The notes below the pieces were generated by a model. It was not told the DNA's origin. It saw only the letters and a list, made by a program, of their open reading frames with translations, and ran no database searches. Position numbers and translations under genes: made by a program. From Nocardia higoensis NBRC 100133 (GTDB taxonomy: Bacteria; Actinomycetota; Actinomycetes; Mycobacteriales; Mycobacteriaceae), in assembly GCF_000308595.1 (NCBI RefSeq), contig NZ_BAGA01000079.1, positions 62,001 to 126,000 of the forward strand: a stretch of 64,000 bases of DNA, in the 5' to 3' direction. This document shows, piece by piece, positions 1 to 64,000 of this stretch (positions are counted from its first letter, which is position 1; the number at the start of each line of letters is the position of its first letter).

Positions 1-237
1 CTGCACGGCGTGTACAGCGGGTATCGGCACCGCTTCGCCAATGGTGATGTGGCGCAGACGATCACGACGGTGCTGCGCTGCGGCATCGTCGGCACGCACG
101 CCCAATCGCTCGCCCCGCAGGTGCAGGAGCTGCGGTTCTGTGATCTGGACGAGGAGCTGCCGGGGCCGCTGATCGACGAACTGCACGCCGACCTGCTGGC
201 CGATCTGCGTGCGGGCCGGGTCAACGTACTGCGCTGA
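1..237 (+). CDS. NUDIX hydrolase, C-terminal part (5' end outside window)
   Basis: The frame is open from base 1 and ends with TGA at 235-237, so this is the last 78 codons of a gene that starts outside the window. The visible part reads like the second half of a NUDIX hydrolase: a strand with FANGDVAQTI, then TTVLRC, then VQELRFCDLDEELPG followed by a final amphipathic helix. This resembles the 'PNGD-VQY ... ELRWF-DELP' end of NUDIX enzymes that cleave nucleoside-diphosphate-linked substrates. The diagnostic NUDIX box (GX5EX7REUXEEXGU) would lie upstream and cannot be seen, so the family call rests on the tail alone and the substrate is unknown. Confidence 0.55.
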   Translation: MHGVYSGYRHRFANGDVAQTITTVLRCGIVGTHAQSLAPQVQELRFCDLDEELPGPLIDELHADLLADLRAGRVNVLR

Positions 238-484
238 GGGTCGCGGGCTGACCGTCGTCACGGTCGACGCGCTGTCGCGGTGACAGGCGGTCAGGCCATC
301 GGCGAGCGAGCGGCCCCGGCAGGGTCGGGCCGACACCGAGCCCGGTCCCTGCCGCGGTCGCACCGTGACGATGCCGTCCGCCGGCCCCGGCCGCGGCGGT
401 CGGCCGCGCAAGGACGACGACGGCGGCCGCGGGGCGACGACGTGGCGGGAGACTCCGGGTCACCCGGGGCATGGCCGGCGGTGT

Positions 485-1357
485 TCAGCCGCGGGCGGGC
501 AGGACGAGCTGGGCGCCGGTGACCGGGTGGTCGAAGACGTCGACGGGGTGCTGGTAGACGCGGCTGAGCAGGTCGCTGGTGAGCACCTCACGGGGTGGGC
601 CGTCGGCAGCGATACGGCCGGCTTCCAGGACGGCGACGCGGTCGGCGTAGGCGGCGGCGATGCCGAGGTCGTGCAGCACGACCACCACGGCCGCGCCGGC
701 GGCGGCGCGGGCGGCGGCCAGTTCGAGCACATCCTCCTGGTGGCCGAGGTCGAGGGCGGCGGTGGGTTCGTCGAGCAGCAGGGTGGGGGTGTCCTGGGCC
801 AGGACGCGGGCCAGGGCGACGCGGGCGCGTTCACCACCGGAGAGGGTGGGGAAGGAACGCTCGGCGAGGTGGGCGACATCGGCGTCGGCGAGGGCCTGCG
901 CGACGATCCGCTCGTCGTCGACCTCACGGGGGGTGCGGGCCCAGGGGGCGCGGCCCATGGCGACGACTTCGCGGGCGGTGAACGGGAAGCCGACGGTGTG
1001 GCTCTGCGGCAGCACGGCACGGCGGCGGGCCATGTCCAGGGGCGTCCAGTGGGTGAGGGGGCGGCCGTCGAGTTCGACCTGCCCCGCACCGGGGGTGATT
1101 TCCCCGGCGAGGGCGGCCAGCAGGGTCGACTTACCCGCGCCGTTGGGGCCGACGAGGGCGACGAGCTCCCCGGCGGCGACCTGGAAGCCGACGCCGTCGA
1201 GGACGCGACGTGCGGGGCCGGCACCGCCGCGGCGCGACACCGTCAGGTCGACCGCGCGCAGGGTGAGCTGTCCCGGTTCGGGAGTGGCGGGCAGGTCGTG
1301 GGTACGGGTGAGCGCGGCCAGACGGTGGCGCAGCGACAGGGTGTCGGTGGTGGTCAT
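485..1357 (-). CDS. hmuV: Heme ABC transporter ATP-binding protein HmuV
   Basis: This is the cytoplasmic ATPase that powers heme import through HmuU (290 aa). It has Walker A GPNGAGKST at residues 70-78, the ABC signature LSGGE at about 172-176 and Walker B LLLDEP at about 193-198. The motif order and length fit the FecE/HmuV class of iron-siderophore/heme importers. Its ATG lies inside the stop of hmuU (ATGA, 1354-1357), so the two are translationally coupled. The first 30 residues before the ABC core are an extra, variable N-terminus. It is the last gene of the operon hmuT-hmuU-hmuV. Heme rather than siderophore is inferred from the gene order and the HmuT sequence. Confidence 0.88.
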   Translation of the reverse strand: MTTTDTLSLRHRLAALTRTHDLPATPEPGQLTLRAVDLTVSRRGGAGPARRVLDGVGFQVAAGELVALVGPNGAGKSTLLAALAGEITPGAGQVELDGRPLTHWTPLDMARRRAVLPQSHTVGFPFTAREVVAMGRAPWARTPREVDDERIVAQALADADVAHLAERSFPTLSGGERARVALARVLAQDTPTLLLDEPTAALDLGHQEDVLELAAARAAAGAAVVVVLHDLGIAAAYADRVAVLEAGRIAADGPPREVLTSDLLSRVYQHPVDVFDHPVTGAQLVLPARG

Positions 1358-2463
1358 CCCCAGCCTCCGGATCGGGCGCGGGTGCGGCGCAGCAGCCAGA
1401 AGAAGAACGGCCCGCCGACCAGCGAGGTGAGCATGCCCAGCGGCAGGTCGGCATTGTCGACCAGGGAGCGGGCGCCGACATCGGCGGCCAGCAGCACCAC
1501 CGCGCCGACGATCGCGCTGAGCGGGATCAGCACCCGATGGCCCGGTCCGACGATCATGCGCACCACGTGCGGCACGATCAGCCCGACGAACATGATGATG
1601 CCGGTGAACGCGACACCGGCGGTGGCCAGCACCGCGACGATGACGATGACAGTGCGCCGCAGCCTCTCGACATCGACGCCGAGGTGGCGGGCCGCGGATT
1701 CGCCGAGCGCGAGCAGGTCCAGCCGCGACGCCACCGCCGCGGCGGCCACCACGCCGACGCAGGTCAGGGTCGCGACCACACCGACCGCTTCCCAGGTGGC
1801 GCCGTTGAGGCTGCCCAGCTGCCAGAACACGAGCTGGTCGCGGGCTGCGGGGGAGGCGATGAACAGCAGGAAGGCGATGAGGCCACCGGCGAAGGCGTTG
1901 ATGGCGACGCCGGTGAGCACCAGGGTCACCACTTCGGTGCGCCCGTTGGCGCGGGCCAGCACATACACCAGCATCGTGGTGATCAGTCCGGCGACGAACG
2001 CGGCCAGCGCCACCGACCAGGAGGCGACGAACGCCCCGCCGAGCACGATCACCGCGCCCGCGCCCACAGCCGCGCCCGAGGACACCCCGATCACGCCGGG
2101 CTCGGCCAGCGGGTTGGCGAACACCCCTTGCAGCAGCGCGCCCGCGGTGGCCAGCGCCGCACCGACGAGGATCGCCAGCAGCACACGCGGGAACCGCACC
2201 TGCCACAGCGTGACGTCACCGGCCGGATGGGCGGGCATCGGGCCCCAGTCCAGGCCGATGCGGTGGAAGACGCTGCCGGCGACTTCGGCGGGGCTCGTGG
2301 GCACCTGCCCGATGGCCGCCGACGCCGCGGCCAGCACCACCAGCGCGAGGACGGCGACGGTGAACGCGACGACCGCCCGCGACCGGGTCCGCGCGTGCGG
2401 CGGCGGGCTGGTCGGGGTGGGGTGGGTTCCGGGGGCGGCGTCGATGTCGGCGCGGCTGCTCAT
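1354..2463 (-). CDS. hmuU: FecCD-family heme permease HmuU
   Basis: This is an integral-membrane permease of the FecCD (BtuC-like) family, 369 aa. It has a cytoplasmic N-terminus of about 35 residues and then many hydrophobic helices. The first, starting near AVVAFTVAVLALVVL, is followed by the typical FRVPRVLLAILVGAAL-like segment (here RFPRVLLAILVGAALATAG). Conserved permease blocks such as NPLAEPGVIGVSSGA and the C-terminal PHVVRMIVGPGHR loop that contacts the ATPase are present. The start overlaps the hmuT stop by 4 bases and the end overlaps the hmuV start by 4 bases, so HmuT, HmuU and HmuV should be made in fixed proportion. Confidence 0.88.
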   Translation of the reverse strand: MSSRADIDAAPGTHPTPTSPPPHARTRSRAVVAFTVAVLALVVLAAASAAIGQVPTSPAEVAGSVFHRIGLDWGPMPAHPAGDVTLWQVRFPRVLLAILVGAALATAGALLQGVFANPLAEPGVIGVSSGAAVGAGAVIVLGGAFVASWSVALAAFVAGLITTMLVYVLARANGRTEVVTLVLTGVAINAFAGGLIAFLLFIASPAARDQLVFWQLGSLNGATWEAVGVVATLTCVGVVAAAAVASRLDLLALGESAARHLGVDVERLRRTVIVIVAVLATAGVAFTGIIMFVGLIVPHVVRMIVGPGHRVLIPLSAIVGAVVLLAADVGARSLVDNADLPLGMLTSLVGGPFFFWLLRRTRARSGGWG

Positions 2464-3488
2464 GCCTGCGCGCCGTACACCGCGTCGGCCAGGGCTTGCA
2501 CGACGCGTCCGGTGTTGGGGCCGAAGCTGAGCAGCACCGCATCGGACATGTCGACCACGCGCCGGTCGGCGCCCGCGGGGGTCTGGGCGATGCCGGGCAC
2601 TTTCAGCAGTCCGTCGATGCCGCCGAGGGAGTTCAATCCATCGGTCATGACCAGGATCACCTGGGGCGCGGCGGCGATCATGGCCTCGCTGGTGATGGCG
2701 GTGAACGGCTCGGTGAGCCCGGCGGCGGTACCCGCGTCCTGTCCACCGATGGCGGTGATCAGCGAGTCGGCGCCCGAACCGGGGCCGGCGAGCATGGTGA
2801 TGGCGCTGCTGCGCAGATACAGGAACGCGATACGCGGCGAATCCTGCCGCGCGGGCACGGCCGCGCCCGCGGCGTCGATCTCCTGGCGGGTGCGTTCGGC
2901 CAGCGCCTGCCCCCGCGCGGGTACGCCGAGGGCGTCGGCGACGGCCTGGATCTGCGGGCCGACCTTCGCCATGCTGCGTTCCGGGTCGAAGTAGACGACG
3001 GTGATGCCGACCGCACGCAACTGTTCGCGCACGGCGGGGGAGGCGCTGGTGCTGTCGGTGAGGAACACCGTGGGCCGCAGCGCGAGGATCGCTTCGACGT
3101 TGAGCGAACCGCTGCCGCCGGTCACGTTCGGCACATCGCGCACCGCGGGGAACGATGCCGCGACGCTGCGCCCGACCAGCCGCTCGCCGAGGCCGAGCGC
3201 GTACACGGTCTGGGCGAGGGTGCCGTAGCGGTCGGCGGCGATGATGCGGTCGGCGGAGGTGACGGTGACCTCGGCGCCGTCGAAGCTGCGCACGGTCACC
3301 GGGAGCGCCGGTTGCGGGGCCTCGCCGATCGGGACGGGGTCCAGGTCGGTGAGGGTCGCGGTGGCGGGACCGGCGCCGTCGCCGGAGCTGCCGGAGCCGC
3401 AGGCGGTCAGCGCCGCGATCACGGCGAGCGCCAGCGCCACCAGCAGCAACCGCACCGAACCGGACCGGACACCGTCGCGCACCTTCAT
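2460..3488 (-). CDS. hmuT: Heme-binding lipoprotein HmuT
   Basis: Extracytoplasmic substrate-binding component of the heme importer, 342 aa. An N-terminal Sec signal with basic residues at 4-13, a hydrophobic core and the lipobox LTAC (Cys30) predicts a membrane-anchored lipoprotein. The mature part has the PeripBP_2 (BtuF-like) two-lobe architecture: RIIAADRYGTLAQTVYALG opens the first lobe, ILALRPTVFLTDS follows, and a long helix precedes the second lobe with ALADAVYGAQ at the end. It is the first gene of hmuTUV. The ATG is immediately preceded by an iron-box-like sequence and no clear ribosome binding site is visible, so either leaderless translation or a start slightly further in is possible. 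Confidence 0.85.
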   Translation of the reverse strand: MKVRDGVRSGSVRLLLVALALAVIAALTACGSGSSGDGAGPATATLTDLDPVPIGEAPQPALPVTVRSFDGAEVTVTSADRIIAADRYGTLAQTVYALGLGERLVGRSVAASFPAVRDVPNVTGGSGSLNVEAILALRPTVFLTDSTSASPAVREQLRAVGITVVYFDPERSMAKVGPQIQAVADALGVPARGQALAERTRQEIDAAGAAVPARQDSPRIAFLYLRSSAITMLAGPGSGADSLITAIGGQDAGTAAGLTEPFTAITSEAMIAAAPQVILVMTDGLNSLGGIDGLLKVPGIAQTPAGADRRVVDMSDAVLLSFGPNTGRVVQALADAVYGAQA

Positions 3489-3490
3489 GA

Positions 3491-3502
3491 AGGCAAGCCT
3501 AA
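3491..3502 (-). promoter_or_regulatory. DtxR/IdeR-like iron box upstream of hmuT
   Basis: On the minus strand the bases read TTAGGCTTGCCT, only 2 bases upstream of the hmuT ATG. The core TTAGGCT..CC matches the middle of the DtxR/IdeR/DmdR consensus (TTAGGTTAGGCTAACCTAA) and short iron boxes seen upstream of heme and siderophore uptake genes in actinobacteria. Repression of hmuTUV by an iron-loaded DtxR-family regulator is inferred. The outer halves match poorly. Confidence 0.5.
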
Positions 3503-3535
3503 TAGGCCTCCGGTCGGCGGGCCCGCGCGCGGACC

Positions 3536-4498
3536 TCAGTCGGTGCGGGCGCTCACATCGTCGAGGGCGGCGGCGATGGCGCGCGGCAACTCCAGGGTCT
3601 CGGCGGCGAGCACGCCGGTGAGCTGGCCGATGTCGCGGGCGCCGACGATCATGCTCGACACCCCGGGCCGGTCCCTGATCCAGGCCAGCGCCACCGCCAG
3701 CGGCGAGGTACCGAGACCGTCGGCGGCGGTGACCACGGCGTCGACCACGCGGGTGGCGCGTTCGTCGAGCCGGTGGCGGATCTCGGCGGCGGTGGCCTCG
3801 TCCGCGCCGCGCGAGTCGGCGGGGACCCCGTCACGGTATTTGCCGGTCAGGATGCCACCGGCCAGCGGCGCCGAGGCGATCACCCCGACCCCGTGGTGCG
3901 TGGCGGCGGGCACGAAATCGGCTTCCGCGCCGCGTGCGAGCAGCGAGTACGGGGTGTGCGCGGCGACGATCGGCGCGATCGCGGCCAGCCCGGCCAGCTG
4001 CCACGCCGAATACCCGCGCACCCCGGCGTAGCGGGTCTTGCCCGCGCGGATCGCGTGCTCGAGGGTGTCGGCGATCTCCTCGAGCGGGGTGCGGGCGTCC
4101 CAGGCCGCGACATGCCAGATATCGAGGTGGTCGGTGCCCAGTTCGAGCAGGGTCCGGTCGAGTTGGCGCAGCAGCTCGCGCCGGGAGGTGTCGATCCAGG
4201 TGCGTGGCAGCGCGGGCAGATCGGCGGAGGCGGCGGCGGTGGCGGGGTGCACCCCTGCGCACCCGCTGAGTACCAGCTCGTCGCGGGACACCAGGTCCCC
4301 GAGCAACTCGGCCAGGATGCGCTGGGACGCGCCGCCGGTGTAGGCGGGGGAGGTGTCCACCAGGGTGCCTCCCGCTTCCACGAACGCCGACAGTTGCCCG
4401 GCCGCGTCGTCGGAGTCGGTGTGCGACCCCCACGTGTGCGTGGCCAGACCTATCCGCGACACCCGCAGACCACTGCGGCCCACCGTGCGCTGCTCCAT
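3536..4498 (-). CDS. Aldo/keto reductase-like protein lacking two catalytic residues
   Basis: A protein of the AKR (TIM-barrel) fold, 320 aa, starting MEQRTVGRSGLRVSRIGL and containing the family block GTLVDTSPAYTGG with the Asp and Tyr of the AKR tetrad. Aligning by eye, the conserved Lys of the ATK motif is Cys (ELVLSGCAG, residues around 86-94) and the catalytic His of the QLH motif is Ala (DIWHVAAWD). The NADPH-binding end SSMIVGARDIGQL is retained. It is therefore either an altered-chemistry AKR or a non-catalytic relative such as a binding subunit. It lies just upstream of hmuTUV on the same strand with its own iron-box-like sequence. I cannot assign a substrate. Confidence 0.75.
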   Translation of the reverse strand: MEQRTVGRSGLRVSRIGLATHTWGSHTDSDDAAGQLSAFVEAGGTLVDTSPAYTGGASQRILAELLGDLVSRDELVLSGCAGVHPATAAASADLPALPRTWIDTSRRELLRQLDRTLLELGTDHLDIWHVAAWDARTPLEEIADTLEHAIRAGKTRYAGVRGYSAWQLAGLAAIAPIVAAHTPYSLLARGAEADFVPAATHHGVGVIASAPLAGGILTGKYRDGVPADSRGADEATAAEIRHRLDERATRVVDAVVTAADGLGTSPLAVALAWIRDRPGVSSMIVGARDIGQLTGVLAAETLELPRAIAAALDDVSARTD

Positions 4499-4523
4499 CA
4501 CCTGATCCCCGTCTTCGTCACCC

Positions 4524-4536
4524 GGCAAGCCTAAGG
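4524..4536 (-). promoter_or_regulatory. Possible iron box upstream of the aldo/keto reductase-like gene
   Basis: The minus strand reads CCTTAGGCTTGCC about 26 bases upstream of the gene ending at 3536. It shares TTAGGCTTGCC with the box before hmuT, which is the main reason to list it. The surrounding bases fit the DtxR/IdeR consensus weakly. It may place the reductase-like gene in the same iron regulon. Confidence 0.35.
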
Positions 4537-4700
4537 TGTGCCGAGGCCGGTCGAGCTCACCCGCGCCCGCGTCTGCCTGTACTGTCGCTGCGTGATCGCG
4601 ACGGTCCGCACCGCGCCGGTCGACGCCGCGAAACCAATTGCCCAGCGGCGTAACGAGTTTTCGGGCAACGAAGCTTTCGAGCAGGAACGTTGGAGGTTGT

Positions 4701-5642
4701 GTGGTCGAGTCGATGACCTGGGTGCAGGCACTGATACTCGGGCTGGTCCAGGGATTGACCGAATTCCTGCCGATCTCCTCCTCTGCGCACCTGCGCATCG
4801 TGTCCTCGGTGTTCTTCGGCGAGGACGCGGGCGCCTCCTTCACCGCGGTCACCCAGCTGGGCACCGAGGCCGCGGTGCTGGTGTACTTCGCCAAGGACAT
4901 CGGGCGCATCGCGGTCGCGTGGTGCACCACGGTGTGGGCGAAACTGAAGGCCGCCACCGGCCCGAAGGTGCCCGTCCACGACCAGCCCACCACCCGTCTG
5001 CCGGTCATGACCGCCGACAACCGGCACTACTTCGAGCTCGAGGCGCAACGCGAACTGGACTACCGCATCGGCTGGTACGTGATCATCGCGACCATCCCGA
5101 TCGGCGTGCTCGGCCTGCTGTTCAAGGACGAGATCCGCACCGGCGCGCGCAATCTGTGGCTGATCTCGTTCATGCTGATCGCGTTCGCGCTGGTCATCGC
5201 GACCGCCGAGCACTACGGCAAGCAGCTGCGCCCGCTCGAGAAGCTGACCACCCGAGACGGCCTGATCATGGGTTTCGCCCAGTGCCTGGCGCTGATCCCC
5301 GGCGTGTCCCGTTCGGGCGCGACCTCCTCGGCCGGTCTGTTCCTCGGCCTCGAGCGGGCAGCCGCGGTGCGATTCTCGTTCCTGCTGGCCATCCCCGCGG
5401 TCACCGCCTCGGGCCTGTTCTCCCTGCCGGACGCCTTCGAACCGGCCGGTGAGGGACTCAACGCCTCCGGCGCCCAGTTGCTGGTGGCGACCGTGGTGTC
5501 CTTCGTCGTCGGCTACGCCTCGGTGGCGTGGCTGCTGCAGTTCGTGTCCAAGCATTCGCTGAACTGGTTCGTCGGCTACCGCATCGTGCTCGGCCTGATC
5601 ATCATGGGCCTGCTCGCCGGCGGGGTGATCTCGGCGACGTGA
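4701..5642 (+). CDS. uppP: Undecaprenyl-diphosphatase UppP (BacA)
   Basis: Integral-membrane phosphatase that recycles undecaprenyl pyrophosphate to the monophosphate carrier for peptidoglycan and arabinogalactan synthesis. Both UppP signature regions are present: [13 protein letters not shown] near the N-terminus, with the Glu and the SSS-H set, and PGVSRSGAT near the middle. About eight hydrophobic helices follow the family pattern. A loop of about 30 mostly polar residues (roughly residues 85-120) is longer than in mycobacterial UppP. I chose GTG at 4701 because GGAGG sits at 4692-4696; the ATG at 4713 (MTWVQALIL) matches the usual family N-terminus and is the alternative. It is the first gene of the uppP-to-mshC block also found in mycobacteria (Rv2136c-Rv2130c region). 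Confidence 0.93.
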
Positions 5643-5695
5643 TCTCCCACCGTGCACCTGCGACCGGCCGCACCCGGTCCCGTTAGGCTGGCCGC

Positions 5696-6433
5696 ATGAC
5701 GGTGATCCTGCTGCGCCACGGCGTGTCCACGTCCAACACCGCGCGCACCCTCGCCGGCCGCAGCGAAGGAGTCGACCTCACCGAGCACGGCGACGAGCAG
5801 GCGCGTGCGGTGGCCGAGCGCCTGGCCGGGCTCCCGATCCGGCACATCGTGCACTCGCCACTGCTGCGCTGCCGCCGCACGGTGGCGCCGCTGGCCGAGA
5901 AACTGGGCCTGGATCCGCGGGCCGAGGACCGGATCATCGAGGTCGACTACGGCGACTGGACCGGCAAGGTCATCGCCGACCTGCTGAAGGAACCGCTGTG
6001 GAAGGTCGTGCAACGGCATGCCTCCGGCGCGATCTTCCCCGGCGGCGAAGGATTGGCGCAGGTGCAGCAGCGCGCGGTGGCCGCGATCCGCGAGCACGAC
6101 CGCGCCTTCGCCGAACAGCACGGTCACGATGTGCTGTGGGTGGCGTGCACGCACGGTGACGTGATCAAGTCGGTGCTGGCCGACGCGCTGGGCATCCACT
6201 TGGACGGCTTCCAGCGCATCGTGGTGGAACCGGCCTCGGTCAGCGTCGTCCGCTACACCCCGCACGCCCCGTACGTGTGGCGGATGAACGACACCGGCGC
6301 CGACCTGGGCGCGTTGGCGGCGGTGCGTGAACCCGCGCCGGATTCCGAACGCCGCGAACATCCCTCCGGGCCGGTGCCCGGTGGCGAGGTGGGCGGCACG
6401 TCCGGGGCGGATAATGAGAATGCGCAACGGTAG
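5696..6433 (+). CDS. Histidine phosphatase family protein (phosphoglycerate-mutase-like)
   Basis: A 245-aa member of the histidine phosphatase superfamily. The phospho-acceptor motif LRHG (His8) is at the N-terminus. A second catalytic His lies in VACTHGDV near residue 158, and the Arg in HSPLLRCRRT and the acidic IIEVDYGDW are in the expected places. The C-terminal 40 residues are a Gly/Pro-rich tail without clear fold. Position between uppP and the DUF3090 gene matches the mycobacterial gene Rv2135c. The in vivo substrate is not known to me; phosphatase activity is inferred from intact catalytic residues. Confidence 0.85.
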   Translation: MTVILLRHGVSTSNTARTLAGRSEGVDLTEHGDEQARAVAERLAGLPIRHIVHSPLLRCRRTVAPLAEKLGLDPRAEDRIIEVDYGDWTGKVIADLLKEPLWKVVQRHASGAIFPGGEGLAQVQQRAVAAIREHDRAFAEQHGHDVLWVACTHGDVIKSVLADALGIHLDGFQRIVVEPASVSVVRYTPHAPYVWRMNDTGADLGALAAVREPAPDSERREHPSGPVPGGEVGGTSGADNENAQR

Positions 6434-6487
6434 CGGTCATCTGCCGTGGGTAGTCGATCTACAGACATCGATCTGGAGGAGGTGCTG

Positions 6488-7072
6488 ATGGCACGAGCGA
6501 TTCACGTATTTCGCACTCCGGATCGATTCGTCGCCGGGACCGTGGGTGAGCCTGGCGACCGCGCGTTCTACCTCCAAGCCGTCGAGCAGCCGCGGGTGGT
6601 GAGCGTGCTGCTGGAGAAGCAACAGGTGAAGGTGCTGGCGGATCGGATGGGGCTGCTGCTGGACGAGGTGGCGCGTCGCTTCGGCGCCGAGGTGCCGCCG
6701 CAGGCCGAGGACGTCTCCGACACCGATCCGCTGGTCACCCCGATCGATGCCGAGTTCCGGGTCGGCACCATGGGTTTGGGCTGGGATGCTGATGCCGGCG
6801 CGGTGGTCGTCGAGCTGCTGGCGATCACCGAGACCGAGGTCGACGAGTCGGTGGTGCTCGACGACACCGAGGAAGGCCCGGACGCGGTGCGGGTGTTCCT
6901 GACCCCCGAGCAGGCGCGGGAGTTCGCGCTGCGGTCGACGAAGGTGATCGCCGCCGGCCGCCCGCCGTGCCCGCTGTGCGGGGAACCGCTTTCGGCGCGC
7001 GGGCACATGTGCGTGCGCACCAACGGCTACAAACGCGGTGAGATCTTCGGCGCTGCCGACGAAGAGGAGTGA
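6488..7072 (+). CDS. DUF3090 family protein
   Basis: A 194-aa conserved actinobacterial protein of unknown function. ATG 6488 is preceded by GGAGGAGG at an ideal distance. It opens with IHVFRTPDRFVAGTVGEPG and continues with alternating strands, typical of the DUF3090 family. The C-terminus holds a zinc-ribbon-like knuckle, CPLCGEPLSARGHMC, suggesting that a metal or nucleic acid binds there. It is co-directional with and 3 bases from the next gene. This pair is conserved next to mshC and uppP in actinobacteria (mycobacterial Rv2134c and Rv2133c), which implies a shared function that has not been described to my knowledge. Confidence 0.85.
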   Translation: MARAIHVFRTPDRFVAGTVGEPGDRAFYLQAVEQPRVVSVLLEKQQVKVLADRMGLLLDEVARRFGAEVPPQAEDVSDTDPLVTPIDAEFRVGTMGLGWDADAGAVVVELLAITETEVDESVVLDDTEEGPDAVRVFLTPEQAREFALRSTKVIAAGRPPCPLCGEPLSARGHMCVRTNGYKRGEIFGAADEEE

Positions 7073-7075
7073 ACG

Positions 7076-7900
7076 GTGGGCGAGCCCGACCGGTTGCGCA
7101 CCGGTGAACTGAGCGTGGTCGGCCGGATCAGCACCGCCAGCAACGTCACCCTCGTCTGCGAGATCGCCCCACCCGATCTCGACGACGCCGCGGCGCCGCT
7201 GCGGGTGGTGTACAAGCCCGTGCGCGGGGAACGCCCGCTGTGGGACTTCCCCGACGGCACCCTCGCCGGACGCGAGGTGGCCTCCTATCTGATCTCCGAG
7301 GCGATCGGCTGGGGCGTGATCCCCGAGACGATCCTGCGCGAGGGCCCCTACGGGCCGGGCATGGTGCAGCGCTGGGTCGACTCCGCCGACCACCACAGCG
7401 ATGTGCATGCCGGTCGCGCGCCGCGCCTGGATCTGGTCGACCTGTGCCCGCCCGCCGCGGTGCCCGACGGGTTCCGGGAAGTGTTGCGCGCGATGGACGA
7501 CACCGGCGAGGAAGTCTCGCTCATCCACGCCGACGACCCGCGCCTGCACCGGGTGGCGGTACTCGATGTGATCCTCAACAACGCCGACCGCAAGGGCGGG
7601 CACGCGCTCGAAGGGGTCGACGGTCAGGTCTACGGCGTCGACCACGGCATCTGCCTGCACCGTGAGCACAAGCTGCGCACGGTGTTGTGGGGATGGGCGG
7701 GCACCCCGATCGACGCGACCCTTGTCGAGGACATCGCCGCGTTCGCGAAGGCGCTGTCGGGTCCGCTGGCCGACCGGCTGTCGGTGTACATCACCGACAC
7801 CGAGATCGCGGCATTGAGCGAACGCACCCGGGAATTGCTCGACCATCCGGTGATGCCGCGCCCGCGCACGGGGCGGCCGATCCCGTGGCCCGCGTTCTGA
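7076..7900 (+). CDS. SCO1664-family protein with PI3/PI4-kinase-like fold
   Basis: A 274-aa protein starting at GTG 7076, almost touching the DUF3090 gene. It belongs to the SCO1664 family (TIGR03843 type). The segment VAVLDVILNNADRKGGHAL followed by VYGVDHGICLH resembles the catalytic loop (D...N.DRK..H) and DxG-like metal site of HipA/PI4-kinase-like proteins. The N-terminal part with RVVYKPVRGERPLWDFPDGTL looks like the nucleotide-binding lobe, including a candidate Lys. Protein or small-molecule kinase activity is inferred from the fold only. Tight coupling with DUF3090 suggests a two-protein module, possibly modifier plus target or adaptor. Confidence 0.83.
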   Translation: MGEPDRLRTGELSVVGRISTASNVTLVCEIAPPDLDDAAAPLRVVYKPVRGERPLWDFPDGTLAGREVASYLISEAIGWGVIPETILREGPYGPGMVQRWVDSADHHSDVHAGRAPRLDLVDLCPPAAVPDGFREVLRAMDDTGEEVSLIHADDPRLHRVAVLDVILNNADRKGGHALEGVDGQVYGVDHGICLHREHKLRTVLWGWAGTPIDATLVEDIAAFAKALSGPLADRLSVYITDTEIAALSERTRELLDHPVMPRPRTGRPIPWPAF

Positions 7901-8062
7901 ACCCTTCCGCTGGGATTCTTCTGTTCCGCCGGATCGCAACCGTTGACCGTCGCCGATGGTTTGCGGGTCACGGCAGGTAGCGGGCCCCGCCCGGATGCGG
8001 CCGCACAGCCACTGTGCCGGGGTGTGCGGCGGCACAGCTGTCACGACAACTACTCTCGACTC

Positions 8063-9301
8063 ATGCAGTCCTGGTCCGACACCGCCCTACCGACCGTTCC
8101 CGGAGCAGGGCCGCCGTTGCGGTTGTACGACACCGCCGATCGTCAGGTGCGTCCGTTGGCTCCCGCGGCGACGGCCACCATGTACGTCTGCGGCATCACG
8201 CCCTACGACGCCACCCATCTCGGTCACGCCGCCACCTACCTGACGTTCGACATCGTCAACCGGGTGTTGCGCGACAACGGCCACGACGTGCACTACGTGC
8301 AGAACATCACCGACGTCGACGACCCGCTGTTCGAGCGCGCCGAACGCGACGGCGTGGACTGGCGTGATCTGGGCGACCGCGAGATCGAGTTGTTCCGCAC
8401 CGACATGTCCGCGCTGCGGGTGCTGCCGCCGCGCGACTATGTGGGCGCGATCGAATCGGTCGACGAGGTCGTCGAATTCGTGCAGAAACTGCTCGCCAAC
8501 GGCGCCGCCTACACCGTCGACGACGCCGAGTTCCCCGACGTCTACTTCCGCATCGACGCCACCGAGCAGTTCGGTTACGAGTCCGGCTACGACCGCGAGA
8601 CCATGCTGCGGTTGTTCGCCGAACGCGGCGGCGACCCCGACCGTCCGGGCAAACGCGACCCACTCGACGCGTTGCTGTGGCGCGCCGCCCGCCCGGGTGA
8701 ACCGTCCTGGCCCGCCCCGTTCGGCCCCGGCCGTCCGGGCTGGCACATCGAGTGTTCGGCTATCGCGTTGAACCGACTGGGCCCGCAGCTCGACATCCAG
8801 GGCGGCGGCAGCGATCTGATCTATCCGCACCACGAATACTCCGCCGCGCACGCCGAATCGGTGGTCGCCGGGCGCCGCTTCGCCCGCCACTATGTGCACG
8901 CGGGCCTGATCGGCCTGGACGGCGAGAAGATGTCGAAGTCCAAGGGCAATCTGGTGCTGGTCTCCACACTGCGTGAAGCCGGGGTGGATCCGGCCGCGAT
9001 CCGGCTCGGCCTGCTCGCCGGGCACTACCGCCAGGACCGCATGTGGACCGACGCGATCCTCGACCAAGCTCTGCTGCGCCTGGCCCGCTGGCGCCACGCC
9101 GCCGCCCTGCCCTCGGGTCCCTCCGCCGACGACACGATCGCGCGTCTGCGCCAGCATCTGGCCGACGACCTGGACACCCCGAAAGCGCTCGCCGCCGTCG
9201 ACAACTGGGTGCACGACGCCACCGAGTACGGCGGCTCCGACACCGCCGCGCCCGCCGCGCTGGCCGCCGCGGTGGACGCGCTGCTCGGTGTCGATCTGTG
9301 A
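8063..9301 (+). CDS. mshC: L-cysteine:GlcN-Ins ligase MshC (mycothiol biosynthesis)
   Basis: ATP-dependent ligase joining cysteine to glucosaminyl-inositol, the penultimate step of mycothiol synthesis. It is a cysteinyl-tRNA synthetase paralogue: the HIGH-type motif is in [12 protein letters not shown] and the KMSKS loop in [11 protein letters not shown]. The zinc ligands of the CysRS fold are visible as [19 protein letters not shown] and [11 protein letters not shown]. Its 412 aa length equals MshC (about 410), shorter than true CysRS because the anticodon-binding end is reduced. The position downstream of uppP, DUF3090 and SCO1664 matches other actinobacteria. Start ATG 8063 is chosen from the family N-terminus MQSW. 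Confidence 0.95.
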
Positions 9302-9344
9302 GCTCCCGCTTGCTCGCGGGGATCGGGCGTGATGTGGTGCTGAC

Positions 9345-10430
9345 GTGTGCAGCATCGATCCTCGTCATCTGATCGGACGCGCCGCCGCGCTCGGTGCCGG
9401 GCTGCTGGCCGCGTCACCGCCGCTGTCGGCGGTGCAGGCCGGTTCGCCGCGCTGTGTGGCCGCACGCACCCGGTTCTTCGGCGCCGAGGTCGTCGACCAG
9501 GTCACCGGCGCGGTCCGCGCCGATCGGGTGGTGCTGTCGTGGGTGGGCTGCGCCACCTACGCGGTGGCCATCGGCGGCGCGGTGCTGCTGCTGGACGCCT
9601 GGGTGCCGAGGCTGACCAGTTCCGGTTACGTACCCGCCACCGCGCAGGATCTGGCCGATCTGCGCCCGGAGGCGATCTTCATCGGCCACGGCCATTTCGA
9701 TCACGCCGCCGACGCCGGACCGATCGCCGCGGCCACCGGCGCCACCGTCTACGGCACCGCCGAGCACTGCGCCGCGATCCGCGCGCAAGTCACCGCAGCC
9801 ACCTTCCCGACGGTGGGCCTGGGCGATGCACGCACCCCGATCGGACGCCGCGAGGACCGCACGGTGGGCCCGGTGCGCCTGGCGGTGGTGCGGCACCTGC
9901 ATTCCGCGCGCACCCCCACCGACCCCGCCACCGCCTCGCCCCGCTTCTTCCCCCGCCCGGAACTGGGCCCGATCCTGCGGCATCCGCCGTCGCTGTCGGA
10001 TCTGCGCCGCACGGTGCCCCGTCTGCTCGACGCCGAGGGCGGGGTGCTGCTCTACCAGTTCCGCGTCCCCGGTTTCGCCCTGACCTGGCACGACTCCTCC
10101 GGCCCGCTGTGCGAGGTCGCCCCGCAGGTGCTCGACGTGCTGGCCGAGCTGCCGCCCACCGACGTCCACATCGGCGCGGTGCAGGGCTACAACCAGATCA
10201 GCAACGGCCTGCGCGATCCGCGCACCTACATCGAGGCGCTGTCGCCGACGGTGTTCGTGCCCACCCATCACGACAACTGGTTGCCCGGCCTGACCGCCTC
10301 GGCCGCCAACTACGGCCCGCCGCTGACCGCCGAACTCGAACGCATCGCCGCGCCGTTGCGCCCGCAGATGCGCGCGTTGCACGACCCGCAGGACTATCTG
10401 GCCCCGCACCGGCTGACGTTCGCGCTGTAG
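9345..10430 (+). CDS. MBL-fold metallo-hydrolase, exported or membrane-associated
   Basis: A 361-aa beta-lactamase-fold metallo-hydrolase. The metal-binding motif GHGHFDHAAD is present near residue 110, with further histidines in HLHSAR and the C-terminal VPTHHDNWLPG. The N-terminal stretch with an Arg followed by AAALGAGLLAASPPLSA looks like a signal or anchor segment, so the enzyme may act outside the cytoplasm. It starts at a GTG 43 bases downstream of mshC on the same strand and could be cotranscribed. The type resembles UlaG/Rv-like secreted lactonase or phosphodiesterase-like proteins; the substrate is unknown. Confidence 0.75.
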   Translation: MCSIDPRHLIGRAAALGAGLLAASPPLSAVQAGSPRCVAARTRFFGAEVVDQVTGAVRADRVVLSWVGCATYAVAIGGAVLLLDAWVPRLTSSGYVPATAQDLADLRPEAIFIGHGHFDHAADAGPIAAATGATVYGTAEHCAAIRAQVTAATFPTVGLGDARTPIGRREDRTVGPVRLAVVRHLHSARTPTDPATASPRFFPRPELGPILRHPPSLSDLRRTVPRLLDAEGGVLLYQFRVPGFALTWHDSSGPLCEVAPQVLDVLAELPPTDVHIGAVQGYNQISNGLRDPRTYIEALSPTVFVPTHHDNWLPGLTASAANYGPPLTAELERIAAPLRPQMRALHDPQDYLAPHRLTFAL

Positions 10431-10515
10431 GCCCGGCCGCGCAGACCACGCGGGCGGGCGATTCCCTCGGCCGCGGCGCCGGTTCTGCCCGGCTGTGGTT
10501 CCTACGATGGACGGT

Positions 10516-11061
10516 ATGACCGAGCGCAAGCCTGTCGAGGACACGTTCGAGTCCTGGGTCGACAAGCAGATCCGGGAGGCGACCGAGCGCGGCGAGTTCG
10601 ACAATCTGCGGGGCGCGGGCAAGCCGATCCCCGGTGTGGGCTCGCATGTCGACGAGCATTGGTGGATACGCGACTATCTGCGCCGCGAGGGGGTCCCCGC
10701 CGACGGGCTGTTGCCGGATTCGCTGGTGTTGCGTCGTGATCGTGAACGGCTGGGGGAGCGGGTGGCCGAGTGTGACACCGAGGCCGAGGTGCGGGCGGAG
10801 GTCGCGGCGTTGAATCGGCGGATCGTCGCGTGGCTCCAGACGCCGACGCCTCCGCATGTGCCGATCGCGCCGGTGCATACCGAGCAGGTGGTCGGGGCGT
10901 GGCGGGAAGAGCGGGCCCGCGAGCGCGCGGCTCGCCGCGACAGCTCCGAGGCGAGTCACCACCGGCCCGCCGAGACGCGCTCGTCCCCGGTCACCGGTGC
11001 GGACGTCGGCGCCGGGCCCGGTTGGTGGCGGGCGTTGCTGCGGGTTTTCAGACGGCGGTGA
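10516..11061 (+). CDS. DUF1992 (DnaJ-homologue C28-type) domain protein
   Basis: A 181-aa protein whose N-terminal 70 residues are a clear DUF1992 domain: FESWVDKQIREATERGEFDN followed by LRGAGKPIPG. The middle is an alpha-helical coiled region with RRDRERLGERV. The tail is Arg/Gly-rich with a Trp-Trp-Arg motif just before the stop. The family is widespread, soluble and uncharacterised. ATG 10516 is preferred to the upstream GTG because it starts the conserved block. The last 14 bases overlap the convergent nitroreductase gene on the other strand. Confidence 0.8.
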   Translation: MTERKPVEDTFESWVDKQIREATERGEFDNLRGAGKPIPGVGSHVDEHWWIRDYLRREGVPADGLLPDSLVLRRDRERLGERVAECDTEAEVRAEVAALNRRIVAWLQTPTPPHVPIAPVHTEQVVGAWREERARERAARRDSSEASHHRPAETRSSPVTGADVGAGPGWWRALLRVFRRR

Positions 11062-11521
11062 GGCGCACCACCGGATATTCGCGCTCGGATTTGCGTTGGT
11101 ATTTCTCGTAGCGCGGCTGTTCACGCAAGATCCGGGTCCACGCTTGGGCACGATCGGCGCCCTCGAGGCGCTGCGGGCGCACCGGGCGCGGTGCGGACCC
11201 GCTGAATTCGATGGCGGCCTGGGCGGGGTGCGCCATGAGGTTGGCGTACCAGTCGGGGTGACGGTCGCCGCCGCCGGAGGCGACGATCAGCCAGGAGTTC
11301 TCGCCGTCGGCGAACCAGGCCAGGGGTGATTCACGGTGTGCGCCGCTGCGACGGCCGGTGGTGTGCAGGATGAGGGTGTTCATGCCCATCATCTGTCCGC
11401 CCTTGCGGCGGATGCGGGTGACGGTGCGGGCATTGGTCGTTCGCTGGAACCACAGCGACAGACGCCGCAATGGGCCGGGCGCCTGTTCGCCGGCGCTCGT
11501 CTTCGGCTGTTGCTCGGTCAT
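11048..11521 (-). CDS. F420-dependent nitroreductase-like protein (DDN family)
   Basis: A 157-aa single-domain split-beta-barrel protein of the deazaflavin-dependent nitroreductase (Ddn) family. Diagnostic segments are ILHTTGRRSGAHRESPLAWF, the phosphate-binding strand, then WLIVASGGGDRHPDWYANL and the end YQRKSEREYPVVRL. Family members use reduced coenzyme F420 to reduce quinones or nitro compounds at the membrane. The N-terminal 25 residues with LRRLSLWFQR may form an amphipathic membrane-associating helix as in Ddn. It stands alone on the minus strand, convergent with the DUF1992 gene. The natural substrate is unknown. Confidence 0.85.
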   Translation of the reverse strand: MTEQQPKTSAGEQAPGPLRRLSLWFQRTTNARTVTRIRRKGGQMMGMNTLILHTTGRRSGAHRESPLAWFADGENSWLIVASGGGDRHPDWYANLMAHPAQAAIEFSGSAPRPVRPQRLEGADRAQAWTRILREQPRYEKYQRKSEREYPVVRLTAV

Positions 11522-11718
11522 GTTCGGCCACCTCCGGTTCGTTTCGTCGGGTCGGGCCCCGGACGGTGCTGCCGCTGTCCGGCCCCGTGGACCACGCTAG
11601 ATGCGATGCCACCGGGAAAGCTTCTCGATTCCTGATCGGTTCGCGCGCGAAGCTGATCTTCGAGTGCGCGGATCCGTTCAGCTGTCGAATCCGTAGATGC
11701 GGGAATATACTGCCGATC

Positions 11719-12123
11719 GTGTCGAATCTGCGGATCAGCGAAGTGGCCGAACTCGTCGGAGTCAGCGATGACACCGTGCGCCGCTGGATCGACCAGGGAC
11801 GCCTCGAGGCGATTCAACTCGACAGCGGCCGCAAGGGGGTCGGCGGCCGCGCGCTGGCGGAGTTCCTGCGCGCGCATGCCGAGGCGCCCGCGGTGGGGGC
11901 GACAGTGGCGGCCTCGGCCAGGAACCGGATGCGCGGGATCGTGACCCGGGTGGTCAAGGACACGGTGATGGCGCAGGTGGAGATGCAGGCCGGGCCGTTC
12001 CGGCTGGTGTCGTTGCTCAGCCGCGAATCGGTCGACGAGCTCGGTCTCGAGGTCGGCAGTGTCGCGGTGGCGTCGGTGAAGTCGACGCATGTCGTAGTGG
12101 AGATACCGGAAGGGCTGAGCTGA
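11719..12123 (+). CDS. Helix-turn-helix/TOBE molybdate-responsive regulator
   Basis: A 134-aa protein joining an N-terminal MerR/excisionase-type helix-turn-helix (RISEVAELVGVSDDTVRRW, residues 4-22) to a C-terminal TOBE (molbindin) domain, residues about 65-132, with NRMRGIVTRVVKDTVMAQVEM. TOBE domains bind molybdate or tungstate, so this is a one-protein molybdate sensor, structurally unlike E. coli ModE. Its stop codon overlaps the modA start (TGATG at 12121-12125), so it is the first gene of the molybdate-uptake operon and probably its autoregulator. The start is GTG 11719, where the conserved domain begins. Confidence 0.83.
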   Translation: MSNLRISEVAELVGVSDDTVRRWIDQGRLEAIQLDSGRKGVGGRALAEFLRAHAEAPAVGATVAASARNRMRGIVTRVVKDTVMAQVEMQAGPFRLVSLLSRESVDELGLEVGSVAVASVKSTHVVVEIPEGLS

Positions 12124-12944
12124 TGAGGACGATCGCGGGAACGCGCACGGTTGCCGGCAGACGGACGGCGCGCGGCGCGGGGCTGCTGATGGCGGCAGCG
12201 GTGGCTTGCGTCGGCGTGGCGGGCTGCGGTTCCGACGACAGCACGGCCACCGACGGCTCCGCGGAGGTGTCGGGCACGGTGACGGTGTTCGCCGCGGCGT
12301 CACTGACAGAGGTGTTCACCGAGCTGGGGGAGAAGTTCGAAGCCGTCCACCCCGGGGTGGACGTGGTGTTCAGCTTCGCCGGTAGCTCCGCGCTGGCCCA
12401 GCAGATCGATCAGGGCGCGCCCGCCGATGTGTTCGCCTCGGCGGCACCGAAGAACATGCAGCAGGTCCGCGACAGCGGGCAGGTCACGGCCGAACCGCTC
12501 GTATTCGTCCGCAATCGGCTCGAAATCGCTGTCCCGCAGGGTAATCCGGGCGATGTGACCGGGCTGGCCGACTTCGCCGAGCCCGATCACAAGATCGCGT
12601 TGTGCGCCGAGCAGGTGCCCTGCGGCGCGGCCGCGGCGACGGTGTTCGAGGCCGCGGGCATCACTCCCGCGCCCGACACCCGCGAACAGGATGTGAAGGC
12701 GGTGCTGACCAAGGTCGCCCTCGGTGAGGTCGACGCGGGGCTGGTGTATCGCACCGATGTGCTCTCCGCGGGCGGCAAGGTCGAAGGCATCGACTTCCCC
12801 GAATCGGCCGCAGCGGTCAACGATTATCCGATCGCGGCGCTGGCCGGCGCGCCGAATCCGGCCACCGCGGCGGCGTTCGTCGATTTCGTCACCTCCGAGC
12901 GGGCCGAGCCCGTCTTCACCGCCGCGGGATTCGACGTCCCGTGA
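12123..12944 (+). CDS. modA: Molybdate ABC transporter substrate-binding lipoprotein ModA
   Basis: Extracellular molybdate-binding protein, 273 aa. The signal peptide ends in the lipobox VAGC (Cys near 36), giving a lipid-anchored protein. The mature sequence has the ModA hallmarks: VTVFAAASLTEVF at its start, FSFAGSSALAQQI (oxyanion-binding Ser), GAPADVFASA, and the lysine- and tyrosine-containing GLVYRTDV. The gene overlaps its upstream neighbour by 1 base and modB by 4. Sulfate is an unlikely substrate given the adjacent TOBE regulator. Confidence 0.92.
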   Translation: MRTIAGTRTVAGRRTARGAGLLMAAAVACVGVAGCGSDDSTATDGSAEVSGTVTVFAAASLTEVFTELGEKFEAVHPGVDVVFSFAGSSALAQQIDQGAPADVFASAAPKNMQQVRDSGQVTAEPLVFVRNRLEIAVPQGNPGDVTGLADFAEPDHKIALCAEQVPCGAAAATVFEAAGITPAPDTREQDVKAVLTKVALGEVDAGLVYRTDVLSAGGKVEGIDFPESAAAVNDYPIAALAGAPNPATAAAFVDFVTSERAEPVFTAAGFDVP

Positions 12945-13753
12945 CCGCGCCGGCACGACGGCGGTCGGTGCTCGGGCGGCGGCCGCTGGTGCTGGTGCTG
13001 CCCGCGGTCTGCGGACTGGCGTTCCTGCTGGTCCCGTTGATCGGGCTGCTGTTGCGCGCACCGTGGGCGAGCGTGCCGAGCCGGCTGTTCAGCGCGGAAG
13101 TCGGTCAGGCGCTGCGACTTTCGCTGATCTGCGCGAGCGCGGCCACGGTGATCTGCCTGCTACTGGGAATTCCCCTGGCGTGGTTGCTGGCGCGCGCCGA
13201 GCTGCCGGGGCGCGGGCTGATCCGGGCCCTGGTGACGGTGCCGTTGGTGTTGCCACCGGTCGTCGGAGGTGTGGCGCTGTTGCTGGCACTGGGCAGGCGC
13301 GGGTTCGTCGGCCGCTGTCTCGACGAGTGGTTCGGGGTGTCGTTGCCGTTCACGACCGCCGGGGTGATCGTGGCCGAGGCATTCGTGGCCATGCCTTTCC
13401 TGGTGATCTCGGTGGAGGGCGCGTTGCGGGCCGCCGACCCGCGGTTCGAGGAGGCGGCCGCGACGCTGGGCGCGAGCCGCTGGTACGCCTTTCGCCGGGT
13501 GACCTTGCCCTCGGTGATGCCGGGGGTCGTCGCGGGCGCGGTGTTGTGCTGGGCGCGCGCGCTCGGCGAATTCGGCGCCACCATCACCTTCGCCGGCAAT
13601 TTTCCCGGCCGGACGACGACCATGCCGCTGGCGGTGTACCTGGCGCTCGAGACCGACCCCGACGCCGCGATCGTGTTGAGCCTGGTGCTGCTGCTGGTGT
13701 CGGTGGTGGTGCTCGTCGCGTTGCGGGAACGCTGGATCCGGGGTGTGGTGTGA
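12941..13753 (+). CDS. modB: Molybdate ABC transporter permease ModB
   Basis: Integral-membrane permease, 270 aa with about five to six hydrophobic helices. The inner-membrane loop EEAAATLGASRWYAFRRVTLP, here with PGVVAGAVLCWARALGEFGA following, is the EAA motif that docks on ModC. It begins at GTG 12941 within the modA stop (GTGA) and ends 50 bases before modC. The length and the LGEFGATI end motif fit ModB/CysT-type permeases. The molybdate assignment follows from modA and the TOBE domain of modC. Confidence 0.9.
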   Translation: MTAPARRRSVLGRRPLVLVLPAVCGLAFLLVPLIGLLLRAPWASVPSRLFSAEVGQALRLSLICASAATVICLLLGIPLAWLLARAELPGRGLIRALVTVPLVLPPVVGGVALLLALGRRGFVGRCLDEWFGVSLPFTTAGVIVAEAFVAMPFLVISVEGALRAADPRFEEAAATLGASRWYAFRRVTLPSVMPGVVAGAVLCWARALGEFGATITFAGNFPGRTTTMPLAVYLALETDPDAAIVLSLVLLLVSVVVLVALRERWIRGVV

Positions 13754-13802
13754 ATTCGCCGCGTGAGCCGGCGTTCCGGCGTGCGGCGAGCGCGGGTGCG
13801 CG

Positions 13803-14852
13803 ATGAGCCTGTCCGCACGATTGCAGGTCACCCGAGGCCGATTCGCACTCGACCTGCCGTTGGAGGTGGAGGCGGGCGAGGTGATCGCTCTGCTTGGCCC
13901 CAACGGCGCGGGCAAATCCACCGCGCTGCGGGCGCTGGCCGGGCTGCTGGCGCTCACCGGCGGACATATCCGTCTCGACGAGCACCTCTGGGACGCGCCG
14001 CCGTCGGTGTTCGTGCCTGCCGAGCAGCGCCGGGCCGGTGTCGTGTTCCAGGACTATCTGTTGTTCGGGCATCTCTCGGCCCTGGACAATGTCGCGTTCG
14101 GGCTCCGCGCGCGGGGTGTGCGGCGCGCCGCGGCGCGGACCCGCGCGCTCGACTGGCTCACGCGGGTAGGGCTGCCCGAGGTGGCCGAGCGTCGCCCCGG
14201 CGCGCTGTCGGGCGGTCAGGCTCAGCGGGTCGCGCTGGCCCGCGCCCTGGTCACCGAGCCGCGGCTGTTGTTGCTCGACGAGCCGCTGGCCGCGCTCGAT
14301 GCCGCCACCCGTCTGCAGGTGCGTACCGATCTGGGGCATCATCTGCGCGACTATCCCGGTCACACGGTGCTGGTCACCCACGATCCGCTCGATGCCATGA
14401 TCCTGGCCGACCGGCTGATCATCGTCGAGGACGGCGCGATCGTGCAGCAGGGCGCCCCCGCCGAGGTCGCCGCGCGCCCGCGTTCGGACTACGTCGCCCA
14501 CCTGATGGGGCTGAACTTGTATCGCGGCCGCGCGCACGGCAGCGTGGTCGATCTCGACGGCGGCGGGCACCTCACGATCGCCGAACCCGCCGAGGGCCCG
14601 GTGTATGTCACCTTCGCCCCGCACGCGGTGGGCCTGCATCCCGAGCGTCCCGGCGGCAGTCCACGCAACAGCTGGCTGGTCACCATCGCCGGGATCGAAC
14701 AGCACGCCCACACCACCCGCGTCCGTCTCGACGGAACACCCTCGGTCCTGGCCGATATCACCGCCGCGACGGTCGCCGAGCTGCGCTTGAGCCCGGGCCG
14801 GCAGATCTGGGCGGCGGTGAAAGCGACCGAAATCCGTTCGTATCCGGCCTGA
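13803..14852 (+). CDS. modC: Molybdate ABC transporter ATP-binding protein ModC
   Basis: Cytoplasmic ATPase of the molybdate importer, 349 aa. Walker A GPNGAGKST is near residue 30-38, signature LSGGQ near 137, Walker B LLLLDEP about 20 residues later, and the H-loop LVTHDP follows. The C-terminal 120 residues carry a TOBE-like regulatory domain (VTIAGIEQHAHTTRVRLDG), which in this family binds molybdate or feeds back on transport. It is the third gene of HTH-TOBE/modABC, separated from modB by 49 bases. Confidence 0.91.
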   Translation: MSLSARLQVTRGRFALDLPLEVEAGEVIALLGPNGAGKSTALRALAGLLALTGGHIRLDEHLWDAPPSVFVPAEQRRAGVVFQDYLLFGHLSALDNVAFGLRARGVRRAAARTRALDWLTRVGLPEVAERRPGALSGGQAQRVALARALVTEPRLLLLDEPLAALDAATRLQVRTDLGHHLRDYPGHTVLVTHDPLDAMILADRLIIVEDGAIVQQGAPAEVAARPRSDYVAHLMGLNLYRGRAHGSVVDLDGGGHLTIAEPAEGPVYVTFAPHAVGLHPERPGGSPRNSWLVTIAGIEQHAHTTRVRLDGTPSVLADITAATVAELRLSPGRQIWAAVKATEIRSYPA

Positions 14853-14897
14853 TCGCCGCGCGGTGATCGGTATCGCCTGGCGACGACCGAGCCACCG

Positions 14898-15446
14898 TCA
14901 GGCGTCGGGCGCGTCAGGGGTCTGCGGGCCGGGCAGCATCACGGTGCGCAGCATGCGCAGTTTGCGGCCGGGTGCGGGGCCGTTGTTCGTCAGCGGCACG
15001 ATCGCCGCCGCCAAGGCCTGGCCGAGGGCGTCGAGTTCGGCGTCGTCGAGCCAGAGTCCGGACACGCTGTAGCCGATGCCGTCGCGGGCGAGGTCGATCT
15101 CGCCGCGTGCGAGGTAGCGGTCGAAGTCCAGCATCATGCCCGCGATATAGGCGAGGAAGGCGCGGCGGTGGTCTTCGGCGGTCATCGTGGCGAGGTCGCC
15201 GGGGTCGATGCCCGCGGCGGCCAGTTCCAGCCGGTAGGTGCGTTCGACGGTGCCGCGGACGCGGCGTTCGTCGGCGACGGTGAGGACGCCGCCGTCGACC
15301 AGGCGGGCGATATGGCGGTAGAGGCTGCCCGCAGGCACGTCGCCGAGTTCTTCGCCGAGTGCGGCCGTGGTCAGGCTCCGATCGCCGAGGAAGGCCTGCA
15401 CGATGCGCATACGTACCGGGTGCAGCAGCAGTTCTACCGAGTCCAC
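14898..15446 (-). CDS. ArsR/HTH-20-type transcriptional regulator
   Basis: A 182-aa regulator starting at GTG 15446, where the winged-helix begins: VELLLHPVRMRIVQAF, then LTTAALGEELGDVPAGSLYRHI as the recognition helix, and the wing VADERRVRGTVERTY. The C-terminal half (MLDFDRYLARGEIDL onwards) resembles the helical tail of ArsR-like regulators controlling lipid or drug genes and has no obvious metal-ligand Cys pair. It is divergent from the small DUF5808 gene with 89 bases between starts, and an inverted repeat lies there. Repression of that gene and itself is the simplest inference. Confidence 0.78.
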   Translation of the reverse strand: MDSVELLLHPVRMRIVQAFLGDRSLTTAALGEELGDVPAGSLYRHIARLVDGGVLTVADERRVRGTVERTYRLELAAAGIDPGDLATMTAEDHRRAFLAYIAGMMLDFDRYLARGEIDLARDGIGYSVSGLWLDDAELDALGQALAAAIVPLTNNGPAPGRKLRMLRTVMLPGPQTPDAPDA

Positions 15447-15480
15447 GGCACCGATCTTACCGCCATTATCACTTATGAGA

Positions 15481-15502
15481 ATATTCGTGCTATCGTGAAT
15501 AT
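15481..15502. promoter_or_regulatory. Inverted repeat in divergent promoter, likely operator
   Basis: ATATTC (15481-15486) and its exact complement GAATAT (15497-15502) are separated by 10 bases, giving a 22-base element centred on one face of the helix. The stretch 15465-15505 is AT-rich against a 70% GC background and lies between the ArsR-like gene and the DUF5808 gene. A winged-helix dimer site is plausible; no binding is known. Confidence 0.4.
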
Positions 15503-15535
15503 CGAAGCAAGCAACGCGCCGGAAGGGACGACGCA

Positions 15536-15754
15536 ATGACCGAGCGGAACAACCCCCACATCCCCGAACCCCAGGGCACCCTGGCGGGCATGCCCTACGA
15601 CTGGCGGCCGCCCACCGCGCAGCGGATGCGGGCGCGCTGGTGGAATCCGAACGATCCGCGTCTGTTCACCCCCAAGGCTTTCGGCTGGGGCTGGGATCTG
15701 AACCTCTACCGGGTGCTGCACCCGCGCGGCGGAAAGGCCGAAGCCGGTCGCTGA
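15536..15754 (+). CDS. Small DUF5808-type protein
   Basis: A 72-aa soluble protein. The block PNDPRLFTPKAFGWGWDLNLYRVLHP (given here in parts: DPRLFTPKAF then GWGWDLN) matches the DUF5808 signature found in actinobacterial small proteins next to PadR or ArsR-like regulators. There is no signal peptide or membrane helix. It is divergent from the ArsR-like regulator, the usual context of this family, and is followed by a strong hairpin at 15768-15803. Function unknown. Confidence 0.7.
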   Translation: MTERNNPHIPEPQGTLAGMPYDWRPPTAQRMRARWWNPNDPRLFTPKAFGWGWDLNLYRVLHPRGGKAEAGR

Positions 15755-15767
15755 CCGGAGCACGACG

Positions 15768-15803
15768 AGCGGGGCCCGTGGCGTGATCGCCGCGGGCCCC
15801 GCT
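15768..15803 (+). terminator. Hairpin after the DUF5808 gene
   Basis: AGCGGGGCCCG (15768-15778) pairs perfectly with CGGGCCCCGCT (15793-15803). An inner GGCG/CGCC pair extends the stem. It lies 14 bases after the stop and has no U-tract, as is common for GC-rich actinobacterial terminators. Confidence 0.6.
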
Positions 15804-15873
15804 TCCGTTCGGTCCCACAAATGCCGATCGGTTCATCTGCGCGGCGATCTCGCCTGGCCTACATTCGGATCCC

Positions 15874-16596
15874 ATGCTGACCATCGACCTGCCCGCCCCC
15901 GACGGCACGATCGAGGCCGTGATCGCCCGCCCCGACGGCGACGGCCCCTGGCCGGGCGTGGTGATCGTCCACGACGCCACCGATTTCGGCGCCGATGTGC
16001 GCAAGCACGTCGCCATGCTCGCCGAGCGCGGCTACCTGGCCATCGCGCCGAACCTGTTCTCCCGCGGCCGCACCCGATGCATCCGGTCGGTCATGCGCGC
16101 GCTGTGGTTCACCGGCGGCCGCAACGACGCCGAAGCCGCACCGGTGCGCGACATCCTCGCCGCCCGCGACCACCTGCTTGCCGACCCGCAGTGCACCGGC
16201 CGCACCGCCGTGATCGGCTTCTGCATGGGCGGCGGCTTCGCTCTGCTGACCGCGCCGCACGGTTTCGACGCCGCGGCCCCCTTCTATCCGGGCCTGTACG
16301 GCGATTACCGTTCCCTGCTCGACGGCGCCTGCCCGATCGTCGCCAGTTACGCGGGCCTGGACCCTTCGCTCATCGGTGCCGCGGACAAACTGAAGCGCTC
16401 CCTGGTCGATCTCGGTGTCCCGCACGACATCAAGACCTATCCGCGCGTCACCCACGGCTTCGCCAACACCTTCCCGGCCGAACCGTTGCTGCGCGTCACC
16501 GGCCTGGGCTACAACGAGGCCGCCACCGCCGACGCCTGGCAGCGCATCTTCGCCTTCTTCGACCGGCACCTGACCCGGCCGCCCGCCGACGACTGA
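15874..16596 (+). CDS. Dienelactone hydrolase family protein
   Basis: A 240-aa alpha/beta hydrolase of the dienelactone hydrolase family. The nucleophile is a cysteine in GFCMGGGFA (Cys near 113), with the catalytic Asp in SYAGLDPS and His in RVTHGFAN. The N-terminal DGTIEAVIARPDGDGPWPGVVIVHD is typical. There is no signal peptide, so it is cytoplasmic. Family members hydrolyse lactones of aromatic degradation or other esters. No aromatic-degradation genes are nearby, so the substrate is open. It is monocistronic, between a terminator and a 169-base gap. Confidence 0.83.
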   Translation: MLTIDLPAPDGTIEAVIARPDGDGPWPGVVIVHDATDFGADVRKHVAMLAERGYLAIAPNLFSRGRTRCIRSVMRALWFTGGRNDAEAAPVRDILAARDHLLADPQCTGRTAVIGFCMGGGFALLTAPHGFDAAAPFYPGLYGDYRSLLDGACPIVASYAGLDPSLIGAADKLKRSLVDLGVPHDIKTYPRVTHGFANTFPAEPLLRVTGLGYNEAATADAWQRIFAFFDRHLTRPPADD

Positions 16597-16765
16597 GCAG
16601 CCACCGGGGTGGGCAGCGCCGCCGGCCCCACTCGCGGGCGTACGCTTCTCAACGGTTCGCCAGCCGGTTCGGCTCCCGCGGAACCCGCACGAAGTCACCG
16701 ACCATCTCGTCATCGATACGGCAGACCCGACGGGTCCCGAACGAAGCTCGAATGGAAGGAACGCC

Positions 16766-17509
16766 ATGAAGATCGTGATCATCGGCGGTACCGGGCTCAT
16801 CGGCTCGAAGCTCGTCGCGCATCTGGGCGAGTGGGGACATCAGGCGGTGGCCGCCGCACCGAGCACCGGCGTGAACGCGCTCACCGGCGAAGGCCTGGGT
16901 GCGGCGCTCACCGGCGCCGATGTCGTGGTGGATGTGTCCAATTCGCCATCGTTCGCCGACGACGACGTGATGACCTTCTTCCGCACCGCCACCACGAACC
17001 TGCTCGCCGCCGCCGAGCAGGCCGGAGTCGGTCATGTCGTCGCACTCACCGTGGTGGGCGCCGACCGGCTGCCCGAGTCGGGGTATTTCCGGGCAAAGGT
17101 GGCGCAGGAGAAGCTGATCACGGAATCGGGGCTGCCGTATTCGCTCGTGCACGCCACCCAGTTCTTCGAATTCGCCGCCGGCATCGCCGACACCTCCACC
17201 GTCGACGGCCAGGTGCGACTGACCGATGCCGGTGTGCAGCCGATGGCCGCCGAGGATGTGGCCGCCGCAGTGGCCCGGGTCGCCGCCGCCGCACCGCTCG
17301 ACGGCAACGTCGAGATCGCGGGCCCAGAGGCGTTCGGCCTGGATCGGTGGATCCGCACGGTGCTGCAGGCGCACTCGGATCCGCGTCCGGTGGTCACCGA
17401 CCCGCGGGCCCGCTACTTCGGCGCTGTCCTGGGCATCGACAGTCTGCTGCCCGGACCGGAGGCGCTGCTCGCTCCGACACGACTCGAGCAGTGGCTGGCC
17501 CGCAGCTGA
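16766..17509 (+). CDS. NmrA-like NAD(P)-binding protein (atypical SDR)
   Basis: A 247-aa Rossmann-fold protein with the dinucleotide motif GGTGLIGSKL at residues 7-16. It has the atypical-SDR/NmrA features SNSPSFADDDV, VVALTVVGADRLPESGYFRAK and SLVHATQFFEF. The Tyr-x3-Lys pair is present only as Y-F-R-A-K, as in NmrA-like proteins used as redox sensors or reductases. RBS GAAGGAACG precedes ATG 16766. It stands alone. Confidence 0.78.
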   Translation: MKIVIIGGTGLIGSKLVAHLGEWGHQAVAAAPSTGVNALTGEGLGAALTGADVVVDVSNSPSFADDDVMTFFRTATTNLLAAAEQAGVGHVVALTVVGADRLPESGYFRAKVAQEKLITESGLPYSLVHATQFFEFAAGIADTSTVDGQVRLTDAGVQPMAAEDVAAAVARVAAAAPLDGNVEIAGPEAFGLDRWIRTVLQAHSDPRPVVTDPRARYFGAVLGIDSLLPGPEALLAPTRLEQWLARS

Positions 17510-17589
17510 TACACCGACCCTCGCGTCGGTTCCGGCACCCGATCGCCACCACGATGACCGGTGTGCCCCCCTGGGTCGCACTGTCGTGT

Positions 17590-17668
17590 GGTGAACACCT
17601 CCGACGCGCTGCCGCCGGAGCCCTTCGGAGGTGGCCTCCCGGTATTCGATTCCGGGGACGGGGCTCAC
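17590..17668 (-). pseudogene. Remnant of an ATP-dependent DNA ligase 3' region
   Basis: On the minus strand a short stretch reads IEYREATSEGLR, identical to the C-terminal block of the intact ligase at 25568-26524. At DNA level 17619-17641 is identical over 23 bases to 25635-25657, with near-identity continuing about 20 bases. After this the reading departs from ligase sequence. No start, adenylation motif or full domain is present, so this is a relic or a translocated fragment. Confidence 0.6.
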
Positions 17669-17695
17669 AGTGGCCCGATGTGGACAGGCCGATGG

Positions 17696-17732
17696 ATACC
17701 CCCTAGGGTATAGCGGGTACCCCCTGGGGTAT
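17696..17732. promoter_or_regulatory. Two tandem CsoR/CstR-type operator palindromes
   Basis: The first, ATACCCCCTAGGGTAT (17696-17711), has perfect 6-base arms. The second, GTACCCCCTGGGGTAT (17717-17732), is a near-perfect repeat. CsoR-family repressors bind G/C tracts flanked by TA of exactly this form (TACCC...GGGTA). The pair lies 97 bases upstream of the Cys-rich mini-gene. Confidence 0.6.
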
Positions 17733-17788
17733 CTCGCGCGCGCATCCGGACGGAACCGGTCGCCGTATGAGGGCAGCTGTGCGCCTCA

Positions 17789-17806
17789 TATACCCCCGGG
17801 GGTATA
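17789..17806. promoter_or_regulatory. Perfect CsoR/CstR-type operator before the Cys-rich gene
   Basis: TATACCCCCGGGGGTATA is an 18-base perfect palindrome, 22 bases upstream of ATG 17829. It probably overlaps the core promoter. It shares the TACCCC/GGGGTA arms with sites at 17696, 17717 and 20315, so one repressor, most likely the CsoR-family protein at 20359, should control all of them. Confidence 0.7.
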
Positions 17807-17828
17807 GTGGCACGACGAAGGAGATCGC

Positions 17829-18005
17829 ATGTGTTATCCGGTCACTTGCTCCATCTGCAAGAAGACGACCTGGGGCGGTTGCGGCTCGCATGTCGACAGC
17901 GTCATGAGAAGGGTCCCCGCGTCGCGCCGCTGCGAGTGCAAGAAGGGCGCGGCCACGAACACTGCGATCGGATCCGGATTCTTCGGCCGGTTCCTCGGCC
18001 GCTGA
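17829..18005 (+). CDS. Cysteine-rich 58-aa protein under CsoR-type operators
   Basis: A small basic protein starting MCYPVTCSICKKTTWGGCG, with six cysteines in 58 residues: four in the first 18, then CEC at 35-37. ATG 17829 has AAGGAG 8 bases upstream (17818-17823). The spacing CX4CX2CX7C suggests a metal- or sulfur-binding knuckle, unlike classical metallothioneins. I recall related small unnamed actinobacterial proteins with the same TCxxCxKTTWxGCGxHV core, but no function. A perfect CsoR-type operator just upstream suggests induction by copper or reactive sulfur. A strong hairpin follows the stop. Confidence 0.72.
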   Translation: MCYPVTCSICKKTTWGGCGSHVDSVMRRVPASRRCECKKGAATNTAIGSGFFGRFLGR

Positions 18006-18014
18006 GTGTATGAC

Positions 18015-18040
18015 CGCCGACCGCCCGTGGGCGGTCGGCG
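18015..18040 (+). terminator. Strong hairpin after the Cys-rich gene
   Basis: CGCCGACCGCCC (18015-18026) and GGGCGGTCGGCG (18029-18040) are exact complements, giving 11 to 12 base pairs with a tiny loop. It starts 10 bases after the stop and separates the mini-gene from the MMPL gene, which therefore needs its own promoter or read-through. Confidence 0.6.
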
Positions 18041-18072
18041 AACAGATCACCCCGGGCGCAGTGCGCCCTTCT

Positions 18073-18090
18073 ATATACCCCCACCCGTAT
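18073..18090. promoter_or_regulatory. Degenerate CsoR-type half-operator before the MMPL gene
   Basis: TATATACCCCCACCCGTAT contains one good half (TATACCCCC) and a poor second half (CCCGTAT instead of GGGGTAT). It ends 14 bases before the ATG at 18104, and AGGAGG follows at 18091-18096. Regulation by the same repressor is possible but weaker than at the other sites. Confidence 0.35.
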
Positions 18091-18103
18091 CAGGAGGCTT
18101 TGA

Positions 18104-20628
<2,525 letters not shown>

Positions 20629-20672
20629 CACCTGCGCCAGGCCCGCACACCCCCCGCGACAAGGAGAATCTT

Positions 20673-20918
20673 GTGAACAGCCTTCCACGCCATCACGGCT
20701 GGAACGTCGAACGAGTGGTGCCGCTGATGGCAGGGACGATGGTGCTGCTCAGCGTGATCCTGAGCGCGGCCGTCACACCGTGGTGGCTGCTGCTCACCGG
20801 GTTCGTGGGCGCCAACCTGGTCTTCTACGCGGCGGTCGGATGGTGCCCGGCCAGCTTGATGATGGAAAAGGCCGGACTCCAGCGCGCCGCCTGCCGCGTC
20901 CCGGCACCCCAGCGATGA
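20673..20918 (+). CDS. DUF2892 small membrane protein (YgaP-TM type)
   Basis: An 81-aa protein with two adjacent hydrophobic helices (MAGTMVLLSVILSAA and WLLLTGFVGANLVFYAAVG), followed by the family motif GWCPASLMME. This domain is usually found fused to a rhodanese as in YgaP, or encoded beside CsoR/CstR regulators. Here it stands alone. The Cys in WCP may take part in sulfur handling. It starts at GTG 20673 after AAGGAGAA. It follows the repressor by 44 bases and belongs to the same operon. Confidence 0.75.
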   Translation: MNSLPRHHGWNVERVVPLMAGTMVLLSVILSAAVTPWWLLLTGFVGANLVFYAAVGWCPASLMMEKAGLQRAACRVPAPQR

Positions 20919-20962
20919 ACATCCCAGAAGGTATCGACGATCGACCAGACGGAGGCACACCG

Positions 20963-21361
20963 ATGAACCTGGCACTGTCCACCACCCTGAAGACGTCCTT
21001 CGACGACGCCGTCAGCCGAACCCGTGCGGCCTTGCAGGAACAAGGATTCGGCGTGCTGACCGAGATCGACATGCAGGCCACTCTCAAAGCCAAGCTCGGC
21101 GCCGACATGGAGCGCTATCTGATCCTCGGCGCCTGCAATCCGCCGCTGGCACACCGGGCCGTGGAGGTGAACCGTCAGATCGGCCTGCTGCTGCCGTGCA
21201 ACGTGATCGTGCGCGACGCCGACGACGGCACGGTCCTGGTGGAGGCGATGAACCCCGAGCTGATGGTCCAGGTGACCGGCGAGCCGGCACTCGAAGTGGT
21301 CGCCGAGGAAGCCGGCCGCCGCCTGCGGTCCGCGATCGACGCCCTGGCCGCGGAGAACTGA
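20963..21361 (+). CDS. DUF302 family protein
   Basis: A 132-aa soluble protein of the DUF302 family. Typical segments are LSTTLKTSFDDAVSRTRAAL, GFGVLTEIDMQATLKAKLG, YLILGACNPPLAHRA and LLLPCNVIVRD. The PxLA-ALE-like block here contains a Cys (LGACNP) and a second Cys (LPCNV), which could form a redox pair. ATG 20963 has GGAGG at 20951. An alternative start at 20915 would overlap the previous stop (ATGA). The family often sits near sulfur or metal stress genes; its activity is unknown. Confidence 0.8.
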   Translation: MNLALSTTLKTSFDDAVSRTRAALQEQGFGVLTEIDMQATLKAKLGADMERYLILGACNPPLAHRAVEVNRQIGLLLPCNVIVRDADDGTVLVEAMNPELMVQVTGEPALEVVAEEAGRRLRSAIDALAAEN

Positions 21362-21405
21362 GACCCGCCGCGCCACGCCGATAGGAACAGGGAGAAGGTG
21401 CCCCC

Positions 21406-22995
21406 ATGTTGCGGTTCTTCCTCGTCGGTTTCCTCGGCCTGACCCTGGTGGTGGTCGGCGTCGTCGCCGCTGTCGGCGGCTGGGGGTGGTGGGTGCTGGT
21501 CGTGCTCCTGGCGTTCTTGCTGGGAGTCGGCACCTACGATCTCGTGCAGCGGCGGCATTCGGTGCTGCGCAACTATCCCGTCCTCGGCCACATGCGCTAC
21601 CTGCTCGAAAGCGTCCGTCCGGAGCTGCAGCAGTACTTCATCGAACGCAACTTCGACGGGCGCCCCTTCGACAGGGACGTGCGCACTGTCATCTACGAAC
21701 GCGCGAAGGGCATCCACGGCGAACTGTCGTTCGGCACCGAACGCGACATCGGCGAGATCGGTTACGAGTACCTGGTGCATTCGACCGCCCCGGTACCCGA
21801 ACCGGAGCAATTGCCCCGGGTACGGATCGGGGGACCGGACTGCAGCGCACCGTACTCGATGTCGCTGCTGAACGTCTCCTCCATGAGCTTCGGCGCCCTG
21901 TCCGCCAACGCCGTCATGGCATTGAATCGCGGGGCCGCACGGGGTGGATTCGCCCACGACACCGGCGAGGGCGGACTGACGCCCTACCACCTGCACGCCG
22001 GCGGTGATCTGGTGTGGGAGATCGGATCGGGCTACTTCGGCGCCCGCGACCGGGACGGGAACTTCGACCCGGCGGAGTTCGCGGACAAGTCGGCCAACGA
22101 GCAGGTCAAGGCGATCTCGCTCAAGCTCAGCCAGGGAGCCAAGCCCGGCGTCGGCGGGGTCCTGCCCGCCGCGAAGGTGAGCGAGGAGATCGCACGCTAT
22201 CGAGGCGTCCCCGCGCACGAGAAATGCGTCAGTCCCGCGGCGCACTCGGCGTTCTCCACACCCCGCGAAATGGTCCTTTTCCTCGCCCGGCTGCGTGAAC
22301 TATCCGGAGGCAAACCCGTCGGTTTCAAGCTCTGCGTCGGATCACGCGGCGAACTGCTGGCGATCTGCAAGGCCATGCTCGCCGAAGGGACGGCGCCGGA
22401 CTTCATCATCGTCGACGGCGCGGAGGGCGGCACCGCCGCGGCACCGCTCGAGTACGAGGACAACGTGGGTCTTCCGCTCACCGACGGGCTGATGACGGTC
22501 CACAACGCGCTCGTCGCCACCGGACTGCGCGACCGCATCAAGATCGGCGCCAGCGGCAAGGTCGCCACCGGCAACGACATCGTCAAACGACTCATCCAAG
22601 GGGCCGACTACACCAATTCCGCGCGGGCGATGATGATGGCGATCGGATGCATCCAGGCACAGCGCTGTCACACCAACACCTGCCCGGTCGGAGTGACGAC
22701 ACAGGATCCGAAGCGAGCACGGGCTCTGGATGTGACGGACAAGGCGATACGCGTGCAGCGATTCCAGGAGAGCACAGTGCGGCAGGCGGTCCAGCTCATG
22801 GCGTCGATGGGCGCCGGTGGTCCCGGCGAGCTGACGACCGACATGCTGCGCAAGAAGACCTCGCCCACCATGATCAGTTCCTACACCGAGCTGTACGAAT
22901 GGCTCGCCCCCGGTGAGCTGCTGGCAGCACCGCCGTCCACCTGGGCATCGGATTGGCATGCCGCCTCACCCGATTCGTTCCGGCCCGCGCGATAG
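21406..22995 (+). CDS. Membrane-anchored FMN-binding glutamate-synthase-family protein
   Basis: A 529-aa protein with two N-terminal helices (residues 3-25 and 28-43) followed by the FMN barrel of the glutamate synthase large subunit. The key blocks are NVSSMSFGALSANAVMALN, GGLTPYHLHAGGDLVWEIGSGYFG, the FMN-site DGAEGGTAAAPLEY and the 3Fe-4S cysteines in CIQAQRCHTNTCPVGV. It lacks the glutaminase and alpha-helix repeat domains of true GltB, so ammonia-dependent glutamate synthesis is doubtful. Members of this short class are poorly characterised. It is the last gene of the CstR-like operon, 44 bases after DUF302 and almost touching the convergent ATPase gene. Confidence 0.82.
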   Translation: MLRFFLVGFLGLTLVVVGVVAAVGGWGWWVLVVLLAFLLGVGTYDLVQRRHSVLRNYPVLGHMRYLLESVRPELQQYFIERNFDGRPFDRDVRTVIYERAKGIHGELSFGTERDIGEIGYEYLVHSTAPVPEPEQLPRVRIGGPDCSAPYSMSLLNVSSMSFGALSANAVMALNRGAARGGFAHDTGEGGLTPYHLHAGGDLVWEIGSGYFGARDRDGNFDPAEFADKSANEQVKAISLKLSQGAKPGVGGVLPAAKVSEEIARYRGVPAHEKCVSPAAHSAFSTPREMVLFLARLRELSGGKPVGFKLCVGSRGELLAICKAMLAEGTAPDFIIVDGAEGGTAAAPLEYEDNVGLPLTDGLMTVHNALVATGLRDRIKIGASGKVATGNDIVKRLIQGADYTNSARAMMMAIGCIQAQRCHTNTCPVGVTTQDPKRARALDVTDKAIRVQRFQESTVRQAVQLMASMGAGGPGELTTDMLRKKTSPTMISSYTELYEWLAPGELLAAPPSTWASDWHAASPDSFRPAR

Positions 22996-22999
22996 GCGG

Positions 23000-25342
23000 C
23001 TAACCGGCGCCTTCGCTCTCCGGCGCCAGCGTGAAATAGTTCTCCTCCTCCTGCACGAAGTGCAGTTTCAGCAGCGCATACAGCCCGTACAGGGCGGCGA
23101 GCAGGTCGTCACATTGGTCGGCCCGCAGACCGCCCGCCGCATCGGCCTGCGCGAGATGCGCGCGCAGCCGACGGCTGAGCCGATCGATCTCGGCATGCAT
23201 GCGGCTCATCGTCGCGGTCGCCTCCCCACCACCGAGCGGCACCGCCAAGGCGGGGTAGAGCTCACTGTCCTCGGCGTGTTCGTGCGGCAGCAGCGTGTCG
23301 AACAGAAACGCGTCGGTGCGGCGCAGCGCCGCATGCGCGGCGACGAGGTCACCGGCGGCGAGCAATTGGGCGGTCTCGCGCAGGATCGACAGCTCGTCGC
23401 GCAGCTCGTCGTGTTCGGCGGAGAACCTGTGCAGCATGATCTCGGTGTCCTCGGGCAGATTCAGCTCACGGGCTCGGTCACCGCGCAACGCACGCAGGGC
23501 GTTGAGGATGACCGCGACATCGATGCCCTCCTGCAGCAGCGCGCCGACCGCCGGAGGCAGATACCCGAACGCGGCGAATCCCATCGCGATCAGCGACAGT
23601 CCCATGCCGACAGTGGCGCTCTGCACGGCGATGCGACGTGAGCGGCGAGCGATCTCCATCGCGTCGGCGAGCGGGTCGAGCCGGTCGCTGGTGAGCACGA
23701 TGTCCGCGCTCTCCGAACTCGCCGTCGACCCGCGGGCGCCCATGGCGACGCCGACGGTCGCGGCGGCGAGCGCGGGCGCGTCGTTCACGCCGTCGCCGAC
23801 CATCACCGTCACCGCGGACTCCCGCTCGGCGCGCACGCCCGCGACCTTGTCGGCCGGGGACTGCTCGGCATAGACCTGGTCCAGACCGAGGACGGACCCG
23901 ATCTCCTCCGCGGGCTCGCGCCGGTCACCGGTGAGCATGACCAGCCGGTTCAGCCCCGCCGAGCGCAACCGGCGCAGCGTGCGGGAGGCGTCGCGCCGCA
24001 ACGGGTCCACGAACAGCAGGGCGCCCGCGAGATCCCCGGCCACCGTGATCCACGCGACCACCGCACCGTCGAGGGCGGCACGGCTCTGCACCGCCCGCGC
24101 CCATCCCGGCGCGTCGGCGGGCAGGGTCAGCGTGCCGACAGTGACCCGACGGCCGTCGACGGTGGCGGACACACCGGTACCGGCCTGCTCGTCGACGTCG
24201 GTGGGCATCGACAGCGCCAGCCCGCGCATCTTCGCCTCCTGCACGATGGCCGCGGCGAGCACGTGCGGGGAGAGCTGATCGGCGGAAGCGGCCAACCGCA
24301 GCACTTCGGTGGCGTCGCCGCCGGGGGCGGTGACGATATCGGCACTGGTGGGACGACCACTGGTGAGCGTGCCGGTCTTGTCCATCACCAGCGTCGTCGC
24401 GTGCCCGAGATTCTCGAGCGCGCCGCCGCTGCGGATCACCACGCCCAAGCGCGAAGCCCGCGACAGTCCCGACACGATCGCGACCGGCGCCGCGAGCAGC
24501 AGCGGGCACGGGGTCGCCACCACGAGAACAGCGACCGCACGGGTGGCCGAGCCGCTCAACAGCCACGCGAGCCCGGCCATGACCAGCGCCAAGGGCAGGA
24601 ACCAGGCCGCGACCCGGTCGGCGATCCGCACCACCGGGGCGCTCTCGGCGGCGGCCTCGCGGGCCAGGCGCACGATACCGGCGTAGGTGCTGTCCTCGGC
24701 AGTGGCGCTCGCATGCATCTCGAAAGCCCCACCGGCGTCGACGACGCCGCTGCGTATCGCCTCCCCGGTCCGGCGCTGCACATGCATCGGCTCACCGGTG
24801 AGCACGGATTCGTCGAGCACCGCGAGCTCGGAGGTGAGCCAGCCGTCGACCGGGACCACCTCGCCCGGTCCGACGACCACGATGTCACCGACAACGACCT
24901 CGGCCAGCGGCACCACTTCCAACTCGTCGCCGACTCGCCGGCGAGCCGTGCGCGGAGCACGCTCGAGCAGGGACCGCAGATCCTTGGTGGCGCGGCGTTG
25001 CGCGGCCGCGTCGAGGGCCTGCCCGGAGGCGAGCATGACACCGATCAGCGCGCCTGCGACGTACTCGCCGACCAGCAAGGTGCCGAGCAAGGAGAGCACC
25101 GCGATCAGGTCGACCCCGACCCGGCCGTGCCGCAGCGCGTCGATCACCCACCATACGGCCGGCACAACAGCGACCACGGTGCCCGCGATCCAGCAGGCGT
25201 CGGCGACGTCGCGGGCATCCGCCAGCCACGCGACACCGCCCGCCACCAGAGCTGCCACACTGGCGACGAGGAAGATCAGCTCGCCCCGAGCGCGTATTCG
25301 CTCATACCATGCGGCCTTCGGCGCCGCCGGCGCATCGGTCAT
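23000..25342 (-). CDS. P1B-5-type metal ATPase with C-terminal hemerythrin domain
   Basis: A 780-aa heavy-metal P-type ATPase. Motifs in order: VLTGEP (actuator), the transmembrane metal site TPCP in VATPCPLLLAAP, the phosphorylation loop DKTGT, a shortened SPHVLA instead of SEHPLA, and GDGVNDAPALA. There is no N-terminal CXXC domain. TPCP plus a fused hemerythrin module is the hallmark of the P1B-5 class, reported for Ni and Fe transport in rhizobial Nia. The last 160 residues carry the di-iron ligands: HDELRDE, HEHAEDSELYP, MHAEIDRL and LHFVQEEENYF. An O2- or iron-sensing gate on metal export is inferred. Start ATG 25342. Confidence 0.9.
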   Translation of the reverse strand: MTDAPAAPKAAWYERIRARGELIFLVASVAALVAGGVAWLADARDVADACWIAGTVVAVVPAVWWVIDALRHGRVGVDLIAVLSLLGTLLVGEYVAGALIGVMLASGQALDAAAQRRATKDLRSLLERAPRTARRRVGDELEVVPLAEVVVGDIVVVGPGEVVPVDGWLTSELAVLDESVLTGEPMHVQRRTGEAIRSGVVDAGGAFEMHASATAEDSTYAGIVRLAREAAAESAPVVRIADRVAAWFLPLALVMAGLAWLLSGSATRAVAVLVVATPCPLLLAAPVAIVSGLSRASRLGVVIRSGGALENLGHATTLVMDKTGTLTSGRPTSADIVTAPGGDATEVLRLAASADQLSPHVLAAAIVQEAKMRGLALSMPTDVDEQAGTGVSATVDGRRVTVGTLTLPADAPGWARAVQSRAALDGAVVAWITVAGDLAGALLFVDPLRRDASRTLRRLRSAGLNRLVMLTGDRREPAEEIGSVLGLDQVYAEQSPADKVAGVRAERESAVTVMVGDGVNDAPALAAATVGVAMGARGSTASSESADIVLTSDRLDPLADAMEIARRSRRIAVQSATVGMGLSLIAMGFAAFGYLPPAVGALLQEGIDVAVILNALRALRGDRARELNLPEDTEIMLHRFSAEHDELRDELSILRETAQLLAAGDLVAAHAALRRTDAFLFDTLLPHEHAEDSELYPALAVPLGGGEATATMSRMHAEIDRLSRRLRAHLAQADAAGGLRADQCDDLLAALYGLYALLKLHFVQEEENYFTLAPESEGAG

Positions 25343-25567
25343 GGCGCCGCTCCCTCTCCGATGCGATCGGACTGCCCTGTCTCCCTCGAGGCTACCTGGA
25401 TCGCCCTGCGCCGACGCCGGTCGGCGCACCGGGTCTGCGACCGGACTCTGCGGCGTCGGATTCGCCGCCATCCCATGCTGCGGTCGCATCGCGATGTCGC
25501 CGACGTCGGCATGTCGCGGGTAATCGTCCACCGCCGGCTCCGGCTGCCGGCGCGGAGCAGCCTCGGC

Positions 25568-26524
25568 TCAGCTCGGCGTGTGGACCTCGCCGGGTTCCTT
25601 GTCGATGCGCAAACCCCGCCAGCTCGGATGCCGCAGCCCTTCGGAGGTGGCCTCCCGATATTCGATATCGGCGACGAGCTCGGGCCGCACCCAGTGCGCG
25701 GCGACCGCGACAGCACGCGGCACGGGCAGGTCGAACGGGGAATCGGCCCGCGGAATCTCGTCGAGGCGGGCACGCAGCCGAGCGCGCTCGTGCTGTTTCC
25801 AACCCGTGCCGACATTGCCGATGTGCACCAGCCGCCCCTGCGCGTCATAGGCGCCCAGAATCAGCGAACCGAACGAACCACGCACCGAACCCTGCCCCGG
25901 CAACCATCCGGCGATCACCGCTTCGGTGGTTCTGCGCAGCGGCATCTTGATCCAGGCGCTGCTGCGCGCGCCGGGCCGGTACGGGGAGTCGAGACGTTTG
26001 GCGACGATGCCCTCGAGGCCGTGATCGGCGGCGTCGGCGACCAACAGTCCGGGGTCGACATCGGTCCACACCGGGGACAGCTGCAACGGCGGATGAGTCA
26101 GATCCAGCCGGTCCAGCAGCGCGCGGCGGTCGGCATAGGACAGTCCGACGGTCGGACGGCCGTCGAGGACGAGCAGGTCGAAGATCATGTAGAGGACCGG
26201 CACCTCACGAATGAGCTGGGCGGAGGGCACCCGCACGTGCATGCGCCGCTGCAACCGGGAGAACGACGGCGCACCGTGCTCGCCGCCGGGGGCGATGATC
26301 TCCCCGTCGAGCACCGCGCCCTCGGCCGCGACCCGTTCGGTCACCGCGGCGGCGATCTCGGGGAAGGAGGTCGTCACCTGCTTGGCGTTACGGCTGTAGA
26401 GGACGCATTCCCCGGAGGTGGTGTCGGCGACGGCGCGCATGCCGTCCCATTTCATCTCGAACCCCCACCCGCTCGGATCGGCGGGCGGGGTCCCAGCGGT
26501 GGCCAGCATCGGCGCGGGCGCCAT
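25568..26524 (-). CDS. ATP-dependent DNA ligase (stand-alone, LigC/LigD-ligase type)
   Basis: A 318-aa ATP-dependent ligase made of the adenylation domain and OB-fold only. The adenylated lysine is Lys25 in EMKWDGMRA. Further motifs are VLDGEIIAP, the LYMIFDLL strand, GLEGIVAKR and WIKMPL. The OB-fold holds GYDAQGRLVHIGNVGTG-like sequence (GAYDAQGRLVHIG) and ends in EYREATSEGLRHPSWRGLR. It lacks the primase and nuclease domains of LigD, so it resembles LigC-type enzymes used in base-excision repair or alternative end joining. A 23-base identical piece of its 3' end occurs at 17619-17641. Confidence 0.88.
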   Translation of the reverse strand: MAPAPMLATAGTPPADPSGWGFEMKWDGMRAVADTTSGECVLYSRNAKQVTTSFPEIAAAVTERVAAEGAVLDGEIIAPGGEHGAPSFSRLQRRMHVRVPSAQLIREVPVLYMIFDLLVLDGRPTVGLSYADRRALLDRLDLTHPPLQLSPVWTDVDPGLLVADAADHGLEGIVAKRLDSPYRPGARSSAWIKMPLRRTTEAVIAGWLPGQGSVRGSFGSLILGAYDAQGRLVHIGNVGTGWKQHERARLRARLDEIPRADSPFDLPVPRAVAVAAHWVRPELVADIEYREATSEGLRHPSWRGLRIDKEPGEVHTPS

Positions 26525-26564
26525 GCCATCAGCATATCGGCAGCAAATAGCGATATGGCTGGTG

Positions 26565-26920
26565 TCAGCTCTGCGCGGTGGGCCGGACGACGAGTTCGCT
26601 CACATCCACCGTGCCGGGCCGATCGATGGCGAAGGCGATGGCCTCGGCGATCGCCCGGGCGGGCAGGCCGATGCTGTCGCTGGTCCGTTTGATCGCGGCA
26701 CGCACCTCGGGGTTGCTCGACGCCTCGACGAAGGGAGTGCGGACCATTCCGGGAGACACCGTCGTCACGCGCAGGCAGTCACCGGCTTCCTGACGCAGTC
26801 CCTCGCAGATCGCGCGCACCGCGACTTTCGTGCCCGCGTACACCGCCATGTTCGGCACCACGCGATAGGCGGCGGTGGAGGCGGTGGTGATGAAATGCCC
26901 GCTGCGCTGGGCACGGAGGA
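26565..26920 (-). pseudogene. Short-chain dehydrogenase fragment, 5' end deleted
   Basis: The minus strand encodes the C-terminal two-thirds of a classical SDR: RAQRSGHFITTASTAAYR (active-site Ser region), VYAGTKVAVRAICEGLRQE (Tyr-x3-Lys), SPGMVRTPFVEAS and the usual tail. The N-terminal Rossmann half with TGxxxGxG is absent. Upstream of about 26920 the sequence changes to another gene fragment on the other strand. An ATG inside (at 26861) could only give a 98-aa piece lacking the cofactor site. This is a truncated, non-functional gene. Confidence 0.75.
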
Positions 26921-27031
26921 CGCAAACGCTTGCGCCACAGCGGCGGCGACGTGCGCGAATACGCCTACACCGCCTTCCACGTCGCCGAGCACCCCGATAA
27001 CACGCTCGTGGTCTACGCCGCGCCGCAGTAG
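26921..27031 (+). pseudogene. C-terminal fragment of an XRE/MmyB-type regulator
   Basis: The plus strand reads 36 codons to TAG at 27029-27031, ending in EYAYTAFHVAEHPDNTLVVY. This resembles the end of MmyB-like XRE regulators (…LRHP-VG-L-L-Y…F-V…LVVY-AEPGS), which often stand divergent to an SDR gene. There is no start or HTH. It abuts the SDR fragment on the other strand, as expected if one deletion removed both 5' ends and the shared promoter. Confidence 0.5.
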
Positions 27032-27050
27032 ATCCGGCGCGGCGGCCCGC

Positions 27051-27833
27051 TCATTCGCCCCGCCACTGCGGCGCACGCTTCTCGGCGAACGCGCGCGGTC
27101 CTTCGGCGGCATCCTTGCTCATGAACACCGGGATGGTCTGTTCGGTGTTCATCTGCCAGATCGGCTGATCCCAGTCGGAACCGAAAGCCGCGGCCCGATG
27201 GATGATCCGTTTGGAGGCGCGCACCGCCAGCGGCGCGTTCGCCGCGATGGTCTCGGCCAGTTCCAACGCCTCCGGCAGCACGCGATCGGCGGGAACCACC
27301 CGATTGACCAGACCCCACTGCACAGCGGTCGCGGCGTCGATCGGCGTGCCGGTCAACGCCATCTCCAGGGCGACCTTCTGCGGGATCTGACGCGGCAGCC
27401 GCAGCAGACCGCCCGCCGCCGCGACCAGCCCGCGCTTGACCTCCGGCAGGCCGAGCTTCGCCTCCTCGCTCATCACCGCCACATCGCAGGCCAGCACGAT
27501 CTCGGTGCCGCCGCCGAGGGCGAACCCGTTGACCGCCGCGATCAGCGGCTTGTCGACGAAATGCTGCACCAGCCCCGCGAATCCGTACTCCGGATGCTGC
27601 GGGTCACCGATATCGCGGCCCTGCGCGAGCGCCTTGAGATCCGCGCCCGCGCAGAACGCGCGCCCGGCTCCGGTGATCACCCCGACCCGCAGCTCGGGAT
27701 CGCCGGCCAGTTCTTCGAGCGCGGCGCCCACCGCGCTCGACAGTGCCGAGTCGACGGCGTTCATGGCCTCGGGCCGGTTGAGCGTGATGACGGCGACCTG
27801 ACCCCGGCGTTCCAGGGTGGCGGCATCGGACAT
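27051..27833 (-). CDS. Enoyl-CoA hydratase/isomerase (crotonase family)
   Basis: A 260-aa crotonase. The oxyanion-hole regions are GAGRAFCAGADLKAL and GFALGGGTEIVLACD, where the second catalytic Glu position reads LPEVKRGL as in many EchA enzymes. The C-terminal helix has ASKRIIHRA and ends in FAEKRAPQWRGE, matching actinobacterial EchA proteins of fatty-acid beta-oxidation. RBS AGGAGG is at 27838-27843. It is transcribed alone, 75 bases downstream of the next crotonase on the same strand. The acyl-chain preference cannot be told. Confidence 0.87.
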   Translation of the reverse strand: MSDAATLERRGQVAVITLNRPEAMNAVDSALSSAVGAALEELAGDPELRVGVITGAGRAFCAGADLKALAQGRDIGDPQHPEYGFAGLVQHFVDKPLIAAVNGFALGGGTEIVLACDVAVMSEEAKLGLPEVKRGLVAAAGGLLRLPRQIPQKVALEMALTGTPIDAATAVQWGLVNRVVPADRVLPEALELAETIAANAPLAVRASKRIIHRAAAFGSDWDQPIWQMNTEQTIPVFMSKDAAEGPRAFAEKRAPQWRGE

Positions 27834-27908
27834 GAGCTGACCTCCTCGCTACGACCCGCCACGGTGCGGGCCCGCTGCAGCCACCAACCTACCGTCCGAG
27901 CTCCCGGC

Positions 27909-28562
27909 TCACGGGGTGGTCAGGGCCGTGACCGCGCCGGCGAACATGGTGTTCTTGATCGCGGCGAGCGTGCCGGAATCCTTGCTGCCCAAGGGGCGCA
28001 CGTATCCCAGCGCCACCTCGAGCAGCTGGTCCTCGGCGACGGCGGCGTCCACCAGTCCCGTCGACTCGGCGTCGGCGCCACCGAAACGGCGTCCCGTGGT
28101 CATGGACGCGACCTGCGCCCTCGGGGTCAGCTTCGCCTGGATCAGCGCCGCCATGCCGGGCGGGAACGGGATGCGGATGTCGACCTCGGGGAAGCAGAAG
28201 AAGCCGCGGTCGGCGCGCATGGCCCGGAAGTCGTGGGCGATGGCGAGCATGGCGCCTGCGCCGAACGCGTGACCGTTGACCGCCGCCGCGGTCGGCAGCG
28301 GGAAGGTCAGCACCCGCGCCAGCAGCGCCTGCACCTGCCCGACATACCACTGCATGCGGTCGGCGTTGGCGCCCAGCCACTCCAGATCCAGGCCGTTGGA
28401 GAAGAACTTGCCGGTCGCCGTCGTCACCAGCGCGTGCGCACCCTCGGCGAGCACCGTGTCGAGGTGGGCGTTCACCTCCTCGAGGAATGTGGGGGAGAAG
28501 CGGTTCTCGTCGTCGCCGAGGTTCAGCACGGCGATGGAGTCGCGAATATCGAGGCTGGTCAC
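27909..28562 (-). CDS. Short enoyl-CoA hydratase/isomerase family protein
   Basis: A 217-aa crotonase-fold protein, shorter than usual (about 260). It has LVTTATGKFFSNGLDLEWL as the first oxyanion-hole element and AVNGHAFGAGAMLAIAHDFRAM as the second. The usual catalytic glutamates are not obvious: the position after PEVDIRIPFPPG lacks the ExxxG pattern. This type resembles Eci-like delta3,delta2-enoyl-CoA isomerases. The ATG overlaps the stop of the TetR gene (ATGA, 28559-28562), so it is cotranscribed with its likely regulator. Confidence 0.8.
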   Translation of the reverse strand: MTSLDIRDSIAVLNLGDDENRFSPTFLEEVNAHLDTVLAEGAHALVTTATGKFFSNGLDLEWLGANADRMQWYVGQVQALLARVLTFPLPTAAAVNGHAFGAGAMLAIAHDFRAMRADRGFFCFPEVDIRIPFPPGMAALIQAKLTPRAQVASMTTGRRFGGADAESTGLVDAAVAEDQLLEVALGYVRPLGSKDSGTLAAIKNTMFAGAVTALTTP

Positions 28563-29182
28563 AGGGTTTGCCTTTCCGGTGGGGTGATATCGGGAACAGG
28601 GATGGCCAGGATCGCGCGGACCGCGGCGCGCAGGTGTTCGCGTGCCAGCGGATCGGCCCAGCGGTCGCGACGCAGCAGCAGCGCGGTCGGCAGATCGACC
28701 AGGCAGCTGGTCAGCACCTCGACCGCGCGCCGATCACGCCGCCCCCAGCGGCGCATCGACAGCTCGATCAGCAGGTCGATCAATTGCCGTTCGGTGGCGG
28801 CGATCCGGGCGGCGAGGTCCGCGGGCAGCTCGGCGCCGAGCAGTTCGTCGCGCGAGACGGTGAGCACCAATCGCGCGGAGGCGGGGAAGCGCTCGGCGAA
28901 CACGCATGGCGCCTCGGCGGCCGCGACGATCGCCTCGACGGGATCGCTGCCCGCGCCGCCGGCGAGTTCACGTTGCAGTTCCAGGAACCGGTGCGCGGCC
29001 CGCAACCAGGCGCGCCCCAGCAGACCCGCCCGGGATCCGAAGGTGTGATAGAGCGCGCCGTTGGACATTCCGGTCACCGCGGCCACCGCGCGCACCGTCA
29101 CCGCCGCCGGACCCGAGCGCGCGGCGAGCGCTTCGGCGGCGTCGAGCACGACGTCGGGGTCGTGTACCCGGGGGCGTGGCAT
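28559..29182 (-). CDS. TetR-family regulator, first gene of the crotonase operon
   Basis: A 207-aa regulator with the TetR helix-turn-helix VTVRAVAAVTGMSNGALYHTFGSRAGLL near residues 30-55. The ligand domain is helical and ends in PDITPPERQTL. I start it at ATG 29182 (MPRPRVHDPD), where TetR proteins normally begin; an upstream ATG at 29194 touches the palindrome at 29195-29214. It is translationally coupled to the short crotonase, so it probably senses an acyl-CoA or related ligand and represses its own operon. Confidence 0.85.
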   Translation of the reverse strand: MPRPRVHDPDVVLDAAEALAARSGPAAVTVRAVAAVTGMSNGALYHTFGSRAGLLGRAWLRAAHRFLELQRELAGGAGSDPVEAIVAAAEAPCVFAERFPASARLVLTVSRDELLGAELPADLAARIAATERQLIDLLIELSMRRWGRRDRRAVEVLTSCLVDLPTALLLRRDRWADPLAREHLRAAVRAILAIPVPDITPPERQTL

Positions 29183-29194
29183 GAGCGAAACCAT

Positions 29195-29214
29195 AACAGA
29201 GCGCTTGCTCTGTT
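29195..29214. promoter_or_regulatory. Perfect palindrome, likely TetR operator
   Basis: AACAGAGC (29195-29202) and GCTCTGTT (29207-29214) are exact complements separated by GCTT. The element lies directly before the TetR gene and between the two divergent regulator genes, the standard place for autorepression. Arms with a 4-base centre fit a TetR dimer. Confidence 0.65.
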
Positions 29215-29342
29215 ATTCGGGGGGCCGGAAGTGTGCGGGGTTGCGCACGCGCACTACAGGATTCACGACCGGTGGCGCCACCGATACGGTAGCCTTCGAC
29301 CAGCTCCCCTCATCCCGCCCGAACGAACGGAATGGCACCCGC

Positions 29343-29894
29343 ATGTCACGAGTCGTCACCAAGGAGCAGTACTTCCACACCGCTCTCGAGGTGCTGGCCG
29401 AACTCGGATTCAAAGGGCTCAACATCGGCGTCCTGTGCCGACAGCTCGGCGTCACCAGCGGCTCGTTCTACCACCACTTCGGCAGCTGGCAGGGCTTCGT
29501 CGACGCCCTGCTCGAGCACTGGGAGAACCGCCAGATCCTGCAGCTGCGCGAGCGCAACTTCAACCAGGGCAACCCCGACGACGACGTCGCCGCCATGGCC
29601 GACCTCGCCCTCGGCCTGCACCACGCCGCCGAAGCCGCCATCCGCGCCTGGGCGGGCAATGACGAATCGGTGAACCTCGCCCTCAAACGCGTCGACGAAT
29701 CCCGCCGCCGCACCGTCCACAAAGCCGTCATCGGCGTCATCGGCGACGACCACACCGCCACCGTGGTCACCTCACTGGGCATGTCCATGCTCGTCGGCTA
29801 CCAGCAGATCGCCGCGGGCGGCGGCGACGGCACCTCCCTCGACGACCTGCTCACCCAGTACAAGCGACTGATCTACTCCCACGTCCGACGCTGA
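29343..29894 (+). CDS. TetR/AcrR-family transcriptional regulator
   Basis: A 183-aa regulator, ATG 29343. The HTH is KEQYFHTALEVLAELGFKGL then VLCRQLGVTSGSFYHHFGSW, a clear TetR recognition helix. The ligand-binding half contains DESVNLALKRVDESRRRTV and a hydrophobic end helix. It faces away from the other TetR gene, with 160 bases between starts. Its own target is unclear; downstream is the convergent molybdopterin oxidoreductase. A terminator-like hairpin follows directly. Confidence 0.85.
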   Translation: MSRVVTKEQYFHTALEVLAELGFKGLNIGVLCRQLGVTSGSFYHHFGSWQGFVDALLEHWENRQILQLRERNFNQGNPDDDVAAMADLALGLHHAAEAAIRAWAGNDESVNLALKRVDESRRRTVHKAVIGVIGDDHTATVVTSLGMSMLVGYQQIAAGGGDGTSLDDLLTQYKRLIYSHVRR

Positions 29895-29918
29895 ACCCGG
29901 CCCAGGACGCGGCCGGGT
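29895..29918. terminator. Hairpin between convergent genes
   Basis: ACCCGGCC (29895-29902) pairs exactly with GGCCGGGT (29911-29918) around an 8-base loop. It sits right after the TetR stop and 22 bases before the end of the convergent oxidoreductase gene, so it could end transcription from both sides. Confidence 0.5.
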
Positions 29919-29940
29919 CCGCCCGGAAATACCGCGTGAC

Positions 29941-32151
29941 CTACACCGGATTCCCCGTCGACACCTGCGCACCGGACTCCGCATCCTCCTCGACCCGCGC
30001 AGCGGTGACCCGCACCCACGTGCTGTTCACCGCCGAGGTCCCCGAAAACGGATCCACCAGCGCCGGATCCGGCAGCAGATTCGCATTCGCCCCCGGCAAC
30101 GACGCCGCCACCGACCACCCCACACCGGGCTCACGATGCCCCCACCCGTGCGGAACCGCGACCGCACCGGCACGGATCTCGTCACTGACCTCCAGAGCCA
30201 CCACGATTGACCCGGTAGCGGAGACGACCTCCACCAGATCACCATCGGCGAGCCCGCGCGCCCGCGCATCCTCGGGATGCATCAACGCGGTGCAGCGAAC
30301 ACGCCCCTTCACCATCGACGGCAGATTGTGCAGCCAGGAGTTGTTGCTGCGCAGGTGACGACGACCGATCAACTTCAGATCGAAACCGTCCGGCGCCGCC
30401 GTCAACGCCCGCCCCGCCACCGCCTCGTCGACCAGCTCCCTGGCCGCGCGCACGAATTCCTCCGGCGCCACATGCACCTTCCGGTCCTTCGTCGCGATGA
30501 TCGACCGCAACCGTGGTCGCAGCGGACCCAGATCGATACCGCCGGCCGAATGCCGCACCTTCGCCACCGTCACCCCCTTGCGGCCGCGCCGCAACACGCC
30601 GTAAGGACCGGTCGCCATCGCCAGCGCGGTCAACCGCAGCGGGGAAGCCACCCCGAACACCGCGTTCACCGCCCGCCCGACGACCGGACGCACCGGCAGC
30701 GGCAGCACCTCGGTCACCAGCCGCGCCAGAATCTGCCAGTCCTCGAGCCCCTCGGCAGCCGGTTCGAACACCCGCGCATCGAAGCGCACGTTATTGCGCA
30801 CACTGAACACCGGGAACAGGATGTTGAGATCCTCGCGCTCGAGCTGTGACACCGGCGGCAGGATGATGTCGGCATGCCGGGTCGTCTCGGTGATGTACAT
30901 GTCCACCGCCACATGGAAATCCAGCGATTCCAGCGCCGGCGTCAGCCGCCCGCCCTGCGCCGTGGACAGCACCGGATTCCCGGCATAGGTGACCATCGCC
31001 CGCACCCGCTGCGGCCCCTCGGTGAGGATCTCCTCGGCCAGCGCCGCCACCGGCAGCTCGCCGCGGAAGGACTTGTAGGCCCCCGACCGGTCGGTCCAGC
31101 CCCCGTGCCCCACACCGAGGAATCGCGCGAAGGGCAACGGATCGACCGGGGGAGTGGCATACATCTGCCCGCCCGGCCGATCCAGGTTTCCGGTCACCGC
31201 GTTGATCGTGTTCACCAGCCAGTGCGTCAGCGTCCCGGTCACCTGCTGGCACACCCCGACCCGGGCGTAGAGCACCGCCGAACGCGCCGCCGCATGCTCG
31301 CGCGCCAGCCGCCGGATCGTCTCGGCGTCCACACCCGCGGGCCCGGCCATCGCCTCCGGGGTCACCTCGGCCACCAACGCCCGCAGTTCGTCCCAGCCCG
31401 AACACAACCGGCGCACCGCGCGCTCGTCGCACAGCCTCTCGGTCACCAGCACGTGCAGCACGGCCAGCAGCAGGTACACATCCCCGCCCGGCGCGACAGC
31501 CACGTGCTCGTCGGCCAGGCGCGCGGTCTCGGTGCGCCGCGGGTCGATCACGACCACCGCGCCGCCGCGCTCACGCACCGCTTTGATCCGCTGCTTGGCG
31601 CCGGGCATGGTGGTCACCGAGCCGTTGGACACGGCCGGATTGGCGCCGAGGACCACCAGCCGGTCGGTGCGGTCGATATCGGCCACCGGCATCAGCAGGT
31701 TCGATCCGTACATCTGCCAGGCCGCGAACTCCTGCGGGAACTGGTCCATGGACGAGGCGGTGTAGAAGTTGCGCGTCAGCAACGCGATGCGCAGCAGCAC
31801 GCCGTAGAGCACCGAGGAACTGTGCGCCGCCGGATTGCCCAGATACATCGCGATCGCATGCGGCCCGTGTTCGGCGCGCACCGCCCGCAGCCGCCGCCCC
31901 ACCTCGGCGAAGGCCGCGTCCCAGCCGATCGGGACGAACTCGTCACCGACCCGTTTGACCGGGGTGCGCAATCGATCGGGGTCGTGATGCAGGCCGGCCA
32001 TCGCCGTGGCTTTGGGGCAGATGTAGCCCTTCGACAGCACATCGTGGGGGTTGCCTTCGATCCGCGTCACCTGTGTGTCTTCTACAGTCACCAGGATCCC
32101 GCAATGCGCTTCGCACAGCGTGCACTGTCGAGCGATGGTTTCGGTGCTCAT
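29941..32151 (-). CDS. Molybdopterin-dependent oxidoreductase (formate dehydrogenase/Rv0197-like)
   Basis: A 736-aa enzyme of the DMSO reductase superfamily. The N-terminus binds a [4Fe-4S] cluster through Cys10, Cys13, Cys17 and Cys45 (CTLCEAHC ... YICPKA). MGD-binding features follow: MYLGNPAAH, VLGANPAVSNGS, VIDPRRTETA, MVTYAGNPVLS and the C-terminal molydopterin dinucleotide domain beginning near MHPEDARARGLADGDLV. There is no twin-arginine signal, so it is cytoplasmic. It resembles the mycobacterial Rv0197 group of undefined substrate. It needs molybdenum, which links it functionally to modABC in this window. Start ATG 32151 is at MSTETIARQC. Confidence 0.85.
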   Translation of the reverse strand: MSTETIARQCTLCEAHCGILVTVEDTQVTRIEGNPHDVLSKGYICPKATAMAGLHHDPDRLRTPVKRVGDEFVPIGWDAAFAEVGRRLRAVRAEHGPHAIAMYLGNPAAHSSSVLYGVLLRIALLTRNFYTASSMDQFPQEFAAWQMYGSNLLMPVADIDRTDRLVVLGANPAVSNGSVTTMPGAKQRIKAVRERGGAVVVIDPRRTETARLADEHVAVAPGGDVYLLLAVLHVLVTERLCDERAVRRLCSGWDELRALVAEVTPEAMAGPAGVDAETIRRLAREHAAARSAVLYARVGVCQQVTGTLTHWLVNTINAVTGNLDRPGGQMYATPPVDPLPFARFLGVGHGGWTDRSGAYKSFRGELPVAALAEEILTEGPQRVRAMVTYAGNPVLSTAQGGRLTPALESLDFHVAVDMYITETTRHADIILPPVSQLEREDLNILFPVFSVRNNVRFDARVFEPAAEGLEDWQILARLVTEVLPLPVRPVVGRAVNAVFGVASPLRLTALAMATGPYGVLRRGRKGVTVAKVRHSAGGIDLGPLRPRLRSIIATKDRKVHVAPEEFVRAARELVDEAVAGRALTAAPDGFDLKLIGRRHLRSNNSWLHNLPSMVKGRVRCTALMHPEDARARGLADGDLVEVVSATGSIVVALEVSDEIRAGAVAVPHGWGHREPGVGWSVAASLPGANANLLPDPALVDPFSGTSAVNSTWVRVTAARVEEDAESGAQVSTGNPV

Positions 32152-32329
32152 GGTTCTTCGCGCCACCTTCCACGGTCCTGCGCTCAGGCTACCGCCGGAT
32201 CCACACCCACAAGAGAGACTTCCGGCCAATTCGTCTCATTTTCTCATTACCGCCATCGATACGACAGCCCAGGCCCGACCCGACGCCGCCGCCGCACCCG
32301 GCCGGCGCCCCACCGCCGGCGAATCCACC

Positions 32330-32508
32330 CGGAACTGCACAGCCGGGACCGAGACAGGCACCTACATCCAGAACATCCCGCCCGGCGCGGAACGACCGCT
32401 GCCGATGGTCCTCGACGTGCACGGCTTCATGGAACCGGCCTTCCTCGAACACTCCGGCACCGGTTCGCCGCGCTCGCCACGGCCGGATTCGTGACGATCA
32501 CCCCGCAG
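32330..32508 (+). pseudogene. Broken esterase (LpqP/PHB-depolymerase-like) with frameshift
   Basis: One frame reads NCTAGTETGTYIQNIPPGAE then RPLPMVLDVHGFMEPAFLEH up to about 32460, matching the first conserved block of secreted feruloyl-esterase/PHB-depolymerase-like lipoproteins (LPxVxDLHGY-E). The sequel, RFAALATAGFVTITPQ, continues in a different frame from 32461, a one-base shift. After TPQ the similarity stops; the catalytic Ser, Asp and His regions are absent. It is therefore a remnant, both frameshifted and truncated. Confidence 0.6.
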
Positions 32509-33086
32509 GTGAGCGAATTACGGAGCCCCGGAACGCCCACGAAGATCGCGGGCCGCAGGTCGGGTCCGCGAGCCACCGCGGCAGTATCGGCTGCGAAAAG
32601 TGCGGGCCGACAAAGGGATCGACCACCCAATAATCGTCACGTGACGTTTGAAAGGGTTGCCAGGGGGAGCCGAGGGGAGTGGTCGACCGAGCGCATGCGG
32701 GCCGCCGAACAGGCCGTCTCGAGACGTGGAACCACGCACCGGAAATTTTCCGGTGAAAATGGCTTGGCGTACAGGCGATTCGGGCGCGCCCGACCCGAAC
32801 CGACCGCAGGGCGCATGAGGCGACGGGATACGGCACAAGCGACGTTCGGGCGCGCCGACGAGCCGGCGTGGGGCCAGGGCGGGGTCGACGGACGTGAGGG
32901 TGCGCGACACGGAGGGTCCGGCACGGAAACCATCGGGCGGGCAACGCAATCGAACCCCTTCTGCCGATCCCGTTGTCGCGCCGATAATCTACATTATGTC
33001 AACTAAGCTGCGTATTGCATCAGATGAAACACCCCCCCTGCCTCGCCGATGCCTGACACCGTTGCCGGAGTTCGACTGCGCGCAGT
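32509..33086. other. Non-coding interval with three palindromes
   Basis: I see no convincing gene here; reading frames on both strands lack family features. GC falls locally. Palindromes: CGTCACGTGACG (32635-32646, perfect), CCGGAAATTTTCCGG (32739-32753, perfect arms of 7), and ATAATCTACATTAT (32984-32997, perfect 5-base arms, AT-rich). They may be regulatory sites or debris next to the broken esterase. Confidence 0.4.
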
Positions 33087-34010
33087 TCAGAGAAGTCCGC
33101 GGCCGGAGAGGATTTCGAAGGCGTCGTCGGCGGTGCGCCACAAGGCATCGATCTCGGCGCGAACGGCGGGCCGCAGAGCTGGATCCTGCAGGGCCAGACC
33201 GTTTCCGAAGATGACCACGTTGGCTCCCGCGTCGGCCACGCGCAGCAACGGCCCGCTCGCCTCCCCCGCACCCACGACCGCGTCGAGCCCCTCGCCGAGG
33301 AAATAGAACCGCCACAGCGGGCCGAGGTCGCCGCCGTAGATCGCCTTCGTGAGGTCGACGATGAGGAACCCGTCGGTGGCGATGGCGTCGACGATGCGGA
33401 AGTAGTCGACCGCGTTCGCGGGGGTGGCGCGGGTGGCGGCCACGGCCTCGGCCAGGTCGACGGTGAGGTGGGCGTTGTATCCGGCCATCGCCACCCGGGC
33501 CGCGGACAGTTCGCAGCGGCGGGTGAGGGCGAAGTAGTGGGCCCACTGCGGATCGGTCGGCGCGCCGGTGAATTCGGCGTGCACATTGCGCAGGAAACGC
33601 AGCAGCAGATCGAGGCTGATCCGGTGGGCCCATTCCGGGTCGTCGAACGCGGCCGGATCGCGTTGCAGCGGCAGTACCGCGGACCGCTCGACGGCGTCGA
33701 GCCCCAACGCCAGCAGTCCGCGCCGATCCCGATGCTCGACCAGGATCTCGGTGATACGCCGATGCCGCTCGATCGCGGTCTCCAAGCGGCCGAGCGCGGG
33801 CCCGGTCGCTTCGTCGGATATGTCGGAGGTGTCGGAGAGCTCGCCGATCTCCGTCACGCTCGCCGAGCTCAGCGGTGCACCACAGGCGGCGTTGTCGACG
33901 ACGGCCGCGGCCGGGGCGGGCGAGACCAGGGTCAGCGCGGCCAGGGCCGAGGCGAGCGTGGCGGAGAAGGCCGTGCGGACGGACAGGGCCCCGGGGTGCT
34001 CATCGGTCAT
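33087..34010 (-). CDS. Secreted DUF5995 family protein
   Basis: A protein of about 307 aa with an N-terminal signal sequence (SATLASALAALTLVSPAPAAA) predicting export, with cleavage near Ala-Ala-Ala before VVDNAACG. The mature part fits DUF5995: IERHRRITEILVEHRDRRGLLALG, DDPEWAHRISLDLLLRFLRN, HYFALTRRCELSAARVAMAGYNAHLTVD. The histidines in the NAHLTVD region and the Asp/Glu around it look like a metal site similar to that of other all-helical families. I place the start at ATG 34010; GTG 34016 is two codons upstream. The function is unknown. Confidence 0.75.
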   Translation of the reverse strand: MTDEHPGALSVRTAFSATLASALAALTLVSPAPAAAVVDNAACGAPLSSASVTEIGELSDTSDISDEATGPALGRLETAIERHRRITEILVEHRDRRGLLALGLDAVERSAVLPLQRDPAAFDDPEWAHRISLDLLLRFLRNVHAEFTGAPTDPQWAHYFALTRRCELSAARVAMAGYNAHLTVDLAEAVAATRATPANAVDYFRIVDAIATDGFLIVDLTKAIYGGDLGPLWRFYFLGEGLDAVVGAGEASGPLLRVADAGANVVIFGNGLALQDPALRPAVRAEIDALWRTADDAFEILSGRGLL

Positions 34011-34182
34011 GATCACGGCGCTTTCGCATCGGCAGAACGAGAACGGGATCGAATGTGCGCACCCCAGCAGGGCGTGTCGGCAGCCTAGCCGGTGCGCCGG
34101 GCTGCACGAGTGAGCGAACCGCGGCGTTTCACGCGTGTCGCCGGACGTCGCGGTGTGGTGGTGGCGGGCGGACCTCCGGGTG

Positions 34183-35208
34183 TCAGACGGTGAGCAGGAC
34201 TTTGGTCGCGCGGCGCTCGTCCATCGCCCGATAGCCCTCGGCCGCCTCGTCCAGCGGAAGGGTGAGATCGAAGACGTCGCCGGGGTGGATGGCGCCGGCG
34301 ACGACGAGGTCGATCAGCTCGGGCAGGAAGCGGCGTACGGGGGCAGGACCGCCGTGCAGGTGGACGCCGGAGAAGAACAATTGCATGCCGTCGAGTTGCA
34401 CGTCGTGGGCGACGCCGACGTAACCCACGTGCCCGCCCGGACGGGTCGATCGGATCGCCTGCTGCATCGACTCCTGGGTGCCGACGGCCTCGATCACCGA
34501 GTGCGCGCCGAGTCCTCCGGTCAGCTCCTTGATCCGCGCCACGCCCGCCTTGCCGCGTTCCTCGACGATGTCGGTGGCCCCGAATCTGCGGGCCAGCGCC
34601 TGGCGATCGGCATGGCGGCTCATCGCGATGATGCGGTCGGCACCGAGACGGGCGGCGGCCAGCACCGCCGACAGGCCGACCGCGCCGTCACCGACGACCG
34701 CGACCGTCTTGCCCGGCCCCGCTTCGGCCGCCACGGCGCCGAACCATCCGGTCCCCAGCACGTCCGACGCGGCGAGCAGGTGCGGGATCAGCTCGGGTGC
34801 GGGTTCACCGCCCGGCACCGGCACGAGGGTGCCGTCGGCGAGCGGCACACGCGCCCGCTCGGCCTGGGTGCCGATCGAGCCCATACCCACCGCATGGACG
34901 CAGCGGCTCTGATAGCCGGCCCGGCAGATCTCACAGGTGTTGTCGGAGGCGAAGAACGAGCCGACCACGAAGTCGCCGACCCGCACCGCGCTGACCTCCG
35001 AGCCGATCTCCTCGACGACACCGACGTACTCGTGTCCCATCGGCGACGGGCCGTCGACCTTCTCGATCCCGCGATAGGGCCACAGATCGGACCCGCAGAT
35101 GCAGGTCGCGGCGATGCGGATGATCGCGTCGGTCGGCTCGACGATCGTCGGATCCTCTCGCTCTTCCACTCGCACGTCGCCGGGAGCGTGCAGCACGACA
35201 CCACGCAT
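34183..35208 (-). CDS. Zinc-dependent alcohol dehydrogenase family protein
   Basis: A 341-aa medium-chain dehydrogenase. The catalytic zinc site uses Cys in CICGSDLWPY, His-Glu in GHEYVGVV and a later ligand. The structural zinc lobe has CEICRAGYQSRC, with fewer cysteines than the usual four, so the second zinc may be missing. The nucleotide-binding fold is VAVVGDGAVGLSAVLAA. It resembles the zinc-binding ADH-like proteins used on aldehydes or glutathione/mycothiol adducts. ATG 35208 has AAGGAGAA 6 bases upstream. Monocistronic. Confidence 0.87.
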   Translation of the reverse strand: MRGVVLHAPGDVRVEEREDPTIVEPTDAIIRIAATCICGSDLWPYRGIEKVDGPSPMGHEYVGVVEEIGSEVSAVRVGDFVVGSFFASDNTCEICRAGYQSRCVHAVGMGSIGTQAERARVPLADGTLVPVPGGEPAPELIPHLLAASDVLGTGWFGAVAAEAGPGKTVAVVGDGAVGLSAVLAAARLGADRIIAMSRHADRQALARRFGATDIVEERGKAGVARIKELTGGLGAHSVIEAVGTQESMQQAIRSTRPGGHVGYVGVAHDVQLDGMQLFFSGVHLHGGPAPVRRFLPELIDLVVAGAIHPGDVFDLTLPLDEAAEGYRAMDERRATKVLLTV

Positions 35209-35411
35209 GATCGGTTCTCCTTCACAGGTCTGAGCATCCTCCGGACAAGGTCGAGTCAACTCCCCAAGGCCGCGATACCCCTCGACCGGGGCGCCCGGTG
35301 GTCACATTGCTCACGATTCGCCGGGACACACCGCCGGGTGATCGGGGTGGGTAGCTCGGCCGGACCGGCGACTCTCGCGAGTATGTCGGACCCGCGTGCG
35401 AGCATGGGTTC

Positions 35412-36662
35412 GTGTCCGAATCCGAACAGCGCCTCGTGCCGCCGCCGTCGTCGGCGATGGGTGAGCGCGAGGTTCGCCGCGACGCCTCGATCCTGCACGC
35501 CGACCTGGACTCCTTCTACGCCTCGGTCGAACAGCGTGACGATCCGAGCCTGCGTGGGCGGCCGGTGATCGTCGGCGGCGGAGTCGTGCTCGCCGCCTCC
35601 TACGAGGCGAAGGCGTTCGGCGTGCGCACCCCGATGAACGGGGCACGGGCGCTGCGGCTGTGTCCGCACGCCGTCGTGGTGCCGCCGCGCATGAGCGCCT
35701 ACGCGGCGGCCGGCAAGGCCGTGTTCGAGGTGTTCGGTGATGTGACTCCGCTGGTGGAGGGCATCTCCATCGACGAGGCGTTCCTCGATGTGGCCGGGCT
35801 GCGCCGGATTTCGGGTGAGCCCGTCGACATCGCGCGCGGGCTGCGTGCCCGCATCCGTCACGAAGTCGGCCTGCCCATCTCGGTCGGCATCGCACGCACC
35901 AGGTTTCTCGCCAAGGTGGCCTCCGCGGTCGCCAAACCGGACGGGCTGCGGCTGGTCGAACCCGAACGCGAACTCGAATTCCTGCATCCGCTGCCGGTGG
36001 AGCGGCTCTGGGGTGTGGGCGAGGTGACCGCCCGGACCCTGCACGAACACGGCATCACGAGGATCGGGCAGCTCGCCGAGCTCGGGGCGGACGGATTGCG
36101 CGGTATCCTCGGACCCGCCGCCGCCCGCCATCTGTCCGCGCTGGCGATGGCCCGCGACCCTCGCCGCGTCGAAACCGGAAAGCGGCGCCGATCGATCGGC
36201 GCGCAGCGCGCCCTCGGCCGCCGCCACCGCGAGCCCGAAGAGATCGACTCCTACCTGCACGGCCTCGTCGACCGACTGGGCAGGCGTCTGCGCGCCGCCG
36301 ACCGGGTGTCGCGAACCGTGGTGCTGCGCTTGCGTTTCGACGACTTCTCGCGCGCCACCCGCTCGCGCACCATGCTCTCCCCCACCGACGACACCGCGAT
36401 CCTGCTGGGTGTGGCGCGCGGGCTGCTCGCCGATGCCGTGCCGCTGATCCGGGAGCGGGGCCTCACACTCGTCGGCCTGGCGTTGACCGGTCTCGCCGAC
36501 GCCGACCCCCGGCAGTTGGTCCTGCCGCTCGCGGACCGCGCCGACAGCACCCTCGATCGGACGCTCGACGATCTGCGTCGCCGCTTCGGCTCGTCGGCTG
36601 TCACCCGCGCCGCACTGATCAACCGAGGTGAGGGGATATCGGTCCCGCTGCTGCCGGATTGA
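35412..36662 (+). CDS. dinB: DNA polymerase IV (DinB, Y-family)
   Basis: A 416-aa Y-family translesion polymerase. The catalytic carboxylates are Asp31 in HADLDSFYASVEQ and Asp121-Glu122 in SIDEAFLD. The steric-gate Phe/Tyr lies in FYASVEQ. The thumb helix-hairpin-helix is around VERLWGVGEVTARTLHEHGI. The C-terminal little-finger domain ends with QLVLPL (368-373), a classical beta-clamp-binding peptide, and so this copy should interact with DnaN. Start GTG 35412 adds 15 residues before the ATG of MGEREVRRD; either may be right. No LexA box is seen upstream. Confidence 0.93.
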   Translation: MSESEQRLVPPPSSAMGEREVRRDASILHADLDSFYASVEQRDDPSLRGRPVIVGGGVVLAASYEAKAFGVRTPMNGARALRLCPHAVVVPPRMSAYAAAGKAVFEVFGDVTPLVEGISIDEAFLDVAGLRRISGEPVDIARGLRARIRHEVGLPISVGIARTRFLAKVASAVAKPDGLRLVEPERELEFLHPLPVERLWGVGEVTARTLHEHGITRIGQLAELGADGLRGILGPAAARHLSALAMARDPRRVETGKRRRSIGAQRALGRRHREPEEIDSYLHGLVDRLGRRLRAADRVSRTVVLRLRFDDFSRATRSRTMLSPTDDTAILLGVARGLLADAVPLIRERGLTLVGLALTGLADADPRQLVLPLADRADSTLDRTLDDLRRRFGSSAVTRAALINRGEGISVPLLPD

Positions 36663-36663
36663 A

Positions 36664-36680
36664 GCCACCGGGCCGGTGGC
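36664..36680. terminator. Hairpin between dinB and FHA genes
   Basis: GCCACCGG (36664-36671) and CCGGTGGC (36673-36680) are exact complements around a single base, right after the dinB stop. The practical stem is about 6 base pairs. The gene on the other strand ends at 36713, so it lies between two convergent genes. Confidence 0.45.
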
Positions 36681-36712
36681 GCGGGCGGCCGGACAGCGGT
36701 CGGGAGACCGGT

Positions 36713-38152
36713 TCAGCGCCGCCCGTGCGGGGAGTCGAAACCGAAGGTCCGGCCACCGATCAGCACCTGGGCGCCGGGCCGCAGGACGACCTGGTGGCCG
36801 GGCGCGGCACGGACCCAGTCCGGTCGGCTGGGCTGCAGGATGTGCGTGCCGTTGGCCGAACCGCGGTCGATCACGGTCACATCCCAGTCCACGAGCCGGA
36901 TCTCGGCGTGTACCCGCGACATCCCGCCGGAGCGGTCGGGCAACCGGATCGGCCGGGCGCCGCGGCTCACCGCGCCGGCGTGCTCGGGTTCGCGGCCGAG
37001 TACGCAGTCGGAGTCGAGCACGTAGGAGGTGCCGTCGTCGAGGACGAGCACGCCCAGGGGTGGGCGGACACCGTCGACGAGCACGTCGGTGCGCGGGTCC
37101 AGGCGGATACCGCATACCGCGCAGCACGACACCCGCGGATCGTTGAGGTGACCGCGGGCGCACTCGACGCCCTTGACCACCGCCGCCGGTCCACGATCGC
37201 CGGGCGGTTGCGCGGCGGCCACGCGCTCGCGGCCCGAGGCCGGTGCGAGCGTTTCCGCCAGATCGGGATCGATCGCACTCGGCCCGGAATCCGCGGACGT
37301 CGAGTCACGCACGGCCCGCCGCGGTCCTTCCCGTTCGGTCGGCTCCCGTTCGGGATGCCCGGCGCGGTCAGGCGCCGGCGTCCCGGGTTCGGACTCGCGG
37401 AGTTCCGCGTTCTCGGGGTCGGCAGCGCGCGCCTGCGGGTTGTCGAGGGGTCGCGGGACCGGACGGGCCTGCCGGCGCTCGCCGGAGTCGGTCGGCCCGA
37501 TCCGAGTCCCCGGCTCGCTGTCACCTCGCCCGCTCCCACGTTTGCGCAGGTCGATGGTCGCGGCATCGGCGGAAACGCCCTCGGGGTCCGCTGCCCGCGC
37601 TCGCGCCGTCGCAGGTTCGGTCTTCTCCCCCCGCCACAGCACCGCACCCGATCCCGGCGTGATGCCCTCGTTCAGGGCGAACACCCCGCGGCTGGGCAGC
37701 GCGGATGCGGTGTGCCCGGAATCGTCGTCGACGAACAACCCGACGCCCACCGCGGGCGCGGGCGACACCAGCCGGTCGACGGTGAAGCCCGCATCGCGCC
37801 CGCGCAGCACTTCGATGCGCACGCCGTCGGCGAGCACGGCGGTGATGCCGCCGTGCAGCAGCACCGCGACGCTGCGGCCGTCGGGGGTGACGATCCCGAA
37901 TTCCGCTTCTTCCTCCGAGCCCTCCGGCATCGACATCAGCCAGGTCGTCGCCAGCCGTGCCACCGCGCGGCCCCGGCGGGCGGTCGCGCCGACGCTCACC
38001 TCGCGCACGATGTCGAGCAGCGAGGTCATCGTGCGGGCCGCGATCGAGTCGTCGTCCGGCGGCCCGGATTCCCGATGCGCCACCACCAGCACCGCCCCCG
38101 CCGTCCGCGCGACCAGATGCGTGCCGGCCAGCACCTCGACCTGGGTGTTCAC
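36713..38152 (-). CDS. FHA-domain protein with zinc knuckle
   Basis: A 479-aa protein starting at GTG 38152. The N-terminal 200 residues form an alpha/beta region starting VNTQVEVLAGTHLVARTAG, with a GTP-like or PP2C-like look but no motif I can prove. The middle (about 200-340) is a long low-complexity Arg/Pro/Glu linker. A zinc-knuckle-like CARGHLNDPRVSCCAVCG precedes a C-terminal FHA domain: CVLGREPEH, then RSGGMSRVHAEIRL and DRGSANGTHI, all phosphothreonine-binding signatures. It likely reads Ser/Thr-kinase signals. Its start overlaps the end of the upstream small gene by 4 bases. Confidence 0.82.
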   Translation of the reverse strand: MNTQVEVLAGTHLVARTAGAVLVVAHRESGPPDDDSIAARTMTSLLDIVREVSVGATARRGRAVARLATTWLMSMPEGSEEEAEFGIVTPDGRSVAVLLHGGITAVLADGVRIEVLRGRDAGFTVDRLVSPAPAVGVGLFVDDDSGHTASALPSRGVFALNEGITPGSGAVLWRGEKTEPATARARAADPEGVSADAATIDLRKRGSGRGDSEPGTRIGPTDSGERRQARPVPRPLDNPQARAADPENAELRESEPGTPAPDRAGHPEREPTEREGPRRAVRDSTSADSGPSAIDPDLAETLAPASGRERVAAAQPPGDRGPAAVVKGVECARGHLNDPRVSCCAVCGIRLDPRTDVLVDGVRPPLGVLVLDDGTSYVLDSDCVLGREPEHAGAVSRGARPIRLPDRSGGMSRVHAEIRLVDWDVTVIDRGSANGTHILQPSRPDWVRAAPGHQVVLRPGAQVLIGGRTFGFDSPHGRR

Positions 38153-38520
38153 CGCAACCGACCGTCCCGGAGCCGCCGAAGACGGAACACCGCACGCATC
38201 GGGCCGTTGAGCACGAGTGTGGTGTTGCCGACGAGAACCAATATCAGCGCCCCCTCGTCGACGACGGTCGACAACCCGAACAGGGTGGGCCGGTTCTTCT
38301 CCCACCGGAACTGCCGCGGGAAATGATAGTGCAGTTCCCGCCCCACCCCGACCAGCACGGGGCCGACCGGCACCGAGAACGTGCCCCGGCAGGAGTCGGC
38401 GAGCCGGTCGGCACGACGGGGGTGGCGTGGCGCAGCCGCCCGCGCCGTGCCTCGCAAACCGCACCGGCACAACAGATCCCGTGGAAGTTGCGGCGGCTGA
38501 ACCGTTCCCGGACGTACCAT
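38149..38520 (-). CDS. Small conserved-looking protein upstream of the FHA gene
   Basis: The frame ends at 38149 inside the FHA start codon (GTGA overlap), so it is cotranscribed with the FHA gene. Its C-terminal 65 residues are protein-like: FSVPVGPVLVGVGRELHYHF, WEKNRPTLFGLSTVVDEGAL, ILVLVGNTTLVLNGPM and an Arg-rich end. The N-terminal part is low complexity. The ATG at 38520 is only 6 bases from the divergent gene starting at 38527, so a more internal GTG start (near 38270) is possible. I cannot name a family. Confidence 0.5.
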   Translation of the reverse strand: MVRPGTVQPPQLPRDLLCRCGLRGTARAAAPRHPRRADRLADSCRGTFSVPVGPVLVGVGRELHYHFPRQFRWEKNRPTLFGLSTVVDEGALILVLVGNTTLVLNGPMRAVFRLRRLRDGRLR

Positions 38521-38526
38521 TCCCCC

Positions 38527-38937
38527 GTGGCCGACGAGACGCGAGGTACCGCACTGCGGGTTCTGGTCTACAGCAACGATGCCGACACCCGGCGTCAGGT
38601 GGTGCTGGCCGTGGGCACTCGCCCGCATCCCGACCTACCCGAGCTCGAATTCCTCGAGGTCGCGACCGCGCCGTCGGTGATCGAGCAACTGGACGCGGGC
38701 GGGATCGCTCTGGCGATTCTCGACGGCGAGGCGGCTCCCGCGGGCGGGCTCGGCATCGCCAAGCAGCTCAAGGACGAGTTGAGCCAGTGCCCGCCGATTC
38801 TCGTCCTCACCGGTCGCCCGGACGACGCCTGGCTGGCCAAGTGGTCGCGCGCCGAGGCCGCGGTCGCCCACCCCATCGACCCGCTGCGTCTGACCGAGTC
38901 GGTGGTCGAGCTGCTGCGCAACCGCCACGCCGCCTGA
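38527..38937 (+). CDS. Receiver-domain protein (Rv3143-like), lacks some active-site residues
   Basis: A 136-aa single-domain receiver. The N-terminal strand LRVLVYSNDADTRRQVVLAV carries only part of the usual acidic pair. The candidate phospho-acceptor Asp is in ALAILDGEAAP, and the hydrophobic strand ILVLTGRPDD follows. The conserved Lys of the final loop (KP) is His (AHPIDPLRL). It is divergent from the small gene/FHA pair and just upstream of nuoA, the position of Rv3143 in mycobacteria. It is probably a scaffold or degenerate response regulator without an output domain. GTG start at 38527. Confidence 0.8.
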   Translation: MADETRGTALRVLVYSNDADTRRQVVLAVGTRPHPDLPELEFLEVATAPSVIEQLDAGGIALAILDGEAAPAGGLGIAKQLKDELSQCPPILVLTGRPDDAWLAKWSRAEAAVAHPIDPLRLTESVVELLRNRHAA

Positions 38938-39288
38938 TTCATATCCATCACAAATGACTGAGCCGCCCCGGGGGTGGCCGGCTTTGTCGTGCCGCACGGC
39001 GCTCGTGGCGCTCCGGCCCCGCCTGCCCCACCAGGTTCGATTACCGCCGTTTCGGTCATGAATCGCAGTCGCGAATTCGATCAAAACCCCCGCCGTATTC
39101 GGTCATAGCGCCCGCGCGACAGTTGTAATCTGTGCTCTAGCTCACAAATGACCGGGTAGTCGAATGATCGCCCCGTCGCGATGGACTCTGCCCACCAGCC
39201 CCGGACGCCCGTACGCCGCTCGGTCGTCCAACCGCTCGATCGTCCAACCGAAGCGAGGAGCCTCGGCTCACAAGGAGGGGAAACGCTC
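38938..39288 (+). promoter_or_regulatory. nuo operon leader and promoter region with Crp/FNR-like site
   Basis: The 351 bases between the receiver gene and nuoA hold no gene. TGTGCTCTAGCTCACA (39131-39146) is a near-perfect Crp/FNR-type palindrome (consensus TGTGA-N6-TCACA; one mismatch in the left half). It ends 142 bases before GTG 39289. Between it and the start lies the ribosome binding site AAGGAGGGG at 39272-39280. Control of respiratory complex I by a Crp-like regulator (mycobacterial Rv3676 type) is inferred from this site. Confidence 0.55.
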
Positions 39289-39669
39289 GTGAACCTGGAA
39301 ACCCCCACCCTCGTACTCGGCGCGCTGGCCGCGGCTTTCGCGATCTTCTCGGTCCTGCTCTCGGCACTGCTCGGCCCCAAGCGCTACAACCGGGCCAAAC
39401 TGGAAGCCTACGAATGCGGCATCGACCCGACCCCGCACGCCGTGGCGGGCGGACCGGGAGACGCTGCCGGACAACGGTTTCCGGTGAAGTACTACCTGAC
39501 CGCGATGCTGTTCATCATCTTCGACATCGAGATCGTTTTCCTCTACCCGTGGGCCGTGCATTTCGACGCGCTGGGTCTGTTCGGTCTCGCCGCCATGGCG
39601 TTGTTCATCGTCAACGTCTCGATCGCCTACGCCTACGAATGGCGTCGCGGCGGGCTCAGCTGGGACTGA
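39289..39669 (+). CDS. nuoA: NADH-quinone oxidoreductase subunit A (NuoA)
   Basis: Small membrane subunit of complex I, 126 aa, three hydrophobic helices. The loop after TM1 contains YECGIDP, with the conserved Cys that becomes exposed in the active/deactive transition, and [26 protein letters not shown] is the signature TM2 region (written here as [11 protein letters not shown] and [11 protein letters not shown]). GTG 39289 has AAGGAGGGG 8 bases upstream. It is the first gene of nuoA-N. Confidence 0.95.
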
Positions 39670-39716
39670 TCGCCGCCGGAGTTCGCCCGCACAGTGGAAG
39701 TGAGTGTCAGTCGGAT

Positions 39717-40271
39717 ATGGGTCTCGAGGACAAACTGCCCAGCGGATTCCTGCTGAGCACGGTAGAAGATTTCGCCGGATACCTACGCAAGGGCTCGCTC
39801 TGGCCCGCCACCTTCGGCCTGGCCTGCTGCGCCATCGAGATGATGGCCACCGGCGCAGGCCGTTACGATCTCGCGCGCTTCGGCATGGAGGCCTTCCGCG
39901 CCTCGCCCCGGCAGGCCGATCTGATGATCGTGGCCGGGCGGGTCAGCCAGAAGATGGCGCCGGTGCTGCGTCAGGTCTACGACCAGATGGCCGAACCCAA
40001 ATGGGTGCTCGCCATGGGGGTGTGCGCGTCCTCGGGCGGCATGTTCAACAACTACGCGGTGGTGCAGGGCGTCGACCACGTCGTCCCCGTCGACATCTAC
40101 CTGCCCGGCTGCCCGCCGCGCCCGGAGATGCTGCTGAACGCGATTCTGGCGCTGCACGAGAAGATCGCGAACACCCCGATGGGCGTGAACCGGGAGGAGG
40201 CGGTGCGCGCCGCCGAGCGGGCCGCGCTCGCGGCCACACCCACCATCCGGATGGAGGGGCTGCTGCGATGA
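39717..40271 (+). CDS. nuoB: NADH-quinone oxidoreductase subunit B (NuoB)
   Basis: Peripheral-arm subunit, 184 aa, carrying the terminal [4Fe-4S] cluster N2. The cluster ligands lie in [10 protein letters not shown] (adjacent Cys pair), [11 protein letters not shown] and LPGCPPRPE. The pattern TFGLACC...[11 protein letters not shown] is intact, with R-x-D-L-A-R-F. It follows nuoA by 47 bases and overlaps nuoC by 4 (ATGA at 40268-40271). Confidence 0.96.
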
Positions 40272-41056
40272 CCTTCGACGTCTCCGACAACGCCACCTCG
40301 GGAAACCCGGCGGACTCCGGAACGAACGCGAACATCCCCGACCCCGGCGTCGGCCCCGAATCCACCATTCCGCCAACCGAATCCGAGGCCCGCAGCGCGG
40401 AGGTGATCGGTGTCCGGCGTGGCATGTTCGGCATCCGCGACTCCGGCGACACCTCCGGCTACGGGCGTCTGGTCCGGCCGGTCCTGCTGCCGGGCAGTAC
40501 CCCGCCGCCCTACGGCGGCTACTTCGACGAGATCGTCGACTCGCTGATCGTCGCGCTCGGCGGAGAGGGGGCCGGCTTCGCCGAGGCAGTGGAGAAAGTC
40601 GTGGTGTTCCGCGGCGAACTGACCCTGCACGTACGCCGCGAGCATCTCGAGCCCGTCGCCCGCGCGCTGCGCGACGATCCGGCCCTGCGATTCGAACTCT
40701 GCCTCGGCGTGAACGGCGTGCACTATCCCGAGGACGCCGGCCGGGAGCTGCACGCGGCCTATCAGCTGCGTTCGATCACCCACAACCGCACACTGCGCCT
40801 GGAGACCTGCGCCCCCGACGCCGACCCGCACGTCCCCTCGCTGTTCGCGGTGTACCCCACCACGGACTGGCACGAGCGCGAGACCTACGACTTCTTCGGC
40901 ATCGTCTTCGACGGTCACCCGTCGCTGACCCGCATCGCCATGCCCGACGACTGGCGTGGCCACCCCCAGCGCAAGGACTACCCGCTCGGCGGGATCCCGG
41001 TCGAATACAAGGGCGCGCGCATCCCGCCGCCCGACGAGCGGAGGGCGTACAGCTAG
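40268..41056 (+). CDS. nuoC: NADH-quinone oxidoreductase subunit C (NuoC)
   Basis: Peripheral-arm 30-kDa subunit, 262 aa. The conserved segment is [34 protein letters not shown], seen here as [11 protein letters not shown] and RIAMPDDW. The first 50 residues are an extended, variable N-terminus with Ser/Pro/Gly. It is separate from NuoD, unlike the fused form of E. coli. The end overlaps the nuoD GTG by one base (TAGTG at 41054-41058). Confidence 0.95.
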
Positions 41057-42420
41057 TGAAGGACACCGACATCCGGCCCGGGCGCGACCGCGCCGCGGGC
41101 CAGGCACAGCCGATCGATCCCGATACCGAGCACGGCGAAACCATCGTCACCGTCTCCGGCCGGGACTGGGACACCGTCACCGAAACGCTGGGCGACGCGC
41201 GCGAAGAACGCATCGTCGTCAACATGGGCCCGCAACATCCCTCCACGCACGGGGTGCTGCGGTTGATCCTGGAGATCGAGGGCGAGACGGTGGTCGAGGC
41301 CCGCTGCGGCATCGGCTATCTGCACACCGGCATCGAGAAGAACCTCGAGTTCCGCAACTGGACCCAGGGCGTCACCTTCGTGACCCGCATGGACTACCTC
41401 TCACCGTTCTACAACGAGACCGCCTACTGCCTCGGAGTGGAACGCCTGCTCGACATCACCGAACAGATCCCCGAACGCGCCAGCGTGATCCGGGTACTGC
41501 TGATGGAGCTCAACCGCATCTCCTCGCACATGGTCGCGCTGGCCACCGGCGGCATGGAGCTGGGCGCGCTGACCCCCATGCTGTTCGGCTTCCGCGAGCG
41601 CGAACTGATCCTCGACGTGTTCGAGGTCATCACCGGCCTGCGGATGAACCACGCCTACATCCGCCCCGGCGGATTGGCCCAGGATCTGCCCGACGACGGC
41701 GTCACCAAGGTCCGCGAACTGCTCGGCATCATGCCGAAGCGGTTGCGCGACATGGAACACCTGCTGACCGAGAACCCGATCTTCAAAGCCCGCACCCAGG
41801 ACGTCGGCTATCTCGATCTGACCGGCTGCATGGCGCTCGGCGTCACCGGCCCGGTCCTGCGTTCCACCGGGCTGCCGCACGATCTGCGCAAGAGCCAACC
41901 CTATTGCGGCTACGAGAACTACGAGTTCGACATCCCCGTCACCACCGGCTGCGACTGCTACGGGCGCTACCTGATCCGCGTGGAGGAGATGAAGGAGTCG
42001 CTCAAGATCGTCGAGCAGTGCCTGGACAAGTTGCGTCCCGGCCCGGTGATGGTCGACGACAAGAAGATCGCCTGGCCCGCCGATCTGCAGCTCGGCGCCG
42101 ACGGTCTCGGCAACTCCCCCGCCCACATCGGCCGCATCATGGGCAGCTCCATGGAGGGCCTGATCCACCACTTCAAGCTGGTCACCGAGGGCATCAGGGT
42201 GCCCCCGGGCCAGGTGTACGTGGCGGTGGAGTCCCCGCGCGGCGAGCTCGGGGTGCACATGGTCAGCGACGGCGGCACCCGGCCGTACCGGGTGCACTAT
42301 CGCGACCCTTCGTTCACGAATCTGCAAGCGGTGGCGGCGATGTGCGAGGGCGGCATGGTCGCCGACGTGATCGCCGCGGTCGCGAGCATCGACCCGGTGA
42401 TGGGTGGTGTCGACCGATGA
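41056..42420 (+). CDS. nuoD: NADH-quinone oxidoreductase subunit D (NuoD)
   Basis: 49-kDa subunit forming the quinone pocket with NuoB, 454 aa. [15 protein letters not shown] holds the quinone-binding His region and [10 protein letters not shown] the second. RVDYLSP-type sequence appears as [11 protein letters not shown]. The C-terminus ends in [11 protein letters not shown], the conserved tail of the family. The N-terminal 55 residues are an actinobacterial extension. GTG start 41056. Confidence 0.96.
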
Positions 42421-43160
42421 GCGACCGACAGTCCGAACCGATTCTCCTGCAACTGACCACGCGCCCGGAGCCGTATCCGCCCGCCGTGCGCCAGCGCCTC
42501 GAGCTGGACGCCAAGGACATCATCGCCCGCTACCCGCATCCGCGCTCGGCGCTGCTGCCGCTGTTGCACCTGGTGCAGTCCGAGGACGGTTACGTGACCG
42601 GAACCGGCATCGAATTCTGTGCCGCGCAACTGGATCTGACCGGCGCGGAGGTCACCGCGGTCGCGACCTTCTACTCCATGTACCGGCGCACCCCCACCGG
42701 CGATTATCACGTCGGCGTGTGCACGAACACGCTGTGCGCGGTGCTCGGCGGCGACGCCATCCTCGCGGACCTGACCGCGCATCTCGGGGTCGCGCCGGGC
42801 GAGACCACTCCCGACGGCGCGGTCACCCTCGAACACATCGAATGCAACGCGGCCTGCGACTACGCGCCGGTGGTGATGGTCAACTGGGAGTTCTTCGACA
42901 ACCAGACCCCGGAGTCGGCGCGCGCACTCGTCGACGCGCTGCGCTCGGGCGAGCAGGTCCGGCCCAGCCGCGGCGCCCCGCTGTGCACCTTCCGCGAGAC
43001 CGCCCGCATCCTGGCCGGCTTCCCCGACGAGCGGCCCGGCGCACTCGACGGCGAGGCGGGCAAGGCCACCCTGGCCGGGCTCGACGTGGCTCGCGAGCGT
43101 GGCATGAGCGCGCCCCGACCGGACAGCGCCCCGCGACCGGATGCGGAGGGATCGCGATGA
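42417..43160 (+). CDS. nuoE: NADH-quinone oxidoreductase subunit E (NuoE)
   Basis: 24-kDa thioredoxin-like subunit with the [2Fe-2S] cluster N1a, 247 aa. The four ligands are VCTNTLC (two Cys four apart) and [23 protein letters not shown] precedes them. The C-terminal 60 residues beyond the fold are variable and rich in Arg and Asp. ATG 42417 is within the nuoD stop (ATGA). Confidence 0.95.
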
Positions 43161-44482
43161 GCACGCCACTGGCCCCCGTCCTGAGCGCGCACTGGGACGA
43201 CCCGCAGGCGTGGACCTTGGCGAGCTATCTGAGCCGCGACGGGTACGGCGCCGTGCGCAAGGCGCTGCGTATGGAGCCCGACGAAGTGATCCAGGCCGTC
43301 AAGGACGCGGGTCTGCGCGGCCGCGGCGGCGCCGGCTTCCCGACCGGCCTGAAATGGGGCTTCATCCCGCAGGGTCCCGGCCCGGATGGCGCCGTCCAAC
43401 CGCACTACCTGGTGGTCAACGCCGACGAGTCCGAACCCGGCACCTGCAAAGACATCCCGCTCATGCTCGCCACCCCGCACACCCTGATCGAGGGCGTGAT
43501 CATCGCGGCCTACGCAATCCGGGCGAACACCGCGTTCATCTACCTGCGCGGCGAGGTCGTCCCGGTGCTGCGCCGCCTGCGCGCCGCTGTCGACCAGGCC
43601 TACGCCACCGGCCTGCTCGGACGCGACATCCTCGGCTCCGGCTTCGACCTGGAACTGATCGTGCACGCCGGCGCGGGCGCCTACATCTGCGGTGAGGAGA
43701 CCGCGCTGCTCGATTCGCTCGAGGGCAGGCGCGGCCAACCCCGGTTGCGTCCGCCGTTCCCCGCCGTGGCCGGTCTCTACGCCTGCCCGACGGTGGTCAA
43801 CAATGTCGAATCCATCGCCAGCGTGCCCGCCATCATCGCCAACGGCACCGACTGGTTCCGGTCGATGGGCAGCGAGAAGTCCCCCGGTTTCACCCTCTAT
43901 TCGCTGTCCGGGCACGTCACCCGCCCCGGACAGTACGAGGCGCCGCTGGGCATCACCCCGCGCGAGCTGCTCGACTACGCGGGCGGAGTGCGCGCCGGGC
44001 ACCGGGTCAAATTCTGGACGCCGGGCGGTTCCTCGACCCCGCTGTTCACCGACGAACACCTGGATGTCCCGCTGGACTACGAGGGCGTGGCGGCGGCCGG
44101 ATCGATGCTGGGCACCAAGGCGCTGCAGATCTTCGACGAGACGACCTGCGTGGTGCGCGCGGTGCTGCGCTGGACGGAGTTCTACGCCCACGAATCCTGC
44201 GGCAAGTGCACCCCGTGCCGGGAGGGCACCTACTGGCTGGTCCAGCTGCTGCGCCGCATCGAGAACGGCGAAGGCACCGCCACCGACCTCGACAAGCTGC
44301 TCGACATCAGCGACAGCATCCTCGGCAAATCGTTCTGCGCCCTCGGCGACGGCGCCGCCAGCCCGATCATGTCCTCGCTGAAGCACTTCCGCGAGGAGTA
44401 CGCCGCGCATCTCGACGGTGCGGGCTGTCCGTTCGATCCCGCGCGCGCCACGGCGTGGGCCGAGGCAGGAGGGGTTCGATGA
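43157..44482 (+). CDS. nuoF: NADH-quinone oxidoreductase subunit F (NuoF)
   Basis: 51-kDa flavoprotein that takes hydride from NADH onto FMN, 441 aa. [16 protein letters not shown] is the NADH/FMN site, [15 protein letters not shown] and [13 protein letters not shown] follow, and the N3 [4Fe-4S] ligands are [12 protein letters not shown] plus a later Cys in FCALGDGA. Overlaps nuoE and nuoG by 4 bases each. Confidence 0.96.
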
Positions 44483-46989
44483 CCGTCACCGTCAGCAGCA
44501 ATGCCAGCGACTTGGCGCCGGCCGACCTGGTCACCGTCACCATCGACGGAGTCGAGGTCAGCGTGCCCGCCGGGACGCTGGTGATCCGCGCGGCCGAACT
44601 GATCGGCATCCAGATCCCCCGCTTCTGCGATCACCCGCTGCTCGAACCTGTCGGCGCCTGCAGGCAATGCCTGGTGGAGGTCGAAGGGCAGCGCAAGCCG
44701 GTGGCCTCCTGCACGCAGACCGTCGCCGACGGCATGATCGTGCGCACCCAGCTCAGCTCCCCGGTCGCCGCACGCGCGCAGCAGGGCGTGATGGAACTGC
44801 TGCTGATCAACCACCCGCTCGACTGCCCGGTGTGCGACAAGGGCGGCGAGTGCCCACTGCAGAACCAGGCGATGTCGACCGGCCGCCCGGAATCCCGCTT
44901 CGAAGGCGTGAAACGCACCTATCCCAAACCGATTCCGCTCTCGAGCGCGGTGCTGCTCGACCGGGAACGCTGCGTGCTGTGCGCCCGCTGCACCCGCTTC
45001 TCCCAGCAGGTGGCCGGTGATCCGTTCATCGAACTGATGGATCGCGGCGCACTCGAGCAGGTGGGCACCGCGCAGGCGCAACCGTTCGAGTCGTACTTCT
45101 CCGGCAACACCGTGCAGATCTGCCCGGTCGGCGCGCTCACCGGGACCAGCTACCGATTCCGCGCCCGGCCCTTCGACCTGGTGTCCTCGCCGAGCGTGTG
45201 CGAGCACTGCGCCTCCGGTTGCGCGCAACGCACCGATCACCGGCGCGGAAAGGTGCTGCGCCGCCTGGCCGGTGACGATCCCGCCGTCAACGAGGAATGG
45301 AACTGCGACAAGGGCCGCTGGGCGTTCACCTACGCGGATCTGCGCGATCGGATCACCGCCCCACTGCTGCGCGGCGACGACGGTGAACTGCGCCAGGTGT
45401 CGTGGTCGGAGGCCATCGCGGCGGCCGCCCGCGGCCTGCGCGCCGCCCGCGGCAATGCCGGTGTCCTGGTGGGCGGACGGGTCACCGAGGAAGACGCCTA
45501 CGCCTACGCCAAATTCGCCCGCACCGTCCTGGCCACCAACGACATCGACTTCCGGGCCAGGCCGCACTCGGCGGAAGAGGCCGACTTCCTGGCCGCCCGC
45601 ATCGCCGGACAGGGCATCACCGTCGATTACGGCGGCCTCGAACGCGCGCCGATCGTGCTGCTGGCGGGTTTCGAGCCGGAAGAGGAATCCCCCATCGTCT
45701 ATCTGCGGCTGCGCAAGGCCGCGCGTCGCCGCGGACGTGCGGTGATCTCGCTGGCGCCGTACGCCTCACGCGGCCTGGAGCGGATGTCGGGCACGCTGGT
45801 GCCGACCGCGCCCGGCGCGGAACCGCACCTGCTCGACGCCATGCACCATGCCGACGCCCTGCTCGATCTGCCGATCGATGGCGTCGACGCCGAGACTCTG
45901 CGCACCGCCGGACGGCTGCTGCGCGAACCGGGCGCGGTGATCATGGTCGGCGAGCGGCTGGCGACGGTGCCCGGTGCGTTGTCGGCGGCGGTGCGCCTGT
46001 CCGAGGAGACCGGGGCCGCGCTGGCGTGGGTGCCGCGGCGGGCGGGCGAGCGCGGCGCGGTCGAAGCGGGCGCGATGCCGGGTCTGCTGCCCGGCGGTCG
46101 CCCGTCCTGTGACGCGCGGGCCCGTGAACAGGTAGGCGCGCTGTGGCGGTGCGACGACCTGCCCACCGCGACCGGACGCGACACCGCGGGCATCCTCGAC
46201 GCCGCATCGGAGCTCGGTGCGCTCCTCGTCGGCGGTGTCGAACCCGCCGACCTGCCCGATCCGGCGGCGGCGCGGGCCGCGCTCGAGCGGGCCCCGTTCG
46301 TGGTGAGCCTGGAATTGCGCCACAGCGAGGTCACCGATCGTGCCGATGTGGTGTTCCCGGTGGCTTCGGTGACCGCGAAGGCGGGCACCTTCCGCACCTG
46401 GGAGGGGCGGGCGCGCTCGTTCGACACCGTGCTCGGCGATTCGACGGTCCTGCGCACCGCCGCACCGCTGTCGGATCTGCGGGTACTGCACGCGCTGGCC
46501 GCCGCCATGGGTTCGGCGTTGGCCCTGCCCGATCCGGCGGCGGCGCGTGCCGAACTCGCCACACTCGGCATATGGGACGGTCCGCCCCTCGCGCCCCCGG
46601 CGCATCGTGCGCACCCGCCGACGCGTCCCGGCCCCGGCACGGCGGTGCTGGCGAGCTGGCGGATGCTGCTGGACAGCGGGCGGATGCAGGACGGCGAGGA
46701 GAACCTGGCGGGCCTGGCCCGCACGCCGGTGCTGCGGTTGTCGGCCGCGACGGCCGCCGAGATCGGCGCGGGCAGCGGCGACCAGGTGGAGGCGGCGAGC
46801 GAGCGCGGGGCGATCGTGCTGCCGCTGCAGATCACCGACATGCCCGATCGGGTGGTGTGGGTGCCGATGAACTCCCCCGGTTCGGCGTTGCACGAACAGC
46901 TCGCCGTCGCGACGGGCAGCGTGCTGCGGCTGCGCCGGGCCGAGAACGCGTCGGCCGCGACGAGCGCGCGGGAGGACGACCATGCCTGA
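44479..46989 (+). CDS. nuoG: NADH-quinone oxidoreductase subunit G (NuoG)
   Basis: 75-kDa iron-sulfur subunit, 836 aa. The N-terminal ferredoxin domain binds N1b through [15 protein letters not shown] and a later Cys. N5 is bound by the His-Cys motif [14 protein letters not shown], and N4 by [11 protein letters not shown] with a later Cys in QICPVG. The molybdopterin-like C-terminal domain has the [10 protein letters not shown] segment, which would be the ligand set of the extra N7 cluster. The tail is more divergent, ending in ARED. Overlaps nuoH by 8 bases. Confidence 0.95.
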
Positions 46990-48808
46990 TCTCTCACTGT
47001 TCGGTCACGACCCGTTCTGGCTGGTGCTGGCCAAAGCGGTGTTCGTGTTCGTGTTCGTCATCGTCATCCCGCTGGTCGCGGTGCTCGCCGAACGTAAAGT
47101 CGTCGCGCGTATGCAGATGCGGATCGGCCCGAACCGGGTCGGCCCGTTCGGTTCCCTGCAGTCGGTCGCCGACGGCGTGAAGATGGCGTTCAAGGAAGAC
47201 CTGATCCCGGCCATCGTGGACAAGCCGATCTACCTTCTCGCGCCGATCATCTCGGTGATCACCGCGTTCATGGCGTTCGCGGTGATCCCGCTCGGCGGCG
47301 AGGTGTCCGTCGTGGGCAACGCCACCGCGCTGCAGCTGACCGACATGCCGGTCGGTGTCCTCTACGTCCTGGCCATCACCTCCATCGGCGTCTACGGCAT
47401 CGTGCTGGCCGGCTGGGCGTCGGGTTCCACCTACCCATTGCTGGGCGGTCTGCGCTCGACGGCGCAGGTGATCTCCTACGAGATCGCGATGGCACTGTGC
47501 TTCGCCGCGGTGTTCCTGCACGCGGGCACCATGGCCACCTCCGGGATCGTCGGCGCGCAGCATCCGACCTGGTTCGTGTTCCTGCTGCTGCCCTCGTTCC
47601 TCATCTACTGCGTGTCGATGGTCGGCGAGACCAACCGGGCACCGTTCGACCTGCCCGAAGCCGAGGGCGAACTCGTCGGCGGTTTCCACACCGAGTACTC
47701 CTCGCTGAAGTTCGCGATGTTCATGCTCGCCGAATACGTGAACATGGGCACCGTCTCGGCGCTGGCGACGACTCTGTTCCTCGGCGGGTGGGGCGCCCCG
47801 TGGCCGTTCAACATGATCGACGGCGCGGACGCGGGCTGGTGGGGTCTGCTGTGGTTCACCGTCAAGCTGTGGTCGTTCATGTTCGTGTTCGTCTGGCTGC
47901 GCGGCACCCTGCCCCGCCTGCGCTACGACCAGTTCATGCGGCTGGGCTGGCAGCTGCTCATCCCGGTCTCGCTGCTGTGGGTGATGGTGGTCGCGGGCGC
48001 GCGGCTGCTGCGCTCGGAGGGCTACGAGTGGGCGATCACCGCGCAGGTCGTGCTCGGCGTGGTGATCACATTGGCGATGATCGGCCGATTCCTGCATGCC
48101 GGGAAGCGCTCCGGCGCCGCACCCGCACCCGCGGACGAACCGGCATCGGACAACGCGGTGTTCCTCGGGTTCCCGACGCCGCCGATGCCTGCCGATACGC
48201 ACCGTGTCGATCCGAAGGGTGGGCTGCTCGAGCCGCTCGCCGGGTTCGTGGTCACCGCGGCCACGATGTTCAAGAAGCCGAACACCGAGTTCTATCCCGA
48301 GGAGAAGGTCCCGACGGCGCCGCGCTATCACGGCAGGCACCAATTGAACCGCCATCCCGACGGTCTGGAGAAGTGCATCGGCTGCGAGCTGTGCGCGTGG
48401 GCCTGCCCGGCGGACGCGATCTACGTCGAGGGCGCCGACAACACCGCCGAGGAGCGCTACTCCCCCGGCGAACGCTACGGACGCGTGTACCAGATCAACT
48501 ATCTGCGGTGCATCGGTTGCGGTCTGTGCATCGAAGCGTGCCCGACCCGCGCGCTGACGATGACCAACGACTACGAACTCACCGACGACAACCGCGCCGG
48601 GCTCATCTACGAGAAGGACCGGCTGCTGGCACCGCCGGCCCCGGACATGCAGGCTCCGCCGCACGCGATGGCGCCGGGGGCCACCGAGGCCGACTACTAC
48701 CTCGGCCTGGTGCCCGGCTCCACGGACAACGCCCACGCGGCGAACGGCCATGCGAACGGTTCCGCGGAGAAGCCCGCCGTCGCCGCCGCGGAAGGAGGCG
48801 CGCGATGA
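46982..48808 (+). CDS. nuoHI: NuoH-NuoI fusion (complex I subunits H and I in one frame)
   Basis: A continuous 608-codon frame. Residues 1 to about 380 are Nuo[41 protein letters not shown], FFxxEY replaced by [14 protein letters not shown], and about eight hydrophobic helices. A polar linker (about 380-425, [16 protein letters not shown]) follows. Then comes Nuo[21 protein letters not shown], with the two [4Fe-4S] sets starting at Cys465 ([12 protein letters not shown]) and Cys510 ([12 protein letters not shown]), and a long Ala/Asn tail. In mycobacteria these are separate overlapping genes. No stop or frameshift separates them here; an internal ATG near 48186 could still allow reinitiation of a free NuoI. 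Confidence 0.9.
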
Positions 48809-49644
48809 CCACGCTCATGGCCGCCGAAACCCTCACCAGGACATCGACCGGTGAGGCCGTGCAGTTCTGGATCCTCGCGCCGCTGGCCGTGCTCGGCGCG
48901 CTCGGCATGGTGTTCGCCGCCAAGGCCGTGCATTCGGCGATCTGCCTGGCCGCCACCATGATCACGTTGGCGGTCATGTACATCGCCCAGGACGCGCTGT
49001 TCCTGGGCGTGGTGCAGATCGTCGTCTACACCGGCGCGGTGATGATGCTGTTCCTGTTCGTCATGATGCTCGTCGGCGTGGATTCCGCGGAATCGCTGCG
49101 GGAGACGATCCGGGGCCAGCGTCTGGCCGCGGCCGTGGTCGGTGTCGGGTTCGGGTTGTTGCTGATCGCCGGGATCGCGATCGGGATCCGCGAGTCGGGG
49201 GTGGTGTTCCCCGGCGGCGGATTCCCGGGCCGGGATGTGATCGCGGAACTGGCCGAGCTGGTTTTCCTGCGCTACGTGTGGGCGTTCGAGTTGACCGGCG
49301 CGCTGCTGATCACCGCGACCATCGGTGCGATGCTGCTCGCCCATCGCGAGAACTTCGGCCCGCGTCGCACCCAGCGGGAGCTGGCGCGCAGCCGGTTCCG
49401 CGACGGCGTCTCCCGCGCTACCCCGTTGCCGACGCCGGGGGTCTACGCCCGGCACAACGCCGTCGACGTCCCGGCCCGGCTGCCCGACGGTTCCTTCGAG
49501 GAGCTCTCGGTCAGCACGATCCTGCGCCATCGCCGCACCAGGGCACTCACCGAGGCCGCCGTCCTGTCGGTGGACTCGGACGACGGTTCCCGGAGCGAGG
49601 TGGCGCGGCGTCCCGATTCCGCCGATGAGGAAGGCACCCGGTGA
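48805..49644 (+). CDS. nuoJ: NADH-quinone oxidoreductase subunit J (NuoJ)
   Basis: Membrane subunit, 279 aa with five helices. [21 protein letters not shown] is the conserved TM3 (pi-bulge) region, seen as [16 protein letters not shown]. The C-terminal 110 residues beyond the membrane part are a soluble, Arg-rich extension, longer than in E. coli but usual in actinobacteria. ATG 48805 overlaps the previous stop; AAGGAGG is at 48792-48798. Confidence 0.94.
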
Positions 49645-49940
49645 ATCCAGAGAACTACCTGTTCCTGTCCGCCCTGTTGTTCACCATCGGCGCGTCCGGA
49701 GTCCTGTTGCGGCGCAACGCGATCGTGGTGTTCATGTGCGTGGAACTGATGCTCAACGCGGTGAACCTGGCGTTCGTCACCTTCGCCCGGCTGCACACGA
49801 ATCTCGACGGTCAGGTGATCGCCTTCTTCACCATGGTGGTCGCCGCCGCCGAGGTGGTCATCGGCCTGGCCATCATCATGGCCATCTTCCGTGCCCGCCG
49901 CTCGACCTCGGTCGACGACGCCAGTCTGCTGCGGTTCTGA
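49641..49940 (+). CDS. nuoK: NADH-quinone oxidoreductase subunit K (NuoK)
   Basis: A 99-aa membrane subunit with three helices. The conserved Glu residues of the proton path lie in [14 protein letters not shown] and [15 protein letters not shown] 49641 overlaps the nuoJ stop by 4 bases (GTGA). Matches Mrp/NuoK length exactly. Confidence 0.95.
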
Positions 49941-49941
49941 C

Positions 49942-51840
49942 ATGGACGGCTCCGACATGGCTACCGCGCCCTTGTATCTGCTGCCCGCGCTGCCGTTGGC
50001 AGGCGCCGCCGTGCTGCTGTTGCTCGGCCGGCGCGCCGACCGCTGGGGGCATCTGCTCGCCACCCTGACCGCACTCGCCTCGTTCGCCGTGGCCGTGCTG
50101 GCCTTCGCCGACATGCTCGGCCGCGCCGATGGCGCCCGCGCGATCGGCGCGGAGCTGTTCACCTGGGTGCCGGTCGCGAGCCTGCAGGTGGAATTCGCCC
50201 TGCGCCTGGATCAGTTGTCGATGTGCTTCGCGCTGCTGATCACCGGTGTCGGGTCGCTCATCCACGCGTATTCGATCGGCTACATGCGCGATGATCCGGG
50301 CCGCAGGCGCTTCTTCGCCTACCTGAATCTTTTCTTGGCCGCGATGCTGATCCTGGTGCTGGCGAACAACTATCTGGTCCTGTATCTGGGCTGGGAGGGC
50401 GTCGGCCTGGCCTCCTACCTGCTGATCGGGTTCTGGTTCCACAAGCCGTCGGCGGCCACGGCGGCGAAGAAGGCGTTCGTGGTGAACCGGGTCGGCGACA
50501 CGGGGCTGGCGCTGGCGATGATGGTCATGTTCGCCACCTTCGGCTCGGTCGATTTCGACGGGGTGTTCGCCGCCGCGCCCGGCGCGAGCGAGGCGACGCT
50601 GACCGCGATCGGATTGCTGTTGCTGCTGGCGGCGTGCGGCAAGTCCGCGCAGGTGCCGTTGCAGTCCTGGCTCGGGGACGCGATGGAGGGCCCGACCCCG
50701 GTGTCGGCGCTCATCCACGCCGCCACCATGGTCACCGCGGGCGTCTACCTGATCGCCCGCTCCAACGCCATCTTCGACCTGGCGCCGGGCGCCCAGTTGG
50801 CGGTGGTGCTCGTCGGCGCCGTGACCTTGATGTTCGGCGCGATCATCGGTTGCGCCAAGGACGACATCAAGAAGGCGCTGGCCGCCTCGACGATGAGCCA
50901 GATCGGGTACATGGTGCTCGCCGCGGGCCTCGGCCCGGCCGGTTACGCCTTCGCGATCATGCATCTGCTCACCCACGGCTTCTTCAAGGCCGGGCTGTTC
51001 CTCGGCGCGGGCTCGGTCATGCACGCGATGAACGACGAAACCGACATGCGCCGCTACGGCGGGCTGCGCACCCTGCTACCGATCACCTACCTCACTTTCG
51101 GTCTCGGCTATCTCGCCATCATCGGTGTGCCGCCGTTCGCCGGGTTCTTCTCCAAGGACAAGATCATCGAGGTCGCCTTCGGTTCCGGCGGCGCCGGTGG
51201 CTACGCCTTGGGGACGGTGGCGCTGCTGGGCGCGGGCCTGACCGCCTTCTACATGACCCGCGTCATGCTGATGACCTTCTTCGGCGAACGACGCTGGGCG
51301 CCGGACACCCACCCGCACGAATCACCGGTGTCGATGACCGGCCCGATGATTCTGCTGGCGATCGGTTCGGTCGCCTCGGGCGGACTGCTGGTGCTGGGCG
51401 ATTCGCTGCAGAACTGGCTCGAACCCGTGGTCGGGGCCTCGCACGCCGAGCACGCGCTGCCCGCGAGTGTGGTGACCGGGCTGGCGCTGGCCGTCGTGGC
51501 GATCGGTGCGGGCGTGGCCTACCTGCGCTACGGTCGCGCCGAAATCCCCCGCACCGCACCGGAAGCGAGTTTCGCGACCGTGGCCGCACGCAACGATCTC
51601 TACGGTGACGCGGCCAACGAGGCGTTGCTGATGCGGCCGGGTCTGCATCTGACCCGGTCGCTGGTGTTCGTCGACACTCGCGGTATCGACGGGCTGGTCA
51701 ACGGCATCGCCGCGTTCATCGGCGGATTGTCGGCGCGGGCGCGACGCGTCCAGACCGGGTTCGTGCGGTCCTATGCCCTGTCCATGTTCACCGGCGCGGC
51801 CCTGGTGGCCGCCGCCCTGGTGGCGGTGCGCATCCTGTGA
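49942..51840 (+). CDS. nuoL: NADH-quinone oxidoreductase subunit L (NuoL)
   Basis: Antiporter-like proton-pumping subunit, 632 aa with about 14-16 helices. The key residues are the Glu in [15 protein letters not shown], the Lys in [13 protein letters not shown] and the Lys/His in [15 protein letters not shown]. The C-terminal amphipathic helix (HL) is represented by [20 protein letters not shown] 49942 follows the nuoK stop by one base; a second ATG at 49957 is an alternative. Confidence 0.95.
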
Positions 51841-53492
51841 GCGAGGCGGTCATGAGCGAAGCGGTCACGAGCGGTTTCCCCTGGTTGAGCGTCCTGTGGC
51901 TGCTGCCGGTGGCCGGTGCGCTGGTGGTGCTGGTGCTCCCGGCGGCGCGGCGGACGCTGGCCCGCGCGTTGGCGCTGGCGACGTCGGTCGGCGTGCTGGC
52001 GGTCGCGGTCGGGCTGGCGGTGGCCTTCGAACCCGGCGGCGCGCACTACCAGTTCGTCGAATCCCAGGAGTGGATCCCGGCTTTCGGTGCCGGGTACACC
52101 CTCGGCCTGGACGGCATCGCGCTGGTGCTGGTACTGCTGACCACCGCGCTGGTGCCGCTGCTGATCCTGGCCGGCTGGCACGACGATCGGGAGGCGGGCG
52201 GTGGGCGCCGCGCCGCGCACGTCTACGTCGCGCTGACCCTGCTGGTCGAGGCGATGGTGCTGATGTCCTTCCTGGCCCTGGACATCCTGCTGTTCTACGT
52301 GTTCTTCGAGGCCATGCTCATCCCGATGTACTTCCTCATCGGCGGTTTCGGCCCGCGCACCGGCGAGGCCGCGGTCCGGGCGGCCCGCTCGCGCGCGGCG
52401 GTGAAGTTCCTGCTCTACAACCTGCTGGGCGGGCTGGTCATGCTGGCCGCGGTGATCGGGCTGTACGTACTCACCGTCCGCGACGGGCTCGGCGCCGCCG
52501 GCGGCGGCACCTTCGATCTGCGTGTGGTGGTCGATGCCGCCAATTCCGGTGGACTGGGTGCGGATCCGGCGGTGCTCAACGCGCTGTTCCTCGGCTTCAT
52601 GTTCGCGTTCGCGGTGAAGGCTCCGCTGTGGCCGTTGCACACCTGGCTGCCGGACGCGGCCGTGGCGGCGACCCCGTCCAGTGCGGTGCTGATGATGGCG
52701 GTGGTCGACAAGGTCGGCACGTTCGGCATGCTGCGGTTCTGCTTGACGCTGTTCCCGGAGGCGTCGGGAACCTATGCGCCGCTGGTGATCACGCTCGCGG
52801 TGATCGGCATACTCTACGGCGCGCTGCTGGCCATCGGGCAGACCGACGTGATGCGCCTGATCGCTTACACCTCGATCTCGCACTTCGGGTTCATCATCCT
52901 CGGGATCTTCGCCATGACCAGCCAGTCCCAATCCGGGGCGACGCTGTACATGGTCAATCACGGCATCTCCACCGCCGCGTTGTTCCTGGTCGCGGGTTTC
53001 CTGGTGTCGCGGCGCGGCAGCCGGATGATCGCCGACTACGGCGGGGTGCAGAAGGTGGCCCCGGTGCTGGCGGGCACGTTCTTCGTCGCGGGTCTGGCGA
53101 CCCTGTCGCTGCCGGGTCTGGCGCCGTTCGTCAGCGAATTCCTCGTATTGATCGGCACTTTCAGCCGCTACCAGGTGGCCGCTGTCTTCGCGACCGGTGC
53201 GCTGGTGCTGGCGGCGATCTACGTGCTGTGGATGTATCAGCGGATGATGACCGGCCCGGTGAAGGAGGGCAACGAGAAGCTGCCCGATCTGGTGCCGCGC
53301 GAACTGCTCGTCATCGCTCCCTTGATCGCTGCGCTGCTGTTCCTCGGCCTGTATCCGCGGGCGGTGCTCGACTATGTCGATCCCGCGGTCGGTCGGACGT
53401 TGACGACCATCGGGCGCAATGATCCCGCGCCGACGGTGCCCGCGCCGGTCGCTGGTGCGCCGAAGCTCGAGGAAGAAGGTGGACACCGGTGA
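51837..53492 (+). CDS. nuoM: NADH-quinone oxidoreductase subunit M (NuoM)
   Basis: Antiporter-like subunit, 551 aa. [17 protein letters not shown] carries the conserved Glu, [16 protein letters not shown] the Lys, and [15 protein letters not shown] the His. The N-terminus repeats itself ([12 protein letters not shown]): an 18-base unit is duplicated around the GTG 51837 and ATG 51852, so translation could begin at either. Overlaps nuoL and nuoN by 4 bases. Confidence 0.95.
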
Positions 53493-55120
53493 CCGTTTCC
53501 GCGACGCACACGCTGGCCGCGGCGCTGCCCGCCCCGAGTATCGAATACGGTGCGCTGTCACCGATGTTGATCGTCTTCGGCGTCGGCGTGGTCGGCGTGC
53601 TGGTCGAGGCGTTCGTGCCGCGACCGTGGCGCTATGGCACCCAGCTCGTCCTCGCGGTCACCGGTCTGGTGGCAGCCTTCGGCGCGGTGGTCGCGCTGGC
53701 AGGCACGGAGCAGACGGCGGTGGCCGGGGCCGTCGCCGTCGACGGAGTGACCCTGTTCCTGCAGGGCACGCTGCTGGTGGTGTCGCTGATCGCGGTGTTG
53801 CTGATGGGCGAGCGGCGCGCCGAGGGCGTGCGGGCCCGATCGGGGCCGGGCACCTGGAGCCGGGCGGCGGCGACGGCTACCGCGACAGCGGAGCGTGGTC
53901 TGGACGCGTTCGCCCCGCAGGCGGCGGCGGTACCGGGCAGTGCGGACGAGCAGGCCGCCGCGCGGGCGGGTGCGCTGGCGACGGAGGTGTTCCCGTTGTC
54001 GATGCTGGCCGTCGGCGGGATGCTGCTGTTCCCGGCCGCCAACGACCTGCTGACGATGTTCGTCGCGCTGGAGGTGCTCTCGATGCCGCTGTATGTGTTG
54101 TGCGGTCTCGCCCGGCGCAAGCGCCTGCTCTCCCAGGAGGCCTCGCTCAAGTACTTCCTGCTGGGGGCGTTCTCGTCGGCGTTCTTCCTCTACGGCGTGG
54201 CCCTGTTGTACGGGCAGGCGGGCACGGTGCGGTTGAGCGGTATCGCCGAGGCGATCGCCGCGCAGTCCGGTGATCCGCTGCTGGGACTGCTCGGGCTGGC
54301 GATGCTCTCGGTCGGGTTGTTGTTCAAGATCGGCGCGGTGCCGTTCCAGGCGTGGGTGCCGGATGTGTATCAGGGTGCGCCGACGCCGGTGACGGCGTTC
54401 ATGGCGGCGGCCACCAAGATCGCGGCGGTGGGTGCGCTGGCGCGGGTGCTCTATGTCGGCGCGCCGGGGCTGGTGGACGATTGGCGTCCGGTGGTGGCGG
54501 CGATCGCGATCGCGACGATGGTGGTCGGCGCGGTGCTGGCGGTGACGCAGACCGATGTGAAGCGGATGCTGGCCTATTCCTCGGTCACCCATGCGGGTTT
54601 CCTGCTGACCGGTCTGTTGTCGGCCGATGCGGCCGGGATCGCGGCGACGCTGTTCTATCTGGCCGTCTACGGTCTGAGCACGGTGGGCGCGTTCGCGGTG
54701 GTCACCCTGGTGCGCGACGACACCGATGAGGAAGCCACCGGTCTGGCCCGTTGGTCCGGACTCGGCCGCCGGTCCCCCTGGACGGCAACGGTTTTCGCGC
54801 TGCTGCTGCTCTCCTTCGCCGGTCTCCCGCTCACCAGCGGTTTCATCGCCAAGTTCGCGGTGTTCAATGCGGCGGCCTCGGGTTACGGCGCCTCGGTGGT
54901 CGTGGTCGGCGTGCTGACCAGTGCGGTCGCGGCGTTCTTCTACGTCCGCGTGATCGTGATGATGTTCTTCACCGACCCGCCGGCTGATGCCCCCGATGTC
55001 CGTTCTCCCGCACTGACCTGGGCGCTGATCCTGCTGACCGGGATCGGCACGCTGGTGTTCGGTGTGTTCCCGCAGCCGTTGCTGGATCTGGCCGAGCAGG
55101 CCGCGACTTTCGTCAGCTGA
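53489..55120 (+). CDS. nuoN: NADH-quinone oxidoreductase subunit N (NuoN)
   Basis: Antiporter-like subunit, 543 aa, last of the operon. FVALEVLSMPLYVLCGLAR holds the Glu, LKYFLLGAFSSAFFLYG the Lys, and VPFQAWVPDVYQGAPTPVTAFMA the second Lys-site region. About 55 residues of polar sequence after TM3 (EGVRARSGPGTWSR and an Ala-rich stretch) form an insertion typical of actinobacterial NuoN. GTG start within the nuoM stop. Confidence 0.95.
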   Translation: MTVSATHTLAAALPAPSIEYGALSPMLIVFGVGVVGVLVEAFVPRPWRYGTQLVLAVTGLVAAFGAVVALAGTEQTAVAGAVAVDGVTLFLQGTLLVVSLIAVLLMGERRAEGVRARSGPGTWSRAAATATATAERGLDAFAPQAAAVPGSADEQAAARAGALATEVFPLSMLAVGGMLLFPAANDLLTMFVALEVLSMPLYVLCGLARRKRLLSQEASLKYFLLGAFSSAFFLYGVALLYGQAGTVRLSGIAEAIAAQSGDPLLGLLGLAMLSVGLLFKIGAVPFQAWVPDVYQGAPTPVTAFMAAATKIAAVGALARVLYVGAPGLVDDWRPVVAAIAIATMVVGAVLAVTQTDVKRMLAYSSVTHAGFLLTGLLSADAAGIAATLFYLAVYGLSTVGAFAVVTLVRDDTDEEATGLARWSGLGRRSPWTATVFALLLLSFAGLPLTSGFIAKFAVFNAAASGYGASVVVVGVLTSAVAAFFYVRVIVMMFFTDPPADAPDVRSPALTWALILLTGIGTLVFGVFPQPLLDLAEQAATFVS

Positions 55121-55208
55121 TCGCCGGATCCTGTTCGGGCGCGAGGTCTTCGAGGTAGCGCGCGACCGGCCACTGTGGTTCCTCCTGAGCAGTTCGATCG
55201 ACGATTCG

Positions 55209-56096
55209 TCAGTGCAGGGCGGCGAGGGTCGCGCGGATGGCGGGGCTGGCGTCGGCGCTGCGCCGCCAGGCCGCGTGGACTTCACGGGTCGGAGTCCGCT
55301 CCAGCGGGCGGGCGATGAGGTCGTCGCCGAGGGGTGGGCGGGCCAGGCGGGGGATGAGGGCGAGGACGCCGTCGGCGGCGACGAGGGCGAGTTGGGTGGC
55401 GAAGTCGTCGATGAGGTGGCGGACGTCGGGGTCGGCGGGGATATCGGCGAACAGGCGGCGGAACCATTGGTGGCAGACCGTGCCGGGCGGGCTGGTGACC
55501 CAGGCGTGGCCGGCGAGGTCGTCGCCGGTGAGGGGCCGGTCGTGGGCGGCGAGCGGGTGGGTGCGGTGCATGACGACGTCGCCGATGTCGGTGTGGATGT
55601 GGCGGCTGGCCAGTGTGGGCGGCAGCGGTGCGGGCAGGCCGTCGGCGTCGTGGACGAGGGCGAGGTCGGCTGTGCCCGCGGCGACGCTGTGCAGCGCCTG
55701 GCCGGGGTCCTGTTCGGTGATGTGCAGGCGCAACTCGGGGCAGGTCGCGGCCAGACGGGTGAGGGTGGGGGCGAGCAGGCCGCGGGCCGCGGTGGAGAAC
55801 GCGGCGACGCGCAGCGTGCCGCGAGGTGCGCCGTCGGCGACCGATCGGGCGGCTTCGGCGCAGCGTTCGAGTGCCTGGAACACCTCGGGCGCCGAGTCGA
55901 CGAGAGCCGTCCCCGCCGCGGTGAGCACGACGCCGCGCCCGGCCGGGGCGAGTACGGGCACCCCTATCTGCTGTTCGAGCCGTTTGATCTGCTGGGAGAC
56001 GGCCGAGGCGGTGAAGCCCAGTTCGTCGGCCGCGCGCGCGAGTGTTCCGAGTGCGGCCACCGAGCGGAGTGCGCGCAGGGCGCCGACATCGATCAT
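55209..56096 (-). CDS. LysR-family transcriptional regulator
   Basis: A 295-aa LTTR. The N-terminal winged HTH is ALRALRSVAALGTLARAADEL then TASAVSQQIKRLEQQIGVPVL, the classical recognition helix. Residues about 90-295 form the periplasmic-binding-like effector domain, with LRVAAFSTAARGLLAP as its first strand. It is divergent from the dapA-like gene with 72 bases between starts, the normal arrangement for LTTR control of that neighbour. The inducer is unknown. Confidence 0.88.
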   Translation of the reverse strand: MIDVGALRALRSVAALGTLARAADELGFTASAVSQQIKRLEQQIGVPVLAPAGRGVVLTAAGTALVDSAPEVFQALERCAEAARSVADGAPRGTLRVAAFSTAARGLLAPTLTRLAATCPELRLHITEQDPGQALHSVAAGTADLALVHDADGLPAPLPPTLASRHIHTDIGDVVMHRTHPLAAHDRPLTGDDLAGHAWVTSPPGTVCHQWFRRLFADIPADPDVRHLIDDFATQLALVAADGVLALIPRLARPPLGDDLIARPLERTPTREVHAAWRRSADASPAIRATLAALH

Positions 56097-56168
56097 GAAG
56101 TAACGCTAATCGATATCGTCCAGAAAGCATCGCTGGACCCCAGGTGTCGGGCGGGACAGGATCGATTC

Positions 56169-57077
56169 ATGATCGAGACACAGCACCGTGCGGCCGAGCT
56201 GTTCGGCACGAACCTGGTGGCCCTGGTGACGCCGATGCGGCCCGACGGAACAATCGACGAGCCGAGTGTCGGCACGCTCGTCGAGCACCTGATCGCCACG
56301 GGCTGCGACGGTCTCGTCGTGGCGGGCACCACCGGCGAGTCGCCCACGGTGAGCGATGCCGAGGCCGTCGCTCTGGTCCGCTCGGTGGTGTCCGCGGCGG
56401 CGGGCCGGGCGAAGGTGATCGCCGGGGTCGGCTCCTACGACACCGCGGTGACCGTGCGGCGGGCGCGGGAGGCCGAGGCGGCGGGCGCGGACGCGCTGCT
56501 GGTGGTGTGCCCGTACTACTCGAAGCCCTCGCAGGCCGGGGTGGTGGCGCACTGTCTGGCGGTCGCCGACGCCACCGCGCTGCCGGTCATGCTCTACGAC
56601 GTGCCCGCGCGCGCGGGCATCGCGATGGCCGCCACGACACTGATCGAGCTGGCCGCCCACCCCCGGATCGTGGCTGTCAAGGACGCCAAAGGCGACCTGT
56701 TCGAGGCGATGTCGGTCATGTCCCGCACGTCGCTGGCCTACTACTGCGGCATCGACGAACTGAATCCGGCGTATCTCGCGTGCGGCGCGACCGGGGTGGT
56801 CAGCGTGGTCGGCAATGTCGCGGCCGATCGCATCGCCGAACTGGTCCGCGCGGTGGGCGTCGGCGATCTCGTGACGGCGCGGGCGATCCACACGGCACTG
56901 ATCCCGCTGATCGACGCGGTGATGCGCGCCTCGCAGGGGGCGGTCATGGCCAAGGCCGCGCTGGCCGAACTGGGCGTCATCGAGCATGCGGCGGTGCGTC
57001 TTCCGCTGGTGGAAGCGTCCATGGAGGAGCGCGCGCGGTTGCGGGAGGCGATGACTGTACTGGCCGCGCCGGCCTGA
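56169..57077 (+). CDS. dapA: 4-hydroxy-tetrahydrodipicolinate synthase (DapA)
   Basis: A 302-aa class I aldolase of the DHDPS/NAL family, condensing pyruvate with aspartate semialdehyde in the DAP/lysine pathway. GTTGES (53-58) binds the pyruvate carboxylate. Tyr143 in MLYDVPARAG and Lys171 in VAVKDAKGD are the proton relay and Schiff-base residues. Arg148 in VPARAG matches the aspartate-semialdehyde-binding Arg of DapA. It lies alone, away from dapB, and is divergent from a LysR gene, so it may be a second, regulated copy or act on a related 2-oxo acid. Confidence 0.87.
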   Translation: MIETQHRAAELFGTNLVALVTPMRPDGTIDEPSVGTLVEHLIATGCDGLVVAGTTGESPTVSDAEAVALVRSVVSAAAGRAKVIAGVGSYDTAVTVRRAREAEAAGADALLVVCPYYSKPSQAGVVAHCLAVADATALPVMLYDVPARAGIAMAATTLIELAAHPRIVAVKDAKGDLFEAMSVMSRTSLAYYCGIDELNPAYLACGATGVVSVVGNVAADRIAELVRAVGVGDLVTARAIHTALIPLIDAVMRASQGAVMAKAALAELGVIEHAAVRLPLVEASMEERARLREAMTVLAAPA

Positions 57078-57083
57078 TCCCGG

Positions 57084-57121
57084 CGGACAGCCGCAGCCGA
57101 CACGGTGGCTGCGGCTGTCCG
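57084..57121 (+). terminator. Strong hairpin after dapA
   Basis: A 15-base arm (57084-57098) is exactly complementary to 57107-57121, with an 8-base loop. It starts 6 bases after the dapA stop. There is no U-tract, but the stem is very stable. It should separate dapA from the downstream EEP gene. Confidence 0.75.
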
Positions 57122-57245
57122 GGTGCGGATCGAGTGCGCCGAGGGCGCGAGGTCCTGGTCGGTGCACCCGATCCGCCGCGACGGAGCGTGTCTCCCCGGT
57201 CGCTGTCGCTCGGCGCCACGGCACATGTGTGGTTGTCTGTCGGAC

Positions 57246-58199
57246 ATGAATTCGAAGCTGGTCCGGGCCGGTGTCGGCGTAATCGCCTGGTCCGCGACGC
57301 TCGCGGGGGTGGCGGGTGTCGCTCTGCATTTCGGTCGGCTGTCGTGGCAACCGGTTGTGCTGGCCGCTTCGGGCGCTCCCTATCTGATGGGATGCGCGCT
57401 GCTCGGGGCGGTGACGTTCCTTGCTTCGCGGCGCTGGGTGGGCGCGGGAGTGGCGGTGGTGGTCGTCGCGGCGGCGGCGTCGACGCAGGCTCCGCTCTAC
57501 ATCTCGCGCGCGGAAGACGGGGACGGGCCGGCGGTGACGGTGATGCAGGCCAACCTGTTGTTCGACGGGGCCGATCCGCGCGCGCTGGTCGAGCAGGTGC
57601 GTGAACGGCGCATCGATGTGCTCACCGTCAACGAGCTCACGCCCGGGGCGATCGAGGCGCTCGGGGCGGCCGGGCTCGACGAGTTGTTGCCGCACCGGTA
57701 CCTGTCCCCCGGCCGGACAGCCGCCGGGACGGGGATCTGGAGCCGCTACCCGCTGTCGGAGACGGTCGAGTACGACGGGTTCGTGTTGAACCAGTTGTCG
57801 GCGACGGCAACGGTTCCCGGGGTCGGGCCGGTCGGCGTCTACGCGCTGCATCCGGTCCCGCCGGTGTACAGCGCGCGGGTGTGGGCCGACGAGTTGTCCC
57901 GTCTGCGTGACATTCTCGGCCGGTCGCCGTCGGACCGGCCGATCATCGCCGGTGGCGATTTCAACGCGACCCATGATCACGCGCAGTTCCGGTCGATGGC
58001 GTCGGGGCGTTTCGGCGACGCGGCCGCGCAGGCCGGTGCGGGGCATCTGGTCACGTATCCGACCGACAAGCGGTGGCCGCCGTTGGTCGGCATCGATCAC
58101 GTGCTCGTCGCCGGCGGACGGGCGGTGTCGGTGGAAACGGTGGCTCTTCCGGGAGCCGATCATCGCGCGTTGGTGGCGCGGATCCGGCTGGGCTCGTAG
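57246..58199 (+). CDS. Membrane-anchored endonuclease/exonuclease/phosphatase family protein
   Basis: A 317-aa protein with three N-terminal hydrophobic helices (about residues 8-26, 32-54, 58-76), placing the C-terminal domain outside. That domain is an EEP hydrolase: VMQANLLFDGAD (metal ligand Asn), IDVLTVNELTPG (Glu), YALHPVPPV, GGDFNATHDHAQFRSM and the final IDHVLVAGG...PGADHRAL, which supplies the catalytic His. Related proteins are outer phosphodiesterases or phospholipase-like enzymes. ATG 57246 is preferred. Confidence 0.86.
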   Translation: MNSKLVRAGVGVIAWSATLAGVAGVALHFGRLSWQPVVLAASGAPYLMGCALLGAVTFLASRRWVGAGVAVVVVAAAASTQAPLYISRAEDGDGPAVTVMQANLLFDGADPRALVEQVRERRIDVLTVNELTPGAIEALGAAGLDELLPHRYLSPGRTAAGTGIWSRYPLSETVEYDGFVLNQLSATATVPGVGPVGVYALHPVPPVYSARVWADELSRLRDILGRSPSDRPIIAGGDFNATHDHAQFRSMASGRFGDAAAQAGAGHLVTYPTDKRWPPLVGIDHVLVAGGRAVSVETVALPGADHRALVARIRLGS

Positions 58200-58300
58200 G
58201 AGGGTGTCACAGTCGCCTACCCTGGCTCCGCAACTGGCGGTGTGCGGCACGGTCGAGTACAGGTCGAGGACCGCGGGATCTCCCCGTCACCAGCGCCGGC

Positions 58301-58579
58301 CTACAGCAGCGGCGTCATCGCGACGATTCCGATCGCGACGAGCACGGCCAGGTAGGCCAGCACCAGCCGGGTGTCACGCAGCAGGCACCTGCTGCGCAGC
58401 AGTCCGTTGCGCCTGGCCCGCCAATAGGCGAGGAAACCGAGTGCGGCGAAACCGGTGAGCGCGATCGGCCCGAGCAGCCAGGTGAGCAGTGCGACGGTGG
58501 CGTAGACACACAGGTTCAGCGGGTCGTGGTGCGGTTGCCGGGCGATCGCTTCTTCGTAGTAGACGCCGGTGTCGCTCAT
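58301..58579 (-). CDS. Small membrane protein of the radical SAM/Lgt-like operon
   Basis: A 92-aa protein with two to three hydrophobic helices (VYATVALLTWLLGPIALTGF, ALGFLAYWRA, VLAYLAVLVAIGIVAM). No known motif. The ATG overlaps the stop of the radical SAM gene by 4 bases (58576-58579). As last gene of a four-gene coupled operon with a radical SAM enzyme, it could anchor that enzyme to the membrane; this is inference. Confidence 0.7.
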   Translation of the reverse strand: MSDTGVYYEEAIARQPHHDPLNLCVYATVALLTWLLGPIALTGFAALGFLAYWRARRNGLLRSRCLLRDTRLVLAYLAVLVAIGIVAMTPLL

Positions 58580-60141
58580 CGCACCTCCACCGGTAGCAGC
58601 GCGCGTCCGGCGGGGGCGGCGGCGGAGAGTCGCTGCCGGGACAGGGCGGGCCAGGCCTGCACAGCGCAGAAGGGGGCGCATTGGTCGGCGGTGCCTGCGC
58701 GGGTGCCGACGTGCACGCAGCATTGGGTGAGGCGTTCTTCGATCATGGTGGAGATGTCCATGAACGGTTTGACGGTGATGCGTACGACGCGTTCGCCGAG
58801 CAGTGCGCGCAGCTTGGCTTTTCGGCCGGGCAGCGCCGAGGACGCCAGGGTGAGCAGGGTGGACATCCCCAGGTCGCAGGTCCGGCAGATGTTCTGCCAG
58901 ACCGTGCCCATATCGGGGTGTGAGAGCGAGGACTGTTCGGAGAGCAGGCCGTGCAGTGATTCGCGCACGGCCAGGCGCAGTTCGGCGGGGATCTCGCTGT
59001 CGGCGATGCGGTTGGCGACCAGGCCGAGTCGTGCGGCGAGGGTGTCGTGGCCGATGAGCGCGACCAGGGAGCGCCAGGTTCCGGCGTCGTCGCGCAGCAG
59101 GTAGCCGACCGAGCAGCAGTGCGGGTGGGAGCAGGGCAGGGCGGTGAGGTCCTGCCAGGTGACCAGGCCGCCGGTCTGCGGGCCGAGGCGGGCCAGGACG
59201 CCGGTGTGGGTGAGACGGTCGGCGGGGTCGATGGGGCCGGATCGGCCGGAGCCGAATTGGGGCTGGATGGAGACGCCGCCGACGAACGGGGTGTCCAGGG
59301 CGGTCCGCACGACGGCGCCGATCTCGTCGTCGTTGACGCCGAGGGCCGCGGTCATCACCAGGGTGGTGAAGATGGCGTGGGCGGAGAGGCGTTGCAGCGC
59401 CGAATCTTTGAGTGCGCGCAGGTCGCCGCCGCGGTGATGGCGGGAGGCGGCGGCGCTGATGCCGTCGAACTGCAGGTAGATCTCGACGCGTTCGCGGTGT
59501 TCGGCCAGCAGCGCGAGCAGGCTGTCGTCGCGGGCGATGCGGATGCCGTTGGTGTTGAGCAGGATCCGGGTGATGGGTCGGGCGGTGAGTTCGGTGAGCA
59601 GTTCGGGCAGTTGCGGGTGCAGGGTGGGTTCGCCGCCGCTGAGCATGAGCACGTCGAGCCTGCCGTGTTCGCGGGCCAGGCGCTGGTCGACATTGGCGAG
59701 AACGTCGGCGACGGCGACGACGCCGCCGAGATCGGGGGCGGAGTCGGCGAAGCAGGTGGGGCAGCGCAGGTTGCAGGTATCGACGATGTCCTCGAGCAGG
59801 ATGCAGGTGTGTTGGGTCTGCATCTCCGGCAGACCGCGCAGGTAGGCCGAGGGCACCGGGTCGAAGTTGCCGGGCGTGTCGGGCAGGTGCGCTTTGGTGG
59901 GCGCGGTCCAGCGTTCGAGGTAGCTGAGGATTTCGGGGTTCTCGTCGTAGAGGGTGCGGATCATGCCGTGGCGGGGGCAACCGCGTTCCAGATACACGCG
60001 GCCGTCGCGTTCGGCGAGCCATCCGGACAGGCGCGCGACGTCGGCCAGCGGGCGGTCGGGGTCCTCGTGGTGGCATCGAGGGCAGAACGCGGTGACGTAA
60101 CGCAGGATGCGGTCATCTCGCAGGGGCATCCCGGCGGTCAT
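58576..60141 (-). CDS. Radical SAM enzyme of the MJ0619/tetraether-synthase-like family
   Basis: A 521-aa enzyme. N-terminal CPRC (Cys20, Cys23) and CPRH (Cys55) look like a rubredoxin-type zinc/iron site. The radical SAM cluster is Cys123, Cys127, Cys130 (CNLRCPTC), followed by SGGEP at 168-172. C-terminal cysteines (PCSHPHCC, ICRTCDL, TQCCVH, CAPFCAVQ) resemble the extra Fe-S sites of archaeal Tes (MJ0619), which links lipid tails by C-C bond formation. The layout is the same, though the function in a bacterium may differ. It sits between two small membrane genes and downstream of an Lgt-like gene, so lipid or lipoprotein work is likely. Start ATG 60141. Confidence 0.8.
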   Translation of the reverse strand: MTAGMPLRDDRILRYVTAFCPRCHHEDPDRPLADVARLSGWLAERDGRVYLERGCPRHGMIRTLYDENPEILSYLERWTAPTKAHLPDTPGNFDPVPSAYLRGLPEMQTQHTCILLEDIVDTCNLRCPTCFADSAPDLGGVVAVADVLANVDQRLAREHGRLDVLMLSGGEPTLHPQLPELLTELTARPITRILLNTNGIRIARDDSLLALLAEHRERVEIYLQFDGISAAASRHHRGGDLRALKDSALQRLSAHAIFTTLVMTAALGVNDDEIGAVVRTALDTPFVGGVSIQPQFGSGRSGPIDPADRLTHTGVLARLGPQTGGLVTWQDLTALPCSHPHCCSVGYLLRDDAGTWRSLVALIGHDTLAARLGLVANRIADSEIPAELRLAVRESLHGLLSEQSSLSHPDMGTVWQNICRTCDLGMSTLLTLASSALPGRKAKLRALLGERVVRITVKPFMDISTMIEERLTQCCVHVGTRAGTADQCAPFCAVQAWPALSRQRLSAAAPAGRALLPVEVR

Positions 60142-60590
60142 GGCTGTGCTCCGTTCTCGGCGAGCGTGGGCGATGGAGGTGCACTGTAGAGGTTGGGGTT
60201 GACGCCGGTGCAGAAGCCCGCCGTGCAGATGGTGACCAGCGCCCATCCGATCATCAATCCCATGCCGAGACCTTTGGCGACGGGTTTGCGCACCAGGATG
60301 AGCAGTGTGCCGCCGCCGAACGCGGCCAGCGCGCCGAACGCGGCGGCCAGACCCAGGATCACCCGGTAGGAGTTGCCGCCGTTGGCGACGCCGACGAACA
60401 CGATGAACCCGAAGACGGCGTTGACGACGATGAACAGCGCTGCCCCGGCGACCGCGAATCCCGCGACGACGCCACCCTGTTTCGGCGCCGCAGGCGGTTC
60501 CCCGTAGGGCTGATACGGCTGATCGCGATACGGCGCCGGCTGCTCGGGCGGACCCTGGCCGGGGTCGGGTGGGGGCGGTGGATTGTTCAT
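60138..60590 (-). CDS. Proline-rich small membrane protein (DUF4190-like)
   Basis: A 150-aa protein. The first 45 residues are Pro/Tyr/Gln-rich (NNPPPPPDPGQGPP), then three hydrophobic helices (VAGFAVAGAALFIVVNAVFG, VILGLAAAFGALAAFGG, GLMIGWALVTICTAGF). It fits the general pattern of actinobacterial proteins with a disordered Pro-rich cytoplasmic tail and a small membrane domain. ATG 60590 overlaps the Lgt-like stop; its own stop overlaps the radical SAM start (60138-60141). Confidence 0.72.
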   Translation of the reverse strand: MNNPPPPPDPGQGPPEQPAPYRDQPYQPYGEPPAAPKQGGVVAGFAVAGAALFIVVNAVFGFIVFVGVANGGNSYRVILGLAAAFGALAAFGGGTLLILVRKPVAKGLGMGLMIGWALVTICTAGFCTGVNPNLYSAPPSPTLAENGAQP

Positions 60591-61342
60591 GCCGCGACCT
60601 TTCGTCCGAGGATCGTGTCGTAGATGCCGCGCCGGTAACCGATGGACACGCGCACCGCGACCAGCAGCAGCCCGGGGATCAGGAACCATTGCGGGCGAGT
60701 CAGATCCAGCCACACGGTGTCGTTGGCGCGGGTGAATTCGACGAGGAACCGGAAGACGGCGTAGGCGCCGACGTAGAGGGTGAACAGTTCCCCGGGAGCG
60801 GTGATCTTCTCACGCGCCCAGCGCAGCCAGCAGAACGCGGCCAGGTGGAAGGCGATTTCGTAGAGGAAGCTGGGGTGCATGGCCGCGCCGCTCGCGCAGC
60901 CGGGGCATTCGGGGACCGAGCCCGGCGCGTGCACGCCCCAGGGCAGCGCGGTCGGGCGGCCGGGCGCTTCGGTGAGGTGGCACCCGATGCGCCCGACGGC
61001 CATGCCGAGGGCGACGGCGGGGGCGAACAGGTCGCCGGTGCGTTCCCGGTAGCCGATGAGCCGTTTGGCCATGAGCACGCCGAGATAGGCGCCGAGGAGT
61101 CCGCCGAGCACGCTGCGCGCCCCGAACAGCCAGCTCTCATAGGGGTCGAGGGTTTCGGCCAGGCTGGACAGACGCATCCCGATCGCCCCGCCGACCAGCG
61201 CGCCGGTGACCGCGACCAGCGATTCCTCCCCCAGCGCGCCGCGGCGGCGGCATTCCAGGACGAAGACCACGGCGGCGACCGCCACCCCGAGCGCCACGAA
61301 GAATCCGTGGGTGGGGAGCCCGAAGATCAACTGCGGCACCAT
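60587..61342 (-). CDS. Lgt-like (prolipoprotein diacylglyceryl transferase family) protein, divergent
   Basis: A 251-aa membrane protein of the Lgt family with about six to seven helices. Conserved Lgt parts remain: GRIG (Arg118), MHPSFLYEIAFH, and VFRFLVEFTR (Arg198). But the essential HGG of Lgt is replaced (RSVLGGLLG, so His to Leu), and the Asn in the GRLGNFINGE signature is Cys121 (GRIGCHLTEAPG). A CPGC motif (146-149) lies in the outer arm. It is therefore a paralogue, probably not the housekeeping Lgt. First gene of a four-gene ATGA-linked operon with a Tes-like radical SAM enzyme. Confidence 0.82.
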   Translation of the reverse strand: MVPQLIFGLPTHGFFVALGVAVAAVVFVLECRRRGALGEESLVAVTGALVGGAIGMRLSSLAETLDPYESWLFGARSVLGGLLGAYLGVLMAKRLIGYRERTGDLFAPAVALGMAVGRIGCHLTEAPGRPTALPWGVHAPGSVPECPGCASGAAMHPSFLYEIAFHLAAFCWLRWAREKITAPGELFTLYVGAYAVFRFLVEFTRANDTVWLDLTRPQWFLIPGLLLVAVRVSIGYRRGIYDTILGRKVAA

Positions 61343-61427
61343 GGGGCGAGACTATCGGGCTCGCGTCCCGGCGGGGATGAGTGAAACTACCCGGCGTCGG
61401 GTGCGCGAACGGGTTCGGGAAAACCTG

Positions 61428-61457
61428 TTGGCGGATCATGGTGGCCGCTGCTACTTT
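61428..61457 (+). promoter_or_regulatory. Putative promoter of the hydrolase attenuator
   Basis: TTGGCG (61428-61433) and TACTTT (61452-61457) are 18 bases apart, fitting a sigma-70-type -35/-10 pair. Transcription would begin near 61464, about 30 bases before the leader peptide GTG at 61496. Confidence 0.4.
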
Positions 61458-61495
61458 GCCCGGAGACCGTGCGAGAGAACGAGGAGGTGGTACCC

Positions 61496-61549
61496 GTGAA
61501 CGCTGTATCGACATGGGTGCTCCCCTGCGGGGTCACGGTCGGGCGATAG
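61496..61549 (+). CDS. 17-aa leader peptide (uORF) of the alpha/beta hydrolase
   Basis: GTG 61496 to TAG 61549 encodes VNAVSTWVLPCGVTVGR. A full 8-base Shine-Dalgarno match, AGGAGGTG (61482-61489), lies 6 bases upstream. The peptide ends where an RNA hairpin begins. Bases 61517-61522 (GTGCTC, in the codons for Trp-Val-Leu) can pair with GAGCAC at 61572-61577, which lies in the loop and start of the stem of that hairpin. It thus has the layout of macrolide- or chloramphenicol-type attenuation peptides, where ribosome stalling frees the downstream start. Confidence 0.72.
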   Translation: MNAVSTWVLPCGVTVGR

Positions 61550-61594
61550 GTCGTCCGGGAGCGCCGCTGATGAGCACTCCCGAAAGGCACGACC
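61549..61594 (+). promoter_or_regulatory. SD-sequestering hairpin (translational attenuator)
   Basis: GGTCGT (61549-61554) pairs with ACGACC (61589-61594) and CGGGAG (61556-61561) with CTCCCG (61577-61582). The structure ends at the base before ATG 61595 and traps the only Shine-Dalgarno-like element, AAAGG (61583-61587), in an internal bulge. The alternative pairing 61517-61522 with 61572-61577 would open it. Initiation is therefore expected to be off unless the leader is translated with a stall. Confidence 0.7.
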
Positions 61595-62350
61595 ATGCAA
61601 TTGTTTTCCGAGCGACGTCTCGACGACGGCGCCCTCGAACGCCGCTTCACCCTCGGTGAGATCCCCGGCATCCTGTGGACGCCGCAATCCGTCTCCGAAC
61701 CGGCGCCACTGATCCTGGTCGGCCATCCCGGTGGACTGGACATGATGTACCCGCGGGTGGCGGCCCGGGCCCGGCATGCCGTGGCGGCGGGCTTCGCCGC
61801 GGCCACCATCGAGCTCCCCGGCAGCGGTGACCGGCCGCGCTCGGCTGCCGCCGAGCAGGCGCGCGCCGACCTGCGCCGGGCGGTGCGCGACGGCGGGCCG
61901 GTGGACGACGAGATCGTCGCCCGCCTCGTCCTGCCGCTGGTCGATCGGGCCGTCCCGGAATGGCAGGTCACCCTGGACGCGCTGCTGTCGCTGCCCGAGA
62001 TCGGCGGGCCGGTCGGGTACTCGGGTGGGGTGATCGCCATCGGTGTCCGGCTGGCGGTGGTGGAGCCACGCATCGCGGCGGCCCTGCTGTTCGCCGGAAG
62101 TTTCGTGCCTCGGATCATGTTCGACGAGGCCCGGCAGGTCAGGATTCCGCTGCAGGTGCTGCTGCAGTGGGACGACGAAGGAAACGACCGGCAGATGGCC
62201 CTGGACCTGTTCGACGCCTTCGGCTCCGCGGAGAAGACGTTGCACGCCAATATGGGCGGGCACACCGGCGTCCCGGCGTTCGAGGGCGATGACGCGAACC
62301 GGTTCTTCGCCCGGCATCTCCGCCGGGCCTGCGGGGCAGCTGTGCACTGA
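61595..62350 (+). CDS. Alpha/beta hydrolase controlled by leader-peptide attenuation
   Basis: A 251-aa alpha/beta hydrolase. The nucleophile elbow is GYSGG (Ser143); the oxyanion-side motif GHPGG is near 43-47, an Asp lies in QWDDEGND and the His in GGHTGVPAF. The N-terminus FSERRLDDGALERRFTLGEI and GDRPRS are shared by a group of actinobacterial hydrolases. It has no signal peptide. Control by a leader peptide and SD-trapping hairpin suggests inducible expression by ribosome-stalling antibiotics, so an antibiotic ester or lactone is a reasonable guess for the substrate. It is followed by a terminator. Confidence 0.82.
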   Translation: MQLFSERRLDDGALERRFTLGEIPGILWTPQSVSEPAPLILVGHPGGLDMMYPRVAARARHAVAAGFAAATIELPGSGDRPRSAAAEQARADLRRAVRDGGPVDDEIVARLVLPLVDRAVPEWQVTLDALLSLPEIGGPVGYSGGVIAIGVRLAVVEPRIAAALLFAGSFVPRIMFDEARQVRIPLQVLLQWDDEGNDRQMALDLFDAFGSAEKTLHANMGGHTGVPAFEGDDANRFFARHLRRACGAAVH

Positions 62351-62355
62351 TGTGA

Positions 62356-62393
62356 CCGCTGTCGGTGGCCGTGGGGTCGGCCACCGGCAGCGG
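62356..62393 (+). terminator. Hairpin after the alpha/beta hydrolase
   Basis: A 15-base arm (62356-62370) pairs with 62379-62393, all but one pair Watson-Crick and the remaining one G-U, around an 8-base loop. It begins 6 bases after the stop and precedes the convergent gene ending at 62440. Confidence 0.65.
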
Positions 62394-62439
62394 CTGCGGC
62401 GGTCCGGCCGCGACCGGGTCGACTCGACGACGTCCGGTG

Positions 62440-63864
62440 TCAGTTGTAGGACGCGATGACGCCTTGGAGGAGGGCTTCGAGGGTGTCGTAGGTGGGGGTG
62501 TCGACGACGTCGATGAGTTCGGCGGGCACGGGCAGTCGCTGTGCGGCCGCGACGCCGGCGAACGCGGTGGCGTCGCGGGTGCGGAAGCCGTGTTCGGCGG
62601 CCAGACGCTGGAGTTCGGGGTCGTCGGTGAGCAGGCGGCCGAGGCGGTCACCCGCGGCGTCGAGGGGCACCACGGTATGGGTGGACAGGACCGTCGGCGA
62701 GGGATAGGTCAGCACCATGTCGGGGGTGATGCGGCCCGCGGCTTTCGCTTCGGCGAACTGGGCCTCGTAGATGAGGACGAGCGGGGTGGGGCCCATGCCC
62801 GCGGTCAGGTATTCCTCGAAGGTACCGGCGCTGGAGTTCTCCGCGTAGCCCTGGCCGGTGAACAGCCGGGACAGCAGAGGCAGTACTCGCTGCTGGGCTT
62901 CGGCGCCCTGGACCACGGCGTTGTCGTTGGCGACGAACGCGGCGATGGCGAGGAACATGGCCGCGGAGTTGGAGGTGCGGGGGTCGGTGGTGGAGACGAG
63001 GATGTTCTTGCGGACCGGGTAGGTGGTGTTGCCCGCCAGATGAGTCCATTCGGTATTGCGTTGCGCCAGTTGCAGATACCGCGCCATGTCGAAGGTGGGT
63101 GTGGGTCCGGGGCGGACGACGCCCGCGGTGGTGAGCAGTTCCGCGATCGGTGTGAAGGTGGCGATGGCCATGGGTGAGGAGAACGGCGTGTAGCGGGTGC
63201 TGATGCCGTGGCCGCGCAGGATACGTTCGGCAGCGGGAACACTGGAGGGGAAGGCGAAGCTGTAGCCGGTGAGGTCCATGTCGGCGATCTGACGGGAGCC
63301 GGCCGGTTCGATCTCGACGCGCAGGCCGTGGCGGGCCAGTTCCTCGGCCACGCGGGGATCCTCGAACAACGACGCCTTCTCCGAACCGACCACACCGCGC
63401 ACGGTGGTCAGGTCGGTCGCACCGCTCGCGGCCAGGGTGTCGGAGCGTTCGCGGGTAGCGACGGCGACCACAGCGATCACCACGACGGCCACGAGTGCCA
63501 ACGCGCCGGCGGCGGGCAGCAGGCGACGGGATGCGGCCGATCCGGCGCGGACGATGCCCGGCCGCGCCGAAACGGTGTCCATCGCGGGGATTTCCACGGC
63601 GGTGATCTCGGAGGCGCCCGATGCCGGTGTTTCCGTGTGTGCGGTGGCTGTCCCCCGGTCGGCCGGGCCGTCGAGTTCGCGGCGGGCGATGCGTTCGATG
63701 AGTACCGGGACGAATTCGCGCACCGGTGTGCCGTCGAATCGGTTGCGTGCGTCGCCGATCGCCGTGCGCACCCGTTCGGGAGAATGCTGTCCGGCGTAGT
63801 TCTCGATCAGGCTGTCGGTCAGTCGACGCAACGCTTGCTCTTCCCGGATCGTATCGACTGGCAC
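62440..63864 (-). CDS. Membrane-anchored solute-binding-like protein with helical cytoplasmic domain
   Basis: A 474-aa protein, GTG 63864 with GAGGAG upstream. Residues 1-60 form a short helical domain (LTDSLIENYAGQHSPERVRT then ARNRFDGTPVREFVPVLIER), which I recognise as the actinobacterial three-helix-bundle dimerisation domain. A single TM segment (LLPAAGALALVAVVVIAVVAV) follows. The C-terminal 340 residues resemble a type 2 periplasmic substrate-binding fold: VVGSEKASLFEDPRVAEEL, FDMARYLQLAQRNTEW, GYAENSSAGTFEEYLTAG. It lacks a lipobox. A ligand-sensing outer domain linked to a dimerising inner domain is inferred; no transporter is next to it. Confidence 0.72.
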   Translation of the reverse strand: MPVDTIREEQALRRLTDSLIENYAGQHSPERVRTAIGDARNRFDGTPVREFVPVLIERIARRELDGPADRGTATAHTETPASGASEITAVEIPAMDTVSARPGIVRAGSAASRRLLPAAGALALVAVVVIAVVAVATRERSDTLAASGATDLTTVRGVVGSEKASLFEDPRVAEELARHGLRVEIEPAGSRQIADMDLTGYSFAFPSSVPAAERILRGHGISTRYTPFSSPMAIATFTPIAELLTTAGVVRPGPTPTFDMARYLQLAQRNTEWTHLAGNTTYPVRKNILVSTTDPRTSNSAAMFLAIAAFVANDNAVVQGAEAQQRVLPLLSRLFTGQGYAENSSAGTFEEYLTAGMGPTPLVLIYEAQFAEAKAAGRITPDMVLTYPSPTVLSTHTVVPLDAAGDRLGRLLTDDPELQRLAAEHGFRTRDATAFAGVAAAQRLPVPAELIDVVDTPTYDTLEALLQGVIASYN

Positions 63865-64000
63865 CGCAACTCCTCGTACTCGACTCGACCGGCGTCCCCG
63901 ACGCGGCCACCCTCTTCGCGCCCGGCCACGTTACCCGCCGAAGAAGACACCGCAATGCGGTCTTCGCGTCGATTCCTGCTGTCCTGAGCGGACTTTCAGC

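Follow-up and report, generated by a model that had tools for sequence, protein, structure and literature searches.

The described proteins closest to the locus analysed here are those of the Lgt and Tes families and the radical SAM (seleno)protein TrsS. The first family is that of Lgt, prolipoprotein diacylglyceryl transferase, known from the E. coli enzyme (structure 5AZB; Pfam family PF01790), in which Arg143 and Arg239 (PMC4728403) as well as Tyr26 and Asn146 (PMC13251419) are essential. A second Lgt homologue of Mycobacterium smegmatis, MSMEG_5408, carries the replacements Y26H and N146C, like the paralogue P0001 described below, and is presumed to have low activity; the text of the paper describing it, when searched for radical SAM, gave no hit (PMC13251419). 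The second family is represented by Tes, the archaeal tetraether synthase, or GDGT-MAS (MJ0619; structures 7TOL and 7TOM), which joins lipid tails, is known to co-purify with phospholipid, holds lipid tails in a hydrophobic tunnel and whose Met439 and Tyr459 are completely conserved in archaeal homologues, the M439A variant still being active (PMC9433317). A bacterial route to unusual lipid tails has also been described (PMC11868695). The first-pass annotation of our locus knew of no described bacterial pathway that pairs an Lgt-like protein with a Tes-like radical SAM enzyme, and in the open-access literature searched we likewise found no report of the two as partners.

Organization of the four-gene operon

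The window, a 64,000-nucleotide stretch of the Nocardia higoensis NBRC 100133 genome, contains the four ORFs of the operon on the minus strand. Gene 1 (60587..61342) encodes the Lgt paralogue P0001 of 251 aa, gene 2 (60138..60590) the small membrane protein P0002 of 150 aa, gene 3 (58576..60141) the radical SAM protein P0003 of 521 aa, and gene 4 (58301..58579) the small two-helix membrane protein P0004 of 92 aa. Inspection of the ORFs bore out the overlaps described in the first-pass annotation: each neighbouring pair shares an ATGA, in which the stop of one gene overlaps the start of the next (60587..60590, 60138..60141 and 58576..58579, all on the minus strand).

Comparison with related loci identifies the operon as a copy of a mobile cassette, the core of which consists of an Lgt paralogue and a putative radical SAM enzyme of the Tes/TrsS superfamily. 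At nearly all loci examined, a third part is recognizable as at least one predicted small membrane protein with a Cys ending its last helix, mostly as G-x-C. We propose, with a probability of about 0.4, that the Lgt paralogue attaches a lipid to the outer Cys of the small protein and that the radical SAM enzyme alters a lipid chain.

Conservation of the gene pair in two phyla

Two genome draws were surveyed, a Bacteroidota draw of 247 and an Actinomycetota draw of 296. The Lgt paralogue was present in each of the 27 genomes assigned to the radical SAM subfamily of P0003, and in 26 it lay no more than about 1.2 kb from the radical SAM gene; two members (G672 and G709) were placed in the linked type by their best match to P0003 and by adjacency, not by the tree. 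The corresponding counts were 21/21 (20 within about 1.2 kb) in the Bacteroidota draw and 6/6 (all six within that distance) in the Actinomycetota draw; under a single flat cut-off of 390 bits they became 26/28 overall and 5/7 in the Actinomycetota draw. Fisher p values, which ignore shared ancestry, were 1.5e-29 for the draw of 247 and 1.1e-12 for the draw of 296 as assigned, and 6.8e-9 for the latter under the flat cut-off. Two Actinomycetota genomes, G630 and G809, encode radical SAM proteins with bit scores within the linked range and have no Lgt partner. The co-occurrence that the first-pass annotation had named as a check on its proposal was thus found as a conserved unit in both Actinomycetota and Bacteroidota.

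At all 77 Bacteroidota loci having upstream DNA, the Lgt paralogue lies ahead of the radical SAM gene, and the cassette parts are mostly overlapping or adjacent. Pairing with Lgt was seen for 12/12 order-level orthologues of the radical SAM protein versus 0/8 of its distant relatives. The two proteins diverge in step, with a Pearson coefficient of 0.92 over 39 loci (0.94 for the actinobacterial type and 0.85 for the Bacteroidota type). At L184, L189, L191-L193 and L196, where overlapping frames had hidden the core genes from the ORF caller, they were detected by tblastn. A chance neighbourhood was rejected on the recurrence of the pairing across two phyla, among the order-level orthologues and in both genome draws.

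The cassette is patchy in occurrence and sometimes plasmid-borne, namely in Persicobacter, two Mycobacterium and Nonomuraea; plasmid searches, one of them covering 25 of 71 records, revealed no cassette beyond these, and in viral contigs the radical SAM matches, at 18 loci, were all partial and weak. Flanking genes differ among the actinobacterial loci, while at the Bacteroidota loci the recurring neighbours, which we take to be dusB-, lepA- and lolE-like, appear at 35 to 39 of 80 loci, that is, under half. The DUF3558 genes upstream in M. branderi were considered as a cassette part and rejected, as the list of families shared by the actinobacterial loci contained nothing of the sort. In the radical SAM tree, the two Lgt-linked clades lie on one side of a weakly supported branch (83/52) and the actinobacterial clade sits on a long branch (3.38), the tool having warned of long branches; a single origin of the linked clades is therefore compatible with the tree, and not more than that.

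An Lgt paralogue with altered active-site residues

P0001 belongs to PF01790 (105.9 bits against a cut-off of 24.9), in agreement with its first description as Lgt-like, and falls below the cut-off of the equivalog model TIGR00544 (67.5 against 118.9 bits). A separate ordinary lgt, whose absence would have spoken against the first-pass proposal, is present on a different contig and scores 222 bits compared with 106 for P0001. A profile search matched P0001 to 5AZB at an E value of 2e-9. Comparison of the P0001 model with known structures also placed 5AZB on top (Z 10.7, 221 aligned residues, rmsd 4.8; next Z 7.4), although the tool cautions that matches between helical bundles may lack specificity when Z is below about 13. 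Foldseek with the same model returned no match at E 0.001, Lgt included.

The alignments showed that Arg118 and Arg198 of P0001 correspond to the catalytic Arg143 and Arg239 of E. coli Lgt, whereas His12 occupies the position of Tyr26 and Cys121 that of Asn146. Among 98 Lgt-like rows, the Arg pair and Gly154 are kept in all, and Glu243 is kept except for Asp in five. The paralogue shares the fold family and these four residues with E. coli Lgt, and differs from it in the two replacements and in being tied to a radical SAM gene. The Tyr26 column is His in all 93 actinobacterial and main Bacteroidota rows; the other five rows have His (2), Tyr (2) and Gln (1). The Asn146 column is Cys in 98/98 rows. 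Since Cys also stands there in 3/11 PF01790 rows away from this radical SAM gene (13 rows, less the mis-framed L138 and L143), it is not decisive.

The first-pass annotation had pointed to the loss of the HGG His and to the change of Asn to Cys. Both are real, yet neither serves as a diagnostic mark: His103 of HGGL is missing from P0001 and equally from the ordinary Lgt of the same genome, which reads GIWGA, and Trp replaces H103 in Actinobacteria according to a 2026 paper (PMC13251419). The HGG loss is therefore uninformative and was rejected as a mark of the paralogue.

The replacement of Tyr26 and Asn146, together with the splitting of the gene into two ORFs in one Bacteroidota locus (L067), might suggest that the paralogue is a dead remnant or the neighbourhood accidental. 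This explanation is very improbable, because the pairing recurs in two phyla amid flanks that differ among the actinobacterial loci, and because the Arg pair, His12 and Cys121 are all retained in each of the 93 actinobacterial and main Bacteroidota rows.

A radical SAM protein related to Tes and TrsS

P0003 matches the Pfam families PF04055 and PF23545. Its highest-scoring family model is TrsS (NF045646), at 192.1 bits against a cut-off of 490, followed by 140.4 bits against a cut-off of 450 for the Tes model (NF045702). Three Bacteroidota members reached 328-341 bits with the TrsS model, likewise under the cut-off of 490, and TrsS outscored Tes in 5/5 linked members tested. P0003 matched the Tes structure 7TOL at E 1.8e-32, and the best structural match of its model was Tes 7TOM over the full length (E 6.3e-30, TM 0.70/0.73, rmsd 8.7), the model being weak at residues 79-112 and 367-444.

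The cysteine plan was in part that of Tes. A rubredoxin-type Fe site (C20, C23, C55 and H58; 59968..60084, minus strand) is conserved in the non-Tes rows (Cys 42/42, His 41/42), and the radical SAM cluster motif C123-x3-C127-x2-C130 (59752..59775, minus strand) in 43/43 rows. P0003 also has Cys at four C-terminal columns that hold Cys in Tes. The first-pass annotation had assigned the domain and cysteine plan of Tes/MJ0619 enzymes to gene 3, which holds for these three elements and fails for the cysteines of the N-terminal auxiliary [4Fe-4S] cluster (C73, C77 and C80 of Tes), absent from the aligned position (59827..59856, minus strand). These cysteines occur in 0/11 actinobacterial-type rows, in 14/14 Bacteroidota-type rows, in 16/17 unlinked rows and in Tes. 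Of these four C-terminal cysteines, the Bacteroidota type retains one in every row and has lost the other three. The two subclades have lost different cysteines of the putative auxiliary clusters, N-terminal in the actinobacterial and C-terminal in the Bacteroidota type. Furthermore, the columns of Met439 and Tyr459, located through an inferred offset of 20, hold Lys458 and Val478 in P0003, and Lys and Val in 11/11 actinobacterial-type rows each.

Plain membership in Tes or TrsS was rejected, given the scores below both cut-offs and the missing N-terminal cysteines. As judged from alignment and model, P0003 has the predicted fold of Tes yet is not Tes. Because the Bacteroidota relatives have lost three of the four C-terminal cysteines, Tes-type carbon-carbon coupling is not simply transferable to the family. 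A lipid-related role, as envisaged in the first-pass annotation, fits.

The lead of the TrsS model raises the question of whether P0003 performs TrsS-type chemistry unrelated to lipid tails, with the Lgt paralogue serving another step. Consistent with this, the C337 column is Cys as in 16/17 unlinked rows, and Ser in Tes. However, the TrsS-type relatives L027 and L029 lie beside an annotated methyltransferase gene, and the unlinked relative L194 beside a neighbour read as one, all without an Lgt paralogue and unlike the P0003 locus, so that we regard such chemistry as quite improbable.

Maturase-like modification of the small membrane protein itself, with the Lgt paralogue lipidating or holding that protein, was considered as well, since small adjacent ORFs that share a conserved Cys and occur in tandem resemble genes for precursors. 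Against this, no SPASM domain was found among the Pfam matches of P0003 (E up to 1), NCBIfam maturase models match only the radical SAM core, and peptide maturase structures matched the P0003 model at 8.8e-9 in the core only, far behind Tes. Together with the predicted location of the conserved Cys on the outer face, these results make a maturase, which the first-pass annotation had set against its own proposal, distinctly unlikely.

Small membrane proteins and the proposed mechanism

Genes 2 and 4 were originally called small membrane proteins, and our analysis confirmed this, with no Pfam family reaching its cut-off for either product. P0002 has a Pro-rich N-terminus and about three hydrophobic segments (by eye), the last ending in G-F-C-T-G. 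Its G125-F126-C127 (60210..60218, minus strand), a G-x-C ending the last helix, is conserved in relatives, has a Bacteroidota counterpart and is the proposed lipid acceptor. P0004 has a conserved basic-loop motif, S-x-C-x-L-R/K-D-T-R-L-V, and homologues at part of the actinobacterial loci only.

The search rule picked out the small protein at 72/78 Bacteroidota loci, and the other six were recognised by eye. In the main family of Bacteroidota, 75/76 ORFs carry the near-invariant Cys at a median of 16 residues past the last basic residue, the loop is more basic than both ends in 75/75 ORFs, and 13/63 loci have two or more copies. The predicted order of basic loop, last helix and outer Cys resembles the topology of a lipoprotein signal peptide. 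The residue preceding the Cys is mostly Ile or Val, not Gly, Ala or Ser, and hence does not form a classical lipobox. No such small protein was seen at L178 and L179, near the split genes of G341 or near the orphan in G324.

These features bear on the possibility that a free membrane lipid is made, in which case the Lgt paralogue would transfer a glyceryl-lipid group from one lipid to another, coupling or modification of the tails would fall to the radical SAM enzyme, and the small proteins would act as a scaffold and not as substrates. Both enzymes match lipid-handling superfamilies, and the Cys without a classical lipobox and the loci devoid of the small protein would suit such a route. A scaffold, however, poorly explains a near-invariant Cys or tandem copies, and Lgt is a protein lipidation fold; we therefore consider a free-lipid product unlikely, while giving it serious attention.

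According to our preferred reading, lipidation of the outer Cys, the small membrane proteins may be the target of the two enzymes. The Lgt paralogue would be embedded in the membrane with an outward-facing active site. Using a phospholipid as donor, it would attach a diacylglyceryl group, or a similar one, to the Cys with which the last helix of the small protein ends on the outer side. Because the helix bearing this Cys is internal, the lipidated protein would stay uncleaved. On the cytosolic side, the radical SAM enzyme would, like Tes, take in a lipid chain, whether free or borne by the small protein, abstract a hydrogen from it, and alter or couple the chain. The outcome would be a proteolipid of an unusual kind, anchored in the membrane and bearing modified tails.

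Several observations speak against this reading. The Cys would lie on the outer face, whereas a cytosolic location is expected for the radical SAM protein; Tyr26 and Asn146 are replaced in the Lgt paralogue, and the Cys is outside a classical lipobox. Further points are the absence of the small protein at L178 and L179 and near the genes of G341 and G324, the different cysteines lost by the two subclades, the Foldseek search that missed Lgt, and the two partnerless genomes in the linked range. The conservation across phyla, the substitution of His12 for Tyr26 and the outer Cys found in the small proteins go beyond the first-pass annotation.

Implications

The cassette, a small, movable gene set shared by two distant bacterial groups, brings together two enzyme families, a protein-lipidation fold and a radical SAM family known for linking inert alkyl carbons. 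Recent papers leave open what roles divergent copies of Lgt and Tes-like proteins play in bacteria (PMC13251419, PMC9433317, PMC8941075). The cassette occurs in cultured Bacteroidota, e.g., Flavobacterium, and these roles therefore become testable by gene deletion and lipid mass spectrometry. Many cultured Bacteroidota such as Flavobacterium are tractable aerobes. It is doubtful, though conceivable, that the cassette represents a new protein-lipidation pathway, in which a dedicated Lgt paralogue lipidates a Cys in an uncleaved internal helix of the tiny membrane proteins and a Tes-like enzyme couples the attached tail to another chain, which would give ordinary bacteria a membrane-spanning or cross-linked proteolipid.

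Operon structure and the Lgt paralogue

The first-pass annotation had proposed a translationally coupled four-gene operon, which was borne out by our analysis: the minus strand carries P0001 (61342-60587), an Lgt paralogue, P0002 (60590-60138), a small membrane protein, P0003 (60141-58576), a radical SAM protein, and P0004 (58579-58301), another small membrane protein, with ATGA overlaps between all neighbors. The product of the gene upstream of the operon (62440-63864, minus strand) carries at its N-terminus a three-helix dimerisation domain of the MSMEG_6209 type, which scored 63 bits against a cut-off of 25. P0001 had been read as a paralogue of Lgt, and the 6.98-Mb host genome indeed possesses an ordinary lgt on another contig; P0003 is single-copy there (E 0.001).

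Profile alignment related P0001 to E. coli Lgt (5AZB) with E 2e-9, and structure comparison matched it to 5AZB with Z 10.7 over 221 residues (next entry 7.4), a value that falls under the tool's warning on Z below 13 for helical bundles and comes with no Lgt match from Foldseek alone. Among 98 Lgt-like rows, Arg143, Arg239 and Gly154 were kept in all 98, Cys occupied the Asn146 position (Cys121 in P0001) in all 98, and His the Tyr26 position (His12) in 95, the latter assignment being taken from multiple alignments, as the 5AZB profile match starts just after that residue. In a recent paper (PMC13251419, 2026), both Y26H and N146C are given for M. smegmatis MSMEG_5408, and N146C for the Leptospira Lgt. 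The Asn146-to-Cys change alone is little informative, because Cys was also found in 3 of 11 properly framed other PF01790 rows. Non-linked PF01790 proteins with Cys in the Lgt signature were seen in loci L139, L144 and L137 (GRMGCHF, GRMGCHL and GRIGCFMAGCCHG, respectively). At least one further PF01790 protein was present in 10/10 Bacteroidota genomes checked, and since the Cys-signature copy is the sole other PF01790 protein found in Chitinophaga dinghuensis (G303), this change may allow ordinary Lgt function.

Linkage of the Lgt paralogue to the radical SAM gene

The Lgt-like/Tes-like pairing noticed in this operon proved to be conserved across Actinomycetota and Bacteroidota. The Lgt paralogue adjoined the radical SAM gene in 12/12 order-level orthologues outside the window, and stood beside none of eight distant radical SAM relatives (~30%). 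In Persicobacter (Bacteroidota), a 33%-identical Lgt paralogue is followed by a 31%-identical radical SAM gene, and scanning named genomes with the Persicobacter sequence afforded at least 80 Bacteroidota loci. The Lgt paralogue was present in 77 of the 80 listed (broken into two ORFs in L067, short in L095), and the remaining three loci start no more than 310 bases from where their contig begins. In these 77, the two genes overlap in 62 cases, lie within 100 bases in 5 and further apart, up to 3.9 kb, in 10.

Each protein was also searched separately in the same genome draws, so that loci were not picked by one gene. In the Bacteroidota draw (247 genomes from a Flavobacterium's phylum, counting the centre, G298), 21 genomes had the radical SAM subfamily (>390 bits) and 22 the Lgt paralogue (at least 190 bits); all 21 had both genes, 20 of them within ~1.2 kb and one (G341) on separate contigs. 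Genome G324 had the Lgt paralogue without a radical SAM subfamily gene, and G373 a weaker radical SAM match (224 bits) with no partner. An orphan Lgt paralogue in locus L186 (6653-7498), with Gln at the His12 position, had neither a radical SAM nor a small-protein neighbor that we could see. In the Actinomycetota draw (296 genomes, own included), both genes were present and adjacent in 6, and partnerless radical SAM matches (131-417 bits) occurred in 8 more genomes and as a second copy in G798. Bit score alone could not separate the linked type here, because G630 (417) and G809 (396) scored above 390 and G672 below; the former two group with unlinked rows in the tree, and the G672 match is shortened by contig ends. 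With a flat 390-bit cut-off, a partner was found in 5/7 Actinomycetota genomes and in 26/28 over both draws. Fisher p values, uncorrected for ancestry, were 1.5e-29 (Bacteroidota) and 1.1e-12 (Actinomycetota, as assigned), 1.7e-28 and 5.6e-11 without the two centre genomes, and 6.8e-9 for Actinomycetota at the flat cut-off. The 80-locus and draw counts are not independent, because some genomes are common to both (L056=G298, L119=G306).

Lgt-paralogue scores were bimodal across both draws (at least 190 versus at most 143 bits), and Lgt-paralogue and radical SAM distances were correlated (Pearson 0.92 over 39 loci; 0.94 and 0.85 within types). Families shared by 20 actinobacterial loci, the window included, were the cassette genes and their antisense frames (cluster 6 consisting mostly of frames opposite the Lgt gene plus a few other ORFs), and other shared families were confined to three near relatives.

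P0003 orthologues were detected in 4/35 other genomes of its genus; across the order, 13/298 genomes (own included) had one with at least 68% identity, so P0003 is an accessory trait with a patchy distribution. Plasmid-borne copies occur in Mycobacterium branderi, M. avium and Persicobacter psychrovividus; a further copy lies in a Nonomuraea gerenzanensis record that is filed under plasmids but is chromosome-sized. An actinobacterial-type cassette within the Bacteroidota draw (L184, genome G403) may reflect horizontal transfer or a mixed assembly.

A Tes-like scaffold with varying auxiliary cysteines

The sole PDB sequence match of P0003 at E 0.001 was the archaeal tetraether synthase Tes (7TOL, E 1.8e-32), and its predicted model matched 7TOM along the full length, in agreement with the Tes-like plan first suggested. 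NCBIfam scores were 192 bits for TrsS (cut-off 490) and 140 for Tes (cut-off 450), with 196 and 155 for the L040 protein and 328-341 and 285-305 for three Bacteroidota members. The rubredoxin and radical SAM Cys were kept in all 42 non-Tes rows. The proposed Tes cysteine plan held in part: the actinobacterial type keeps the C-terminal Cys and lacks the N-terminal auxiliary Cys, whereas the Bacteroidota type keeps the N-terminal auxiliary Cys, retains one of four Tes C-terminal Cys and has additional conserved C-terminal cysteines of its own. Judged from these differing residues, the family is a Tes-like scaffold with no single common set of auxiliary clusters. Tes coupling proceeds through a cluster-bound carbon, according to PMC9433317, and Tes-type coupling is not assured in this family.

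In a tree of 43 rows, each Lgt-linked clade was well supported (100/100 and 96/93), and the two lay on one side of a branch with 83/52 support, subject to long-branch warnings. The unlinked TrsS/Tes-like genes of L027 (8977-11345), L029 (7926-10204) and L194 (4082-6561) have no Lgt paralogue and each adjoin a methyltransferase gene, which is annotated as such in the first two loci and is our own reading in L194; CcdA, glutaredoxin and deiodinase-like genes lie nearby in L027.

Small membrane proteins with a helix-end cysteine

Of the 80 Bacteroidota loci listed, 63 carry a member of one two-helix family of ~65 residues on the 3′ side of the radical SAM gene, and 13 of the 63 have at least two copies. 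A protein with two helices and G-x-C closing a later one was found in 72/78 Bacteroidota loci with room; inspection by eye showed a comparable protein in the other six, with a Cys close to where its last helix ends. In the main family, Cys is present in 75/76 ORFs, and in 75/75 the loop leading into the last helix is more basic than either terminus (mean net charge +4.7 versus −1.3 and 0.0), a charge pattern by which the Cys should lie on the outer side.

P0002 and most relatives have G-x-C-T-G after a comparable helix, and P0004 is found in only part of the actinobacterial loci. A looser Cys pattern matched 19/22 actinobacterial and deep-branching loci, including L039, where the match lies on a different helix from its G-V-C-T-G, and L181, where it is a one-helix protein of different appearance; L038 has a Cys close to the helix end by eye, and in L178 and L179 no such small protein was seen. 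In the Mycobacterium plasmid copies, the Lgt paralogue is separated from the radical SAM gene by two genes of the P0002 type (L024, 8146-9004; L025, 7422-8516 and 8120-9004).

The charge and length of the helix ahead of the Cys are like those of a lipoprotein signal peptide. In a lipobox, the residue before the Cys is Gly, Ala or Ser; here it is mostly Ile or Val, which would fit an uncleaved acceptor. We infer, with a probability of roughly 40%, that the Lgt paralogue would lipidate the helix-end Cys of the small protein and that the radical SAM enzyme would alter a lipid chain, a proposal set beside the observed conserved cassette, retained Lgt Arg pair, Tes-like fold and near-invariant helix-end Cys. 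Its main rival, a rather unlikely one, is a free-lipid pathway in which the small proteins would be subunits.

The open-access literature was searched for the pairing, bacterial Tes homologues, TrsS, MSMEG_5408 and neighbors, and MJ0619/IPR034474, and no description of the cassette was among the matches listed. Among the matches listed for the pairing, the one in which 'radical SAM' and the transferase name came together was a Haemophilus annotation study. Zeng et al. listed bacterial Tes homologues and suggested branched tetraether synthesis, and Lloyd et al. reported bacterial homologues in organisms that are not known as producers of such chains. The assembly of the cassette itself appears undescribed so far, and both of its enzymes are members of known superfamilies.
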